Source: Vittaforma corneae ATCC 50505 | Taxonomy: Eukaryota; Microsporidia; Nosematidae | Length of the DNA stretch: 64,000 nucleotides | Assembly: GCF_000231115.1 (NCBI RefSeq) | Contig: NW_006889835.1 | Coordinates: forward strand, 35,503 to 99,502 | Direction of reading: 5' to 3' | In this document: positions 1-64,000 of the stretch, piece by piece | Layout: the number at the start of each line of letters is the position of its first letter | Position numbering within the stretch: position 1 is the first letter of the stretch | Notes under the pieces: model-generated | Databases searched by the model: none | Seen by the model: the letters and a program-made list of their open reading frames with translations, nothing else | Told to the model about the DNA's origin: nothing | Made by a program: the position numbers and the translations under genes

Positions 1-755
1 TATTCATATCACTCTTATTACTTCCCTACCCTATTACTTACTTATTATTAGTTAGTTACCTTATTACCTAGCTATTTATTATCAGTTATATTACTTACTT
101 ATTATTAGTTAGTTATAGTTAGTTTCCTTATTACTCCTCATATTCCTTACCCTATTACTTACTATTACTTCATTCTCAATTACTTACCCTTATTCTCTCC
201 TTATACTTACTTCATTACCTTACTACTTACTTATCTCTTACTTATTTATATTTATTCTCTCCTACTCCTCCCCTACATCTCCTTACTCACTATTCTCCTT
301 TCTTTCCTTACTTATCTCTATCCCCCTAACCTACCTTCTATTTACTTATCTTTCTATCTGTTCCTTACTTATCACTATATTTATTCTTCCTTTATCACTT
401 ACTTAACCTCCCTTGTCATTATCCCTTATTTATTAGTCTCCATTCATATTCCTTACCTTATTCCTTACTACCTACCCTATCTTTACCCATCATCTCTTAC
501 CTATTAGTTCCCACTGCCTATATTCCCCTATTCTCTCTTATATTCCTTACTTACTATTATATTTATTATCACCTTCCTTCCTCATAATCCTTACCTTACT
601 TAGTGCTTATTTATTATATTTATATATATTTCCCTATTATCACTTATACTTCTCAATCCCCTTAATATCACTCCTTACTTTCCTCACTTATTATCTTTCC
701 TTTCTTTCTATCTCTTACTTATTTACCTATAGTCTGCTAAGTTATCTTAGTACTT

Positions 756-909
756 AATCCCTTTACTCAGTCCTTCTTTATACTTCCTTACTATTACTAT
801 ATTCTCTATTCCTTCTATTACTTATATACTATAATCCCTTTACTCTGTCCTTCTTTATACTTCCTTACTATTACTATATTCTCTATTCCTTTTATTACTT
901 ATACTACTT
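756..909. repeat. 77-bp tandem duplication
   Basis: Two adjacent copies (756-832 and 833-909) start with AATCCCTTTACTC and share nearly all bases, including TATACTTCCTTACTATTACT. They differ at only a few positions, so this is a recent duplication inside the otherwise degenerate tract. Confidence 0.8.
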
Positions 910-1904
910 ACCTTTACTCTTTCATCCCTTCCCTTACACCACTACCCTCTATTCCTTTCTTATCTCTCTTATCATTATATTCTTTTATTCCTTACCCTAT
1001 CATATTTATATTCCCTTATTATTCCTTAGTTTGTTACTTACTTGGTTTATTAGCTATATTACCTAGTCTCCCTCTTATCACTTACTATCTCTTACCTTAT
1101 ACCTCTTCTTCTCCCACTCTTACTTATTACCATCATCCCTATGTACTGCCTATATTCCTAGCCACGTCCTATTAATCTGTCTTTCATATCACTATTCCCC
1201 ATATTCCCTTATTATTATCATATCACTTCCTTACCTTATCATCTCTCATATCACCCTGTTATCACTTCCTTACCTTGCTACTACTCATATCACTCTCTTT
1301 CCTCATATTCCCTTACCATTTCTTATTTCCCTTCCTTATTTATAGTCACTTCCTCACTTACTTAGCCAATTAATTAATTTATTTACCCTATTTTATTATT
1401 AGCTATCTTACTTACACTACTTACTTATTATCTCCCTTCCTCTTTCTTATTTAATTCCCTTGTTATTATACTTACTTATTAACCTACCCCATCTTTACTT
1501 ACACCATCCCTTATCTATTAGTCTTTCTTACCTCACTACTATCACTCACTCTTATCTTTCTATTCATTCCCCTATTTATTACTTACCCTATCTCTTCCCT
1601 CCCTAATATCACTTCCTTATCACTCACTTCTTTGTTAGGTATCCCTTCCCCACTACTTAGTCTCTTTACTTATCATCTTATTTTTATTACTATTCCTTGC
1701 CTTAATTTCCTTATTCACCACTTATCTAACATCCTTCCTTATTCACTCGTCTTCTCTTGCCTATACTATCTAACTAAACCATCCAATACTATGTAAAGCT
1801 TCTATCTATCCCATACATAACTAGCATTATACTAGCTACCAACTATTGCTTAGTAGTTGCTTGTCTTGCCCATCCTCTTCCCCCGTCTTACTTACAATTC
1901 TATC

Positions 1905-2040
1905 TACCTTCACTTCCATTTTTCCTTAGTCTTCCTTCCTCTAGCCCCTATAATTCTTCCTAAATCCCATACTTACCACTATAATCCCTACCACTTGCAC
2001 TTAATATCTAGTACTAACTACTTTCCTTACTTATTCTTCC
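1905..2040 (+). repeat. Dispersed ~135-bp element, copy A
   Basis: This copy reads from a TACCTTCACTTCCATT head through a CTCTAGCCCCTATAATT core to a tail with ATAATCCCTACCACTT and AATATCTAGTACTAAC. The same order of words recurs at 3976-4114, and partially at 3325-3418 and 4190-4290. The core contains an AT block followed by a C-rich box, as the gene promoters in this window do. Confidence 0.65.
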
Positions 2041-2070
2041 TACTACTCCTTTCCTTATATCACTCATGTC

Positions 2071-2250
2071 ACCTTATTATCACTTCCTTACTCTCTTTTA
2101 CTCTCTTACCTTATTACTACTCATATTGCTTCCTTACCCTATCATTATTTATATTACCCTGTTATCACTCTTATTACTTACCTTATTATCACTTCCTTAC
2201 TCTCTTTTACTCTCTTACCTTATCACTACTCATATCACTTTCTTACCCTC
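2071..2250. repeat. 109-bp period tandem duplication
   Basis: The segment beginning ACCTTATTATCACTTCCTTA at 2071 recurs at 2180 and stays nearly identical for about 70 bases, including the CTCTCTTTTACTCTCTTACC stretch. The period is 109 bp; the second copy is partial or diverged after about 2250. Confidence 0.75.
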
Positions 2251-2917
2251 TTATTCCCTACCCCTATCACTACTCACATTACCTTATTATCACCTTATTA
2301 TCTCTTACTCCCTATCTTTACTTATTCCCTCCCCTTACCATCTCTTATACTTACCTATTATTCTTATTTAATCTCTTACCGTATCATCTCTTCCTACTTC
2401 TTTCCTCACCATATACCCACCCCCTTCTTATCACCACCTTATTCCTCCCCGACCTCGCTTCTGTCTTTCCTTTCTCACTCTCCTTACTTATCACCTAGCA
2501 CTTTACTTAGTAGTTCTTCTTCATATCAGTTAGTTAGTCACCTCCTTATCTCTTACCTCCCTAATATCTCCTTCCTTATTCCTTACCTCTTACTTAGTTG
2601 TTAGTTCGATACCTTTCCCTTATTTTGCTTATTCCTACTTATCATCACCTCCCTTACGTATACTACTTACTACCTTCCTACTTGTTATTACTTTATTCTC
2701 CAACACCCTTATATCTCCTACCTTATACTCACTTATCACTTCCCTTCCCACTCATTTCTAATATCTCTCTATTACTCCTCTTATTACTACCTCTTACCTT
2801 ATACTTACTTATACCACCTTGCTTCCCAATATCATTCCTTATTAGTCTGATCACTTACTCTTATCTTTCTATTCATTCCTTATTTTACTTAGCCCCACTT
2901 ACCTTGCTACTTTAGTC

Positions 2918-3318
2918 ATTAGGAGGAAAAGAGTAGAGAGGGATGAATAAGACAGAGGATCACTAAGGAAAAATGGAAGTGAAGGTAGGGAACTAAGACT
3001 AAGGAAGAAGATGAGTAAGACAGGGAACCAACTACTTATAAGATAAGTAAAGGTGGGTAAATAAATGGAATAGTAAAAGAGGAAGATGGGGGAAGAGCCA
3101 AGTGGTAAGTAAAATAAGGAAGACAAGGGAATATTAGATAAGCAATAAATAAGGAAGTTAAGGTAAGGAGTAATAAGTAATAAAAACAAGATAATAAGTA
3201 TAGAGACTAAGTAGTAGGGGATGTGGGGATAACTAACAGACAAGTAAATAAACTAATAAGGAACCAAGAGATACTCAGTGGCAGACTAATAGTAAGAGAC
3301 GAGTAATAATAAGCAAGC
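2918..3318 (-). repeat. Inverted block of the pyrimidine repeat
   Basis: Strand composition flips abruptly: for about 400 bases the plus strand is purine-rich (AAGTAAGGAA, GGAAGATGAG), then flips back. Read on the minus strand the block has the same words as its surroundings. Its 2962-2990 segment is the reverse complement of the head of the dispersed element at 1905. This indicates a local inversion or an inverted insertion of repeat DNA. Confidence 0.75.
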
Positions 3319-3324
3319 CCAGCC

Positions 3325-3418
3325 CCCAAAATTTTTCCTATAATTTTCCCACTATAATCCCTACCACATCCTTATCCCTTTCACATCCTCCCTACCTCTT
3401 ACACTTAATATCTAGCTA
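3325..3418 (+). repeat. Dispersed element, partial copy C
   Basis: It contains an AAAATTTTTCCTATAATTTT block, then ACTATAATCCCTACCAC and ACACTTAATATCTAG, in the same order as in the copies at 1905 and 3976. It begins right at the right-hand edge of the inverted block. Confidence 0.5.
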
Positions 3419-3975
3419 TCCTATCCATCACTTCTATACTTAATCTTCTATTATTCCTCTTACCTCTTACTTATATTCCCCCATTGCTACTCATACCACT
3501 TATTTACCTTACGATCACCTAGTCTTTTATTATCCTATCCATCACTTGCCTATATTCTATTTACTTCTTATTTATTTCTTAGCTATCTCTACTTCCCTTA
3601 CTATTCCTTCCTTATTTTACTTACCTATTCATAGTCTCTTACTATCACTTAGTCTATATCTCTTACCTTATTATTACTTATACTACTTACTTATTACTTA
3701 CTCTTATTCGTATTCCTTGCTTATTACTTACCTTACTATTTGTCTGCTATTTACTTACCTCCTTACTCACTTACTCCCATTTTTCTATTCTTTCCTTACT
3801 TATTTTACTTCTATCCCTATCTAGCATCTTCTTTCCATATATTCCTCTTTTACATTCCTTTCATTGCCTTATATCACTTGCTTATCTTATTATCCCTTAT
3901 ATTCCTTACTTTTATTACTTCCCTATCACTTTCTATTTACTTATTCCTTACTTATTACTTTCTTAGTTTACTTAC

Positions 3976-4114
3976 CCTACCTTCACTTCCATTCCTTCCT
4001 CTAGCTTCTATAATTTTTCCTAAAATTTTTCCTAAATCCCTACATAACTTACCACCATAATCCCTACCACTTACACTTAATATCTAGTACTAACTACTTT
4101 CCTTACTTATTCTT
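3976..4114 (+). repeat. Dispersed ~135-bp element, copy B
   Basis: It matches the copy at 1905-2040 from CTTCACTTCCATT through CCTCTAGC and the AT-rich core to ATAATCCCTACCACTT and TAGTACTAACTACTTTCC. The core here is expanded, with two AATTTTTCCTAAA-like units instead of one. Confidence 0.65.
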
Positions 4115-6706
4115 ATCATTAGCTAGTCTGTCTTCTTATATTAACTTGTTCTTTATTCCTTACTTATTCTTCCTCCCCTTCTTCTACTTTTCCTCTAGCC
4201 CCTATAATTTTTACTATAATTTTTACTATAATTTTTACTGACATCCATACTAAAATCCCTACACATTTCTTACTTTATACTTAATCTTATTCTCACTTCC
4301 TTGCCATTAATTTCCTACCTTCTCCTCACTTTAGTATCACCTACTTAGTCCTTCTTATTGGTATTCTTACTGCCCTTATTCTTCACTCCTCCTCTCTTAT
4401 AGTCGTTTATATCACTCAGCTACCATTATCTTTATCACTTCCATTCTCTTCTTCCTCTCCCCACACTTCACTTCTCTATATCTTGCAACCAATGCCTTTT
4501 CTCGCCTCCTTATTAATCTACTATTTTCTGCCCCTCTTGGCTCCTTACCATTAGTCCTCTCCTGCTATCACCTACTTATTAGCCTTTCCTCATTCTTACA
4601 TCTACCTCACTTACATTCTTTCCTCTCCCAACATCTTTCTGCTAACTAACTATCACCTTCTTATCACTAACTCTTTGTTCCTCACTTATTTATATTGCCA
4701 CTAGTCTTTCTTATCTTCTATCTAATCCTGTGTCCATCCCACGAACCACTTGCCTCACTAGCCCACTCACTGTACATCCTCTAATAGATCTACAACCACT
4801 CACTTCCGTGTCTCATACATAAACAATCTATCTTAAAAGTCTGTCCCGTCAAGATGTGCTTCTGGCTGGCCAGCATAAATAAAAAGTTTTAGGAGTGATA
4901 TAGCAAAAAGCTCTGATGCCAAGAGAGGTACTCAATAGAACATATATCATACAATCAACTACAATCGTTCGTTCCCGAGAATCCTGCTCTAACTCATCAC
5001 TCATGTATACTATCACTCACCTATACCTAGTCGCCCTTCTAATAGTACCTTCTCTCTTCCCTACCACTTATATCTTCTACATCAACCACTTTCCTTACTA
5101 TCACTTACTTTCTATTTATCTCTTTCTTAACTAATCACTTACTTATAGTCTGCTAGTTAGCTATTTTATTATTCCTGTTAATTACTTCCTTACCTTATTA
5201 GTATATTTATCATTCCCTTTATTAACCTATCTTTACTCTTATTACTATCCCTTATCACTTAGTCTTTCTATTCCTTACTTCTTTTTACTATTATCACTTA
5301 TTCCTTATATCACTTAAGTCCCTCACCATTAGTCTTCTACATTTTCCTCCCCTACCTAGATCCCCATTGCCCTCTTCCTTCCAATACTTCCCTACTAACT
5401 ATCACTCTGTGTCTTCATACATCCCTTACCTTCTCTTATACTCATTATTACTTTCGTACTTACTTATTCCCTATCCATTCCTTACTCTTCTCTCCTCCCT
5501 TTTATCACATCTACTCTACTTCTGTCAAACACTGTCCCTTCCTCCTAACTATATCCTTCTGTTAGCCTGTCTTCTTATTCACGTATCGTGTTCTTTCTTA
5601 CTCTGTCTCACTTCTATTCACCACTAACCACCGTCTCATATCCTCCATACTGTCTACATCAACTTCTATCCCCCACTCCTCATCCTTCGTCTCAAAAATA
5701 TACCACCTAAAAGTAATGTCCCTGCTTCTCATATAGTATCTTCCCATATAATTCCTCATGTCGCGTCCTTCATATCCCACGATCTAATCTCAAAAGAGTT
5801 CTCTCAATCCGATCGTATCTTCTCTGCCCATTAAAACTCAAAAATTTTAGGGTCCTCCATACCAAAAAATCGGACAATAGTATCTTGCTACAATCTTGTG
5901 TCAAATCCTCTTTGTTCGTGAGTCCTGTCGTAACTACCTTAGTAAGCTACCTTGGTCCTTCAATTAACTCCACTTCTTCCCAACTATTCTTCTGTCCTCC
6001 TTCCCATATCCCTTCCTTCCAAAATGTTCCATCATACTCCCAAAATCTCTACCTTCTTAGTATCCTTCCTACTTATATCTACTACTTACCTATATCTATA
6101 TCCTCCTTCTATCTTTGTTTCTATCTCTCTTCCATACTTCTCCATCCCCCTCTCTGGTACTCTCAAGCCACACGTCTCGTTCTGTCCGGTGTCTCCACTC
6201 TGGCCACCTCTGTGGAACATTCGCTCTGCTGACGCAGAAATTCCCACCGGCCGGAAGTCCTGCAACCACTCCTCGCTGCTGCTTTCCCAACAGTGCACCC
6301 CTAAAATTTTTCTAAATAATTTTTACTATATTTTTATTTTCCCCTGCCAATCTGGCCCTTATCTATATCTTACTTATCCAAACCCCATCTAATATCCAAT
6401 CCTCTACTCCTATCCATGTCTATCTTCTGTCCATACTTATCTAACATTCCATATCTATAATACGTCCACATACACTCCATTAGTCTAACTACTACAATGT
6501 AATATTGATCTATCCTCATATCTCTTGTTTGTTTTATGTTCACTACTTTTCTCTTATACCACACACTTTATATTCCTGTCTCACATTGTCTTGCATACTA
6601 TAAGCTGAATAGATGTTATGTGCACAGATCCACTACATTTGACTCTCCCTGTCATACCAAAATCAACTGATAAATTAAATCGACCATATTTTTATTAAAA
6701 TTTTGC

Positions 6707-7705
6707 ATGCCATCCATGCACGGCTTGTCAATCAAAACCGTAAATTATCTGATCAGAGCACTGCCTGTTGGATTTCTTACCCTGTTCTCAGATGCCTGCT
6801 GCACTGCAACGAGTGAGCAAGAGCCTTCAGAAAAACAGCTCCAAAGTACTTCCACTCCAGGCAATGAATCCGACAACACCTCGGCCAGTTCAATTTCTAA
6901 GTCCAGAGTTTTCAAGGACCCAGATAACCACTTTACTAATTTTATGAATGATCCTGAAATCTCTGAAATAATCAATGAGTATTTTGAAAGAGTAAATCTT
7001 GCCCAACACGAAGACTATCTAAGGAATAAAGGTGACATTCATGAAGTTGTGGCAATGACACTGTATTGTTATTTCAGACATACAAGATGTAGATTGTTAA
7101 ATGAAGATGGTAGTCTAAAAGAGGAAGCACTTCAAGAAGCCGTGAACTATCTAGATGAGTATGGACTCGTGAAGATCTCGGTATCAATCTTTGAATTTCA
7201 TCATTTTCCAACCAATGCGTGGGAATTCCTCATTGAACATTATGTAACTGATGAATTGAGTATATCAACAACGGTAATTGGTATTGCTGCACTAAACAGT
7301 CCAGATCTCAATAATTTAGCAAAACTATCTTTGATTGATGTTGGATTGACAATGATGCCATGCTTATCTGAACTCACAGGTTTTGAATATCTCTTTTTGA
7401 ATGATAACCTAATTAAGCACGTCAGCTTTCAAAAGTATTTGGATGCTGAGGCAGATAAATACAGAACCATGCCCAACTTGAAGTATCTGGACTTGCGTGG
7501 AAATCACATGTCAAAGATTGATGCAACAATCAAAAAGGTGTTTCCAAACCTACATACTTTAATACTCTCGAAAGATAAAAAAGAAGTAGAGATAGATATG
7601 AGTCTTCCACTTAGCGATATAAAAAAGAAACTGGATGAAGTAGGCATCAAACTTACTGGACTAGACCGGGAGAGTGAGATGGATTGGATGTCTCAAACTA
7701 ATTAA
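6707..7705 (+). CDS. Secreted leucine-rich-repeat protein (type B)
   Basis: The product is 332 aa. It has a hydrophobic N-terminal stretch (about residues 14-30, ending in a small-residue/Cys patch) that looks like a signal peptide. A Ser/Thr-rich linker follows, then an alpha-helical middle (100-190), then irregular LRRs from about 200 to 310 with LxxLxLxxN cores. One LRR carries a long insertion beginning at QKYLDAEADKY. The genes at 45618 and 57889-58777 share this layout and the insertion point, so the three form a family. AAAATTTTGC lies directly before the ATG; a second ATG lies 9 bases downstream. LRR proteins are expanded in several microsporidia and usually thought to be exported; the partner is unknown. 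Confidence 0.75.
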   Translation: MPSMHGLSIKTVNYLIRALPVGFLTLFSDACCTATSEQEPSEKQLQSTSTPGNESDNTSASSISKSRVFKDPDNHFTNFMNDPEISEIINEYFERVNLAQHEDYLRNKGDIHEVVAMTLYCYFRHTRCRLLNEDGSLKEEALQEAVNYLDEYGLVKISVSIFEFHHFPTNAWEFLIEHYVTDELSISTTVIGIAALNSPDLNNLAKLSLIDVGLTMMPCLSELTGFEYLFLNDNLIKHVSFQKYLDAEADKYRTMPNLKYLDLRGNHMSKIDATIKKVFPNLHTLILSKDKKEVEIDMSLPLSDIKKKLDEVGIKLTGLDRESEMDWMSQTN

Positions 7706-8420
7706 ATTGGTCTTGATACTGATTTCAAACACTTTTATTCACTAATATCCTTCAACCTCTATCTTCTACACAATGTTTTTGAGCATTATTTTATTGAGTT
7801 GCCAGTCTATGGTTCTTGGCATTGAAAAGTATGTGTGCATTATGCCAGTTACTTTGTCTATTCACTCGAAATGAGGTGTTTGTCAACCACTGCATCCAAG
7901 GGCTGGACCTAAAGTGTTCATTGGCAGAGAATACGCTAGAGGATTGCCAAACAAGAACTGGTGGTGATACTACCATGTACCTACTGACTTGCCTAGAGAA
8001 GACTGCTGCCTAGCCTCAAAGCTAGTTCACTCCTATACTTAGCTGTGCCTCTGCCAGCCGACTAAGCCCTCCAAAGACTTGGCTCTAAACTGTCATTGAA
8101 TTTACACAACCATATCTTCCATGCTTTTGCTTGTCTCAGCTTTCTATCAATACGATTCTTATGCCATGCTTGCCAAAATACTCCTGAGGGCATTTTTAAG
8201 AGCACCCAACTAAAGACGATCACAATCCATCACGAAGAGAATGGCTTCAGTACCCAAGAAGGTCCCAGAAGACTAGGATAGAAGGATATGAACAAACTAA
8301 AGAATCTTCGAGATAATGTTCGAAGACTTACTATGGTAAAGACACACTCCTACATCCAAAGCACGAATTGAAGAGAAAGAACTACATTAAGCTTGTAAAT
8401 TGAATTATTCAATAATTGAC
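7706..8420. other. Intergenic stretch without recognisable gene
   Basis: About 715 bases separate the convergent LRR genes. Base composition is more even than in the neighbouring genes, and there are short open frames without ATG starts or domain-like content. No tRNA or rRNA motif was seen. It may hold gene relics, but nothing could be assigned. Confidence 0.5.
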
Positions 8421-9305
8421 TCACTGTGGTATTCGTAGAGCATCCCCATCAAACACAACACGATCTTCAAATATCTTTCTCAATTCTTTCTTACCTAGAG
8501 TCCTTTTTCCATCTCCTTCCTCTAAAATGTTATTGCCTCTTAAGTCCAGAATTTCCAATGAACCGGACAATTTTTTTATCTCAATTGGAAGTGTCTCAAG
8601 TTTATTGCCATTAAGATATAGCTCTTGTAGATTCAGATTTCCCACCTCAACTGGTAGTGTCTCGAGTTGGTTATTATTGAGATTCAGTTCTCGTAGATTC
8701 TTTAGCTTTCCCATCTCGGGTGGTGGTGTCTTAAGCTTGTTGCCTTTGAGATACAGATACAATAGATTCTTCAGCCTTCCTATCCCAGGTGGTAGTCTCT
8801 CGAGTTTGTTATCATTGAGAATCAATACTTGTAGATTCTTCAGCTTTCCCATCTCAGATGGCAGTGTCTTGAGTTTGTTAAAGTTGAGATTCAGCTCTAG
8901 TAGATTCTCCAACTCTCCTATTACTTCTAGAAATGTTTCAAATTTGTTGCAATTAAGATCCAGTTTTTGTAGACTTTTCAACTCTCTTATCTCGGCTGGT
9001 AATGATCTTAGCTTATTACCACCAAGATTTAGTTCCTTTAACTTCACTAGTCTCTTAATATTGCTGTCAATAGATGTAATACCTTTGGCAGGTATAGATA
9101 TTTCAGTTTCATTCTTAGAATGCCCTTCAAAGCTATAATGCAAAGAATGTACTGCTCGCCTTTCAGTTCTAAAATCTCTAAGTGGGTTGGAACTTTGAAT
9201 GGCTCGGGGGTTTACATCACTGTTTGAGCTCTGAAATGTAGCTTCCATAAGCACAATAAAGCTGCAAATTACTTTGTGTGCCTTTTTTGTTTGTACAATA
9301 TTCAT
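8421..9305 (-). CDS. Secreted leucine-rich-repeat protein (type A, copy 1)
   Basis: The product is 294 aa. The basic/hydrophobic N-terminus (residues 1-25) resembles a signal peptide; a short polar segment follows, then about 7-8 regular 23-residue LRRs (consensus NLxxLxLxxNKLxxLPxEIGxLK) from about residue 80 to 255, and a conserved C-terminal cap with LRGNNILEEGDG. The start is supported by AAAAATTTTT (9319-9328) and a C-rich box just upstream on the coding strand. A close paralogue lies at 11527-12552, and the similarity continues into both flanks, so the pair arose by segmental duplication. Regular LRRs of this kind bind proteins; the target is unknown. Confidence 0.85.
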   Translation of the reverse strand: MNIVQTKKAHKVICSFIVLMEATFQSSNSDVNPRAIQSSNPLRDFRTERRAVHSLHYSFEGHSKNETEISIPAKGITSIDSNIKRLVKLKELNLGGNKLRSLPAEIRELKSLQKLDLNCNKFETFLEVIGELENLLELNLNFNKLKTLPSEMGKLKNLQVLILNDNKLERLPPGIGRLKNLLYLYLKGNKLKTPPPEMGKLKNLRELNLNNNQLETLPVEVGNLNLQELYLNGNKLETLPIEIKKLSGSLEILDLRGNNILEEGDGKRTLGKKELRKIFEDRVVFDGDALRIPQ

Positions 9306-10362
9306 TAGGGTATGAGTTAAAAATTTTTAAATTAATTAAATTATCCGAATTTTGACTGGAAATCACAACGATTTATCTCTGAGCTTAAAAATCACAATGG
9401 CATATATAAGCTTTGGCCACAAGCAAGACAGTAATTTCTGTCAGCATACAATCATTACTGTGCTGGTAAATCCTTGTGAATAAATTCTACTACTCAACAA
9501 TTGTTTTTGAAAAACTTTTAGTACATTATTTAGTACATTGACAGATGTCAAACATGTCATGCAAAATCATTCCAGACTGTGCTAGATGTAATTCGCTGGA
9601 TATACAACATAAAGTAGATACTCTAGGATGTTTCCATGTATTCTTGTGCAATCCAGTTGAATGGATGTAGTTTGTCTGGGAAGCATGCTGTTGATCGTCT
9701 AATATCCAGCATCAGTGCAGAACATCAACATATTCTCCTGTAGTATAACGGTAAGAGATTGTATATAGGTTGTCTATTTCCAACACATAGATACAGTTAA
9801 ACCATAAAGTCTGTGAAAAACATACAGTTAATTGCATTTATTTAGCACTAGTCAGAAAAGTAAATTGAGCAAATCTTACGTGAGCATAATCAGGCACACG
9901 AACAGACTACACATTTATAGATGACTCTTGTCTGTGATCTCTATCAGACATAGAAATAGTTTGTTCCCTGTACAGACCATGTATCCACCCAACGGCTGCC
10001 ACTATCAAGAACATCCTCTGCCTGTCTACACGCTTGCATTAATCAGCTACTGGACTCTTGGCATAGAAGGATCAGTCCGAAGATGAGTCATTGCCTGCAC
10101 TGCTAGAAGAGCATCTTGTAGAATGAGTCAAGATATAGCATCACTCATATGGCTGGATTGTAAGCCATAGAACAGATCTTGGCAGCAAATCCAATTTACT
10201 TAATCTGTATGTATATGCCATTCGCAGGAATATCTCTGCTATCCTCCATGCAGCGTAGAAACGAGCATTATTACACCACATTAGATAGCTGCTGCTCATT
10301 AAAGCTTGCCATTTCACGGGTAGCTGTGCTTGTGTAGCATCCCTTCGTAAAGATATAAACTA
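9306..10362. other. Intergenic region left of the assembly gap
   Basis: About the first 300 bases (to roughly 9610) are a diverged duplicate of 12553-12785, upstream DNA of the paired LRR gene. From about 9610 to the gap no credible coding frame or RNA gene was seen. A TAGTATAACGGTAAGAG word at about 9740 resembles a tRNA D-arm, but no matching anticodon arm or T-arm follows. Confidence 0.5.
9319..9328 (-). promoter_or_regulatory. AAAATTTTT block upstream of LRR copy 1
   Basis: The AT block is followed on the minus strand by ACCCTA and the ATG. The same arrangement is conserved upstream of the paralogue at 12552, although the flanking DNA has diverged. Confidence 0.5.
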
Positions 10363-11050
10363 NNNNNNNNNNNNNNNNNNNNNNNNNNNNNNNNNNNNNN
10401 NNNNNNNNNNNNNNNNNNNNNNNNNNNNNNNNNNNNNNNNNNNNNNNNNNNNNNNNNNNNNNNNNNNNNNNNNNNNNNNNNNNNNNNNNNNNNNNNNNNN
10501 NNNNNNNNNNNNNNNNNNNNNNNNNNNNNNNNNNNNNNNNNNNNNNNNNNNNNNNNNNNNNNNNNNNNNNNNNNNNNNNNNNNNNNNNNNNNNNNNNNNN
10601 NNNNNNNNNNNNNNNNNNNNNNNNNNNNNNNNNNNNNNNNNNNNNNNNNNNNNNNNNNNNNNNNNNNNNNNNNNNNNNNNNNNNNNNNNNNNNNNNNNNN
10701 NNNNNNNNNNNNNNNNNNNNNNNNNNNNNNNNNNNNNNNNNNNNNNNNNNNNNNNNNNNNNNNNNNNNNNNNNNNNNNNNNNNNNNNNNNNNNNNNNNNN
10801 NNNNNNNNNNNNNNNNNNNNNNNNNNNNNNNNNNNNNNNNNNNNNNNNNNNNNNNNNNNNNNNNNNNNNNNNNNNNNNNNNNNNNNNNNNNNNNNNNNNN
10901 NNNNNNNNNNNNNNNNNNNNNNNNNNNNNNNNNNNNNNNNNNNNNNNNNNNNNNNNNNNNNNNNNNNNNNNNNNNNNNNNNNNNNNNNNNNNNNNNNNNN
11001 NNNNNNNNNNNNNNNNNNNNNNNNNNNNNNNNNNNNNNNNNNNNNNNNNN
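10363..11050. other. Assembly gap (688 N)
   Basis: Undetermined bases between the two copies of the LRR duplication. Repeats on both sides are the likely cause. Open frames running through it are artefacts. Confidence 0.99.
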
Positions 11051-11526
11051 GGTGGTGCATCGGAAGCCATTACAGTATGATTCAATGCAAACTTTGATAA
11101 AATGCATCCGATTCGACAGGAAGCTTTAAATACACTGAATGTGTTAGTGTTACTGCCGAGACACTTCAAAGCCCTGTGTCTTACAGAGGCACAATTCAAC
11201 TATCTTGATTAGTGCCAATGATCTCATCTCTTTTAGAGGGGCAAAAATTCTACCTTTTTAAAGCGAGAAGCATGAACAAGACGGATAAACTTAAAACACA
11301 CATTTTATTTTTAGCATGCCCATAGCCTTTGTTTTGTAGTAAGTAGGTCCACGAGTGATTGTCTTGACCATAAATGTGTTTTAGCTAAAAGCATAAACAA
11401 ATATTAAGTATTGCTTTATCTAGTTGAAATTTTCAAATAAGCAGGCCCAGCCCACCAACAAGTTCTAAACCATTGCAGTTGTCCTCTTTTGTTTTATTTT
11501 TGATAATGTGTATGCACATAATTGAC
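11051..11526. other. Intergenic region right of the assembly gap
   Basis: No ATG-initiated frame with recognisable content was found. A frame on the minus strand enters the gap (11051-11199), but its start is not ATG and it has no motif. The last bases before the LRR stop codon (ATTGACTCACTGTGG) match the 3' flank of LRR copy 1, marking the edge of the duplication. Confidence 0.5.
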
Positions 11527-12552
11527 TCACTGTGGCTCTCGAAGGACATCCCCATCAAATTTGACACGGTCTCCAAACATCTCTCTCAATTTTTTCTTAT
11601 CCAGAGTCCATTCTCCATCACCAACCTCTAAAATGTTATTGCCTCTTAAATCCAATAATTGCAATGAATCCGATAGCTCTCTTATAGTGTCTGGTAGTGT
11701 CTCGAGTTCATTATTCCTAAGACCCAGCGCATTTAGATTCTTTAGCTTTCCTATCTCAGCTGGTAATAACTTTAGTTTGTTATTACCGAGAAGCAATACT
11801 TTTAGATTCTTCAGCTTTTCTATCTCAGACGGTAATGACTCTAGCTTATTACTACCAAGAAGTAGTATTTGCAGATTCTTCAGCTTTTCTATCTCAGATG
11901 GTAGTGTCTCAAGATTGTTACGATTGAGATGCAATATCTTTAGATTCTCCAGCCCCTTTATCTCAGCTGGTAATGATTCAAATTCGTTATAACTGAGATC
12001 CAAGTGCTGCAGATTTTTCAACTTTTCTATATCTGCTGGTAATAACTTTAGTTTGTTACCACGGAGGTATAGTTCCTGCAGATTCTCCATCCCTCTTATT
12101 CCAGCTGGTAATAACTTTAGTTTATTATCACTCAAATCTAGTTCGTGTAGGCTCTTCAGATTTCCTATTTCATATGGTAGTGTCTCAAGATTGTTACCAT
12201 TGAGATGCAATATCTTTAGATTTACCAGATCTCCTATCTCAGATGGCAGCGTCTTGAGCTTGTTATTCTTGAGATTCAGCTTTTCTAGCTTCACTAGTCT
12301 CTTAATATTGCTGTCAATAGATGTAATGCCTTGGAAAGGTATGGCTATTTCAGTTTCATTCTCAGGGTACTTTTCAAAACTGTAGTGCAAGAAATGTACT
12401 CCTTGTTCTTCAGTCCCAGGTCCTTCAAGTGGATTAGGCTTTTGAACGCTCCCAGGATTTGTGTCATTGCCAGAGCTCTGGAGCATAGCTCCAATGAATA
12501 CAATCAGATTACATATTGTTTTGTATGTCTTTCTAATTCTTGCCATATTCAT
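11527..12552 (-). CDS. Secreted leucine-rich-repeat protein (type A, copy 2)
   Basis: The product is 341 aa, paralogue of 8421-9305. It has the same basic/hydrophobic N-terminus, the same polar segment before the repeats, and the same LRGNNILE C-terminal cap. It has about 10 LRRs against 7-8 in copy 1, so repeat units have been gained or lost since duplication. Leading residues of the repeats vary while the L/N/LP scaffold is kept, as expected for a binding surface under change. Upstream, an AAATTTT block and ACCCTA precede the ATG as in copy 1. Likely exported or surface protein; ligand unknown. Confidence 0.85.
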   Translation of the reverse strand: MNMARIRKTYKTICNLIVFIGAMLQSSGNDTNPGSVQKPNPLEGPGTEEQGVHFLHYSFEKYPENETEIAIPFQGITSIDSNIKRLVKLEKLNLKNNKLKTLPSEIGDLVNLKILHLNGNNLETLPYEIGNLKSLHELDLSDNKLKLLPAGIRGMENLQELYLRGNKLKLLPADIEKLKNLQHLDLSYNEFESLPAEIKGLENLKILHLNRNNLETLPSEIEKLKNLQILLLGSNKLESLPSEIEKLKNLKVLLLGNNKLKLLPAEIGKLKNLNALGLRNNELETLPDTIRELSDSLQLLDLRGNNILEVGDGEWTLDKKKLREMFGDRVKFDGDVLREPQ

Positions 12553-12934
12553 TAGGGTATGAGTTAAAAAATTTTAAATTAATTAAATTAATTAGAATTT
12601 TGATCGAAAAATCAGTTATAAGTTTAATTGCAAACAAGACAGCCATTGCTGTCAGCATACAACATCAAATGTGCTGGAAACTCTTTGTGAGTAAATTCTG
12701 TCACTTAAAAATAGTGTATTGACAGGTGTTAAGCATATCACACCAGACGGTACTAGGATGTGAGTTCTTGGATATACCAACGTTAGTGCGGCTTGTAATG
12801 CACAATAAAATACCCTAAAGATGTATTGTTTTGTGAAGCTCAGTAAGCTTTATTTATACTCTTTCTTAAATCAGTTCAAAAAAGTTTTGCTGTCAATTAT
12901 CCAAAATTTGCAGTGTAATTGCCAAACACTTGAC

Positions 12935-13393
12935 CTATCTAATGACCATACTATACCGTCTTAAGTATGCCAATTCTTCTAGTTCAAGCATGTCAGTCTG
13001 CATCTTAGTCCACTGTTCTTGCTTTAAAAGTTCAGAGTATCTGATGGCTTCCAAACTCTTTGTGATTTGGAACGTTTAGCTCATAGAGTTGAGTCCTAAT
13101 TCATTGCCACAAGATAATCTCTCGATGTTCAGATTTATGTCTTTTATTTTGTTATTTTGAATATCTCCAAATATCGACAACAGCAGTTAAACTGAGACTG
13201 TTGGACAACACTTGGCTTTCTAAATCTCTCATGGCAACACTATATGCATAAAAAGTCCTCTTAATTTCGCATTTGAAGTGCTGGTCTTTAGTTTTAGTCA
13301 ATTCCCGTTCCAGATTACGAGGTCCTCTGAATATCTGCGCCAGTTTGTCTTCACAGCTTCTTTCTTCTTTTAAAAGTTTTTGAAAATTTTTAC
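12935..13393 (-). pseudogene. Possible decayed gene relic
   Basis: On the minus strand three consecutive open stretches in different frames cover this interval, each ended by a stop (13152, 13076 and 12935). The first lacks an ATG start and reads like a charged helical protein. The second contains NNKIKDINLNIERL, resembling the segment just before the repeats in the neighbouring LRR proteins. The third is a Glu/Leu-rich helix. This fits a broken LRR-like gene, but each piece is short and chance open frames cannot be excluded. Confidence 0.3.
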
Positions 13394-13397
13394 ACCC
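13383..13397 (+). promoter_or_regulatory. AAAATTTTT-CACCC start box of RPS5
   Basis: AAAATTTTT (13383-13391) and CACCC (13393-13397) lie directly before the ATG at 13400. This is the clearest example of the start-proximal pattern seen at most genes in the window and implies a very short 5' UTR. Confidence 0.6.
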
Positions 13398-13399
13398 AC

Positions 13400-13969
13400 A
13401 TGGAAAACATAAAGTTATTCAACCTCTATCCATACACAGAAGTAAAGGTAAGCGATGAGACACTTGTTCCATTTATCAACGTGTCGGCACCAGGAATATT
13501 TCCTCATACATGCACCAAGATTAACCTTGGCCGATTTGGAAAGGCTAAGACAAGCATTGTAGAGCGGTTTGCTGTCCATCTTATGCAACATGGAAGAAAC
13601 TCTGGAAAGAAAAGACTGGTTATAAGACTGTTTAGAGAGGCCTGCGTCATCATGCATAAACTGACCAAGGAGAACCCAGTTCAACTGCTTGTCGACGCAT
13701 GTATAAATGCGGGCCCAAGAGAGTCATCGTCACGAGTGGGAAGAGGAGGAAATATGAAAAGAACGTCTGTAGATGTTTCTCCTTACAGGAGATTGAATAT
13801 TGCACTGAGGCTTCTGGCTGAAGGCATTAGGACCACAGCTTTCAAAAACAAGAAGACTATGCCCGAGATCATTGCTAACGAGATAATGGCAGCAGCAAAG
13901 AACAGTCAGAACTCCTATGCTGTCAAGAAAAAGGAGGAAATTGAAAGAGTGGCCAAGTCTAATCGTTAA
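13400..13969 (+). CDS. RPS5: 40S ribosomal protein S5 (uS7)
   Basis: The product is 189 aa, the usual length for eukaryotic uS7. Recognisable family segments are GRFGKAKTSIVERF near residue 43, the central VQLLVDACINAGPRE, the RVGRGG loop with SVDVSPYRR, and the C-terminal KKKEEIERVAKSNR. uS7 lies in the head of the small subunit at the mRNA exit and E site and contacts 18S rRNA. The start is fixed by homology and by the AAAATTTTT-CACCC box immediately upstream. No intron is needed to keep the frame. Confidence 0.95.
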   Translation: MENIKLFNLYPYTEVKVSDETLVPFINVSAPGIFPHTCTKINLGRFGKAKTSIVERFAVHLMQHGRNSGKKRLVIRLFREACVIMHKLTKENPVQLLVDACINAGPRESSSRVGRGGNMKRTSVDVSPYRRLNIALRLLAEGIRTTAFKNKKTMPEIIANEIMAAAKNSQNSYAVKKKEEIERVAKSNR

Positions 13970-14361
13970 ATTTTTTATATTTTCATTTTATACTTTACAT
14001 CGCTGCCGTTATGATCTGTTTAGTGTTATATATCCATGCTTGATAGCGTGAAGTGGGATTGCGCAAATGTTATTGAAGAGGGTTTTCAAACTAGCATATT
14101 TTTAGCTTGGTGGTCGGCATTTATTCTACAGTTGACATTATTCTCGATTTCGTACTACAAGTAAACAAATCTTTTCCTTCTTGCACTCGAGCATATACAA
14201 CTGCACACATGTTGTAAAAATACTATTTATTCTTAATTTAGACTATCTGCACGACCTTTTCGCTGCATTCTTGCACCCCCTTTCTGCCAAGTTGGTGCAC
14301 AGTCAAACGTCTCATTCCTCCTTTGTCCTCCCTATTGTTTGCAAAATTCACCACCCTGCAA
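13970..14361. other. Intergenic spacer RPS5 to membrane-protein gene
   Basis: About 390 bases with no convincing frame or RNA motif. The only notable element is the C-rich box CCACCCTG just before the next ATG. Confidence 0.5.
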
Positions 14362-15102
14362 ATGTCAACAAATGAGTTGATAAACAAGTTAAAGGCCCAG
14401 CAGGATGCTTTGCCATCAATAAAAGAGCTCAAGGTCGGAACTGAATCGTTTGAGCCTATCTTCTCAATCGCAAGTACAATTCTAAAAACAAAATCCCTTA
14501 TCGATGAAGGTACTGATCCCATTTTCACTGAATTACTGTTGCCCCATCTAGCAACAACCTTTGGGCCACCACTTATTGCTAACGCAATCTATCCCCGATT
14601 CAAATTTTCACAACGCGATCTGGTCGTCTACCTTATTGGCTTTATTCTGTCGCTGTTTGTTCACTCAAATAGCTTCCTAATGTTTTTTATCAAAGAAGTA
14701 CCATATGTTTCCAGGTTTTTCTCTCTTGTAAAAATGAAGAACTCAACAGAAGACACTTTTCTGATGTTCTGTTGGGTTATCACCTGTGACATTGCGGGAC
14801 AGTTTATATCGAAATTGACTTTCAAGAAAAAATTCAAGGTCAAGACACTAGATCTCCTGAAAATGGTAGTTGTTTACGGCGGAGTGCTTGCTCTTAGACA
14901 GTACAGGATGCCTGACTATTACGTTATTGTTGTGGCTAATATTGTGCCTTTGAGCATAAAAGCAGTTGAATATTTAAAGAAAGTACCAGCGATGAAGATA
15001 AAACACACAGAATGTATTAAGGAAGAAGACAAGAAAGCTCCAATTAGGAAGGCACCCAAGAGGAAAGCAAGTCTTTCTGCAAAACTTGAAAAAAGTAAAT
15101 GA
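14362..15102 (+). CDS. TRIC-like intracellular cation channel (putative)
   Basis: The product is 246 aa from the ATG at 14362, which follows CCACCCTG by three bases. Several hydrophobic segments span about residues 55-215. The order resembles trimeric intracellular cation (TRIC) channels: an FEPIFSIASTIL segment, a YLIGFILSLF helix, then FIKEVPYVSRFFSLVKM, which resembles the TRIC KEV-x-R motif, and a late helix with ...YGGVLALRQYRMP followed by another membrane segment. TRIC channels carry K+ counter-current across ER-type membranes during Ca2+ release. The Lys/Arg-rich tail (residues 220-246) should be cytosolic. The assignment rests on motif order only; a generic multi-pass membrane protein is the alternative. 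Confidence 0.55.
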   Translation: MSTNELINKLKAQQDALPSIKELKVGTESFEPIFSIASTILKTKSLIDEGTDPIFTELLLPHLATTFGPPLIANAIYPRFKFSQRDLVVYLIGFILSLFVHSNSFLMFFIKEVPYVSRFFSLVKMKNSTEDTFLMFCWVITCDIAGQFISKLTFKKKFKVKTLDLLKMVVVYGGVLALRQYRMPDYYVIVVANIVPLSIKAVEYLKKVPAMKIKHTECIKEEDKKAPIRKAPKRKASLSAKLEKSK

Positions 15103-15232
15103 AAAACTCATCACAGTTGTATTTTATACTGTCTTTGGATTAGACGTCTTTTTTATATAGATAGTGTTGTTGAAAGTTACACTTAGCAAAAACTTTGGCA
15201 ATCTAGCAATCACTATATCCAAAAAACATTAT

Positions 15233-15430
15233 TTAATTGTAAATCTTGAATCCAATAAATTCAGCATTCTGATGCAAACATCTTCTGCAAAGATTAATAT
15301 CGCACATTCTATTAAACCCACGATGGTTGTTGCATCTTCTACATCTTCTCTGTCCTTTTCCACCGTGAACTGCATGTGAATTTGGAAGCTCTTTCTCTAC
15401 ATCAGATCTTACTTTCAAATCGTGTGGCAT
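15233..15430 (-). CDS. RPS29: 40S ribosomal protein S29 (uS14)
   Basis: The product is 65 aa. The zinc-binding ribosomal signature is clear: CRRC, then NNHRGFNRM, then CRRC, ending in IGFKIYN as in uS14. The HGGKGQRRCRRC segment corresponds to the conserved HSRxGKGxRxCRxC entry. uS14 sits in the small-subunit head. The ATG at 15430 was chosen over longer non-ATG frames because CACCC lies directly before it, preceded by two AAAATTTT blocks. The N-terminal region (about 25 residues before the zinc domain) is slightly longer than usual. It is convergent with the membrane-protein gene at 14362-15102. Confidence 0.92.
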   Translation of the reverse strand: MPHDLKVRSDVEKELPNSHAVHGGKGQRRCRRCNNHRGFNRMCDINLCRRCLHQNAEFIGFKIYN

Positions 15431-15454
15431 GGGTGCAAAATTTTTTAAAATTTT
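15431..15454 (-). promoter_or_regulatory. Doubled AAAATTTT plus CACCC start box of RPS29
   Basis: On the minus strand, two AAAATTTT blocks (15447-15454 and 15437-15444) are followed by GCACCC directly abutting the ATG. This arrangement decided the start codon and matches the box before RPS5. Confidence 0.6.
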
Positions 15455-15693
15455 AACAGAAGGAGACTGAGCTAAACAATAGAAGAAGCTCAAAAATAAA
15501 TATGGAGGTGCCACGGGTGAGCTCTAATAAAACTGCCTACATTTCAAGCGCTATCTGTGCATCGTGGACAAAATAAACGCTGCAACTACGTGCCCTTGGA
15601 TAGCCACACGGCAATTGAATGGCCCATTTCTATTGCCTTGATGCTGTTTACTGTCTGAAACTTTACCTTAAATAATTGTCGAAACAAAAAACA

Positions 15694-15873
15694 ATGGTTT
15701 TGGTAGAAACTGAGAAGGAAAATACAATAACTCTGAAAGATTGCATACAGTACTTTCTTATACTTATCGTTATCCTTTTGCTTACATTAGTATACGATAC
15801 AATTAAAACTAAGATCAAAAAAATACTTCAAGGACATCAAAATGGAAGCTCAAAGGAAAATTCAAGTAAATAG
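15694..15873 (+). CDS. Small single-pass membrane protein, unknown
   Basis: The product is 59 aa. A charged N-terminus (residues 1-18) precedes one strongly hydrophobic segment of about 20 residues (YFLILIVILLLTLVY). A Lys-rich stretch and a short polar tail follow. No C-rich box lies directly before the ATG, which lowers confidence. The topology would suit a small ER or mitosomal membrane subunit, but no family was recognised. Confidence 0.35.
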   Translation: MVLVETEKENTITLKDCIQYFLILIVILLLTLVYDTIKTKIKKILQGHQNGSSKENSSK

Positions 15874-16028
15874 AGAGCATGGTCTCTGATGCATTTAAAG
15901 AGTGATTTGCCGCTGCACAAGCACAAAAGTACAATTTGCTGGCTTCTTGCTGGGAAGCATTGTAAATCAGCCAATGGTTCTTCGCTATTTGTAACTAAAA
16001 TAATAAATAGAGAAAATTATACCCATCC

Positions 16029-17516
16029 ATGATTTGCATTCTAAAGCTCATAGCAGTCCTTCATCCAAAGAATGTAGTGTGCAGAGATACATCTAATATT
16101 CAAAGTGAGGAGATCTCAAATGGGCCCTTTGAAATCTCCAAGCAAGCTCTGTTCAAGTATGAAACTGGGGATATCTCCGGAGCACAGAAAATATTCTCAG
16201 AAAACTGGAGCAAGTTTTCTTCAATAGAGCTGTTTCAAACGAGCTATCTTTCCTTTCTTCTTAAAACCGGACAGTACCAGAAGATGTTTGAACTAAAAAA
16301 TATTCAAGGTGAAAAAAACATTGAAATGCTGCAACAAGCTAAAGAGTGCTTGAGAAAGCTACTGTCAAACGATCCTAAGCAGATACTGTCTCTCATAGAG
16401 ATATCTCCCGACTCCCTGGAAGCTAACAGTGCTGTTATCAAGCAACTCATTAAGTCCGGCGATGTTCGCAAAGCTCAGCAGTATCTGGTGCAGCTTGAAA
16501 AAGTATATCCGCGGAACAATGAAGTCCTGAATCTGCGTATAATGGTTGACATATCACTAGAGAATATAGGCAGCGCTATGGATGCTTTGAAAAGAGCTGA
16601 TTTCAATCTACATACAACCTTCAAAACACTATATACAACCGTTCAATCGATTCTCAGCATATCCGACATTGACATGAAGCTGAATAGACTCCTGGGAATG
16701 TATCGAGAGCTGTATGGCCTGCAGTTCAGCTCCCCAGACACGTTTGGATTGTTTTCGTATCTCTATAGATTTACCCTGAGAAAAATTGTAGAGATAGGAT
16801 GTGACAGTCTTAAACCTGTGGAGTCATTTGCTAGATTGCTCCTAAAACTAGAAAAGAACGAATTTTCAATATTTTACTATATTAAATCACTAATTATAGA
16901 TAGAAAATTGAAGACGGCGCTTGATGAGCTAGCCAACTATGACAAGGAGCTGGGCCACAATGCAAAAAATAGTCTCAAGCAATTTGTACAGCAAATGCAG
17001 AGTAAGATTGACGAGGAAGAAAAGGCCAGGGAAGAGGAGAGAAGGAGGCAGAAAGAGTGGGAGCAAAGAGAACGACAGCGCTCATATGAGAGACAGGCAA
17101 CAAGCAAGGCTGGACAGGACTTTCTGGGATACTACAAGGCATTGGGCGTAGACAAGGCTGTTACGGCAGATAATCTGAAAAAAGTTCATCGTAAGAAAAT
17201 ACGAGAGGCTACTAAAAAAGCAGCTAAAAACACTAGCATTACACAAGAGCAGAAGGATGGCGAAGCCAAGCTTATCAATAAGGCGTTCCAGATACTATCA
17301 GATCCCGAGAAGAAGAAGATGTACGATCTCGGCATAGATCCCGAGAAGGGCCCACAATATGGAGATCGCCAACACCAAGGATATGGCTATGGATCAGGTG
17401 GACCGTTCTTTGATGAAGATCAAATCAACGAAATCTTCCAATCGTTCTTTGGCGGCGGTGGAGGCAGACGAGGCGGCGGTAGATATCAGAGGAGAACCCA
17501 GTATATTTTTTTGTAG
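16029..17516 (+). CDS. ER J-domain/TPR protein, p58IPK/DNAJC3-like, lacking HPD
   Basis: The product is 495 aa. A hydrophobic N-terminus (residues 2-11) could be an ER signal. TPR-like helical repeats occupy about 30-330 (ALFKYETGDISGAQKIF is a typical TPR helix pair). A highly charged Glu/Arg linker follows (330-360), then a C-terminal J domain from GYYKALGVDKAV to LINKAFQILSDPEKKKMYD, and a Gly-rich tail. The order TPR-J domain-GF region is that of DNAJC3/p58IPK, an ER co-chaperone that delivers clients to BiP. The canonical HPD between helices II and III is absent: the aligned position reads roughly TKK. ACCCATCC lies directly before the ATG. Confidence 0.75.
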   Translation: MICILKLIAVLHPKNVVCRDTSNIQSEEISNGPFEISKQALFKYETGDISGAQKIFSENWSKFSSIELFQTSYLSFLLKTGQYQKMFELKNIQGEKNIEMLQQAKECLRKLLSNDPKQILSLIEISPDSLEANSAVIKQLIKSGDVRKAQQYLVQLEKVYPRNNEVLNLRIMVDISLENIGSAMDALKRADFNLHTTFKTLYTTVQSILSISDIDMKLNRLLGMYRELYGLQFSSPDTFGLFSYLYRFTLRKIVEIGCDSLKPVESFARLLLKLEKNEFSIFYYIKSLIIDRKLKTALDELANYDKELGHNAKNSLKQFVQQMQSKIDEEEKAREEERRRQKEWEQRERQRSYERQATSKAGQDFLGYYKALGVDKAVTADNLKKVHRKKIREATKKAAKNTSITQEQKDGEAKLINKAFQILSDPEKKKMYDLGIDPEKGPQYGDRQHQGYGYGSGGPFFDEDQINEIFQSFFGGGGGRRGGGRYQRRTQYIFL

Positions 17517-17794
17517 TTGCAGCCAATATCACGAAAGTTTAGTTATACGGGCACTTGTCTGAAAATACTACTTATCTTCCTGGTTTAAAATATTAAATTA
17601 CAGAAATATCAATTCGTTTTTCAAGCTGTATCTTTAGTATAATTTAATAAATGCATGGACTTTTAGATAAATGAAACTAAAGAAGCAGCAATGCACATTT
17701 GGATGTTAGCCGGTTTCTGGCAGTTCTTAAATAAACCGATTCTGGTTCGCATAGTATCCTAGCTGGATTCCTGTGCTGCTCCATCGTTGATTTT

Positions 17795-18106
17795 TTATTC
17801 AAAGGGTGATACAAATGTAGATTTATCTTCATGCAGCTTTTTCATGTCTTCATTTTCATCCTCTTCTTTCAAAGCATATTCAGTCTCCTCTATGCCTGTC
17901 TGGAACCGAGAAATGTCGTGTGAGAATATACACTCGTCACCCTTTGAACAGCCATTTTTAGCGTAGAACTTACACAAGATATTTGGGAAGTACGGGCTGT
18001 GCTTTTTCTTTATCTTTTTTGGTGCCTCTAGAACTTCGTCCTTGTTTAAATACTTTGAAATATAGACTTTTGAATGATGGGTTGGAACATTCAGCTTCCT
18101 GAGCAT
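17795..18106 (-). CDS. Small CCCH zinc-finger protein
   Basis: The product is 103 aa. A single CCCH finger (C-x7-C-x5-C-x3-H) lies near residues 45-63 with the core CKFYAKNGCSKGDECIFSH. It follows a basic Lys-rich segment (KKIKKKHSP) and precedes an acidic tail. Such fingers usually bind single-stranded RNA in splicing, 3'-end processing or mRNA decay. The single finger and small size do not allow a specific assignment. CCC lies a few bases before the ATG. Confidence 0.7.
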   Translation of the reverse strand: MLRKLNVPTHHSKVYISKYLNKDEVLEAPKKIKKKHSPYFPNILCKFYAKNGCSKGDECIFSHDISRFQTGIEETEYALKEEDENEDMKKLHEDKSTFVSPFE

Positions 18107-18249
18107 TAAATGGGCTCGGTGAAAAGCAGCCTATTCGTCGGAGATGCATGCACTCTTAGTAACAAAATAAAGCACGTACAGTTACATTAAATGTGTATAA
18201 TATCCAATACATCATTCCTCAATAGACTTATTGGTTAAAACGACTAATT

Positions 18250-19950
18250 TTAATCTTTTCTCAAGTTTTCATAAAACTCAATCATCCTTTTTACCTGTCC
18301 CTCGTCAGGCCTTTCTGTTTCATCTATTATGCTTTCTTCATTAACGCTGCCAATACCATACTCGTCTGGATTGTCTGTCATGCTGAACGAATCTGATGTA
18401 TTCGGACTTTCTGAGATACCCAGCTGTTCGTTGTTAAATAAATTGTCGGCCGCTCCATCAGCATTCTCCTGCTGAGCAATCTCGCTCTTGTTTTTTCGAT
18501 CACCTCTGTGCAGTATTACTTCAAACTCGCTTTTTTCAGGCATTGTAATATGAATAACAACATTTTCTGCATCATTTTTAATTTTCTTGACACTCTTTGA
18601 AGATATACTTCCCATGGACGGGATATTTGTGCTTCCCATTCCACTGGATATGCTATGCTGATCTTCATACAGCTGCGCCTTCGCCAGGTCGTTAATCATA
18701 TTTGCCACTTCGCTTTCGGATGCATATGCCGTATCCTCCTGCATGCCATTCTCCGCATATTCATCTGCTGACTGGTTTATAACTATGTTACCGACATCTT
18801 GCAGCGACTTTTCAACTGGATAATTATTCACTACAAAGATGGGCTCCTGCGCATTCCTGATGGCAGCCCGATCTGTAGATCTCCGGCCTTCTGGACTGGG
18901 CATTAGATTCTTTATCATTTCAACAGGATTGGCATTATTTGTCTGCTTTTCTCCAAGGTTGTTAAGATGGCAGGCCCTGGCTAGAGTTTCATTTTCAGGC
19001 CCCAGCCCTGCTTTTGGCTGAGCAGCAGGTGGACTAATATTTAGGAACGCACCTGCTTCTTTGTTCACCATCTCTGCATTGGGAGACACTGCTGTGGTTG
19101 TGAAAAGTTGAGGCGGTATTTTCATATTGGCTGAGTCTCGGCCGGCAATGTTTGAACATGGAGCAGGAGCACAATTCATTGGTAAAAGAACGTTGTCTGC
19201 AACATTTTCTAGCTTGCTAGAGGCTGCCGTTCTTGGAGCACTATTTCCGGCCATAATGATTTTTGGCGAATAGTTGGCATTAGCCTTAGATGACAAGCTT
19301 CCAGCATTGTTTCCAGCTATGGGCAGATTGCCACTGGTTTTATTAGCTATGACGATATTAGGCAAATCTGTACTTACCTTCCTGGATGTGTTGGGCTTTA
19401 AACCAGCAGCCGACAGGTTACTCTTTATGCTCTTTCTACTATGCTCTTGCGGCTGTTCTGCAAGCTTCTGAAGCGTCTGCTGCATCTCTCTCAGACTCAT
19501 TGTAGATTCCTCACCATCTTCAATATCTATTACCCTAATATTCCCCTTGTCCTTTCTTGAACGCTGTTCATTGCCTGTGCTTTCATTTTTGGTGGTAGTT
19601 TTCTCCAAACCACCATCCTTGTTTTCGTCCTCAGGCGTCATATGATCATCTGGCTCCTCGTTATTTAAAATATCAAACTGTTTCAATCTGACACAGCTGT
19701 TTTGAATGTCCATCTGAAATAAAGCGACATTATTGGACCCATCCCCTAAATCTGAAATGCTATCGATTATTTTAATCTTATATTTCTCTCTATTTCCGTC
19801 TATGTTTTTGATTGAAAACTCTGAGCCGTTGTTTTTGAGCGTGTCTTTAAGGTTTTCTAAAAACTCCGGGTTGTTTAAAGGCTCTTGAGATAGGTGTGCT
19901 GCAGAAAACTCAATAATATACTCTATCTGATCGGCATCATTCTTTGTCAT
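18250..19950 (-). CDS. Large disordered acidic protein, unknown
   Basis: The product is 566 aa from the ATG at 19950; a longer frame starts only with TTG. The first ~90 residues look folded (alternating hydrophobics, with FSIKNIDGNREKYKIKIID). The rest is low-complexity, rich in Asn, Ser, Glu and Pro, with an Ala/Pro/Asn stretch at about 190-350. A short possible beta segment (VVIHITMPEKSEFEVIL) lies near 465-480, and the C-terminus is helical and charged (EGQVKRMIEFYENLRKD). No domain was recognised. It is divergent from the gene at 20223. Confidence 0.65.
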   Translation of the reverse strand: MTKNDADQIEYIIEFSAAHLSQEPLNNPEFLENLKDTLKNNGSEFSIKNIDGNREKYKIKIIDSISDLGDGSNNVALFQMDIQNSCVRLKQFDILNNEEPDDHMTPEDENKDGGLEKTTTKNESTGNEQRSRKDKGNIRVIDIEDGEESTMSLREMQQTLQKLAEQPQEHSRKSIKSNLSAAGLKPNTSRKVSTDLPNIVIANKTSGNLPIAGNNAGSLSSKANANYSPKIIMAGNSAPRTAASSKLENVADNVLLPMNCAPAPCSNIAGRDSANMKIPPQLFTTTAVSPNAEMVNKEAGAFLNISPPAAQPKAGLGPENETLARACHLNNLGEKQTNNANPVEMIKNLMPSPEGRRSTDRAAIRNAQEPIFVVNNYPVEKSLQDVGNIVINQSADEYAENGMQEDTAYASESEVANMINDLAKAQLYEDQHSISSGMGSTNIPSMGSISSKSVKKIKNDAENVVIHITMPEKSEFEVILHRGDRKNKSEIAQQENADGAADNLFNNEQLGISESPNTSDSFSMTDNPDEYGIGSVNEESIIDETERPDEGQVKRMIEFYENLRKD

Positions 19951-20222
19951 AGTTAATGAGTTTATTATGAGATTTAAAATATTCACATGAGCTTGAAACA
20001 ATAGGGGCCAATCGGAATCGCCCAGGGCAAGCTCTCATTTACATGTGTTCAATGGTTACCGTCCACCTCTGCATACAGTTTGCCATGGCACAATGTGCTT
20101 TTATGTCACTTTGATGCATAATTGTATTCTCGATCTTTCTATTTTTTACTTGCCTTCTTTATTTATTTACCTGTCTTTCATCTGAAAATTTTTACAAGAG
20201 CAATCTCAAGCTTGCCCTGTAT

Positions 20223-21416
20223 ATGATAAAAAGCGATAGCCCAAAGGGGGACACCATATCTGCAGAAGAAGATCAGATCACAGTAAGAAAATTCCCCAAG
20301 GGCAGCAAGTTTGGTGTTCGGGAATTTGACATTATTCTGTATTCTCTAGGAGTCGTTCCTTATTCGATAATCCGTGAATTTGAAAGTTTACCTCTGAGGA
20401 TTGCAGTGAGCTTGCACAATTCCACTGAACCTGATCATTCGGGATATATTTCCACCTCACAGCCATTGCCAGCGCACTGCTTCCAGGGAAAGCCCTTGGG
20501 AGACGAGAAGGCTGATCTGCCAACAATGCTACAAACCATCGAGTGTCCCCTGAGTCAGATTCAGAACATCACTTCAAAAGCTAGCTTAATGATTAACTTG
20601 TCGGCAGACTCACTAGTTACTGTTAAAACCATAATTGAAGCCTGCATTGCAACAAGTACAAACTATGCCGACTGCTGTACAAATATCGAAGTTATAAAGC
20701 AAATATTTGCGTGCTATGGCCGAGACACAAGTATAAAAGTTATTCAGGGATGTGCCCATATTCCATTTTTAATTGATTTGGGCGTTTTTTCATTAGGAAA
20801 AATACACGAAGTCAAAGAGGTGGAGGCTACTGTAGTTTGCTCTCGGGAATGTAGCACCTTTGGCCATGCGATATTAGCGTATGAAAGCAATACTTTTAAC
20901 AGTCTCAGATATAACTATGAAACCCAGGCATATGAAATCCTCTTGCACGATCCGACAGATTTTATACTAACAAAAAGCAGACACTATTTCAGAAAAAAAG
21001 GCATATCCCATGCCAGATCTAGTGCTTACGTAAGTATCAGATATATCTTTGTGTTTTTAATTTACTTTTTTATTGTATCGATGTTTTCACATTTCACAAT
21101 TACAAAGAAGTATATTTCATTATATAAAAAGGCACGAGCTGGCGTAGGCAGCAATGTATCCAGCAGCATAGCCAAAATAATTTTCAGCGGAAATGCAACC
21201 AAGCACGATAAGCATGTTAAAATGACTATCACGGCATCCAAACAAAAAAACGACATCTCTGCAATTTGTCTTTCACAAATAGCTGCAACGCTTATTGAAG
21301 ATACAGTAGTATCAGAAACAGGAGTGCTAACACCAGCAATAGCTCTACATGAGACAAGAATAATAGAAAGATTAGCATACAAACACATAAAGTTTCAATA
21401 TTTCTATTCGGAGTAG
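20223..21416 (+). CDS. Saccharopine-dehydrogenase-like oxidoreductase homologue (SCCPDH family), degenerate
   Basis: The product is 397 aa. It follows the SCCPDH layout: an N-terminal FGVREFDIILYSLG strand-turn where a Rossmann fold begins, a middle with YADCCTNIEVIKQI and GCAHIPFLIDLGVF (matching the family's Y.D..GE and GFDSIPSDLG segments), a hydrophobic helix at about 275-295, and a C-terminal SETGVLTPAIAL near GVLTPA of the family. The glycine-rich nucleotide loop (GATGFTG in relatives) reads SLGVVPY here, and the GE of Y.D..GE is lost. NAD(P) binding may therefore be gone, leaving a lipid-droplet/ER membrane role possible (inference). AAAATTTTT and a CCC box lie upstream. Confidence 0.6.
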   Translation: MIKSDSPKGDTISAEEDQITVRKFPKGSKFGVREFDIILYSLGVVPYSIIREFESLPLRIAVSLHNSTEPDHSGYISTSQPLPAHCFQGKPLGDEKADLPTMLQTIECPLSQIQNITSKASLMINLSADSLVTVKTIIEACIATSTNYADCCTNIEVIKQIFACYGRDTSIKVIQGCAHIPFLIDLGVFSLGKIHEVKEVEATVVCSRECSTFGHAILAYESNTFNSLRYNYETQAYEILLHDPTDFILTKSRHYFRKKGISHARSSAYVSIRYIFVFLIYFFIVSMFSHFTITKKYISLYKKARAGVGSNVSSSIAKIIFSGNATKHDKHVKMTITASKQKNDISAICLSQIAATLIEDTVVSETGVLTPAIALHETRIIERLAYKHIKFQYFYSE

Positions 21417-21486
21417 GAAATGCATTGTACCGTAAAGGTATTTGCTATTCTTCCAAAATTTAACTATTAGCCTATCAAATACACCT

Positions 21487-22530
21487 TCATGCAAAATGAT
21501 TGAGAACCCGCTTCTTATCTTCTGGCTGCCGTGTCATCAGGTATGTTATCATGTCCTCTTTTATCTGCTTGTTATACTTTACTATCCAAGATGCTTCTCT
21601 CATATTTTCCAGTACTTCTAACAGTCTTAAATTTTCTGCATTTTGCTTTGATGAAAGTTCCTTGATCTGTTCCACACTTAAATTTGCTGCTCTTATAATG
21701 CCTGCTCTGGCCTCAAATGCAATGTTAGATGACCCAGTTTCTGTGCTGTTTTTTATAAATTCTTTTACAAGATGCTTTTGCTCTATGAAGCTTTTGGACG
21801 ATGTCGAAATCGCCAGCTTTTCGATTGGCTCAAAGACAGTGTTTATCCAATCCCTTACAAACCTGTTTTTATCTTTTAGATTGATCTTTTCCATCAAGTT
21901 TACTAGCTCAGGCAAGTAGAATATGCTACTTCCCAGACTCAGTGCTATCCTTGCTCTGGTAAACTCACTCTTTGGGATGTCCTGTCTGTATTCGCGGTAC
22001 AGCTCTTCTTTTTCTCTATTAATCGTCTCTTGGATATCTAGATTTTCATATACTGCTTCATATATCCTGCCGATCATCTGCCGATACTGTTTGTCTAACA
22101 TAGGATCATGGATCGCCTTTCCCTTTAGGGCTCCAATACATTTTAATATTTGATCTTGTTTATCTCTTATTAGTTCCTTAAAGATGAAAGATTCATCACT
22201 TTGGATTAAATTTAATCTTTTTATCAGAAAGTTTTTCATGGGCCCCCTTTCATTGATCGTTTCGCTAAGATTGAATACCTTCGCCGCATTATCCACATGC
22301 AAAAGTATGTTTTTCTTGACGTCCAAAATGCTATCAACTATCCCACGTACTTCGTTTTTGTTCATCTTGCCTGTGCCTATTTTAAAGGTGAGTGCGTCTA
22401 TTGGAATATATGACTCATATAAAATGACTTTTAGTGGATCATAGCGTAAAGTGCAGGGATCGGTGTATTCTATGTGAGGTGTAGTGATTGGCGAAAGTAG
22501 GGCAGAGTATAAAAGCCTTGAAAATCCCAT
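21487..22530 (-). CDS. Conserved-looking helical protein, unknown
   Basis: The product is 347 aa, almost entirely helical by composition, with no membrane segment or known motif. The ATG at 22530 is the first in frame. No C-rich box lies directly before it, unlike most neighbours. The frame is long and has gene-like codon use, so it is real. It is convergent with the SCCPDH-like gene, 70 bases away. No function is proposed. Confidence 0.65.
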   Translation of the reverse strand: MGFSRLLYSALLSPITTPHIEYTDPCTLRYDPLKVILYESYIPIDALTFKIGTGKMNKNEVRGIVDSILDVKKNILLHVDNAAKVFNLSETINERGPMKNFLIKRLNLIQSDESFIFKELIRDKQDQILKCIGALKGKAIHDPMLDKQYRQMIGRIYEAVYENLDIQETINREKEELYREYRQDIPKSEFTRARIALSLGSSIFYLPELVNLMEKINLKDKNRFVRDWINTVFEPIEKLAISTSSKSFIEQKHLVKEFIKNSTETGSSNIAFEARAGIIRAANLSVEQIKELSSKQNAENLRLLEVLENMREASWIVKYNKQIKEDMITYLMTRQPEDKKRVLNHFA

Positions 22531-22848
22531 TTGTCTCTGTGATGTGTGGAAATATAAAAGTGTTTCATGCTAGTTTGAAAATGAAACAAAGTCTCCAGCG
22601 ACAGAGAGTATTAAATCGGTACAAATAGAAACATCCTGGCCATTCTAAATAAGCTTACCAACAACAGAGATCAAATAAGAGGCGTGATTTGTTGGTGACT
22701 GTAGATAGATCTAGCATATACACAAATATATAGAGATTTTAGCAAATTAACTCCGTAATGGAGTAAACCATATAGTGTAATATCAAACCACAGCATTAGA
22801 TGAATATGAAGACACAAGTACATTCAATCATAAATTTACTAATGCTGC
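22531..22848. other. Intergenic spacer
   Basis: About 320 AT-rich bases between two minus-strand genes. No frame, RNA motif or repeat was seen. Confidence 0.5.
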
Positions 22849-23349
22849 TCAGACAAATTTTCTGCTGCTTTTGTGGAATTTTTTGTCAGATTTGTTCCTG
22901 CCGAATGACCGATTGTCAAATTTACCTTTTTGCTTTGGAAAATTAAGCTTTTTTTTAGAATTGGCACCATTCTTATCTTTTACCGCTCTCTTTTTATCGT
23001 TGCTTTCTTTGTTTTTTTCAACTTCTTCTCTTGGAAGAAACCTGTCCTTGAAAATGAACTTATCCTTGTATGCCTCAAACTTGGAATTGGCAGTGAAATC
23101 CGCAGCCTTCCTGCTTGGATCTAGCTTAACTGATACATAAACATCGTCCACCGGACCGAAAACTTCGTCTATTTTGCCAATTTGCTGCTTCTCAAACAGT
23201 ACTGGTGCATTTGGATATGGAATGTCTCGGTGTCCAAGCTTTAAGACCAGCAGATCACCCGCAGGGTGAACGAGTGTGCCTAGATGGACGCTTTCGGTTG
23301 TGAAGGACTTCTGGACACTGTGGCGCTTCTGGTTTGCAAACTTTGCCAT
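22849..23349 (-). CDS. GAR1: H/ACA snoRNP protein Gar1
   Basis: The product is 166 aa. The Gar1 beta-barrel is recognisable at residues 20-85: LGTLVHPAGDLLVLKLG, then IPYPNAPVLFEKQQIGKIDEVFGP. The C-terminus is Lys/Arg/Asn-rich and replaces the usual glycine-arginine-rich tails. Gar1 binds Cbf5 in H/ACA particles, which pseudouridylate rRNA in the nucleolus. The ATG at 23349 is preceded by AAAATTTTTACC on the coding strand and was chosen over a longer TTG-initiated frame. Confidence 0.9.
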   Translation of the reverse strand: MAKFANQKRHSVQKSFTTESVHLGTLVHPAGDLLVLKLGHRDIPYPNAPVLFEKQQIGKIDEVFGPVDDVYVSVKLDPSRKAADFTANSKFEAYKDKFIFKDRFLPREEVEKNKESNDKKRAVKDKNGANSKKKLNFPKQKGKFDNRSFGRNKSDKKFHKSSRKFV

Positions 23350-23354
23350 TCGGT

Positions 23355-23363
23355 AAAAATTTT
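23355..23363 (-). promoter_or_regulatory. AAAATTTTT block of GAR1
   Basis: It lies six bases before the GAR1 ATG and is followed by ACCG, a weak form of the C-rich box. It supports the shorter start. Confidence 0.5.
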
Positions 23364-23477
23364 CAAACAAAAAATAAAAGCCAGTTAAAATATGAAATGG
23401 CAAGGCCAGAAGGAGAGATGCACATTTATATCAGGCATCTATTTAGCATTCTTGAGCTAAAACACTGTAACGTTGTC

Positions 23478-23891
23478 TTAATACACCCTCTTCTTCTTTG
23501 CATTAATATCCTTGTCTTCCGGAATATATTCCATTGAAAACAATCCACTCTTCAAATTAGGTGCTCTAATTAAATTTTCTTGATCCGCCTGGGAAAGTGG
23601 CTTGGAGTTGACTTGGTCGGCCGTAGACTGCAGAAGAGCTCTTGGAGGTGCTGGAACAAAGTGCTTGCCTATTTTTGTTTGCAATGCAAGCTTCAAATCC
23701 TTGCCTGCTATTACATTTCTCTCGCAAAGTTTGGCATACAAAAGCGCATCCTCGAGAACATCACACGAGTATTTGTATGCAAATTCCAGCAGCTGTACAA
23801 TTACTTTTGGTTCACATTCCTCTATCCCCAGGGACCTAAGAATGATTGAGATTACCTTTGCGTCTCTTGGAGCTAGATTTTCATTGCTCAT
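23478..23891 (-). CDS. TAF9: TFIID subunit TAF9
   Basis: The product is 137 aa. The TAF9 histone fold covers residues 5-75 (PRDAKVISIILRSLGI, LLEFAYKYSCDVLEDALLYA, ERNVIAGKDLKLAL). It is followed by the typical VPAPPRALLQSTADQVNSKP segment that marks the end of the fold in TAF9. TAF9 pairs with TAF6 in TFIID (and SAGA) at RNA polymerase II promoters. Length is close to the minimal conserved part of the family. ACCCATCC lies upstream of the ATG. Confidence 0.9.
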   Translation of the reverse strand: MSNENLAPRDAKVISIILRSLGIEECEPKVIVQLLEFAYKYSCDVLEDALLYAKLCERNVIAGKDLKLALQTKIGKHFVPAPPRALLQSTADQVNSKPLSQADQENLIRAPNLKSGLFSMEYIPEDKDINAKKKRVY

Positions 23892-24201
23892 AGCACGGAT
23901 GGGTCAAAAGTAATCTACCAAATGAAACACATGTAAGCAAGTTGCCTGTGGATTATGTTCAACACATAACGGTATATTGTTTTCGACTATTGCCTCCAAT
24001 CCTAATGCCGTGAGACCTTAATTAAACAGTATTATAGATACACACCCTTAACTTATCGTTTTATATTAAATGCGAATTTTATGCAGAAGCATCTTGGTCA
24101 TTTTAATCGATGCTTGTGTCTTAGATAACAGCTGTAAAGTCTATTAAGTTTTTATTTGAACCTCCTTTCATTGAAATACATAAAAATTACACACCCCACT
24201 T
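23892..24201. other. Divergent promoter region TAF9 / RhoGEF-like gene
   Basis: About 310 bases between divergent starts. C-rich boxes lie at both ends (ACCCATCC for TAF9, ACACCCCACTT for the right-hand gene). Nothing else was recognised. Confidence 0.5.
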
Positions 24202-26509
24202 ATGAAACAAAACCTTCACGTATCTTGCCAGCTACAAGCATCTAGGACCACTACAGATTATAATCAAAGACCTTGGCGCCACCGTGGTGTCCATTCTGGG
24301 AATTAGAACGTTCAACTTTTCAAGATTGCCAAAAAGCAGAAATAACAAATACACAATCCTTAAACTTGCGCTTAGAAGCTACCTCAATTTATTTATCGAT
24401 AATTTTGATAATCTGGATTCGGATCAAAAGCAGCAGTCCAAAGCTGAATCAAAGCGGGGGAATGATGGCGGACTAATGGGGTTTATTATGCGTTTTGTGT
24501 CGACCCTAACGCTGGATAGTGCGGATCCTATTGAAAAGCTAAAGGGATTGATTTCAAAAGACCATAAGCATTTTGATTATGAAGACATTGGAAACTTCAT
24601 GGAGGTTGGTGGTTGTGATAATATTTTAGACATATTTCATATTCCGGTTTTGGTTCAGTTTGAAAACTTTGAGCAGGATTTTGAAAATGAATTATTTTCA
24701 GACAACCAAACTTTAGCAATTTCTGAAAAGGAAGTGTATTCACTCAAGATTCATCATAAGCCTATTGAAAACCATGAAAAGAATAGAATTTTAAAAAACT
24801 TTATTGTTTCTGAGATAAGCTTTTATCGTCAACTGAAAGAGTACCAAGATGAGAGCTTTAAGAATATTGTAAAGATATACGAGGAAATTGCTGAAAGTCT
24901 GTTAAAACAATTCTTTAATGCAGACCTGACAAATATTACAGCATTATTTGATAATGCCGAAAATCCCCCAGCGATTTCATCCAGCTGCATCGCCAAGATA
25001 TATCTGGACAACTTTGACTCGTTCTTTACATATTTTAGCTTTATTACTGCGTTTGAGCGTGTGCCAGCTGACAATTACGATTTGAAGATGAAAATGACAG
25101 ATGTCTTGACCAAGTTAACAAGCTATTCTAAAGCTTTCAATAATATTTGTGAAATAGATGACACAAATGAAGCCAGAGAACTCTCCCTGAAGTTTTATAG
25201 ATTAAACAGTCTCTTGAATGAGCATTCTGAGAAGCATCACTTAGCATCATTCAACAACCTTAGAAAGATGCTTTCAAAGAAAAATTCTATCCTTGAAAAC
25301 GAAGATATCTTGTGTGCAGTAAACTGTACAGACCTAAATGCAGATGCTAGATATAGAATACTGCTATTTACCAATCATATAGTTGTGGTCGATAAACATA
25401 ACGATGCAAAGATGACCTCTAGAATACACAATGTTGACATCGTACTCTACAACAAGTTCCTATACTTGATTTTGCCCGAAAATATCAAACCTCTCCTTCA
25501 ATTCCAGAAAATAGCGAAGGAATATAAGCTTGACCAAGACAACACTTCTATTGTTGCATTTAGATCGTTTAACAGAGAGGCTACTGAAAATTTCCGTGAG
25601 AGGTATTACCAGGCAAAGTATAAACTCAAAAAGAGGGATGGATATTTCTATTGCTTCTTACATCCCACAGGCCATACTTGTGAAGACAGCTTGGATAAAA
25701 GTACCAGTGATTTCTCAACTGATACCTTTCATGATAGAATTGTTGTCTCTAGTCTTGGAGACCCAGAACCTGATCAAGGTATTCATCGGAATGTAAATAA
25801 TGAAGAAATGGTGCATTGTGTAAAAATAGAGGACTACTGTTTTCGAGTCGGTGGAATCGAGAAACTTACACAAAAGGAGCTTTTAGAGCGAATAAACGAG
25901 AAGGTTAAGCAGAAACGAATAGAGGTGATGAATATTTCCAAGAATCTCAACACAATCATGGCAATAATAAAGCATGCGGATGAAAGTAGATTAAAGCTCA
26001 CCAACATAGATGTGTATCCTGAAGACGAGGTGATGTTCCAGAGAAAAAGAGAAGTTTTTGAGCAAATCTGTAGCACGATTTTGAAGTCAAGTAACGAGCC
26101 GGACCAAATGAAATATTCAGTGGAGAATATTGTACAGCTGTTGGAAGAATCAATCATCAACGAATGCAGTGACGCAAATAAGCATTACAATAGAGTGTAC
26201 TACACGTTACTGTATTCCCAATCAGGCACCGAATGTATATCCTACTTACCAAGTTTGGAGGATAAGATAGTGTTGCTGTGCATGTTGGTACACAGAAACC
26301 TGTACTATTTCTTTGATTCCGAGGATCTGGAAAGGTTAAATGAAAATACGATTCATTGGGACCCAGCTGAGAAAATGAGGGGGTTCAAGAGCTATACGTT
26401 GGAGTATTTCAAAAAAATTATTTCTGTCATCAAACACCTTCGTTATATTGGCAAGGACGTATATAAAGAGATGCTAGTCCGAGTGATGCTCGCAAAGCCC
26501 ATCATTTAA
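24202..26509 (+). CDS. RhoGEF-like protein (putative DH-PH), frame break at start codon
   Basis: The main frame is open from 24206 to 26509 (about 767 codons), but its first in-frame ATG is only at 24476. The ATG at 24202 follows CACCCCACTT as in other genes and differs from the main frame by one base, placed in the AAA right after the ATG. Removing one A there would join them, so an indel or sequence error is likely. In the product, about residues 185-360 resemble a Dbl-homology domain (IVSEISFYRQLKEYQDESF as its first helix), and about 375-460 resemble a PH domain (RYRILLFTNHIVVV). The C-terminal third is helical. It would activate a Rho/Cdc42 GTPase; assignment is moderate. Confidence 0.55.
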
Positions 26510-26555
26510 GCTATTAAACAATACAATCCCATGTGGATTTGTTAAAATATACTGC

Positions 26556-27116
26556 TCACTGGCTGCTCTCATCTATCCTCTTGCCTTTGAAACATCCCTC
26601 AAATATCCTGTCAAGCTCCAAATCTATTCTTGGTCCAATCTCAGACACGCCTTTAATCAAATAGTTTCTGATAGATACGACTCCGTTCAAATAAAAGAAA
26701 CATAGCGCCCGCTCTTTCTGAACATCCTCCTTGCATTTAAATGCAGTTTCTAGCGCCGTTTTGGCTATTTTTAATTTTTCATTTTCTTCAAAATCCTTTG
26801 TAAACAGAATCACGTGTCCTGCATTCTTGTGGTAGTTATTGATGGTAGATAGATCAAATACACTTTGGTGTGACAGGATACCAAATTTCAGTGTTACTGA
26901 CGGAGTTGCTATCCAGAGTCTGCGTGCCCTTTTGCTTATTTCAAAAAATACTGTGTTTTTGCAGTCATTCACATCCATGTATTTCACAAGAAGAGACACC
27001 TCCTTCCTAACATCAAAATTATTCTCTACAACGGAGTCTATCATGTTGCTCAGGTCTTTGATGGTGCTTTTTGTTGCTGGATCGGCTCCTTTTGTAGCTA
27101 CGAGCATCGTTGACAT
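26556..27116 (-). CDS. BRX1: 60S ribosome-biogenesis protein Brx1 (Brix domain)
   Basis: The product is 186 aa. Segments match Brx1: KYMDVNDCKNTVFFEISKR with LWIATPSVTLKFGIL (family: C.K.IYFE...LYMWLS..P.GPS.KF), then FFYLNGVVSIRNYLI, then VSEIGPRIDLELDRIFEGCF, the hallmark end of the domain (VEIGPRFVLNLIKIFQGSF in relatives). It acts in the nucleolus in pre-60S assembly. It is much shorter than the ~290 aa usual, with both ends trimmed to the Brix core. The start at 27116 follows AAAAATTTTCGCC. Confidence 0.88.
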   Translation of the reverse strand: MSTMLVATKGADPATKSTIKDLSNMIDSVVENNFDVRKEVSLLVKYMDVNDCKNTVFFEISKRARRLWIATPSVTLKFGILSHQSVFDLSTINNYHKNAGHVILFTKDFEENEKLKIAKTALETAFKCKEDVQKERALCFFYLNGVVSIRNYLIKGVSEIGPRIDLELDRIFEGCFKGKRIDESSQ

Positions 27117-27303
27117 AGGAGGCGAAAATTTTTCCAAATAAAAGCAAAGTGAATAAAAATGCCACAAGGCTATTATTTGAGTGAGCATTATATAAAATCA
27201 TGAACACTACAAGGCTAGAACTTTGCATTCTCTATCGTATTCATCGTAATATCCAAACATTCCCAGTTAATGCAAACCACTTTACTTCTTTCCTGCCCTT
27301 GGA

Positions 27304-28038
27304 ATGAAGAGTAAACTCTTGAAATTTCACGAAAGCTGTGCTCAAGAATACAATGAGCTTCTCAAACATTTTAATCTTCTCTTCTATGGATATGGATGCA
27401 AAGAAAAAATACTCGAGAGGCTTTTTCCAAAGGCTAAGAGATTCAATATGCGCTTTTCGTCTCCAAAATCCATTGCCGAGGATCTTCTACTACAGGGCTA
27501 TGGAAGTAGTCCCGAATCAACCATAAACGACATTGATAACTGGCTGGCCTCACGTGGCATGATGCTTTGTCTTGTGTTGCTCAACTTTAGAGTTGAGAAC
27601 AGAGAGTTCTCAAGTCTCAAAAACATCAAAATTATTGCAACTATTGAAAGCATCGATATTAAATTTGAGCTAGAAGACCTTGAAACATTCAACTTCATAT
27701 TCAGAGATCTTACCACGTTTGAGGATTACGAAGAAGACACCATCGATATTGAATTGCTTGAGAACAGGGTGCAAAATGTCCTTATGGTATTGAATAATCT
27801 ATCAGCCAAATCAAAGGCAGCATTCAAAGCACTTTTGAAGCAGGGCAGTTGCACAACCCACACGCTATACGATGCAGTTAAAAAAGACCTATTCCTTACA
27901 AAATCTGCCTCGCTGATTGATCTTCTAAAGGAGTTTGTTGATCACAAAATTATCAAAATTCATGAAAACAGAATCATAATATTCCTGAATAAACAGGAGG
28001 TGAAAAAAGTCCTGGAAGATCCAGTATTGGCAAGGTAA
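27304..28038 (+). CDS. ORC2: Origin recognition complex subunit 2, minimal
   Basis: The product is 244 aa. The entry YNELLKHFNLLFYGYGCKEK matches the Orc2 AAA-like core, followed by helix-rich sequence with IAEDLLLQGY. A winged-helix-type C-terminus holds LSAKSKAAFKALLKQG and LIDLLKEFVDHKII. The disordered N-terminal half of the usual ~500-600 aa protein is missing. Orc2 is part of the complex that marks replication origins and loads MCM. CCC lies just before the ATG at 27304. It is divergent from BRX1, with about 190 bases between. Confidence 0.82.
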   Translation: MKSKLLKFHESCAQEYNELLKHFNLLFYGYGCKEKILERLFPKAKRFNMRFSSPKSIAEDLLLQGYGSSPESTINDIDNWLASRGMMLCLVLLNFRVENREFSSLKNIKIIATIESIDIKFELEDLETFNFIFRDLTTFEDYEEDTIDIELLENRVQNVLMVLNNLSAKSKAAFKALLKQGSCTTHTLYDAVKKDLFLTKSASLIDLLKEFVDHKIIKIHENRIIIFLNKQEVKKVLEDPVLAR

Positions 28039-28286
28039 CATGCTGCATCTCACATAATTATTTGAACTTATTAAAGACCAGAGTATGCTTGATCTGCGAT
28101 ATCCATGAATAAGCAACCCCTATCTAAGCTGTCTTCACTGACAAATCCTTTTCATTGTGTTAACAAAAATACGGCGTTTCAAAGATGATTAAAGTTAGAT
28201 ACAGATACCTTACCAAAGTTGGGGCTAATTTAAAAACAAACAGCCTGTTTCACAAGATAAATAATTCAAATGGTAAATAGCCCTAC

Positions 28287-29186
28287 ATGTTTTCAGTCTT
28301 AGTTGTCCCAACTATACTGGCAAGTTCAGAATATGCAGCTCTAACCCCGGTTGAGGAAATTCATCCCTTCAAGCTGCTGATCATTGAGGAAAAGCTAGAT
28401 GAACTTATGAAATCTATAAGTAAAACTATAAAGGAGATTGAACGAAGTACAGCTGGGTGCAACAAGAATATTATGAATGATAAAATACTTAAATATGCCT
28501 GGAACTTATCAAATATCCCATTGAAGAATTTTCCCGTTTTAATAGAGCATATCGAATGCCAAATAGTTGATATTCAAAAGAGCATTGCTGATCACATTAG
28601 CAAAATAAATGAAGTCAAAGCAAGAAAGACGAAGAGCACGAAGGAGGTGAAGAGCGGTGTGAAAACGGAGCAATTTTTATTTATTGACTGTCTTTATTGT
28701 CTTATCGATTGGAGGTCGAGAAAGAAATTTGGAAGACTGTTTGATCCAAAAATCTTAATATTTATAAAAAAACTCGAAAACAAGGCTGCTTATAAAGTGT
28801 ATTGTTTAAAAAATGAGATTGAAGACATAAAACAAAAGATACGCGATGTTTTAAAGAAGAATGTCGAGTTTGTTGACGAGCATTTAATCGAGACATCAAA
28901 GGAAAAGAAAAAGGACGAGGAGGACATTGTTTACAGCAATGGAGACAACACCAAGCTAATAAGTGTCAACTTGATGCCATTGCTTGGCCAGTGCCTTGAA
29001 CTATGTTTATTTGTGGCTGTCTTGAGGGGCTTTGTGGAGATTTTGAACAAGTATGGACTACCGCCTGATTTTAAGTACAAAATTATGAAAAGTGGCAGTG
29101 TTGAAAAAGAATTGAAGAAATTGAAGAGGAAAAGTAAGGAAGAAAACATCCATGATATGGTAGCCATCGTAGATCTGCCATTTTAA
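28287..29186 (+). CDS. VMA5: V-type H+-ATPase subunit C (Vma5), diverged
   Basis: The product is 299 aa. The decisive segment is near the C-terminus: LFVAVLRGFVEILNKYGLPPDFK, matching the strongly conserved LKALRVFVESVLRYGLPxNF of subunit C, followed by KKLKRKSKEENIHDMV as in the family's KKLRxxLxxLYxHLD. The rest is long helices, as expected for the dumbbell-shaped subunit linking V1 stators to Vo. The N-terminal head is weakly conserved and the protein is about 90 residues short. CCC lies five bases before the ATG. The hydrophobic N-terminus is probably part of the head, not a signal peptide. Confidence 0.75.
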   Translation: MFSVLVVPTILASSEYAALTPVEEIHPFKLLIIEEKLDELMKSISKTIKEIERSTAGCNKNIMNDKILKYAWNLSNIPLKNFPVLIEHIECQIVDIQKSIADHISKINEVKARKTKSTKEVKSGVKTEQFLFIDCLYCLIDWRSRKKFGRLFDPKILIFIKKLENKAAYKVYCLKNEIEDIKQKIRDVLKKNVEFVDEHLIETSKEKKKDEEDIVYSNGDNTKLISVNLMPLLGQCLELCLFVAVLRGFVEILNKYGLPPDFKYKIMKSGSVEKELKKLKRKSKEENIHDMVAIVDLPF

Positions 29187-29351
29187 AGCACATGATAGAG
29201 GTGCATAACCAAAGGAAAATGACCGTATGGGCCGCATTAGTATTAAATAGCCAACTATTAAGTTTCAATGTCTTGCTGCCAGTAACGCTTATTTAAGATT
29301 AGCATTCCCAGATTTGTTTGTTATTTCAGCACTTTTATTATTTGATGTTAA

Positions 29352-31897
29352 TTACATGACCCTGTTCAGTTTCAAAAGCTTGTCTTTGTCTTCAACAGTC
29401 TTGCAGATTATTGGAATCGACGTCCCACACCTTATTGCCTTGTTTAATTCACAGGAGACATCCACCAAAATATAGCAGCTCTTATGCACAACCAACAAGC
29501 AATCTCTACAGCAGTATGCCTGATTTACGATTCCATATAGCACTTCGTTGCAGTGCTCACACAGTGTTCCTTTTGCAACTGTCGTCTCATAAAATAGGTG
29601 GCTCTTAAACTCATAAACCTTTTCGCAGTCATCAATACAACTATCAACTATTGTTGACTTCTTGGCCCTTTCTATTTCTATCTTTAGCTCCTCTATTTTC
29701 TTCAACGACCCCTTCATCTGTAGCTCAGCTTCCTCTTTACTCTTTCCTTCAAGAACTACCAGTAGATCTCTGAGCCCTTTTCGAATCTTTTCTTCTTTTT
29801 CCAGGTCTGTCTCCAGTGCCTTTAAGCTTCTTCTTGATCCTGAGCCTGATGAACATCCAACTGGCTCTTTCAGGAAAAACATCTGCAAAGACAGCGACCT
29901 TCGCTTTTCGGACAGGTGGTGCAGCTCGTTGTTCTTCAATTCTCGCACAAAGACCGTATTAATCAGATACTCTTTGCTGTCCACCTTCATTGTCCCATTC
30001 TCTATTGAAATTTCCACTTCTTTGTTTGATAAGGCATTTACAGTCTTTACAACAAAGTTATTGAACGATCTTGAGGCTTCTTTCAAAGATTTTTTGAGAA
30101 CTTTAATCTCTTCTTCCAACTTTCTTCTTAAAACTAGCTCATTCTCGATCTTCTGTTCGTATTCTCTAATTTCACTCTTTTGCATTCTCAGCTGTTTTTT
30201 CAAATCCTCCAAACTTTTATTTTCGTTCTCCTTCTGCGAGCTGGCGATAATCTCATTTGATAGATTCTGGTTCTGTTTATAAAGCCAATATGCTGTCTCC
30301 TTTATTTCATCAAGCCTGTCTGTGAATTTAAATCTCTCTATTGATTTTTTAATATCTTTCAGATCTTCTGCTATCCCAGCAATATTAATCCCTTCCGATC
30401 TATCAGAGGAAGCCACCCCTAGTTTCTCCACAATATCCGTCCTTATTTGTTGCAAATGCTCCTTGGCCATTTTAATCTCTGTTTGTATTTGCTCAAGCAC
30501 TGCTTTCTTTACAGATATTTGATCAAGAGTACCTTGTAGACATTGGTTGAGCGACGACAGCTGGGAAGATAATTCGTATTTGTTGCTCTGAAGTTCATTT
30601 ACCATGTTCGTTAGATCGCTAAGCTCATTTATTTTGCACTGTATTGTTTTGGTGATTTCACTTAGCTTTGCTTTCTCACTTGGATGGCCCTCGATTTCCA
30701 TCACGGCTCCAGACACAGTTGTGCCATCGTCATCGCAACTTTTGCACACACTGTCATTTGATACCACCCGATCTATTTGAGCTACACTGGATCCCGAACT
30801 TTTGTTGCTGATAACATTGTACGACTCTACAATAGAACTTAAGATATTAGAGACATGGTCAGGATCGTGTGTAAATCCTATAAAATTGAGAAACCCACTT
30901 TTAGCTGCACTTGTGTCCGGACTAAAGTCAGTATCAACAAAGTTACTGATGTCATCATCATTTGAAACATGGGGCTTGAATGGCGGATCTAGCTTTCTTA
31001 GATTGTCCCAGTCTATTTCCTTGAAAAAGCTATGGGTTTTAATCTCCTCAAACCCATATCTTATCTCCTTTCTGCATATTAAATTACTAATCAGGTCTTT
31101 AAATTCATCAGAAATCCCTTCTTCAAACTGAAAATCTATGCTTTGGATCTTTGAATATGTTTCCTTGAGCGAGTTTGAGTAAAATGGTGTTATTCCATAA
31201 AACATCTCATATAAAATCACCCCAATAGTCCAATAGTCTACTCAGATCCATACACAACAGTCTCGCCTGTTGAGCTCAGCACATCTGGGGAGATATAGTC
31301 GGGTGTTCCAACAGTGCTACTTGAGATTACCTTTCCGTTTTCCATCTTAACACAGCTGCCAAAATCTGCTAGCTTCACATGCCCTTCTCTGTCGAGCAAA
31401 ATATTGTCTGGCTTTAAGTCTCTGTGTATCCATCCAGCCTTGTGCATTTCGTTGATTGCTGTGAATACCTCGGCTGCGTAGAACTTAATTTCCTCTTCTT
31501 TTAATATGTCTTTCCTGCTCAAGTATCCCAGCAGATCACCTCCGTGCACAAACTCCATGATGTAGAATAGGTGTGTTTCATCTTGGAGACACATATAGCT
31601 CTTCACTAGCCAGTCCAGGCCGTGGGTGGTCATTATCTCCTTCTCGTTCATGAAAAATGTCGCATTTTTGTTCTTCATAACTAGCTGCTTTGCTACTTTC
31701 TTCATGGCATATATCTTGGACTCTTTTTCTACCACATAGACCTCGCCATATCCACCCTTTGCCAGTTTTTTTAGAATTTTGAAATCGGAAGGTTTGGTCT
31801 TTCCCTCGTGAAGCTTGGTAGAGATGGCAGTTCTAAGCTCTCTATCAGCCGTTTCTGAAAAATCAATGAGCAAATTCAGATCTATTTCATGGCTCAT
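29352..31897 (-). CDS. ROCK/MRCK-like AGC protein kinase with coiled coil and C1 domain; one frame break
   Basis: The first frame (31897-31238) encodes kinase subdomains: LAKGGYGEVYVV, IYAMKKV, HRDLKPDN, LADFGSC and VGTPDYISPDVL. A TAG stops it at 31238, exactly where DYWTIGVILYEM should follow; that sequence continues in the next frame from about 31244 to 29352. One missing G at about 31240-31245 explains the break. The second frame holds the rest of the kinase lobe, a coiled coil of some 350 residues and a C1 zinc domain (H-x12-C-x2-C ... C-x2-C-x4-H-x2-C-x7-C) near the end. Intact length would be about 848 aa. The order matches Rho/Cdc42 effector kinases acting on the cortical cytoskeleton. 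CTACCC abuts the ATG. Confidence 0.8.
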
Positions 31898-32322
31898 GGG
31901 TAGAGTTATTTTCTCAAAAAAGATGAAAATAACAAACAGTAAAAACACACTAATAAATAAATATCATTCTTCTTCATTTTTATTATCTAGTGTAAAAGGA
32001 TAATACAAAGGTTAAATTGCAGGGTATCAGACTTGCCGGATCACAAAATTGGACGCTGTGGCTGTCGCGCTAAAGGATCAATGCCGAGCTGCATAATTAT
32101 GTATCTTGAGACAAAAAAGCTGATGCTTGCTTTCCATATTACTTAACGATTTCATAAATGAGGAGATGCTGTACTCTTGTTTCCAGAAGCAACTTCCAGT
32201 ATTATAATGCATTTTCTTATTGATAAAACTGAGCTGTCGTGTATCGAAGCTATCTAGCGCATATTTTCCAGTTGATTTTGGTAGCTTGCAGTGCGTTAAA
32301 AAATTATCTGCTGAAGCTCCCA
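31898..32322. other. Divergent promoter region kinase / F-box gene
   Basis: About 425 bases. Open frames here lack ATG starts and motifs. Start boxes lie at both ends (CTACCC and CTCCCA). No RNA gene was seen. Confidence 0.5.
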
Positions 32323-33522
32323 ATGCTAAAGCAAAACAAAATTGTTGATAAACCAAGACTTTCGGCCGAATCCCTCTCAAAAGTACTCATTTACTACGAA
32401 CCGACACTTCTGCAGTCAATCATGTCCTTTTCGAGTGTCAGAGATCTTTTAAACAACAATCCAGAAATTCTAAATGCATTCTGCAGAACAAGTGGGTATT
32501 CGAAACAAGAATGCCTAAGAATACTAAAGAGTAATAGCATTCTAATAAAGGCTATACAGAAGGGAATAGAGAATGTTGTTACTTTTAACACAAACCAGAG
32601 TGATATGACACAGTTGTCGGTATTTAACAAACTTGTCTATGTATCTTCGGATGATCAGACCTTGAAAGTGTTTGACTTTAATGGAACACCCGTAAAGAAA
32701 TTCATAGGCCACATCGGTGGCATATGGACATTTGATTGCAGCGGGAATAGGGTTGTAACTGGGAGTACAGACAAGACTGCCAGAATTTGGGATTTGGACT
32801 CGGAACAGACAATAGTCACTCTGAAGTACCATAGAAGTACGGTAAGAGTGCTGAAGATATATGGAGAGTATATAATTACAGGTAGTAGAGATTATACAAT
32901 CGCCATATGGAGTGTGTTTGGAGATCTTGTCTATCGGCTGAACGGGCACAGACAGAGTGTACGATGCTTAGACGTGTGTGATGGGTACCTAGCAAGTGGT
33001 TCGTACGATGGATATTGTAAGCTATGGGACTATAAAAGAGGAAAGTTTATCAAAGATGTCCATAAGCACCAAGACAAGATTTACTGTGTTAGAATCTATA
33101 ATGACTACGTAGCCTCCTCTGGCTTTGATTCCGAGGTTAAAATATCCAAAATTGACGGATCCTCATACAAATCATACAAAGTTCACAGCTCAGTTGTTGG
33201 TTGGATGGACTTTTCAGATAATTTTCTAGTATCATCGAGCTTGGATGGGACGGTAGCAAAGTATAACTACATTTCAGAGACTGTTGACTTTGTCATACGG
33301 CTAGGTTGCCCAATCAAAGGACAGAGACTGACGGACACATTGATAATCATAGCAACGGTGTTTGACGTAAGAATATATTCTCTGCGCACCGGCAAGTTCA
33401 TAAGGACACTAATTACGGCCGATCTGATAAGCAAAATCGAGGTTGTTGACTGGAGAATAATAGTAGGATATCAGCAGGGAGGTGAATATAAGATTTCAAT
33501 GTTCAACTATGAAAGCTTGTAA
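32323..33522 (+). CDS. F-box/WD40-type protein, Cdc4/Fbw7-like
   Basis: The product is 399 aa. The N-terminal ~90 residues are helical and could hold a weak F-box (LLQSIMSFSSVRDLLNNN). From about 105 to the end there are seven or so WD-type blades, e.g. VVTGSTDKTARIWDLDS, IITGSRDYTIAIWSV and LASGSYDGYCKLWDY. The run of short ~40-residue blades beginning with GH-type turns resembles the SCF substrate receptor Cdc4. If so it would recruit phosphorylated proteins for ubiquitination. The F-box is too diverged to be certain; a generic WD40 scaffold is the alternative. CTCCCA abuts the ATG. Confidence 0.65.
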   Translation: MLKQNKIVDKPRLSAESLSKVLIYYEPTLLQSIMSFSSVRDLLNNNPEILNAFCRTSGYSKQECLRILKSNSILIKAIQKGIENVVTFNTNQSDMTQLSVFNKLVYVSSDDQTLKVFDFNGTPVKKFIGHIGGIWTFDCSGNRVVTGSTDKTARIWDLDSEQTIVTLKYHRSTVRVLKIYGEYIITGSRDYTIAIWSVFGDLVYRLNGHRQSVRCLDVCDGYLASGSYDGYCKLWDYKRGKFIKDVHKHQDKIYCVRIYNDYVASSGFDSEVKISKIDGSSYKSYKVHSSVVGWMDFSDNFLVSSSLDGTVAKYNYISETVDFVIRLGCPIKGQRLTDTLIIIATVFDVRIYSLRTGKFIRTLITADLISKIEVVDWRIIVGYQQGGEYKISMFNYESL

Positions 33523-33674
33523 ATAACAAAAAACAATACAAACCCATTAAGTTAAATCACTGTGATTTATTTAATACATGTGTTTTAATGATAGCTAGAA
33601 TCAGCAGTTATTCTTGGTTTCTATTTAAAACAATGACATTTATGGTAGCTTATAGATCTTAGTCCAATGTTTAT

Positions 33675-36638
33675 TTAATGTAAAATCCCTATTTTGCACG
33701 CCTGGCATAACTCTCCCTCTTTTGATTTAACCCCGCACAACGCACACTCTTTGAACGACTTTGATGGCAAAATGGTGTCATAGCACAGCCAGGACTCGTC
33801 AATCTGATACACATCCTCGCCCTTTTTCTCACTTAAAATTTTTTTTGAGTTTTTGCAATCAGGAAATTTTTCGGCAATTTCATAGGCAGTTTTAAGGTTT
33901 CCATGCTTAAAGCATGTTGTTAAGGCCAGATTCTTTACAAGCAGGATGTGGATTCCTTCCAGCTCTAGATTTGAGAAAAACAAACTCATTTGTATACTTC
34001 TCTCTGGATCGACAATATTCCGCCTAGACTTTTCTATATGCAGCCCAAGTAGGTAATTTCCTATTTTCCTTCTTAAATCCGAAAAGTCTGTCGGCGTGGA
34101 TATCCTCAGTGCAATCAATGCAATGCACTCTCTGAACATTTCAATGGCGCCAGAAAACTTCCCCTGTGTTGTCAACTCCAATGCATTCTCGTATAGATCA
34201 TCAATTTCGGCTCCTCTCGTCTCTTCACTTAAGTCAATCTCAGATAAATCAAAGATTTGGGATTGAAAGTCTGAATCGTTAAAGGTAGCCTGGTCTGTTC
34301 GTACATTGCTTCCAGTGCTTCCATTATCTTCCTCGTAGTCCCTTGCCTTGTCATCACCACTTTGCTTCTCAAAGTCCTTAGTTTCGTTTTTCTGTGAAAG
34401 TGAAATACTATCAAAATTTTTACTCAGCTCTTCAGAGATATTCTCTGCTGTATCCTCCTCTTTCATATTTTCCTCCTCTGCAGTTTCCTGTAGAATATTT
34501 TCTTTACTACTTTTTGATATAACAGCTTTATCCTGTGTCATTTCCGGTGATACACTTTGTAATTTAATTTTGTCAGTGTACTTCCCACTTTGGGCTACGC
34601 CCTGTGTTTTGCCTTCCTGCTGCACATTTTTAGATGACTCAAAAATACTCCTGTCTTCAAATATAATCTTCACCATGTTTTCTATCTCCTCGCCCTCCAG
34701 CTCTTTTAATTTATCTAGCTGTTTGGTCGAAAGAAATAGGTAAAATAAACTTACGTAATCCTGGATTCTTTTAAAACAAGTCTCTGCCATGTCATAGCAG
34801 CCGTTTTTCAGTGAATGGAAAGCCAGCTCTTCAAACATTCTATTGTTTGAACAGAGCCTCAGAGCTTCTTCGTAGTTTTTATCATTCATGAACAGCTGAA
34901 ATCTTTTATCTTCATCCTTTATGAACGGTAAGGCAATGCCTCCCTTGTTCTTCTTTATTAGATATTCAAGAGGACTAAGTCCTGGAAGCTGCTCTTCCTC
35001 AATCACTGACAAGATGTTGCTGTCGTTGAGAACTGCTTTTCTAAATCTTATCTCAGACATATTAAGCAGGATCTTTTCTATCTCATTGCATCCAAGGACT
35101 AATAAATAGTCATTCTGGACCAAAACAGGAACCATGTATGATTCTATTGACTGCAACACTCCAACATCCTCCAGGAAAAACTTTAGTTGTTTTACAGTTG
35201 CGTATATGAAAATGTCCTCGTGGAAAACTCCCCCGGTAATTTCGACGAGTTCATTGATTGAATGAACAAGTTGCAGGGAATAGTCTAGGAACAGTATCTT
35301 GTTGACACCGACCAGCACAATGTATTGGTTGTTGGACTTGACAGATCTAATGCTAAAGTTAAATGTGGCTGAATACTCCTGGTCGCCAATAATGAGAGTA
35401 AAAGTCCGATTGTTCACAATAAACAACCCTTTTGTTGACGGCACTAGCATCCCTTTTATTCCAGACCGGAACATTTCATCATTCTTGTAGATTCCATCTT
35501 CCTTTAGTTGATATTTATCTCCCTCGACAAATGCAATACTTCCAACATCTCCTCCTATTCTTCTTTCATCTTCAAACATCTCAAAGGACCCGTCGTAAAG
35601 AGCATAAAGAATGCTGTCCCTCATGAACATGTTGGTGACTCCTCTCTTTAGCCTGCAGTAGTCTACTGACTGTTTCATGTTATACTTCTTAACAACATTA
35701 GATATTGAATAGAAAATATTATTCTGGTATTCGCAAAATGATATTTCGAAACTTTTTCTGTACAAAATAAGACCATCGTCGGTGCCAATTGCCAGATAAT
35801 CATCTCTTCCGGCTATAGACCACACTCTTGAATCGATGTTGTGCTTAGTTGACTTCCCATCAGAGAATTCGGAGAGGATGTTGTCCTCCCCGCCTCCAAA
35901 GAAATTCCCATTATCACAGAAGACAGATATCACATTTCCTTCATGGCTGTACAATGTCTTCTCAAGACCAAGAGTCTCGTTCTGGAATTTCCAAATCTTT
36001 ATCTCTCTATCATCCGATCCACTCATTACATACTCGTTGCTAAGATACAAACAGTTCACTCCCCGATCATGAGCATCTATGGACTGACGTAGTATTACGT
36101 CAGGCACCATAAATTTCTTCTTTTCAAATAGATTTGAGCAGTTCCATAATCCGATTGTGTGATCCAAGGATCCTGTAAGAATATGGTTGCTGTCCAGAAA
36201 CAGAACTGCCATAACGTAATGTGTGTGTCCAGAACTGCTGCTAAGCTGCTCGCCCGTATAGTAGTTCCAAATCTTTATCGTACAGTCGTCTGAGGCGCTA
36301 ATAATCCAAGGCTTAGTTGGGTGAAAATCAATGCATCGAATATAGTCAGTGTGGCCCTTCATAGTCTGCACGACCTGTCTAGTCTTGTAGTTCCACACTC
36401 TTATGATTTTGTCATCTCCTGCAGTGGCAAATATTTCTCCGTATGGATGGATCTTTACACATCTCACGCTTCCCTGGTGCTCTCTCAGAACAGCAACAAT
36501 CTGTTGGTAGAGAACATTCCAAATGTAGATGGTTCCACAGTGGTGAGCAGTGATGATTACTGGATTGGTGGGATGAAATGCTATACTTTTTATTCTTGTT
36601 GTAGTCTTTCTGAATATCTCAGAAATTTGTTTAGGCAT
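33675..36638 (-). CDS. COPA: Coatomer subunit alpha (alpha-COP)
   Basis: The product is 987 aa. It starts with the alpha-COP propeller (KTTTRIKSIAFHP, IWNVLYQQIVAVLREH, GDDKIIRVWNYKTRQV, GHTDYIRCIDFHPTKPW, ASDDCTIKIWNY). A second, diverged propeller follows (about 260-530), then a helical solenoid (560-680), an acidic disordered insert (about 690-800), and the C-terminal domain ending in a zinc-knuckle-like CALCGVKSKEGELCQAC. Alpha-COP binds KKXX cargo and beta'/epsilon-COP in the Golgi-to-ER COPI coat. It is about 200 residues shorter than usual. ACCCTCA abuts the ATG. Confidence 0.93.
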   Translation of the reverse strand: MPKQISEIFRKTTTRIKSIAFHPTNPVIITAHHCGTIYIWNVLYQQIVAVLREHQGSVRCVKIHPYGEIFATAGDDKIIRVWNYKTRQVVQTMKGHTDYIRCIDFHPTKPWIISASDDCTIKIWNYYTGEQLSSSSGHTHYVMAVLFLDSNHILTGSLDHTIGLWNCSNLFEKKKFMVPDVILRQSIDAHDRGVNCLYLSNEYVMSGSDDREIKIWKFQNETLGLEKTLYSHEGNVISVFCDNGNFFGGGEDNILSEFSDGKSTKHNIDSRVWSIAGRDDYLAIGTDDGLILYRKSFEISFCEYQNNIFYSISNVVKKYNMKQSVDYCRLKRGVTNMFMRDSILYALYDGSFEMFEDERRIGGDVGSIAFVEGDKYQLKEDGIYKNDEMFRSGIKGMLVPSTKGLFIVNNRTFTLIIGDQEYSATFNFSIRSVKSNNQYIVLVGVNKILFLDYSLQLVHSINELVEITGGVFHEDIFIYATVKQLKFFLEDVGVLQSIESYMVPVLVQNDYLLVLGCNEIEKILLNMSEIRFRKAVLNDSNILSVIEEEQLPGLSPLEYLIKKNKGGIALPFIKDEDKRFQLFMNDKNYEEALRLCSNNRMFEELAFHSLKNGCYDMAETCFKRIQDYVSLFYLFLSTKQLDKLKELEGEEIENMVKIIFEDRSIFESSKNVQQEGKTQGVAQSGKYTDKIKLQSVSPEMTQDKAVISKSSKENILQETAEEENMKEEDTAENISEELSKNFDSISLSQKNETKDFEKQSGDDKARDYEEDNGSTGSNVRTDQATFNDSDFQSQIFDLSEIDLSEETRGAEIDDLYENALELTTQGKFSGAIEMFRECIALIALRISTPTDFSDLRRKIGNYLLGLHIEKSRRNIVDPERSIQMSLFFSNLELEGIHILLVKNLALTTCFKHGNLKTAYEIAEKFPDCKNSKKILSEKKGEDVYQIDESWLCYDTILPSKSFKECALCGVKSKEGELCQACKIGILH

Positions 36639-36907
36639 TGAGGGTCAAAAAGAATAAACAATTATATAAGCACAGTCTAAACGTGCATAACCGTAATCAA
36701 AAACAGTCAAGTTTGGCTTGTGGAAAGAAAAGCTGCTTTATGAAATAATGCACTCTGCAGCCATTTCGGGAATAGATCAACAGAAAGTAGATTAGTCCAA
36801 AATGGCAAACTCTAAAAACTGGTATCTCACAATATGTGCTGATCTAATAATGGCCAATATCTTAAATATGCTTACATTAGATATATTAAATAGCCGCATA
36901 TCTTTAT

Positions 36908-37960
36908 TTACAGAGCATATATGTCAATGCTGTCCGTGCAAAATCCACTAAATCCCATCTCTTTCAACTTTTTGACTTGTTCAATATCATTTGCACCATC
37001 TCCATAGCACATCAAGCATAGGCTGTCTTTACACTGGCTGATGATATTCCCAATTCTTGGTACAATTTCAGTATCTACAACAATGCCGTCGATATTCCAC
37101 CCCTTGGCAAATTCAGCTACGATCTTGCAAAACTCTTCATCCCCGACTTTAGAGAATTTCATCGACTCTTCTCCTATCAGGAAGCAAGTCTTATATCCAG
37201 GACAGTAGCTCTTCAGCAGCTCACAAATCAGCGGTGAGAAAGAGGCAAGCACAATTTTTCTTTTAGGGTAAGACTGAAGTAGCGTTATTAGTCCTTGAAT
37301 CAGATCAATTTCATATGAATTGCTGTATTTGTGGTTATGACTGTATTTAATTTCAAGATAAAGTGCAAGATCATCGGGCAGGTATCTCAAAATATTGTCG
37401 AGGGTTGTATTGGTTGTTTCAAACTCTTTTTCTGTGCTTTCAGTCTGTTCTAGAAACTCAAGATACTCCATTTCTGCCACCATTCTTTTGTCTATCACAT
37501 CGTCGTGAAATACTACCAATTTTCGGTCTTTGGTCATATGAATATCCATTTCGACCATTTGAGCCTTCTTCCTATGTGCCAGCATAAAAGACTTGATTGT
37601 GTTTTCTTTTATCAAATGCTGGCTGTTTTCTCCTGCTAAATCTAACGGCTTATTAAAGCAATCCATCCCATGCCCCCTGTGTCCTATCACAGATATTTCT
37701 TTTAAATTAAAATCGGCTGCTTCTGCTTCACATCGCAATATTTCATATCTGATCTGTGATGTTTTTGAATTTATGTACTTTTTAAGAAAATGATTCTCAG
37801 AAGAGCATGAATCAACAACTTCAGTTGATTGAGTAAAGGTGGCATTGGAAACATCCCCATTTTGGAGAGCTGGCGCTTCTGGTATGAATCGTGGGGTCTT
37901 CTGATCGTAGTATATCATAAGTACTGTGGCTGTGCTTATTCCCACTTTTGAAAAATTCAT
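36908..37960 (-). CDS. Glycerophosphodiester phosphodiesterase-domain protein
   Basis: The product is 350 aa. GDPD signatures are present in order: GHRGHGMD (HR pair, ~residue 94), ENTIKSFMLAHRKKAQMVEMDIHMT (EN and the E-x-D metal ligands) and VVFHDD (catalytic His). Later LALYLEIKY supplies the third acidic ligand and GFCTDS ends the barrel. A hydrophobic N-terminal stretch (residues 7-17) is short for a signal. The enzyme class hydrolyses glycerophosphodiesters to glycerol-3-phosphate plus alcohol; catalytic residues look intact. The start lies 8 bases after a CCC box. Confidence 0.88.
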   Translation of the reverse strand: MNFSKVGISTATVLMIYYDQKTPRFIPEAPALQNGDVSNATFTQSTEVVDSCSSENHFLKKYINSKTSQIRYEILRCEAEAADFNLKEISVIGHRGHGMDCFNKPLDLAGENSQHLIKENTIKSFMLAHRKKAQMVEMDIHMTKDRKLVVFHDDVIDKRMVAEMEYLEFLEQTESTEKEFETTNTTLDNILRYLPDDLALYLEIKYSHNHKYSNSYEIDLIQGLITLLQSYPKRKIVLASFSPLICELLKSYCPGYKTCFLIGEESMKFSKVGDEEFCKIVAEFAKGWNIDGIVVDTEIVPRIGNIISQCKDSLCLMCYGDGANDIEQVKKLKEMGFSGFCTDSIDIYAL

Positions 37961-38334
37961 TTTTCAAACTGGGATACAGAAGAAAGAGACCATAAAGAGA
38001 AAAAATAGTGTGCATGCAATCTGCATATTTACTTGCCTTGCTTAGCTTCGTTCTACAGCACACATAGCTTACTAGCTAATTCATTGATCATTTTGATATA
38101 CTAACTATATCGTACTATTGGCTATGCATAGTTCAAAAATCAATTAAACCCGCATAGCAATAGATGTAATACGATATGACCTAATCCTTCTCATAACGTT
38201 TCTAAATGTATCAGCCACCAAGAAACCACTCCAAAACCGTGATGGTGTCATTGATAAGCTATCTGTGTTGCATTTTGGTTGAGGCATGGACAGTTTTATA
38301 GTTTCTCATAGTTTACTTCCTATATGCCCTTCAA
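37961..38334. other. Divergent promoter region GDPD / tricalbin-like gene
   Basis: About 375 AT-rich bases between divergent starts. C-rich boxes precede both ATGs. No frame or RNA motif was seen. Confidence 0.5.
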
Positions 38335-41300
38335 ATGCCAAAACAAAATAAAGGAAATCTAAACACCCCTATGACTCCAAACGAAATACCAGCTAGCACT
38401 GCCGCACCGACAGTTAATACTCCAACAAAATTGGAAAGCCGCATACCCCAGAGTCCTCTTAGTTTCGCACCCATTAGAGGATTGCCCACGTTTCTCCGAG
38501 TCCCTGGAATCCTTCTTTTCTGTATTGTGCTTGGATATCTTATCGGCAGATGGAGGTTGTCATTCATCTTTCTTCTGCCAGTGGCCCATGTTGCCTATTA
38601 TGTGTTCAACAGGAAGGTTGTAGAGTATAGACGATCCTTGGAGACCCTATGTAGAGAAAACACCATCCAACAGCACTTGGGCGAGTTTGAAACTGTAGAG
38701 TGGATGAATCATATTCTGAAGAAACTCTGGGATGTTTCCGAGCAGACAGTATCTTCAATCATCTTTAATGAAGTCAATAACACTCTTTCTAAAATATCCA
38801 AGAACCAACCATTCGATCTGAGACTCTCGGAAATAACTTTGGGTACCAGGCCGCCTGTTATCGAGAGAATATCGTTTGTGCAGAATTCAGAAAACAAGCT
38901 TGTTTTGGAATGTGCATCAAACTTCATTCCGGTACAAGCCTCTGAAGAAATTTTGGCATATTTCAAAAAGGAAAGATCACATTGGAACACTTACATTGAA
39001 ATCCAAGTCAAACTAGCGAATTTATTGACAATCCCTATACTGGTCCGTGATTTTACATTCTCAGGGATATTCAAGATTGAACTAGATCTTTCCCAAAAGA
39101 TTCCATTTGCCAAAAAGCTCAGATTCTCTTTCCTAGAAATGCCAACTGTTGATTTCAAGCTTATTCCTCTCAAGAGTGTGGATATGCTCGATCTTCCTTA
39201 TATTGGAGGTCTTCTAAATACAGTCATGGAGAGCCAAATAAGGAGCATGGCCTTAGAGCCAAAGTCTATAGAGATAGATCTAGAGGAGGTTGTAAAGTAC
39301 AGTGGAACAGTGGTTGGGGTGGTATATATTTACATACATGATCTCGAGGTACTGGATCAGTGCACTTACTGGATATGTCTGGATAATAACGGTAGAAAAT
39401 TTGGAACAACAGCAAAGAAGTCAGGACGAAATCCATTTTTCAACCAAGGATTCTATGACATAGTCTTGGATACCACCTACAGTATCGGTGTTACTCTCCA
39501 GTCTACCGACCAAACTCCAAGAGGCCTTAAGCACGGCAGGATATTCTTAAGGAATTTAAATAAGCACATATACTCTGAGAATCTCTACCTGTCAAACGAT
39601 ACATCTAGAACGTTTCTCAATGTTACAACCCAGTTCTATCCTGTATCAGAAGAGTCCCAGGATAGCGCTATAATCTACTTGAATCTCATATCAATAGAGG
39701 ATCTCCAGTGCATTGGAGATCCAATAAATAGACTGTATTCAACATTCTGTGTAGTCACTCTTGAAAGAAAGGAGTCCTCAAGCACAAACAGGATTGTCCT
39801 TAAAAGATGCGAATCTAAAAGGATATTTACGACCAAGGATCCATTCTACAACGAGTCATTCAAATTCTTTGTGAGGGGATTTGAGGACTATCTTATTAAA
39901 ATACGAGTAGTAAATGAAAAGGATAGTAAAAGTATAGGAACAGTCGTGGTAGCCTGCACAGATATTAAGAACAGTGGAGCAATCAAGTACAGAATATGTG
40001 GTGTGGAGAGTGGGGAGATGAACCTGAAATTCAATATAAAGCATGTAAATATGGAGGATCCGCCCTTTACTGCAGAAGAGCTTTATGTCGATAGCAAAGA
40101 AAACAATGAATGCAGCAGTGAAGAGAGTAAAAATACAAATATGGAAGGAAAAAACACTGCTAATGAAGAAGACAAGGATGGGAATGGAGAAGCTAGCGTT
40201 ATTAATGAATATGGAATTTCCGAAGATAAAAAGCCAGACAAAATGCCTATCATTGGTGAATATATTGAGCACACGGATGTTCCTTCGCCGCCTTTGTCCT
40301 CTAAAAAAGCAGATAAGAATGTGGTGGATTCAATTGAAAGTCTCTCTTTTGGAATACATAATGTTGATGCTCAAAACCGCTTCTTCCTACAGTTCAGAAA
40401 GGCCCTGAAGTTCTCCATAAAAGACATTAAGGCCTCTGGTCTTTTTTATCTTGTTTTTGAAACGGGTTTTCTAAATATCAAAATGGAACCTTTTAGTACT
40501 GAGCTGGAAATTCAAAGGGAAGTAGTGGTGCCTATTGTAAATGAGAGGGCGTTAAGAGCAAGACTGTTTAGAATGTCTTTGACAGGCGATTCATTAATAT
40601 CAGAGGAACAGATAGACATATATAAACTTGGTAGTCCATCGCAGGTTGTCTGTGTGTTCGAGAAGATTAGGATTGAATTTGATGTTGAGCTCGATCTTCT
40701 AGCTAACTTTACCAATACGGACAACGATGCTAGTCTCAAGATTCTGCAAATAAGAATAGGAGAGTTCAATAGGCATGGGATATTTACTCTTGACTTCCAC
40801 ACGGACAGCTCTGTCCAAAATGTTAAGCTGGTCCACCGCTTAAATACTTTCCTGCTTGGGAAGGAGAATCTCTACTGCAGATTAAAGGATAATGGAAAGG
40901 AGGTGTCCCATGTGATGGTTCCAAAGAGAGACTGCAACGAAGAGTTTGACTTTGGAAATGGACTAAAAGCACAGATGTACTGCAAAATGCAGACGTGTGC
41001 CTTTAAAAAGATCATTCCTTCGAAGCAGGGAGAGCTTGAGGTATTTATCATTAAGGCTAACAAACTTAAGGGAGCAAGCAACGGGACAAGTGATCCCTAT
41101 GTCAAGGTATTTCTTAATAAAGAAAAGATCCATAAGACAAACAAACGACTAAGAAGCTTGGATCCTATTTTCAATGAGAGCTTTAGGATTAATGTCCAGA
41201 AGAACGTGGATGAAATGGGATTCCATATTTATAGTCTCAATTCACTGACGGTTGATTCCTTGATTCACTTTGTCGACATCTCTCTTTTCAATATTTCAGA

Positions 41301-41427
41301 AGGATACAGCAGACATACCTTAAAGATGAAGGACGGAGACAACGGGGAGGTGGGAGATGCCACACTTCAGGTAATCTTCAACTATAAATCAGCAATTAAA
41401 AGTACAAAAATAGTGGGAATGGTCTGA
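38335..41427 (+). CDS. Tricalbin/extended-synaptotagmin-like ER-plasma membrane tether
   Basis: The product is 1030 aa. A proline-rich N-terminus is followed by a hydrophobic hairpin (about 60-90, VPGILLFCIVLGYLIG...) as in E-Syt/tricalbins. Then comes an SMP-type lipid-transfer domain at about 115-310 (EWMNHILKKLWDV is the usual entry, MLDLPYIGGLLNTVMESQI the end). Several C2-like domains follow: one near 325-440, diverged ones in the middle, an acidic linker at ~590-660, and the best one at ~900-1000 (GELEVFIIKANKLKG, then GTSDPYVKVFLN). Such proteins anchor in the ER and bind plasma-membrane lipids, moving glycerolipids between them. CCC lies seven bases before the ATG. Confidence 0.82.
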   Translation: MPKQNKGNLNTPMTPNEIPASTAAPTVNTPTKLESRIPQSPLSFAPIRGLPTFLRVPGILLFCIVLGYLIGRWRLSFIFLLPVAHVAYYVFNRKVVEYRRSLETLCRENTIQQHLGEFETVEWMNHILKKLWDVSEQTVSSIIFNEVNNTLSKISKNQPFDLRLSEITLGTRPPVIERISFVQNSENKLVLECASNFIPVQASEEILAYFKKERSHWNTYIEIQVKLANLLTIPILVRDFTFSGIFKIELDLSQKIPFAKKLRFSFLEMPTVDFKLIPLKSVDMLDLPYIGGLLNTVMESQIRSMALEPKSIEIDLEEVVKYSGTVVGVVYIYIHDLEVLDQCTYWICLDNNGRKFGTTAKKSGRNPFFNQGFYDIVLDTTYSIGVTLQSTDQTPRGLKHGRIFLRNLNKHIYSENLYLSNDTSRTFLNVTTQFYPVSEESQDSAIIYLNLISIEDLQCIGDPINRLYSTFCVVTLERKESSSTNRIVLKRCESKRIFTTKDPFYNESFKFFVRGFEDYLIKIRVVNEKDSKSIGTVVVACTDIKNSGAIKYRICGVESGEMNLKFNIKHVNMEDPPFTAEELYVDSKENNECSSEESKNTNMEGKNTANEEDKDGNGEASVINEYGISEDKKPDKMPIIGEYIEHTDVPSPPLSSKKADKNVVDSIESLSFGIHNVDAQNRFFLQFRKALKFSIKDIKASGLFYLVFETGFLNIKMEPFSTELEIQREVVVPIVNERALRARLFRMSLTGDSLISEEQIDIYKLGSPSQVVCVFEKIRIEFDVELDLLANFTNTDNDASLKILQIRIGEFNRHGIFTLDFHTDSSVQNVKLVHRLNTFLLGKENLYCRLKDNGKEVSHVMVPKRDCNEEFDFGNGLKAQMYCKMQTCAFKKIIPSKQGELEVFIIKANKLKGASNGTSDPYVKVFLNKEKIHKTNKRLRSLDPIFNESFRINVQKNVDEMGFHIYSLNSLTVDSLIHFVDISLFNISEGYSRHTLKMKDGDNGEVGDATLQVIFNYKSAIKSTKIVGMV

Positions 41428-41568
41428 GAGCAAATGAACCAGCTAAACTGCTGAACATTAAATTATGCCTATTTGCAGTGTTGTTATGCTAGTAATTCGT
41501 TTTGGCTAAGCTAGCCTTACAGCTATTATTTGGTGGTTAAACAAATTCATGCTTACTTTACAGTTTAT

Positions 41569-42102
41569 TTATTGAATAATGCAGCTAAGAGCCATGACCA
41601 GTAAATAAAAGAGAATATTCGTATTGGGTGCGCTGTTACGTGTCTTCCTTTTGGCAGAAGACGTGGAGCTGTTCTTTTTAGCATTCTTTGCTTCATTATC
41701 CTTCTTTTCACAATCTTTCGGTTTATTTTCTGGTTCTTTATTGCCACTTTCTTTTGCTGGCAACAGGCTGGTCTCAGTCAGGACTGGGGTATTGGATTGC
41801 CGGGGCATTTCATAGATCTCAGGAGTGGTGTAATATGGTTCGCGAGGCTGCACAGGCACTTGGGGATAGTATGTCTCATATGCAGGAAAGGTGCTACCCA
41901 CTGCATCATATCCTATGCACTGTGGTGACGACCATGCATTCTGTACAGTGTCATAAGCACTGATATAGTACCTGTTGTCCTGTCCCATGCATATTTGAAC
42001 TTTAGATGCATTGGTTGTATCTACTTCTAGGACTTGGCCAGGTAGAATCCTATCAGCAGCATGGATCTGTATGAGTAATATACAAAGTGAAAGGATAAAC
42101 AT
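41569..42102 (-). CDS. Secreted, probably GPI-anchored surface protein
   Basis: The product is 177 aa. It has a signal peptide (residues 1-15, FILSLCILLIQIHAA), an ectodomain rich in Tyr/Pro with two Cys (~38 and ~62), and a Lys/Glu/Asn/Ser-rich stretch (~115-155). The C-terminal hydrophobic tail (ILFYLLVMALSCIIQ) follows a small-residue segment, the pattern of a GPI attachment signal. It may be a spore-wall or plasma-membrane surface protein (inference). No family was recognised. It is divergent from the IQGAP-like gene. Confidence 0.6.
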   Translation of the reverse strand: MFILSLCILLIQIHAADRILPGQVLEVDTTNASKVQICMGQDNRYYISAYDTVQNAWSSPQCIGYDAVGSTFPAYETYYPQVPVQPREPYYTTPEIYEMPRQSNTPVLTETSLLPAKESGNKEPENKPKDCEKKDNEAKNAKKNSSTSSAKRKTRNSAPNTNILFYLLVMALSCIIQ

Positions 42103-42630
42103 GCATAAAAATTATTTGTAGTTTATATATTGAGTAAATGTTCTATCTGTGGTCTTTTAGAATTAAATTTAGATGGCACTAATTTTAATTAAAGTGAGGA
42201 TCAAATATTAATGCGTAAGCATAATTAAGCGTCAATTCTGATCATAAACAATCAAGACATGCATTTATTCGTTGAATGAAGGTCCACTTAGTTACAATGG
42301 TAAGAATAGATGTGCCATCCAGGATCAAGAGACTTGTGGGTGATGGCTCCTGAACTTACAACGGCGTTCTATGAGCATCAAGGCTAGCTTTTGCCACTTT
42401 TCCTTGCATACTATAGCTGCTCATAATCTATTTTCATGACAACAAGCTGACTGCTTTGACCATTGTACCTATGTTTTCATGCCCAATTGCTTTTTATTTT
42501 ATGCTGTATTGCCAACAAACATCTTTGGTTTAGTTTAAAATTTTTAAATACCTGTAAAAATTTTTTCTTTTCCCCTCTCAAATTCTATCTTGAATTGTTT
42601 TCCTTTACGTATTTTGTTTTTCCTTACCCC
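42103..42630. other. Divergent promoter region surface protein / IQGAP-like gene
   Basis: About 530 bases. On the IQGAP side there are repeated AAAATTTTTAAA and AAAAATTTTTTC blocks at about 42537-42566, then TACCCC directly before the ATG. A longer in-frame reading (from a TTG) encodes a hydrophobic string from this AT-rich DNA and was not accepted. Confidence 0.5.
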
Positions 42631-45471
42631 ATGGTTCAACAAGACACAGGTGAGGCTATAGGAAGCCTTATTTCTGGGAAGCTTCCAAGCTCCTCGGAAG
42701 TAATGGACGCAAAAAGAACTACATCGACGCTCAGAGACTTTCTTTTGAAACTCGATCAGGCCAGAGAGTGGATATGCTCAGTCGCGGAGGTGAGTATGGA
42801 TATTACAGCATTCCGGGAAGATCTGCCCAAGGCAGAGATACTTGCCAGGGTGGTACAGGCTTTTGATCCTTCGTTTGTAAAGAGAATCTATGTGTCAGCA
42901 GTGAGAGAGTTCCGCCACACGGATAATATTATGCTTTTTCTCAACTGGTGCAAGAAGATTAAACTGAGAAGACACTTTCTATTTGAAACAGTGGATCTAT
43001 ATGAGTCCAAGAACATTCCAAAGGTGATATACTGCATCCATGGGCTGGCGCTATTTCTGAATAAGAGAGGAATGGGCCGGGGGATTGTCGTCAAGAATGA
43101 TGTGGTCTTCACCTATGCAGAGAACAGCTTGTTTGCCGAAGATCTAAACAACATTTCCATGCAAAAGTATGATGATATCCACACCAAGCTTGATTCGGAG
43201 GACACAAATGATTGTGAGAATGTGCTGGATAAGGAAATAAGTGAGGACCAGATTAGGGCATTTGCAAAGACACTTGTCTGGTGTAGAGGGTTCAATTCGC
43301 TTGTTACTGGTGATAATTTGTCAGTCCCCATTCTTCGTAAATTTATTGACTTTGATTTTAAGGGTGAGAGTGCCAGTCAAACCATAGCGGAGCTGCAGAA
43401 CGAGATTGTTGATTTCTTCAAACAAAATAGCATAAAAGAAACTGAAAAGGACAGCCTTATTCACACAATAAGATTGCTTCATGAGAACCTAAATCAACTG
43501 AGGAACGTTCCTGTCGTTACCTATCCATCGGCAAATGACTATAAGATCATTAAGAAAATACTCTACAGGCTTATCCACGACTATAAGCTGTGTTTTGATA
43601 TTCTGTGTACAGGGTTTGAGTTGCCCTTCAGGACGCTCTTTCCAGACAATGTGATCGGGGATTTTCATTTCTCAAAATTCATAGCTTTCAACCTTAACAA
43701 CGATCAAGATAAGCTTGTTGATATTGCTAGATCGCACTTTGTTTCTTCTCGAATATTCAGAAATGTTGCTGAGGCATATTCTACAAATATAACTTTTGAA
43801 ATGAATCCCATCTCCATTAGGAATTACTTAATGAATAAAGAGGCCAAGAGCGCAGCATCGAAAGCTCTTCTCGACGAGGCTATTGACGATAAGGCAGTAA
43901 GGAGTGAAATTCTAAAACGATCACAGTCCATCATTGAATTTATCGATTCCAAGTTCAATTTCCTGATAAACCTTGATCTGCCTTATTATGTTAGGGCATT
44001 TGCCAAGCATCCTTTCTTCTTTGAATACTTTATTGAGCCAGCAATATTCTCCTCGGGCAATTCTGTCATTGCCGAACTTATGAACTATATATTCTCCTCA
44101 TGTGACTCGCCAAGCTCCCAGGAGCGTCTGTACAAAGATAACTTGGAGTTCGTGAAGACTACCAACATTGATTTCTCAGACTATGCACCCCTAAAGGAGT
44201 ATTTAGATGAGTGTAGAAAAACATTCAAGGCTGCCCTTATCCGTTCGCAAGCTATCGCTAGTGATGTAAACGACTATTTCATCCAGCATGCATCGGTTGG
44301 AGATTTGTTGCAGGTAGAAACTTGCATCGAAGAGATCAACAATATCATTTTGATTCTCAAAGGCACTACGAAGCTTATGAGCGAGGAAATGGTGCATCTT
44401 GTTAACAAACTTGAGCTCATGAATGTGCCGTCTTCCAGCTCAATAAAGATTGGTGTTTACAGCCAGCTGGATAGTGCCAGAATGGATGCATCTGTTCAGG
44501 TTAATGGTCAAGTGGCTCCTATGACTCGTGACGGCAGCAAGGGGGATACTGCAATTGAACAAGCAATCTCTACCACATACAGCGATACTACTAGCATGAG
44601 CGACGCTGAGAAGTATCGCGAGGTTGAGTTTACCTCAGAGCACCCTTTTGAAACATCTGTTCCGCAATCTGCATCTGAAAAATTTGTCCTTAAACTCGAC
44701 AATCAGTATTCCTCTGAACTCGACGAAGAATACAATCTGGCATTAAACGCAGTACTGAAGGATCTTAAATACAGATTGATGATACTCATTTCAATGTCAG
44801 AGGGCAGAACCCTCGATGCCGTTCTCAATGAGACTTTTAGCGATGGCTATGCATCGGCCCCAGTCTTCTCTGAGCTTGATATACAATCCATAAAGGATTC
44901 TGTTATTAATGATATTAGTCTACTAAAAAATAAGGGCATATTCAAGGGCAACAGTGGGCACTACAGTCTCCTTCAAATGATTGCCTCCGACATTCTCACA
45001 TGCAAATACAGACTCCTCCACAAGGAAATTACGATGAATCTCGAAACCTCTGATGCACTGTTTCACAAAGGCGCTATGCTTGACAGATACCTACAAAATC
45101 TATACCGCTATTTAAATGATTTTACAACAGTGATGTTTGTGAACAAGAGTGGAATATTCTTTAATCGGGAGGTAAGGCCGTATACTAAATATGGGACATA
45201 TTTAATGCCTCTCGAGGCCTTCCGTGCACAGGTGTATGAAAACCTGAATATCAAACACATGTACTTGAAGATTTCTTGCAGAGTGCCTATGGTGTTTAAC
45301 ATATCTGTGTACCTTGGAGACACGAGACTGTGCGATCCTATTGATGTGCGATTTGATACTCTTTTGAGGATGCGCGAGGGAAATATGCTATGTTTTGATG
45401 TGAACGAGGTGTGCTGCCTCTCCGTTGGGTCTACTATTGAAATTATCAACGAAAAGTATATTAATTATTAA
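42631..45471 (+). CDS. IQGAP-like protein (CH domain plus RasGAP-related domain)
   Basis: The product is 946 aa. A calponin-homology domain covers about 40-150 (REWICSVAEVSMD, LARVVQAFDP, DNIMLFLNWCKKIKL, IPKVIYCIHGLALFL), typical of the single CH of IQGAPs. The middle (~210-600) is helical and reads like a GAP-related domain (LYRLIHDYKLCFDILC, then ITFEMNPISIRNYLMN). The C-terminus (~690-940) resembles the RasGAP_C region (DLKYRLMILISM...). IQ motifs are not evident. IQGAPs scaffold actin and Cdc42/Rac in cytokinesis and polarity. TACCCC abuts the ATG, choosing this start. Confidence 0.75.
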   Translation: MVQQDTGEAIGSLISGKLPSSSEVMDAKRTTSTLRDFLLKLDQAREWICSVAEVSMDITAFREDLPKAEILARVVQAFDPSFVKRIYVSAVREFRHTDNIMLFLNWCKKIKLRRHFLFETVDLYESKNIPKVIYCIHGLALFLNKRGMGRGIVVKNDVVFTYAENSLFAEDLNNISMQKYDDIHTKLDSEDTNDCENVLDKEISEDQIRAFAKTLVWCRGFNSLVTGDNLSVPILRKFIDFDFKGESASQTIAELQNEIVDFFKQNSIKETEKDSLIHTIRLLHENLNQLRNVPVVTYPSANDYKIIKKILYRLIHDYKLCFDILCTGFELPFRTLFPDNVIGDFHFSKFIAFNLNNDQDKLVDIARSHFVSSRIFRNVAEAYSTNITFEMNPISIRNYLMNKEAKSAASKALLDEAIDDKAVRSEILKRSQSIIEFIDSKFNFLINLDLPYYVRAFAKHPFFFEYFIEPAIFSSGNSVIAELMNYIFSSCDSPSSQERLYKDNLEFVKTTNIDFSDYAPLKEYLDECRKTFKAALIRSQAIASDVNDYFIQHASVGDLLQVETCIEEINNIILILKGTTKLMSEEMVHLVNKLELMNVPSSSSIKIGVYSQLDSARMDASVQVNGQVAPMTRDGSKGDTAIEQAISTTYSDTTSMSDAEKYREVEFTSEHPFETSVPQSASEKFVLKLDNQYSSELDEEYNLALNAVLKDLKYRLMILISMSEGRTLDAVLNETFSDGYASAPVFSELDIQSIKDSVINDISLLKNKGIFKGNSGHYSLLQMIASDILTCKYRLLHKEITMNLETSDALFHKGAMLDRYLQNLYRYLNDFTTVMFVNKSGIFFNREVRPYTKYGTYLMPLEAFRAQVYENLNIKHMYLKISCRVPMVFNISVYLGDTRLCDPIDVRFDTLLRMREGNMLCFDVNEVCCLSVGSTIEIINEKYINY

Positions 45472-45617
45472 ATGGAGTGAATATTTTAAGAACTGCCAAC
45501 CTCTTTAGTTCCATGATATGCTACTGTTGATAGAATAAAGCATTTCAATGCTATTGGTTCTTTCGTCAAGCCATATCCTCCTTTAGTTTACTTAAATCTA
45601 TTAAATCCCTTTATTAG

Positions 45618-46601
45618 ATGATATCGAAGAGCTCGATTGCCGGAATTGCTGCCGTTTTGCTAGTGGCTGTGTTCTTTCTCTGCAAATTTGCCTTTGGAAA
45701 TGCCGATAACTTTATCCTTGAGTCCCCCGAAGGTTATGACGATTTTTCCAAAAGATTAGAACAATATGGATTTTCAAAGTTAGTTGAAAGTTCCGTGGAG
45801 AGTCTACAAGACGAAGAGATCAAAGCAGCATATTCACAGCACAAGGAGGCAGTAAAAAGCATCATTCTCATAGACTTGTTTGTAGGTTTGAAACAAGAAT
45901 CTTCGGCTCGAACATTTTACAATACAAAGTTGCCAGATTTAACGGTTGGCGCAGCGCCTGAACCCACCAAAGAATCAAAAACTAAGCATACTACCAGCTC
46001 ACCGCCTGCTGCAGAGTCAGAATTACAGGAAGCGCTCAAAAGCTTTATTTGCCTGTGTATGCAGCGTTTTGCGTTTGCAAATGTAAGCATAATGTGGTCA
46101 AATGATTTATTATTTACCCAACCGAAAATTGAAATTGTGGGGTTTAAACTTGGATTCGTTCCTTCTGAGGCCTTAGCTGCATTTAAGGAAATGGTTAGTC
46201 TAGACTTGAAACAAACACATGTCACAAAAGGATTTGAATCTCTGAAAATCCTAAAAAATCTTCGATACTTAACACTTTCCGAGAACGGCATAACTGAATT
46301 TCCGAACTTTACCGGATTTCCAGCTCTAAATGAGGTTTATTTGAACAATAACGCCATTCAAAAGATCGATTTGAGCCAGTATTTGAAAAGTGGAACAGAC
46401 GAATATGAAAAGCTAGGTATTACAAACCTACATTTAAACAACAACAAAATTAGTAATATCGACAATGACTTCATGAAAGTATTTCCGGAACTAAAGGAGT
46501 TATCACTCAGGAACAACAAGATTGCAAAAATGCCAGAGTGCTTTAATGGTTTAGAAGACAAGGTCAAGGTTGATATTACCACGCTACCATCGACGGGATG
46601 A
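45618..46601 (+). CDS. Leucine-rich-repeat protein with N-terminal membrane anchor (type B)
   Basis: The product is 327 aa. The N-terminal hydrophobic segment (residues 8-27) is a signal peptide or anchor. A helical domain (30-100) and a Thr/Ser/Pro linker follow, then irregular LRRs from about 170 (LGFVPSEALAAFKEMVSLDL, LRYLTLSENGITEFPNF, LNEVYLNNNAIQKIDL). One repeat carries the insertion SQYLKSGTDEYEKLGI seen at the same place in the LRR proteins at 6707 and 57889. TCCCTTTATTAG lies directly before the ATG and is nearly identical to the sequence before the paralogue's ATG at 58777, so promoter and gene moved together. Confidence 0.78.
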   Translation: MISKSSIAGIAAVLLVAVFFLCKFAFGNADNFILESPEGYDDFSKRLEQYGFSKLVESSVESLQDEEIKAAYSQHKEAVKSIILIDLFVGLKQESSARTFYNTKLPDLTVGAAPEPTKESKTKHTTSSPPAAESELQEALKSFICLCMQRFAFANVSIMWSNDLLFTQPKIEIVGFKLGFVPSEALAAFKEMVSLDLKQTHVTKGFESLKILKNLRYLTLSENGITEFPNFTGFPALNEVYLNNNAIQKIDLSQYLKSGTDEYEKLGITNLHLNNNKISNIDNDFMKVFPELKELSLRNNKIAKMPECFNGLEDKVKVDITTLPSTG

Positions 46602-46808
46602 ATAAAAAACATGTAAAAATGGTGTTGCTGTTCACTTGCTGAACTTTTATTAGTATTGCAGTTTAATGGTATTTCTGTCTCATATGCAAAAGTCTTACTC
46701 ATTACTGGTTGATATTGTATGTGCCATGAAAGATTGGAGAATGCACCACGGCTGCGAGAGAACAAGATTCCAATACGCCACTGTATTCTACCCACAAGTA
46801 GGTTATCG

Positions 46809-47042
46809 ATGGACTACAGCAACATCACAAGAGAAATGGTGTACCTTTGCATCGGAGAGGACTTGGAGCTTCTAGATAGCTCAGAGCTCTATTGCACATT
46901 CTTCAAGGGGATTAAATACTTTATAGCTGGGACAGAAAAAGTCATTCGTGGAGATTCCCAGATATTCTGTTCTTGCAATGAGCGGTACTGCTGGCACATT
47001 TTTAAAGTAGTTCTGGATGAAGACAGGGCCATTATAAAGTGA
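46809..47042 (+). CDS. Small SWIM zinc-finger protein (Sws1/ZSWIM7-like, putative)
   Basis: The product is 77 aa from the ATG at 46809; an in-frame ATG at 46719 would add 30 residues with no motif. The C-terminal half holds a compact SWIM motif, FCSCNERYCWHIFKVVL (C-x-C-x4-C-x-H), preceded by YFIAGTEKVIRGDSQI, which looks like the beta strands leading into the finger. Small single-SWIM proteins of the Sws1/ZSWIM7 type work with Rad51 paralogues in homologous recombination. TTCTACCC lies upstream of the chosen ATG. Assignment to Sws1 is inference from size and motif. Confidence 0.5.
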   Translation: MDYSNITREMVYLCIGEDLELLDSSELYCTFFKGIKYFIAGTEKVIRGDSQIFCSCNERYCWHIFKVVLDEDRAIIK

Positions 47043-47332
47043 TCCGTTTGACTCTTGCATGTCTGTCTGTATCTTCTGTCCAGAAGCCTCATGATAATCT
47101 GCTGTGACGTGTCTAGAGAGTTCCTTTCATATTTTCTCGGTATTTTATCTGGCCAGTCATCCTCAGCCTGCTTGGCCATTGAAAAGGTCTCAACGCAGTA
47201 AAGGAGATTCAGTCTATTCAAAAGGACGTGCAATAAAAGGAGTCTATGAAAACCAGGAAACACACAGTCTTGAGAATTGTACTCCTTACACTTATCGGCT
47301 ATATTATTATTAAAATGAGATAGTTAAATGTG

Positions 47333-47887
47333 TTATTTATTTTTGCTCTTTCGTAGTATTTTCATTACCTCACAGGCCGGGAGGTTGATGAATTCTGTGT
47401 CAGAGGACGACTCATCCCACAGTTCTGGCTCAATGTGCATTGAATCTTCTGAAGACCCGCTAATTTCATCAGAATCGGATCGGCCATGAAACTCCCGTTC
47501 TAGGTCTACACTGTCATCTTTATCTGTGCTATCACAGCGATCTTCTTGCAAATCTACATTATTTTCTCCATCCACGCCAACCTGATTATTTCTTTTATTT
47601 AAAGTGGCGCTGCTACTGATCTCGTCGATCGTTGAACCTTCACTTTCAGAATTGAGACCGTCTTCGCTTTCGTTGCCGGGACCACCCAAACCTTCACTTG
47701 CAGTTTGCAAGCGTTTCTCAACGAACTTGGAATATTTTGAATTCACTTTACTTTCAAGAGAAGAATATCGGTTTCCGAGCTTATCTTCCAGTTGATAGAA
47801 GATCTGTTCTGGCTTAAATCCATCTGTATATATGTTCTTTACTCCAAGAGAGTCTAGTATTTCTTTAAAAAGTGTTTCGTTTTTCAT
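47333..47887 (-). CDS. Mpp10-like U3 snoRNP protein, truncated (putative)
   Basis: The product is 184 aa. The N-terminal segment LGVKNIYTDGFKPEQIFYQLEDKL resembles the conserved start of Mpp10 (…IYVDGLDAEQIWxQLE). An acidic Ser/Asp/Glu-rich region follows (~65-165), as in Mpp10. The long basic C-terminal half of the yeast/human protein is absent, so this would be a reduced version. Mpp10 joins Imp3/Imp4 in the small-subunit processome. AAAATTCCTCTCC lies directly before the ATG. If the N-terminal match is chance, the protein is just an acidic unknown. Confidence 0.5.
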   Translation of the reverse strand: MKNETLFKEILDSLGVKNIYTDGFKPEQIFYQLEDKLGNRYSSLESKVNSKYSKFVEKRLQTASEGLGGPGNESEDGLNSESEGSTIDEISSSATLNKRNNQVGVDGENNVDLQEDRCDSTDKDDSVDLEREFHGRSDSDEISGSSEDSMHIEPELWDESSSDTEFINLPACEVMKILRKSKNK

Positions 47888-48580
47888 GGAGAGGAATTTT
47901 GCTAAAATTTAGTTCATAAAAGAACAAAGCATGTCTGTGCTTACTATTTAATTCTGTGTTGAGTATGCTTTGCAATAGCGTATGCTGCTGTTCCATTAGA
48001 GGTCCAAAAGCTACTCCTTATATCAACGAAGTTAGTTTGCATCCCTAGGATGGCATGCACAGCGACTACTGTTATTATCGCATACAACTCTGGTAATACT
48101 TGTATTTCAGCTCCAACTTTGCTGATGAGTACTATCTTTTGTTGCTGCAGTTATCAGGGGCTTTGATGTGTTTAAGGATGCATCACCAATAGCCTTTCGT
48201 TGACTTTACCAACTCATATGCTTCAAAGTAGAACAAGCAGGCTCGTGTGAAAGTCGCAAGATACTGCAAATCGTACTGTATATGAATAGTAAAATCTGTC
48301 TGGCTCTTTAATCAATTGTTTTTAACATTACGGTCAAAACATACTTGTTGATGCTGGGATGGCAAGTATCTTTTATTCTTCTAAGCTTTGTGCGTCTGCA
48401 TGTTTTTTGCCAAACCTTTGAAAATACTGCTCCAATACTTTATTGAAACTGGCAATGCTATTTTCATACTGGCTCGAAATCGTCTGTTTTGAGCATACTT
48501 GTTGACAGGCTTAGATTGCTGTATTGCATTATAAATTTAAAGTCCCTTTCTTATCATTTACTGCTCCATGCTTCTTGGCC
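47888..48580. other. Long intergenic region without assigned feature
   Basis: About 690 bases, one of the longest gaps in the gene-dense part. Base composition is more even than in other spacers, and the frames are short and motif-free. It could carry a non-coding RNA, but no tRNA, 5S, U-snRNA or snoRNA signature was recognised. Confidence 0.5.
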
Positions 48581-49813
48581 ATGGAAAACAATGAGCAGCT
48601 GTTCAAATTTAAAAATATCGACCTGGTCGATTATATCAACAAAAAGCATCCAAAAATAGATTTGATTGAGATTGAGTCTGAGAAAAATGCACTGAGCAAT
48701 CTTATAAAAACAGTTAATGAGGATGTCTTCCAGTACTTTCTCCAGAGACAGGATCCTCTTCTAAAGCTACTAGAAATCCACCAAGAATGCTTTGAAATCA
48801 TTAAAAGCTTCAAAAAGAGCCAAAAAGACCAAATGAAGCAGTCTGACGAAATCGACCTGAGCAGCTCAGAGCTGAAAAAAAAATTTTGTCTCTTCACAGA
48901 CGACATGTCTATCTTCCTTACAAATGACAGGTACTTTGTTGCCTCTGCAGTTTTCAACAATGATACGGTTTTGTGTGTCCTGACAAATGATCTTATATTT
49001 ATAGGCGAAAAGGACGATAATGATAAGTTTAGGCTGAGAAGATCGCTAAGCAAAGAGTCGGTTAAGCTTGAGATGGCAGAAAGTACACTTCGGATCACAT
49101 TGAATGGAAGTGTATGTGAACTAAGTGGATCAAAAGTAGAAATTGAGAATTTCTTTGAAATGTTCCAGGAAGTTTCATATAAGCTTGAATTAACAAACGA
49201 TAGAGAAAGTAATATTGATTACGAACTTGTTGAGTACTACCTAGAAACTAAGAAGTTCGTCAACCTGATTGACTACTTAGACAGTTTTGGGCGTCCAGAG
49301 GGCGAAAGACTAGCCAGCCTGCTGGATAAAATGGAGATTTCTGACGAGTATACTCTCTTTGCACTTAGTAAAATTTCAGATGATCCTACAAAACTTTTCA
49401 AAAAGTTTTTCTATGAAAGATTTAAGGCGGGATTGTCCGGAGTCAACAGAATACAAAAACTGGACAAGTACATTCTAGATGTTTTTGAGTACATCCAAGA
49501 GTTCTCTCAAGAGTTTTACGAGTACTGTGAGAGAAATTCGCTCACAAAAAGGGCATACATTCTTACAATGGAGGACTGTGTCAAGCATGCGCTGCAGTAT
49601 ATTGAGCCCAGAGTTATCAATCACAGTAGAGGCAACGACATGAAGGATGAAAAGGATATTATTGGTAGTATTTATGAGAGATTGCAATTTTCAGATCTCA
49701 ATTTCAGATATTTAATCAAAGAAATAAACATCAAGAAGGCTGTCAGCCAGGGTTCAATTGAGCAATCAAAGCGTCGAGTTAAGGAAGAAGTAGAAAAGTT
49801 CCTAAGGAATTAA
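48581..49813 (+). CDS. Exo84-like exocyst subunit (PH domain; putative)
   Basis: The product is 410 aa. The N-terminal ~110 residues are a helical/coiled region. A PH-like domain spans about 120-215 (YFVASAVFNNDTVLCVLTNDLIFIGE..., ending in a helix ENFFEMFQEV). The rest is an all-helical rod (DYELVEYYLETKKFVNLIDYLDS...). Coiled coil, PH domain and helical rod in this order are the plan of Exo84, which tethers secretory vesicles to the plasma membrane. It is shorter than the yeast protein. The start at 48581 is the first in-frame ATG. Assignment depends on architecture rather than signature residues. Confidence 0.5.
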   Translation: MENNEQLFKFKNIDLVDYINKKHPKIDLIEIESEKNALSNLIKTVNEDVFQYFLQRQDPLLKLLEIHQECFEIIKSFKKSQKDQMKQSDEIDLSSSELKKKFCLFTDDMSIFLTNDRYFVASAVFNNDTVLCVLTNDLIFIGEKDDNDKFRLRRSLSKESVKLEMAESTLRITLNGSVCELSGSKVEIENFFEMFQEVSYKLELTNDRESNIDYELVEYYLETKKFVNLIDYLDSFGRPEGERLASLLDKMEISDEYTLFALSKISDDPTKLFKKFFYERFKAGLSGVNRIQKLDKYILDVFEYIQEFSQEFYEYCERNSLTKRAYILTMEDCVKHALQYIEPRVINHSRGNDMKDEKDIIGSIYERLQFSDLNFRYLIKEINIKKAVSQGSIEQSKRRVKEEVEKFLRN

Positions 49814-50162
49814 TGCATAAAGACACATTGGCGATAGAGGCAGATTCCATCTCAACTGATTGCTACGGTATTGCACACTAGAATAGAGAGCATCAATGCG
49901 TCTAGTGGATATCAGTACAGTTATAGCACGTCTTGATTAAATAATATGTTTCAAAGGGGCGATCAATCAAGAAAATATTGCAGCATAAAGCGTTTTTATG
50001 AAATATTAAAGATTTGCACATCCTCTCTATTAATTAAACAGCTATCTACTTAATATTTATTTACAGCAGGCCTATCGCTTGCCCAACTACAGTCTTGTGA
50101 TGGTTTTGTTTGTGTTTGAAAATAAATCGGAGGCTTATAAAATCATGCATTTTCACCCCTCC
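49814..50162. other. Intergenic spacer before CDC48
   Basis: About 350 AT-rich bases. In-frame ATGs at 50100 and 50145 would extend Cdc48 N-terminally but lack the C-rich box; TTTCACCCCTCC at 50151-50162 abuts the chosen start. Confidence 0.5.
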
Positions 50163-52526
50163 ATGTCCTCGGGAACACCTCTCGATTTAAGTACGGCTAT
50201 TTTGGAAACTAAACTAAAAAACCAGCTTCTAGTTCAGGGTGAAGAGATAATTAAGAAGCCTCTCAGACCATTCGAGATCTGCTTGCATCCTGACTGCGCA
50301 GACGGCATTCTTGGCTTCGATGTTTTCCTCTATGGACCGGTCCTTGTCAAAGGTAAGAAACAAAAAGAAAACATTTTGACCGTGCAATTTGACGATTCAA
50401 TACCCAGGATGGTTGCTGTTCTATCAAAAGATGCTCGTAATAACCTCAGTGTTAGGATAAACGACTATGTAAAAGTCTATGACATTAAGGTTAATGACAT
50501 TCCACCTGCAGTTGAGGTTAGTTTCTTTCCAGTTGAGGATTCGGTGGAGAAAATATCAGGTGATATTTTCTCCTCTTACATAGAACCTTTTTTTAATCAA
50601 AAGAGAATATACATTAGCGCTGGTAATATTTATAACATTAAAAGCGGAGCAATGACAGCGCTACAGTTCAAAGTTGTTAAGATTATGGCAGAGGTGAGCG
50701 GCGGGCAACAGGAAGTGGATCATGCGGTTACTCTGGACAATACAAGCATACTTGCCGATGGTAAGGTTAGCAGAAGTCAGATTGATAAGGAATATGGGAA
50801 AATTGGATATGATGACATTGGTGGATGCAGGCGTCAAATGGCTCAAATCAGGGAGCTTATCGAGCTTCCTCTGAAACAACCAGCACTCTTTAAAAAGATT
50901 GGAATTAAACCGCCTCGTGGTATACTTCTTCATGGTCCACCCGGAACTGGTAAGACCCTTATTGCAAAGGCAATTGCTAACGAGACAGGTGCATTTTTGT
51001 ACACAATCAATGGACCTGAAATTATGTCAAAGATGTCTGGAGAATCAGAGTCTAATCTCAGAAAAGCATTTGAGGAAGCACAGAAGAATGCGCCAGCCAT
51101 CATCTTTATGGATGAGATAGATTCGATTGCACCCAACAGGGACAAGACACAAGGCGAGGTAGAAAAAAGAATTGTGTCCCAACTACTCACACTGATGGAT
51201 GGCATGAAATCTTCGTCTAATGTTATAGTCCTTGGGGCCACAAATCGCCCCAATACTGTTGATCCTGCACTTAGACGGTTTGGAAGATTCGACAGGGAGA
51301 TTGAAATAGGAGTGCCTGATGATTTAGGCAGACTGGAAATTTTGAGCATTCACACTAAGAACATGAACCTTGATGATGATGTTGATCTTGAGGAAATAGC
51401 AAAGGAGATACACGGGTTTACTGGTTCCGATATTGCTTCTCTGTGCTCTGAGGCTGCTATTCAACAAATAAGAGAAAAGCTTCCGTTGATAGATCTGGAT
51501 AAGGATTGCATCGATGCAAAGATTCTATCTTCGTTGAGAGTCAACACTGCAAACTTCAGATATGCCATTTCTAATACTGATCCCAGCGCCCTCAGAGAGA
51601 AAGTTATTGAGAAACCAAATGTACAATGGACAGATATTGGTGGTTTGGCTTATGTCAAAAGAGAGCTTAAAGAAACTGTACAGTATCCTGTCAACTATCC
51701 TGATAAATACCTTAAGTTTGGACAATATCCATCCAAGGGTGTATTGCTTTATGGCCCGCCCGGCTGCGGCAAAACTCTTCTTGCTAAGGCTGTAGCCACC
51801 GAATGCAATGCTAACTTTATTTCCATTAAAGGACCTGAATTGCTGAGCATGTATGTGGGAGAATCCGAATCCAACATTAGGCAACTGTTCGATAAAGCAA
51901 GAGGATCGGCACCGTGTGTCCTATTCTTCGATGAAATTGATTCTATAGGTAGATCCAGAAGCTCAGTTTCAAATGACGGAGGCGCCACTGACAGAGTACT
52001 GAACCAGCTGCTTGCAGAAATGGATGGAATGAATCAGAAGAAAAACGTCTTTGTCATGGGCGCTACCAACAGACCATCCCAGCTGGATTCTGCTTTGATG
52101 AGACCTGGACGTCTCGACCAGTTAGTTTATATTCCGCTTCCTGACTTCAAGTCTAGAATATCAATATTCCGTGCAAAGCTCAAAAAAACACCGCTCGAAT
52201 CAGACGTAAATCTCGAAGAAATGGCAAGATCACTAGAGGGTTTTTCTGGTGCTGATATTGCAGAGATTTGTCAGAGAGCGGCCAAATTGGCAATTAGGGA
52301 GTCTATTGAATATGAAATCAAGAATCCGAATTCAAAAGATGATCCTGTGCCAGCGCTTTCAGCTAGGCATTTTGCAGAAGCCATGAGGACTGCTCGTAAG
52401 AGTGTTACACAACAAGAAATTGAAAGCTTCGAAGCATTTGCAAAGTCCATGAAAGTTGATCTGCACAGGTATGTGGCTGAAGAGCAAGCGATGAACAATG
52501 CAGATGAGGAAGGTCTGTATGATTAA
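50163..52526 (+). CDS. CDC48: AAA ATPase Cdc48/p97
   Basis: The product is 787 aa, near full family length. The N-domain (1-200) is followed by D1 with Walker A GPPGTGKT (~257), Walker [12 protein letters not shown], and the SRH region [23 protein letters not shown]2 follows with Walker A GPPGCGKT (~530), [11 protein letters not shown], and [20 protein letters not shown]. The acidic tail ends in EEGLYD, like the family's HbYX-type end. Cdc48 unfolds ubiquitinated substrates for ERAD and proteasomal degradation. The start follows CACCCCTCC directly. All catalytic motifs look intact in both rings. Confidence 0.97.
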
Positions 52527-52827
52527 ATCACTAATATTCTTCCAGCGGCCTTAGTTATATTGTTGTTATTAAGTTTGAATGGGCTTTTGTACTGCTATAT
52601 ACAAGTTTATTTTCATGTGTTTTTATGCAGTCTTGCGAAATTGGCTTTTAATAGCGGTTTTTGATGGTCTATTTGCTGCATATTAAATGTCCATAGAACA
52701 GCGCATGCTGTAAATCCATTTATAGCTACAGTGTTGGCCTAATTTATATCTGTGCTTCAATGGTCTCACATATCAAACTGATTCGGCATCCGTTTTTCCT
52801 TTCGCTTTCCAACTACCCCTTCTTTTC
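52527..52827. other. Intergenic spacer CDC48 to GUK1
   Basis: About 300 T-rich bases. Only the CTACCCC box before the GUK1 ATG was recognised. Confidence 0.5.
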
Positions 52828-53427
52828 ATGGCTTCAAAATTCTTAGTGATAACTGGTCCGAGCGGTGCGGGGAAAACTACAGTGATAGAATATCTTCTTA
52901 AAGTTCCTCTGTTTGAGTTGAGTGTCTCATACACGACAAGAGAGCCCCGGAAGGATGAGATTGATGGAAAGTACTACTTCTTTATTTCCAAAGAGGAGTT
53001 TGAAAGGAAAATCGCAGAAAACTTCTTTGTAGAGTATGTTGAATTCAACGGTAACTACTATGGAACACCCCACAAGAGCCTGGAGGAAGACAAGATAGTC
53101 ATTCTTGACATTGAGCTTGGTGGGCTCAGGTTTTTTAAGCAGAGAAATCCACGGTCCTTTTTTTGTCTTATTAAAGTAGATCGTTCAACAATGGAGAAAA
53201 GGCTTTTGAAAAGAGTCTACTCAAATTTCGAGGGAGACCTGCAAGTTGACGAAGATGACTTTAAAAAGAGGATGTGCTCATTTGATCTTTTTAACGAAGT
53301 AGAACAGCAGTTTGAATTCAATAAAATCATAGATAATTCAAAATCAATTGAAAATACACTGAGACAGGCCCAGGATTTAGCTGATGAGGTTATTGAGTAC
53401 TACGATGTTATATGTAAAGATCTGTAG
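52828..53427 (+). CDS. GUK1: Guanylate kinase
   Basis: The product is 199 aa, normal length. The P-loop GPSGAGKTT is at residues 10-18. VSYTTREPRKDEIDGKYYFF is the GMP-binding signature; EYVEFNGNYYGTP and VILDIELGG complete the GMP site. The lid contains MEKRLLKR. It phosphorylates GMP to GDP with ATP, needed even where nucleotides are imported from a host. The C-terminus is slightly extended and helical. CTACCCC lies a few bases before the ATG. Confidence 0.95.
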   Translation: MASKFLVITGPSGAGKTTVIEYLLKVPLFELSVSYTTREPRKDEIDGKYYFFISKEEFERKIAENFFVEYVEFNGNYYGTPHKSLEEDKIVILDIELGGLRFFKQRNPRSFFCLIKVDRSTMEKRLLKRVYSNFEGDLQVDEDDFKKRMCSFDLFNEVEQQFEFNKIIDNSKSIENTLRQAQDLADEVIEYYDVICKDL

Positions 53428-53788
53428 AAAGGTATGTGACATTTTTGAGCCTTTCAGTTTATTTGCTCAACTATGAATAAACAAGCCTTTCCATGCCCAA
53501 ATGCAGAAACAGCGTTCAGGACACGAGTATTTACTCAGAAGAACAATCGATTATATGCCATTAACATTAATGCTGGAAAGTGAACTATAAATACTCCTTT
53601 ATTAATTAAATGCCTTTGGTCTAGTTTCACTTTCAATGCTAAATAGCAGAATTGACTTTATGCACACATGACAGCATAAAACATAGTAAATGAATTGCAT
53701 AAACCAACTTTATGTAATATTAAAGATGGGAAAGTCGTTAATGCAAGATAGTAATGTGGTATATCAAATTTATATTAAAATTACAGCC
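53428..53788. other. Intergenic spacer (convergent genes)
   Basis: About 360 AT-rich bases between GUK1 and the SAS-6-like gene. No frame or RNA motif was seen. Confidence 0.5.
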
Positions 53789-54892
53789 CTATCTTCCTGG
53801 AGGGGACTCTGGTCTAAGACTGAATGTGTCTGAAAAGTTGTCGGGATGATCTTCGATCTTTTTCGAATAGAAGTGGTTATAGACATTTTGTGCATTCTCA
53901 AGTCTCTTCGTTAGAACCCTGTTCGTCTCATTCAACTCTTCCACCCGCTGTGTTTTTTCCTTTACTTCTTCTTTTAGTTTCTTATACTTGGTGTCCAACT
54001 GGCTCATCTTCTTTGTCATGTCTTCTAGCTTCAGTCCTAACTCCTCGTTCCTATCTGCCTCCTTTTGAACGGCTGAAAGATTCTCGCTCTTAAACTGCTT
54101 CAAATCAGAATTCTCTTGTCTCAATTTCTTTATTATTTCATTTGCTGTATTCATTTCCCTGCTAAGTTCTTCTAGTTCGTTTTCCTTGTTCTTCAGCTGG
54201 TCCTTGAATGATACGGAATTCTCTCTTTGGTATCTTTCCATTTCGTATCTTAACTGGGCATTTTCATTGTCTAATGTATATATTCTATTGGACAGCTTCG
54301 CCATTTCCTCTTCCTTTGACGATGCCCTCTCCTGCACAATAGAAAAGTCCTTTTGTATCAAATCTAGCCTCCTTCTTAGCTCAGTATTGTCTTGCTCCAG
54401 AAACCTTATCTTTTCCTTTAGATTTTGATCCCCATTCATGCATCTGTCCCTTAGAATAGAATTCTCCTTTATTAGTTTGATGTTATCTCCCTCCATTCTA
54501 CCTATCAAATCTCCCAGATATCTTCTGTACTGTGTTTCTTCTGGCTTTGCAAACTTCAGCTCCAACTTGCAAATGTTTCTGAACTCAAGGTTTTCAATAA
54601 ACCTTAGAACCCCTTCGTTGAAATAGGCAGTGTACTTTGACGTGGATACTCCATGGAAGAGATTGACCAGTATTTGAATGAATCTGTCGTAGTCCACAAG
54701 GATGTCCTGGTCTCTTTTCAAAATATAGAAATCAGACGATGTGAGCGTGTAAGTCCATAGGGAAAAGACATTTGAAGTGTCTATGAGCCTTATTTCCACT
54801 CCTAATTCAGTTTTAATCATATCCACCTTTACAGGTGTTAGTCCGCTGGGTGTACTCAGAGTAATTTTATTGTTAAACAGGGACTCATGCAT
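53789..54892 (-). CDS. SAS-6-like head domain plus long coiled coil
   Basis: The product is 367 aa. Residues 1-130 read like the SAS-6 head: IRLIDTSNVFSLWTYTL, SSDFYILKRDQDILVDYDRF (family: EEDFxxLKxxQxLLVDFxxFP), then FIENLEFRNICKLELKFAKP (family: ETNPFKHLTHLSLKLLPG) and YRRYLGDLI. From ~140 to 345 there is an uninterrupted heptad coiled coil, followed by a short Ser/Pro tail. Head plus coil is the XRCC4-superfamily plan (SAS-6, CCDC61, XRCC4). SAS-6 oligomerises through the head to form the nine-fold centriole cartwheel. Microsporidia have spindle plaques and no centrioles, so the role here would have to differ. CCTCCC lies upstream of the ATG. Confidence 0.65.
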   Translation of the reverse strand: MHESLFNNKITLSTPSGLTPVKVDMIKTELGVEIRLIDTSNVFSLWTYTLTSSDFYILKRDQDILVDYDRFIQILVNLFHGVSTSKYTAYFNEGVLRFIENLEFRNICKLELKFAKPEETQYRRYLGDLIGRMEGDNIKLIKENSILRDRCMNGDQNLKEKIRFLEQDNTELRRRLDLIQKDFSIVQERASSKEEEMAKLSNRIYTLDNENAQLRYEMERYQRENSVSFKDQLKNKENELEELSREMNTANEIIKKLRQENSDLKQFKSENLSAVQKEADRNEELGLKLEDMTKKMSQLDTKYKKLKEEVKEKTQRVEELNETNRVLTKRLENAQNVYNHFYSKKIEDHPDNFSDTFSLRPESPPGR

Positions 54893-55325
54893 TTGTTAAC
54901 CGAGGGAGGAAAACAAATATTTTAGAAAAATGTGGAGGAAATGTGCAGAACAACCCAGTGTGATATTGTACATGGCACTGTGAGAAAAATCTGTGCTCAA
55001 GCAATTACTTAGTACTTTAACAAATGCATATTTGAAGACCGAGTAGAAAGATAAATGCTATAATGGTACAGACTATAAATCAGCATTTTCGAATTGAAAT
55101 ATGCTTTTTTCTTTCTAGTTTTATTGATGTAGGCACTGGCTATAGCTTATTTGCAAAAGCAGTGTTATGTATTTAGAAATCTCAAATATAACAGTAGAGT
55201 TTGATGAAATGCTAAGCAGTTGAAGGCTCAACCAGAAGATTCTATTTTGTTTTTGCATATTTGCTAAGTTTTTAAAAATATAAACGAACTTTCATTTATG
55301 CTTTTCAATATGCACAGCATTCAAA
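54893..55325. other. Intergenic region with nothing recognised
   Basis: About 430 AT-rich bases upstream of the SAS-6-like gene. No tRNA, repeat or coding frame could be supported. Confidence 0.5.
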
Positions 55326-55532
55326 ATGGAAGAATACACTAACATTCTCATTGCACAATTGCAAGGATTATACTTTATGCACCACAATGCTCTGCCGCAC
55401 AGTGTCGGATTATATCTACTCAACACGCTTCTCCTAGATTACATTCATCCCATTAAAAATACACCTATTAAAGTAGCGATGGTAGTCGAAATATCCACCA
55501 TCTGTGAATGTACTGCGTTCTTTTTAGCCTAG
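55326..55532 (+). CDS. Possible small protein, unknown
   Basis: The open frame encodes 68 aa with an ATG start, a Leu-rich helical middle (SVGLYLLNTLLLDYI) and a short hydrophobic end. There is no C-rich box near the ATG and no motif, so this may be chance. It lies alone in a spacer of about 800 bases. Confidence 0.25.
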   Translation: MEEYTNILIAQLQGLYFMHHNALPHSVGLYLLNTLLLDYIHPIKNTPIKVAMVVEISTICECTAFFLA

Positions 55533-55702
55533 TTTCAATATACCTAAGCTTTACCACAGTATCCACTGAAGTAAGCGATTATTGTGTTCACATTACATGA
55601 AATTTATTTTACAGATTATTTATTTTATTACCCTTACATTAAGGCAGTACGCATTTAAATCAATTTTGTTGATGTCAAGTCTATCTTTACAAAATTTTCG
55701 AA

Positions 55703-57547
55703 ATGGCCCCTATGAATATCAAAATATCCGAAGAACGCTACTTGACAGATGATGAGAGCACAAGCTTCATAGAGAGTGAAAGTGAAACTATTGACAAACA
55801 AGATGAATACATTGAAAAATATGATTTTAGACACAAGCTATTTGATGCTCTATGCTCTTTTAGAATTATTCTGCCAGTCTTGGGCTTAATACTAATTATG
55901 CTTTCATACTTTCTCTGGAATGTTCCAGTCGAAGGAACCAAAGACACCTACAAAGAGATTCACTTTGGGAGTGTCTTCTTTGCCTGTGGTTGCTCTCTTA
56001 TTGTCTCAATTACTCTTGGTACGGTCTTCGAAAGCATCAGTATGAACTATCTCAAGAAAAGCAGGGGAGATGCGTCATACTGTTATTATTTTAATGAGTT
56101 ATCCTTTCATATCTCTGGCCTTCTCGTCATGGCTACTATCCAGGCCTTTCTAATGAGAAAGTACGAGGATTTTTATCTTGTTGACCTCCTTGGCATTAAG
56201 CTATATCTTCTTTATTCTCTTAGATTGATGATGTTTGCATCTATCATTCTAGGACTGCTAAAGGCTGCGGTAAAATATGTTTCAATGCGATTTAACTATA
56301 ACATGTACATAAATAGTATCAGGAAGTGTATTCTCTTTGATTTCTTTGTGTCTTTAATATCTACAGTTAAGGAGGACGAGGACAGTGAAAGAATTGCAAG
56401 GATCTCTATTGAGAAAGAGCCTGAGAGCATTCTGAAGGACTTTTTGGGAACAACGTCAACGCCGCTAAATACTTTTATTCTTCAGAAAAGATTCAGAGTC
56501 GAGGATGCCAGTCAGCTGAGCTTTGGAGAAAAGAGACTGCTGATCAAGGAGTTCCTGAATCTTGAAGATAGAAACAAAATGTACTCTGGAAGTCTTCCTG
56601 TTGTTTTGGGTAAGATCAAGGACAAGGCAGAGTCTAGAGCAAACAAACTGGTAAGGAAGCTTAGAAGACAGGACAAAGTCAAGAAGGCGGGTGATATCTC
56701 CAAATTCTTTTCTGATCAAGGAGTGTTTAAATTTTTGCTTTCTCAATTGAAGATCAAGCCCGAGGAGCCGATTGAAAAAGATAATATTGCGCATGTCATA
56801 GAGAAGACGTACAAGGACAAGTACGTTATTAAAAAGAATCTGGAGCAAATCAACTCAGCTATCCAGAGAGTATCTTTTGTTACAAAACTGGTAATCTACA
56901 TTGCCACGGCTGTGTTTATGTTTATCTCTGCATCTATACAAATAGACTACTTGTCTGCAATACTCTCTGGAATATTTGGCACCCAATTCATCTCAAAGAT
57001 ACTCTCCGATGGTGTTTTACAGTCTATTATTTTTCTCTTTGTAATACACCCGTTTGATATTGGGGACAGAGTTTTTATCAGGCTGGGCGATACAGTAGAA
57101 AATCTTGTTGTTGCAGAGCTGAACATTTTCTCAACGACGTTCTACAAATTTGACGGCACATCGTTCTTTGTTCCGAACAGTGTAATGATAGGTACACATA
57201 TCAGTAATATTAGAAGATCTAAGAATATTATGGAATCCCATTCAATTCAAATAGACAGCAATACAAAACCAAAGAAGCTTGTAAAGCTGAGAGAAATGCT
57301 AGTGGAGTTTTGTAGACACAACACACCGTTCTACACCGACTACATTCTTGTAAACTACGAGTCTATTGAGAATTCAAATAAACTGTATATCAAAATTCTG
57401 ATGCAATACAAGGGAAATTTCCAGAATTACGAATACTATCTGAAGAGAAGAAGCGAGTTTGTGTGTGAATTGGGTAGATGCTTGAAGCACTTGAAGATCG
57501 GCTATTCGCTGCCAACACAGAAGGTGAGGATAGTCCAAGAGGAGTAG
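55703..57547 (+). CDS. MscS-family mechanosensitive ion channel (Msy-like)
   Basis: The product is 614 aa. A charged N-terminus (1-45) is followed by membrane segments at about 53-70, 88-110, 130-150 and 170-190, a charged cytosolic linker (~240-385), further membrane helices at about 395-445, and the MscS beta domain. The latter has HPFDIGDRVFI, LNIFSTTFYKFDGTSFFVPNSVM and ISNIRRS. This arrangement matches eukaryotic Msy1/Msy2 channels of the ER or plasma membrane, which release ions in hypo-osmotic shock. AAAATTTTCG lies before the first ATG (55703); GGCCCCT abuts a second ATG at 55712, which may be the real start. Confidence 0.9.
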   Translation: MAPMNIKISEERYLTDDESTSFIESESETIDKQDEYIEKYDFRHKLFDALCSFRIILPVLGLILIMLSYFLWNVPVEGTKDTYKEIHFGSVFFACGCSLIVSITLGTVFESISMNYLKKSRGDASYCYYFNELSFHISGLLVMATIQAFLMRKYEDFYLVDLLGIKLYLLYSLRLMMFASIILGLLKAAVKYVSMRFNYNMYINSIRKCILFDFFVSLISTVKEDEDSERIARISIEKEPESILKDFLGTTSTPLNTFILQKRFRVEDASQLSFGEKRLLIKEFLNLEDRNKMYSGSLPVVLGKIKDKAESRANKLVRKLRRQDKVKKAGDISKFFSDQGVFKFLLSQLKIKPEEPIEKDNIAHVIEKTYKDKYVIKKNLEQINSAIQRVSFVTKLVIYIATAVFMFISASIQIDYLSAILSGIFGTQFISKILSDGVLQSIIFLFVIHPFDIGDRVFIRLGDTVENLVVAELNIFSTTFYKFDGTSFFVPNSVMIGTHISNIRRSKNIMESHSIQIDSNTKPKKLVKLREMLVEFCRHNTPFYTDYILVNYESIENSNKLYIKILMQYKGNFQNYEYYLKRRSEFVCELGRCLKHLKIGYSLPTQKVRIVQEE

Positions 57548-57759
57548 ACTGAAGACAGCTCACAGGCGAGTTAGGAATGATCTAAATTAAAAATGAATAA
57601 GTAAATACCTAGCATAACGTGTAGAAATGTTCACTGGGAGGTGTCAATAGTTTCTATTGTTTTAATATAGATCACCGGGGCTTGTTCTTGAAAGAGCTTA
57701 TTGGATAGAGAATGGTGTAATTTTGGATTGAGTACAAGATATAGAAAAGGCCAATATGC

Positions 57760-57841
57760 GATGGCGTAGCAAAGTGGTTAACGCGGGTGATTGCTAATCA
57801 TCTCCCGTCTCGGGGCGTGGGTTCGAATCCCACCGTCATCG
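57760..57841 (+). tRNA. tRNA-Ser (anticodon GCU)
   Basis: The complete cloverleaf can be folded by eye. The acceptor GATGGCG pairs with CGTCATC (one G-U); the D-arm is GCAAAGTGGTTAACGC; the anticodon stem GGTGA/TCATC encloses loop TTGCTAA with anticodon GCT. The long variable arm has stem CCCG/CGGG, the mark of a type II tRNA. The T-arm is GTGGG-TTCGAAT-CCCAC and the discriminator is G. No intron. A TTTT run at 57854-57857 can end polymerase III transcription. It decodes AGC/AGU. Confidence 0.96.
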
Positions 57842-57853
57842 GTTTGTGCTCTG

Positions 57854-57857
57854 TTTT
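57854..57857 (+). terminator. Pol III TTTT terminator of tRNA-Ser
   Basis: The first run of four T downstream of the tRNA, 12 bases after its 3' end, in the usual position for RNA polymerase III termination. Confidence 0.6.
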
Positions 57858-57888
57858 AAAGAACGTATTTAAAGGAAAGGAGTGTGAT

Positions 57889-58777
57889 TTATTTATTAAG
57901 GAATGGATTGTCTTCACAGTCAATTGTTACTTCTTCTGTGTTGTAGCTGTCCAAGAATTTAGGTCTTTCCTGGAGACGATTTGCTTTAAGGTTTAATACT
58001 CCTAAATTAGGAAATACCTCGTAAAAGTTATCATCGATTGTTTCAATTTGGTTCTCGTCTAAGTGAATTAGAGTGATTGGAAGTGAAATGTAGCCACTTC
58101 CATCGCTCTTTTTATAGGAGTCGAGTGATATTTTTGCTATTCGATTTTTTGAAAGCGAAACCTCTTCCAAATTGGGAAATTCACTGAAGTTAGGAAATTC
58201 TTCTATCCCATTTTCATCCAAAAAGATATGCTGCAGCTTTTTTAATATTTCCAATGCCTCAAATCCCGTTTTTAACTTAGTTTTTGACAGGGAGAGAAAT
58301 GTAATATTTGGAAATAAGCTCAAAGCCTCAACTGGCAAATATCCTAGTTCAAAATCTTCTAATGAAATATTATCCATTCCTAAAAAGCAGCCTATCGATC
58401 GATGGATTTGGCTCAGAAAAGAAGCTCTCAAAATAGTGTTTTATACTTTCGGCATGGCTCACTTCAACTGGTTCTAATGAGTATTTACGATTTCGAGCAT
58501 AAGTATAAATATTGATATAAATAATACTTAGGATTGAATCCTTGTGCTTAATAATGGTCTCTTTGACAATTTGGTCGGGTATTTCATTTGCAAAGTTGTC
58601 TAGGCACTCATAATATCGATATTCCTCAATACTTTCTACGAATGTGTCATAATCGTCTGGGGCTTTTAGAATGAATCTGTTATCATCTGGGCCCTTCGAA
58701 GACGTCTTTAAATGAACTAACAGCACTGTCACTATGACAATAATCACCAATCCAACTAGAGATTTGGATGATAGCAT
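57889..58777 (-). pseudogene. Leucine-rich-repeat gene (type B) with one frame break
   Basis: Two overlapping frames make one LRR protein. The first (58777-58370) has an N-terminal membrane segment (LVGLVIIVIVTVLLVHL) and the helical domain of the type B family. The second (58431-57889) carries LRRs (ITFLSLSKTKLKTGF, LQHIFLDENGIEEFPNF, LEEVSLSKNRIAKISL) and the family insertion DSYKKSDGSGYISL. Alignment with the protein at 45618 shows the switch at a TTTTT run near 58385-58389: one T too many. Intact length would be about 295 aa. This may be a real lesion, a sequencing indel, or less likely a +1 frameshift site. TCCCTTTAATAG precedes the ATG as in the 45618 gene. Confidence 0.7.
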
Positions 58778-59099
58778 CTATTAAAGGGAGACGGCTAGCT
58801 TGGCTTTAAANAAATTAAAAGGGGTATGACTAGATAGTGTTTAAGGAGTAATTTGACATCTGTTATCACTCAGATGTTTATGTCTGTGCAGAAGGCAGTC
58901 CTAAAAACAGACCATCTAAATTTACAGATTGGTTCTATGTTTATTGTTTGCATCTAAACACTATTCTTCTTATCAAAATGCAGGTCTATTATAACGGAAA
59001 ATCAGCAAATAAAAGCACGTTCATCTGAGACAGACTGCAGTGCTTGTGTTGTGCTTTGTTTTACTTTTTGAATTTTCTAACTCAAAGCAAATAAACATC
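58778..59099. other. Intergenic spacer with one undetermined base
   Basis: About 320 bases between divergent genes. It contains a single N at 58811. No further feature was recognised. Confidence 0.5.
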
Positions 59100-60320
59100 A
59101 TGCTATATAACTTGGTTTTATTACTAGCCTGTGTCAGTGCCAAGAAAAAATACAACGTAATCGTTGAGTCAACTCAAATTCAAATGGCAGATGTGGACAG
59201 TGGCGTACTAGCTGTTCTTGATAAAGAGGACTTGGTGCTCACGACCACTAAATTTGGATATACCCTTGAGCTTTCCGATAAAACTGCTAAGAAATTGAAA
59301 AACCATCCAAAAGTTAAGTATTTCGAGGAGGACAAAGAAGTTAGAATAGCTAGCTTTCTAGTAAACGATGTGGCAACACCGTACCACTCAAACTCCTATG
59401 TTACCACTTTTGTCTTTCAGAAGAACTCTCCTTGGGGACTAAGCCGTATCTCAGGTCATGTTGACACATATGAGTATATTAAGGGTGGTGGAAAGGACGT
59501 TATCGTGTATGTCTTGGATACTGGCGTAGATGAAAGCCACCCTGAATTTGGAGGAAGGGCCAAACTAAAGTACAATGTGGTTAATGGGAGTCCTAATACT
59601 GATGAACAGGGGCATGGCACCCATTGTGCGGGTGTAATTGGATCCAAAACATTTGGTGTGGCCAAGGATGTCAACATTGTTGGAGTGAAGGTGCTAGATC
59701 GCCATGGAGCAGGATCCATTTCTCGATTGGTAGAGGGCATTGATTTTGTGGTTGATGATTATCTGGATGAGGTTAGCATGTTTTTAAATGGAGAAAGTAA
59801 GTATTCCAAAAAGCCTAGCGGTGTGGTAAGTATGAGTATTGGAGGGGAGAAGAGCGAAATTCTAAACTATTTAATTAGAAGTGTGTCCGAGAAGTATGGT
59901 GTTCATTTCTCCACTGCAGCAGGAAATGAGCATAAAGATGCCTGCAAGTACTCACCTTCTTCATCATCTACGTCTCTAACTGTTGGTGCATCTGATGTAA
60001 TGAACCAAGTGGCGAAATTCAGTAATAATGGCGAATGTGTAGATCTATATGCACCTGGTGTTGATATTGAGAGTACCTGGCCTGGTAATCAAACACGAAT
60101 AGCATCAGGAACCAGTATGGCCACACCCCACGTTGCTGGTATAATGGCAGTATATCTTGGACTGGTGGATTTTACACCGGAGGACCTAAAAAAGAGAATA
60201 TGGCTAGACTCGGAGAGTGTGATTGTTAGTGAGCAGTTTTGGAGCATATTCTCCGGTAGACAGCGACTAGCCAGTCTGACACAGTTGTACGATCGTCTAA
60301 AAACTCACAAAACAGGGTAA
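59100..60320 (+). CDS. Secreted subtilisin-like serine protease
   Basis: The product is 406 aa from the first ATG (59100). A signal peptide (1-15, LYNLVLLLACVSA) is followed by an I9-type inhibitor propeptide (17-75, YNVIVES ... FEEDKEV). The S8 catalytic domain follows with Asp140 in VLDTGVDESHPEF, His172 in GHGTHCAGVIG, oxyanion Asn276 in AAGNEHKDAC, and Ser339 in GTSMATPHVAG. All catalytic residues are present, so it should be active. The arrangement is proteinase K-like. Related subtilases of microsporidia sit at spore poles or are secreted and are discussed for spore-wall or polar-tube processing; that role here is inference. Confidence 0.93.
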   Translation: MLYNLVLLLACVSAKKKYNVIVESTQIQMADVDSGVLAVLDKEDLVLTTTKFGYTLELSDKTAKKLKNHPKVKYFEEDKEVRIASFLVNDVATPYHSNSYVTTFVFQKNSPWGLSRISGHVDTYEYIKGGGKDVIVYVLDTGVDESHPEFGGRAKLKYNVVNGSPNTDEQGHGTHCAGVIGSKTFGVAKDVNIVGVKVLDRHGAGSISRLVEGIDFVVDDYLDEVSMFLNGESKYSKKPSGVVSMSIGGEKSEILNYLIRSVSEKYGVHFSTAAGNEHKDACKYSPSSSSTSLTVGASDVMNQVAKFSNNGECVDLYAPGVDIESTWPGNQTRIASGTSMATPHVAGIMAVYLGLVDFTPEDLKKRIWLDSESVIVSEQFWSIFSGRQRLASLTQLYDRLKTHKTG

Positions 60321-60601
60321 AAATAAACTATCTAATTTAGTTCCAAAGCTCAGTACTTCCATTTTATTGGTATTGTCTTGGGTTATGCCTGAAATTTATG
60401 GGAAACCTGTGGGCATGTCCTGTCATTGCTTATTCAGTGCATTTCAACAGCTGTCTTCTGACTAGCAATACAAAATGTATTTATATTTTTAATATACCCG
60501 ATTAACCACTCCTTCACTTAAGCTAAAGTATTTAGAGCTAAATTTACTTTATTCTTTGGGAAAGAAACATTCAGCTAAAAGATGGCCATTTATGCTTAGC
60601 T

Positions 60602-61222
60602 TCAATACTCTCTGTTAATTCTATAAACAAACCCCCTGTCAAAGCTCTTCAAAATAACCTTCTCTTTTATTAGCACATTCACTATTTCTATTGCCTTGTA
60701 CTTGCTGGTCTTAATCGACTTGACAAGATTGTCCAGCGAAATGGGCTCATTCGCCTGAATTATCTCAAACAAGGTCATTGCTAAATTCTTAGCTGCAGGT
60801 CTTTTTTCAAAAACTGTTTCAATAACCTCCATCGGATTTGCCTTTGCTGCTGTAGAGCTGTTGTCTGGCATTGTCTTTACTTTTTTATTATTCTGCTTTT
60901 CATCTTCACTGCTATTTACCACGTTGTCTTTATCTTCACCCAATCTTGTAGCCACCACACTGTTCTTACTCGCTGTAATACTGCTTGCTTTATTATTTGT
61001 TGCGATATTCTTGTTTGCTATGCTGTCTTCTGCTTCTTCAAAGGAATATGCCTCAAAACACTTGAGTAGAATCTCCAATCTTGTATTAAAATCCTTAAGA
61101 AATCTAGTCTGTGACTCCAATATCTTGGTCTTTGATTTTATTGACTTCAGTGTACTCTCAAACGACTCAAGGTTTTCTTTTAGTCTTTCTTCTTCCTTGT
61201 GCTTGTAGTGTTCCTCAATCAT
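60602..61222 (-). CDS. Coiled-coil protein with C-terminal winged-helix-like end, unknown
   Basis: The product is 206 aa from the ATG at 61222, which follows CTCCCCC; an in-frame ATG at 61273 would add 17 residues. An N-terminal coiled coil (5-60) is followed by a low-complexity Asn/Ser/Lys linker. The C-terminal ~75 residues look like a winged helix (EPISLDNLVKSIKTSKYKA for the recognition-helix part, LKSFDRGFVYRINREY for the wing). Such ends occur in kinetochore, spindle-pole and condensin-linked proteins and in transcription factors. No family was identified. Confidence 0.65.
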   Translation of the reverse strand: MIEEHYKHKEEERLKENLESFESTLKSIKSKTKILESQTRFLKDFNTRLEILLKCFEAYSFEEAEDSIANKNIATNNKASSITASKNSVVATRLGEDKDNVVNSSEDEKQNNKKVKTMPDNSSTAAKANPMEVIETVFEKRPAAKNLAMTLFEIIQANEPISLDNLVKSIKTSKYKAIEIVNVLIKEKVILKSFDRGFVYRINREY

Positions 61223-61384
61223 TTGACTCTTTATGGGGGAGAATGGTTGATGAAACTGAATACAATGTAGCATAAGCTAAGCATGTAATGTTCTTCCATC
61301 GTGGAGGAAGATGGTATTTCTCATATATGCATCGTCAATACGCACGAAGTCATTTGTTTTTTATGTTCTTTATTATCTTCCCCT

Positions 61385-62341
61385 ATGTTTAGCAATCCAC
61401 CAGATGAAAATGAAAAGGAACTAGAGAGAATATTTGAGGAGAAGCTGTATGTGGGCAAAAAGCACCCGCTGGCAGATGTAAGTAATATTCAAATGAAGGG
61501 TATCGGCAAAAGTGATTTTCATCATACGGATTTTATCAAGGGTTTTGAGGATAGAAGGATATTTGGAGGGAAACCACAGAGCATTAACTCAATGAAGGAT
61601 AATAACAGCATTGTGTTAAAGGAGACTACTACTGCGTATGATGAGGTAGACAAAGAGAACGCTGATGAGATATCACATGACAGATATATATTGTCGGGGC
61701 TGCCCAAGGAAACAGCATTGGAGGGGATATATGAGGATTTAGAATTGAGAGATGTGTTGAAAACAAAAGAGATGTTAATGAGCAATGAAATTAAGGGCAT
61801 TAACCATAATGCTAATAAGCCAGAAAGGAAGGTATCTTTTGACACACACGCTGATGTAATTGACATTTGTAGTGATGTTACACCTGAGAATAAAGCCAAT
61901 GTTGTTGGCAATGCTGTTGATGTGAATGATAAAGACAGGGTTGCTAGCATTAATAGCCTTGCTGATAAGACAAACAAGATTGATAAGATTCATAGGCTTG
62001 AAAAAGAATTCCAAAATATGATACAAACACACAAAGATACTCTCAAAGTCAAGTCAAAAGTGTACAAGTTCATTTATAATGAAATATACACATTAAGGTC
62101 TGAGCTTAGCAGAAAAGTTGACAGTCTGGAAAGGGAGAATGCATGTCTCGGGGAAAAGATTAAAGAGTTAGAAACGGAAAGGGAGCATTTAAAAGACGAG
62201 ATTGTCGATCTGAAAGGTAAAATAGAGAAATTTAAGGAATGCTTTAGATCTTACAACACTAAAGTAACAGAAAAGGCAATGCTGTGGAAAGGCATGATAG
62301 AGTCAAAGGTAAAGGAGTATTTAAAGAAGATAAATAAATAA
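61385..62341 (+). CDS. Coiled-coil protein, unknown
   Basis: The product is 318 aa from the ATG at 61385, directly after CTTCCCCT; the longer frame starts with GTG and overlaps the promoter. Residues 1-200 are polar and mostly disordered with short motifs (FEDRRIFGGKPQSI). Residues 205-318 are a continuous coiled coil (ELSRKVDSLERENACLGEKI). It is divergent from the gene at 60602-61222, with 162 bases between starts, so they may be co-expressed. A cytoskeletal or spindle role is only a guess. Confidence 0.65.
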   Translation: MFSNPPDENEKELERIFEEKLYVGKKHPLADVSNIQMKGIGKSDFHHTDFIKGFEDRRIFGGKPQSINSMKDNNSIVLKETTTAYDEVDKENADEISHDRYILSGLPKETALEGIYEDLELRDVLKTKEMLMSNEIKGINHNANKPERKVSFDTHADVIDICSDVTPENKANVVGNAVDVNDKDRVASINSLADKTNKIDKIHRLEKEFQNMIQTHKDTLKVKSKVYKFIYNEIYTLRSELSRKVDSLERENACLGEKIKELETEREHLKDEIVDLKGKIEKFKECFRSYNTKVTEKAMLWKGMIESKVKEYLKKINK

Positions 62342-63100
62342 AAGTCTTGCTATAAGACTGGCTGTAAATAAGCAGTGTCAAAAGCACATTAATTTATTCG
62401 TTTAGCTACGGAGTTGGTGGATTGAATTCAAATATGATCTTTGAAAAGACCTTGTCTGGGCTTGGTGAAAAATGTATTATTAATGCAAACCAGAGCTTAG
62501 AGAATCAACTTTTTGACGTTTTGATAGATAAATAAAAGAGTATTAAGATGTGTATTTCAAAGGAAGATTTTCTCGTTATAAAGAATGATGATATTGTCCA
62601 CTCATTAAAGCGTATTTAAAATGATGTGTTGATATTTTTGTTAATGATTAGTGTTTTGTTAATAAACTTATATTGAAAGGATCACTAAAGTATGATTGAC
62701 AGCTTTACCTGTCTTAAACATATATAATAAGATTTGTTGAGTATGGTTCAGTTGTATTTAATGCTATGTTTGGTGAATCGTTCAGTAAAGCTTGTGTTTT
62801 CTATTGGTTCTGTGTTACTTATCAGTGTTAATTAAATCCGCATGAAGTTGCTTTGTTTCTCAAAAAATTGTGTTAAATAAATGTCATGTAATTATTCAGT
62901 CCTTAAATTATCTACTCTGCAGCCCATTCAGTTACTTGGCTACAAACACTATTTGATAGGCATTCTAGAATGATTGAGTGGGGTACATCTATTGGATGAT
63001 TATTAGTGTGGGTGAATGTGACGGTCTTGCTTCTTTGCATGGTATTCGATCTCTTATGCACTTCTCTTTAATGTTTACTTGAAAAAAGGAAGCCCCGGAT
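62342..63100. other. Long intergenic region without assigned feature
   Basis: About 760 T- and A-rich bases, the longest spacer of the right half. No frame over about 40 codons with a start box was seen, and no tRNA or known RNA motif. It ends with AGCCCCGGAT before the next ATG. Confidence 0.5.
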
Positions 63101-64000
63101 ATGCCAAAGAAGAAAATTCAGAAATCATTCAAAAATGCAGTATTTGAGAGTAAAATGTTTAAGAAATTTGAGAATGATGTGATTTTAGATAAAAAGGAAA
63201 TAGCAGGGCATTCTTCTGAAAGTAAAGATCCTACTTTTAATCCTTGTGGGTCTCAGGGGCATTCGAGTGTGGGAAGTGAAGTGGGAAAGTCCATAAACAT
63301 TATTGAATTCACGCATAGGAACGATGACAGTTCTAAAATAGAAACTAAAAAGACAGATGAAGGTAATAAGCATAAGAATAATAAAAATGGTAGAGTGGGT
63401 GAGGAAAATAGCATAAGCATAAATATAAAACAAAGAAGAGCAATCACAAAATGTCTTGTGCTGAGACTCCCTCGAAATTTTGCTTTTGAAAATTTGAAAG
63501 TCAAAATTAGTACGCCCCCATTTATGCATGAGACGGAAGACAAAGAAGAAGAGAACAGCAAAGAAGACAAAGCAGATAATAGAATAGACAAACAAATAGA
63601 AAGCAGATTAGTCCAAATAAAAGATAGAGAAAGGAGTGATTTAAAGTCAATTGATTTAGCTCATGTAATGCAAGAGAGTACAGAAGAGGGTGAAGTGAAA
63701 GATGCGAGTGTTCTCTTACAAAAAAAAAACGTTACAATTGGGAGATGCTACTGTTGAATTTGAGAATGATGTATTTGGAAACGTCAATGCACAAGACTTA
63801 ACTGAGAGTGAGAAGGAATTGACAAATCCAGTTGACTTTGATCTGCCTTTTATCGCGAATGAATCTAAATCTGGTCATTACTTTGATTTATCATCGCGAA
63901 ATTCACGTCATAATTCAATTTTGGAGGACGTTGATTTTGAAGTACAGGCAGAAGACAACGCAGCTGAGCACATTGACTTTTTGAAAAACAGTAATGCTAG
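63101..64000 (+). CDS. Basic/acidic low-complexity protein, unknown; frame break at A10 run, runs off the window
   Basis: The ATG at 63101 follows GCCCCGGAT. The first frame (218 codons) starts Lys-rich (MPKKKIQKSFKNAVF) and continues as a charged, mostly disordered protein with one hydrophobic patch (CLVLRLPRNFAFENLKVKI). It ends shortly after a run of ten A (63720-63729). With one A fewer, the frame stays open to the last base with similar composition (TVEFENDVFGNVNAQDL...). A homopolymer indel is the simplest explanation. The 3' end is outside the window. The nuclear-localisation-like start suggests a nuclear protein (inference). Confidence 0.55.

Follow-up and report, generated by a model that had tools for sequence, protein, structure and literature searches.

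SAS-6 is usually lost together with centrioles, as in most fungi, and to our knowledge microsporidia have no centrioles. The term 'aciliate' has been used of them (PMC9010356). SAS-6 in a centriole-less microsporidian is already known, since a 2013 paper lists the protein in Encephalitozoon cuniculi 'as previously described' (PMC3697468), the title of a 2019 paper announces that of Nosema bombycis, and several database homologues are named SAS-6 or 'spindle assembly abnormal protein 6'. At the locus studied here, a preliminary description had pointed to a SAS-6-like cartwheel protein in an acentriolar genome of microsporidian type. Given these records, the Vittaforma corneae gene adds one orthologue to the known microsporidian SAS-6.

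In solved SAS-6 structures, the beta6-beta7 hairpin bears at its tip a Phe that inserts into a pocket which the neighbouring head makes with its helix-turn-helix and its hairpin base; in Leishmania SAS-6 this pocket is lined by F212 (PMC3939493). Toxoplasma SAS6L, which has a related head and likewise serves a non-centriolar use, is described as sitting above the conoid and as having no coiled-coil tail. In animals, the G-box of CPAP (SAS-4) is a receptor for a proline motif of consensus PRxxPxP. F978, Y996 and F1015 are the residues against which the prolines of STIL pack, and Y994, Q1019 and E1021 touch STIL as well (PMC3776556). Mitosis in Encephalitozoon is reported to be closed, with yeast-like 'spindle pole bodies' (PMC2078597).

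The SAS-6 gene and the head-head interface

The window, that is the whole stretch of 64,000 nucleotides analysed, was described as coming from a microsporidian-type genome, and V. corneae is indeed a microsporidian; a protein encoded on contig C15 of the genome has the same sequence as VICG_01547 of strain ATCC 50505. The gene and the features of its head are as follows.

53789..54892, minus strand: SAS-6 gene, ATG start, 367 aa, a single uninterrupted ORF
54551..54892, minus strand: N-terminal head, XRCC4/SAS-6 barrel, residues 1-114
54644..54739, minus strand: helix-turn-helix of the model, residues 52-83, with F71 expected to line the pocket for the partner's Phe
54581..54583, minus strand: F104, head-head interface Phe by alignment (zebrafish F131, Leishmania F257)

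As judged from profiles and the predicted fold, this gene encodes a true SAS-6. The intact ORF holds, in order, all three head motifs that had been claimed, IRLIDT being the first. Pfam PF16531 (SAS-6_N) matches residues 20-114 at 2.6e-16 and 60.4 bits, against a curated cut-off of 25 bits. The same profile recognises 66 of the 67 sequences in the SAS-6 alignment and finds a single match in the whole V. corneae genome (2.9 Mb, 35 contigs). When the single sequence is searched against solved structures, SAS-6 entries come out on top, albeit weakly (best E 0.0057); with the 67-sequence profile, zebrafish SAS-6 (2y3v) is matched at 2.3e-13. The single-chain AlphaFold2 model has seven strands together with a helix-turn-helix (52-61, 68-83), and beyond the head a lone helix covers 119-338. 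The XRCC4-type beta barrel with its helix-turn-helix is present in the predicted head.

Another branch of the XRCC4 superfamily (XRCC4, XLF or CCDC61), or SAS6L, is a most improbable identity for the protein. In the fold comparison the head lies closer to SAS-6 chains, which clearly outscore the others, than to XRCC4 or CCDC61. The rows of these two stand below the SAS-6 rows, with a ceiling of 10.5 for XRCC4 and 10.7 for a MYH7 entry that is probably an XRCC4 fusion; as a candidate identity of the head, SAS6L too ranks under SAS-6. Conoid-fibre chains are also found among the fold matches. Among the Pfam matches listed (25 of 45), SAS-6_N is the sole head family. A search of the V. corneae genome with the XRCC4 profile returned no match, which argues in the same direction, although without a positive control it is no proof of absence. 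The SAS6L class, defined by a SAS-6-type head lacking the coiled-coil tail, does not fit the 220-residue helix of the model. Matches to myosin, tropomyosin and KASH_CCD arise from the stalk as generic coiled coil and were set aside.

Two database searches retrieved 66 homologues, so the orthologues that the preliminary description had proposed to look for in other microsporidia do exist. Nineteen of the 66 rows name a species, and the 14 genera concerned all belong to Microsporidia (NCBI taxonomy). The V. corneae protein shares family, length and layout with the SAS-6 of E. cuniculi, N. bombycis and others (P0037, P0052), from which it shows no essential difference, and it is about 42% identical to the E. 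cuniculi protein. With canonical SAS-6 (zebrafish, Chlamydomonas, Leishmania, C. elegans) it has in common the head fold, the interface Phe, the pocket Phe and the coiled coil. However, it is only 14-25% identical to them in structural alignments, has 367 residues where canonical SAS-6 has 'generally about 600' (PMC3697468), and belongs to an organism without centrioles.

The residues of the head-head contact are nearly invariant. F104 is aligned by the profile with the interface Phe of 2y3v and with the residue mutated to Asp in 2y3w, and by the single sequence with the corresponding Phe of 4ckp. All of the 67 sequences but one have Phe at this position; P0066, the most divergent of the set (24% identity), has Leu. 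N106 is invariant (67/67), and even homologues of only about 30% identity retain both it and the interface Phe. F71, which falls on Leishmania F212 by a hand count on the single-sequence alignment checked on F257, is Phe in 66 of 67 sequences, with a gap in the remaining one. Over the 67 sequences, the mean majority-residue fraction is 0.67 for the head core (31-114) against 0.52 for the stalk (119-326). This conservation indicates that selection still acts on the oligomer-making surface of SAS-6, while being no proof of rings. It also makes the label of a 'relic' scaffold, given to the protein in the preliminary description, unfit.

Elsewhere in the window, a protein-kinase domain on the minus strand (29352-31948) is apparently split over two ORFs in different frames, and a long coil and then a cysteine region of C1-like type come after it, as seen by sequence inspection; the arrangement resembles a ROCK-type kinase in which a frameshift or an assembly error has occurred. 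Strand asymmetry is strong over the first 8000 positions, where the GC skew is -0.68 in the first 4 kb and -0.42 in the 4 kb that follow. This part also has tandem repeats rich in pyrimidines, which hints that it is repeat-rich or subtelomeric. Two leucine-rich-repeat proteins, encoded at 8421-9305 and 11527-12552 on the minus strand, are related to each other and contain 69-bp tandem repeats. A 614-aa membrane protein (55703-57547, plus strand) resembles MscS-type channels by inspection.

Coil, tail and a probable G-box partner

Three features follow the head.

53879..54538, minus strand: continuous coiled-coil stalk, residues 119-338, a single helix in the model, with no proline
53867..53914, minus strand: conserved motif closing the coil, residues 327-342 (LENAQNVYNHFYSKK type), delimited by majority fraction
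53792..53821, minus strand: C-terminal tail, residues 358-367, rich in proline (RPESPP type) and put forward as a ligand of the G-box

The coiled coil is uninterrupted, as had been stated: the predicted helix spans 220 residues with no proline and five glycines, and would measure about 33 nm if fully helical. Model confidence drops to 51-71 over its last 50 residues. The closing motif reaches a mean majority-residue fraction of 0.82, compared with 0.46-0.49 for residues 151-300, and may be a docking site for some other partner.

The tail is also better conserved than the middle of the coil (0.72 versus 0.46-0.49). Of 64 SAS-6 sequences, 61 have PxxP or PxxxP within their final 16 residues, as against 0.6% of shuffles; the patterns were picked after viewing the alignment, the rows are related, so that these are not 61 independent events, and three truncated rows (P0014, P0060, P0063) are excluded. 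Like the CR2 of STIL/Ana2 (PRxxPxP), the tail thus has conserved prolines, spaced as PxxP or PxxxP. However, its first proline is commonly followed by Glu or Asp rather than Arg, and the exact PRxxPxP motif is found in none of the 64 tails.

A candidate for the corresponding receptor is encoded elsewhere in the genome.

L002:1216-1623 (contig C15), plus strand: probable SAS-4/CPAP G-box protein, 135 aa, by profile and fold; uncharacterized at NCBI

This protein matches the G-box/TCP10_C profile at E 1.3e-5 and 25.2 bits, under the cut-off of 36, and its predicted fold consists of two helices followed by a single extended antiparallel sheet, which is the G-box fold. Together with its relatives, these matches make it a probable SAS-4/CPAP G-box protein. 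There are 71 database rows including its own, and the 17 species named are all microsporidian. PF07202 is given for 24 of the 71, the V. corneae record included, and three relatives (P0120, P0124, P0126) are named Centromere protein J (CENPJ) or T-complex in UniRef. The alignment holds 55 of these rows plus the query, 16 having been omitted (one identical to the query, the others longer, shorter or fragments), and 40 of its 56 members match the profile at E 0.001 or better. CPAP has tubulin-binding parts, of which none is visible in the 135-aa protein, only two helices and a sheet. Nematocida parisii and N. minor carry the G-box protein (P0131, P0132); no Nematocida SAS-6 is present among the homologues from the two database searches.

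The microsporidian G-box has invariant aromatic and Glu residues like those used by CPAP for STIL. Y86, F99, Q103, E105 and E114 are found in 56 of 56 sequences, Y88 is Tyr in 54 and F108 is Phe in 55. Their correspondence with CPAP hangs on the register, both sets of residues being nearly invariant. In one register, taken from the profile alignment with zebrafish CPAP (CPAP numbers counted by hand), F99, Q103 and E105 equal F1015, Q1019 and E1021. In the other, shifted by about one hairpin and taken from the fly Sas-4 alignment and the range of the structural alignment, the equivalents are Y86, Y88, F108 and E114, with Leu in place of F978 and mostly Leu or Ile at Q1019.

Profiles for STIL_N, POLO_box, Plk4_PB1 and Sfi1 gave no match in the V. 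corneae genome, searches that had no positive control and hence are no proof of absence. The Polo result means little, because the E. cuniculi Polo kinase has degenerate Polo boxes that were missed by a Pfam search (PMC2078597). The suggestion that most partners of SAS-6 had been lost was therefore at most half right: the STIL and Polo-box profiles came back empty, but a probable SAS-4/CPAP G-box is kept. The genome also holds three tubulin-family genes, read as alpha, beta and gamma. A 615-aa coiled-coil protein (L007:316-2163, plus strand) has a CM1 (Cnn_1N) match under the cut-off and is, from its sequence, a candidate anchor of the gamma-tubulin complex at the spindle plaque. For proteins of the gamma-tubulin complex itself the search gave one match, a weak one to GCP_C, surrounded by two overlapping ORFs (L006:1324-3283, minus strand); either strong divergence of the gene or a break in its reading frame may account for this.

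SAS-6 after the loss of centrioles

The identity of the protein, in an organism without centrioles, implies a non-centriolar use, as the preliminary description had concluded. That microsporidia widely conserve the protein, and keep its assembly interface intact, likewise points to a second, centriole-independent job. We favour, with a probability of about 0.58, the proposal that microsporidia retained SAS-6 after centriole loss and most likely use it, together with a minimal SAS-4, as a small scaffold of the spindle plaque, the spindle organiser of the nuclear envelope. Two SAS-6 chains would pair through the coil, as in other SAS-6 proteins, and the heads would join via F104 into rings or curved oligomers, with which the minimal SAS-4, a short coiled coil plus G-box, would cooperate. 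The analysis establishes that the protein is a SAS-6 with the predicted fold and a conserved head-head interface, and that the same genome encodes a protein best read as a G-box; we infer the formation of oligomers, the location at the plaque and the cooperation of the two proteins. Such a scaffold is the most economical role for SAS-6.

A more specific and rather unlikely version holds that SAS-6 rings at the plaque bind the G-box of the mini-SAS-4 directly through the proline-rich tail, giving a two-protein core of centriole assembly without centrioles and without STIL. The link that requires STIL in animals would then be part of SAS-6 itself, the tail being its own G-box ligand. That SAS-6 may carry this ligand is a hypothesis, the simplest one in view of the conservation and of what is known about G-box chemistry.

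Alternatively, SAS-6 may have been relocated to another structure, where it might serve, for instance, as a ring or an anchor close to the polar tube or the anchoring disc. SAS6L above the Toxoplasma conoid offers a precedent, and the conoid-fibre chains among the fold matches agree with it. Yet SAS6L, as described, is tail-less, unlike the V. corneae protein with its 220-residue helix, and for this reason an apical or polar-tube role is less favoured. The probable G-box protein in the same genome points instead to the SAS-6/SAS-4 pathway, leaving relocation improbable. The searches, directed at centriolar and spindle-pole proteins, brought up no link between SAS-6 and the polar tube. It is equally doubtful that the protein is a plain coiled-coil dimer, for example a nuclear or pore-associated linker, with no assembly of heads. 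We know of no ring or cartwheel in microsporidia, the stalk gives weak matches to generic coiled-coil families, and the interface Phe is lost in P0066, all of which would suit a plain dimer. However, an unneeded head would be expected to drift, whereas the head core is better conserved than the stalk and the interface Phe and N106 persist in distant homologues.

For the spindle-plaque scaffold, the presence of a probable G-box partner turns the matter into one of pathway, namely whether the spindle plaque of microsporidia is a cartwheel that has been remodelled. The answer would bear on the relation of centrosomes to yeast-type spindle pole bodies. Both proteins are small, which makes the question amenable in vitro, and the conservation of the interface, along with a widely conserved probable mini-SAS-4, makes a non-centriolar use of SAS-6 directly testable.
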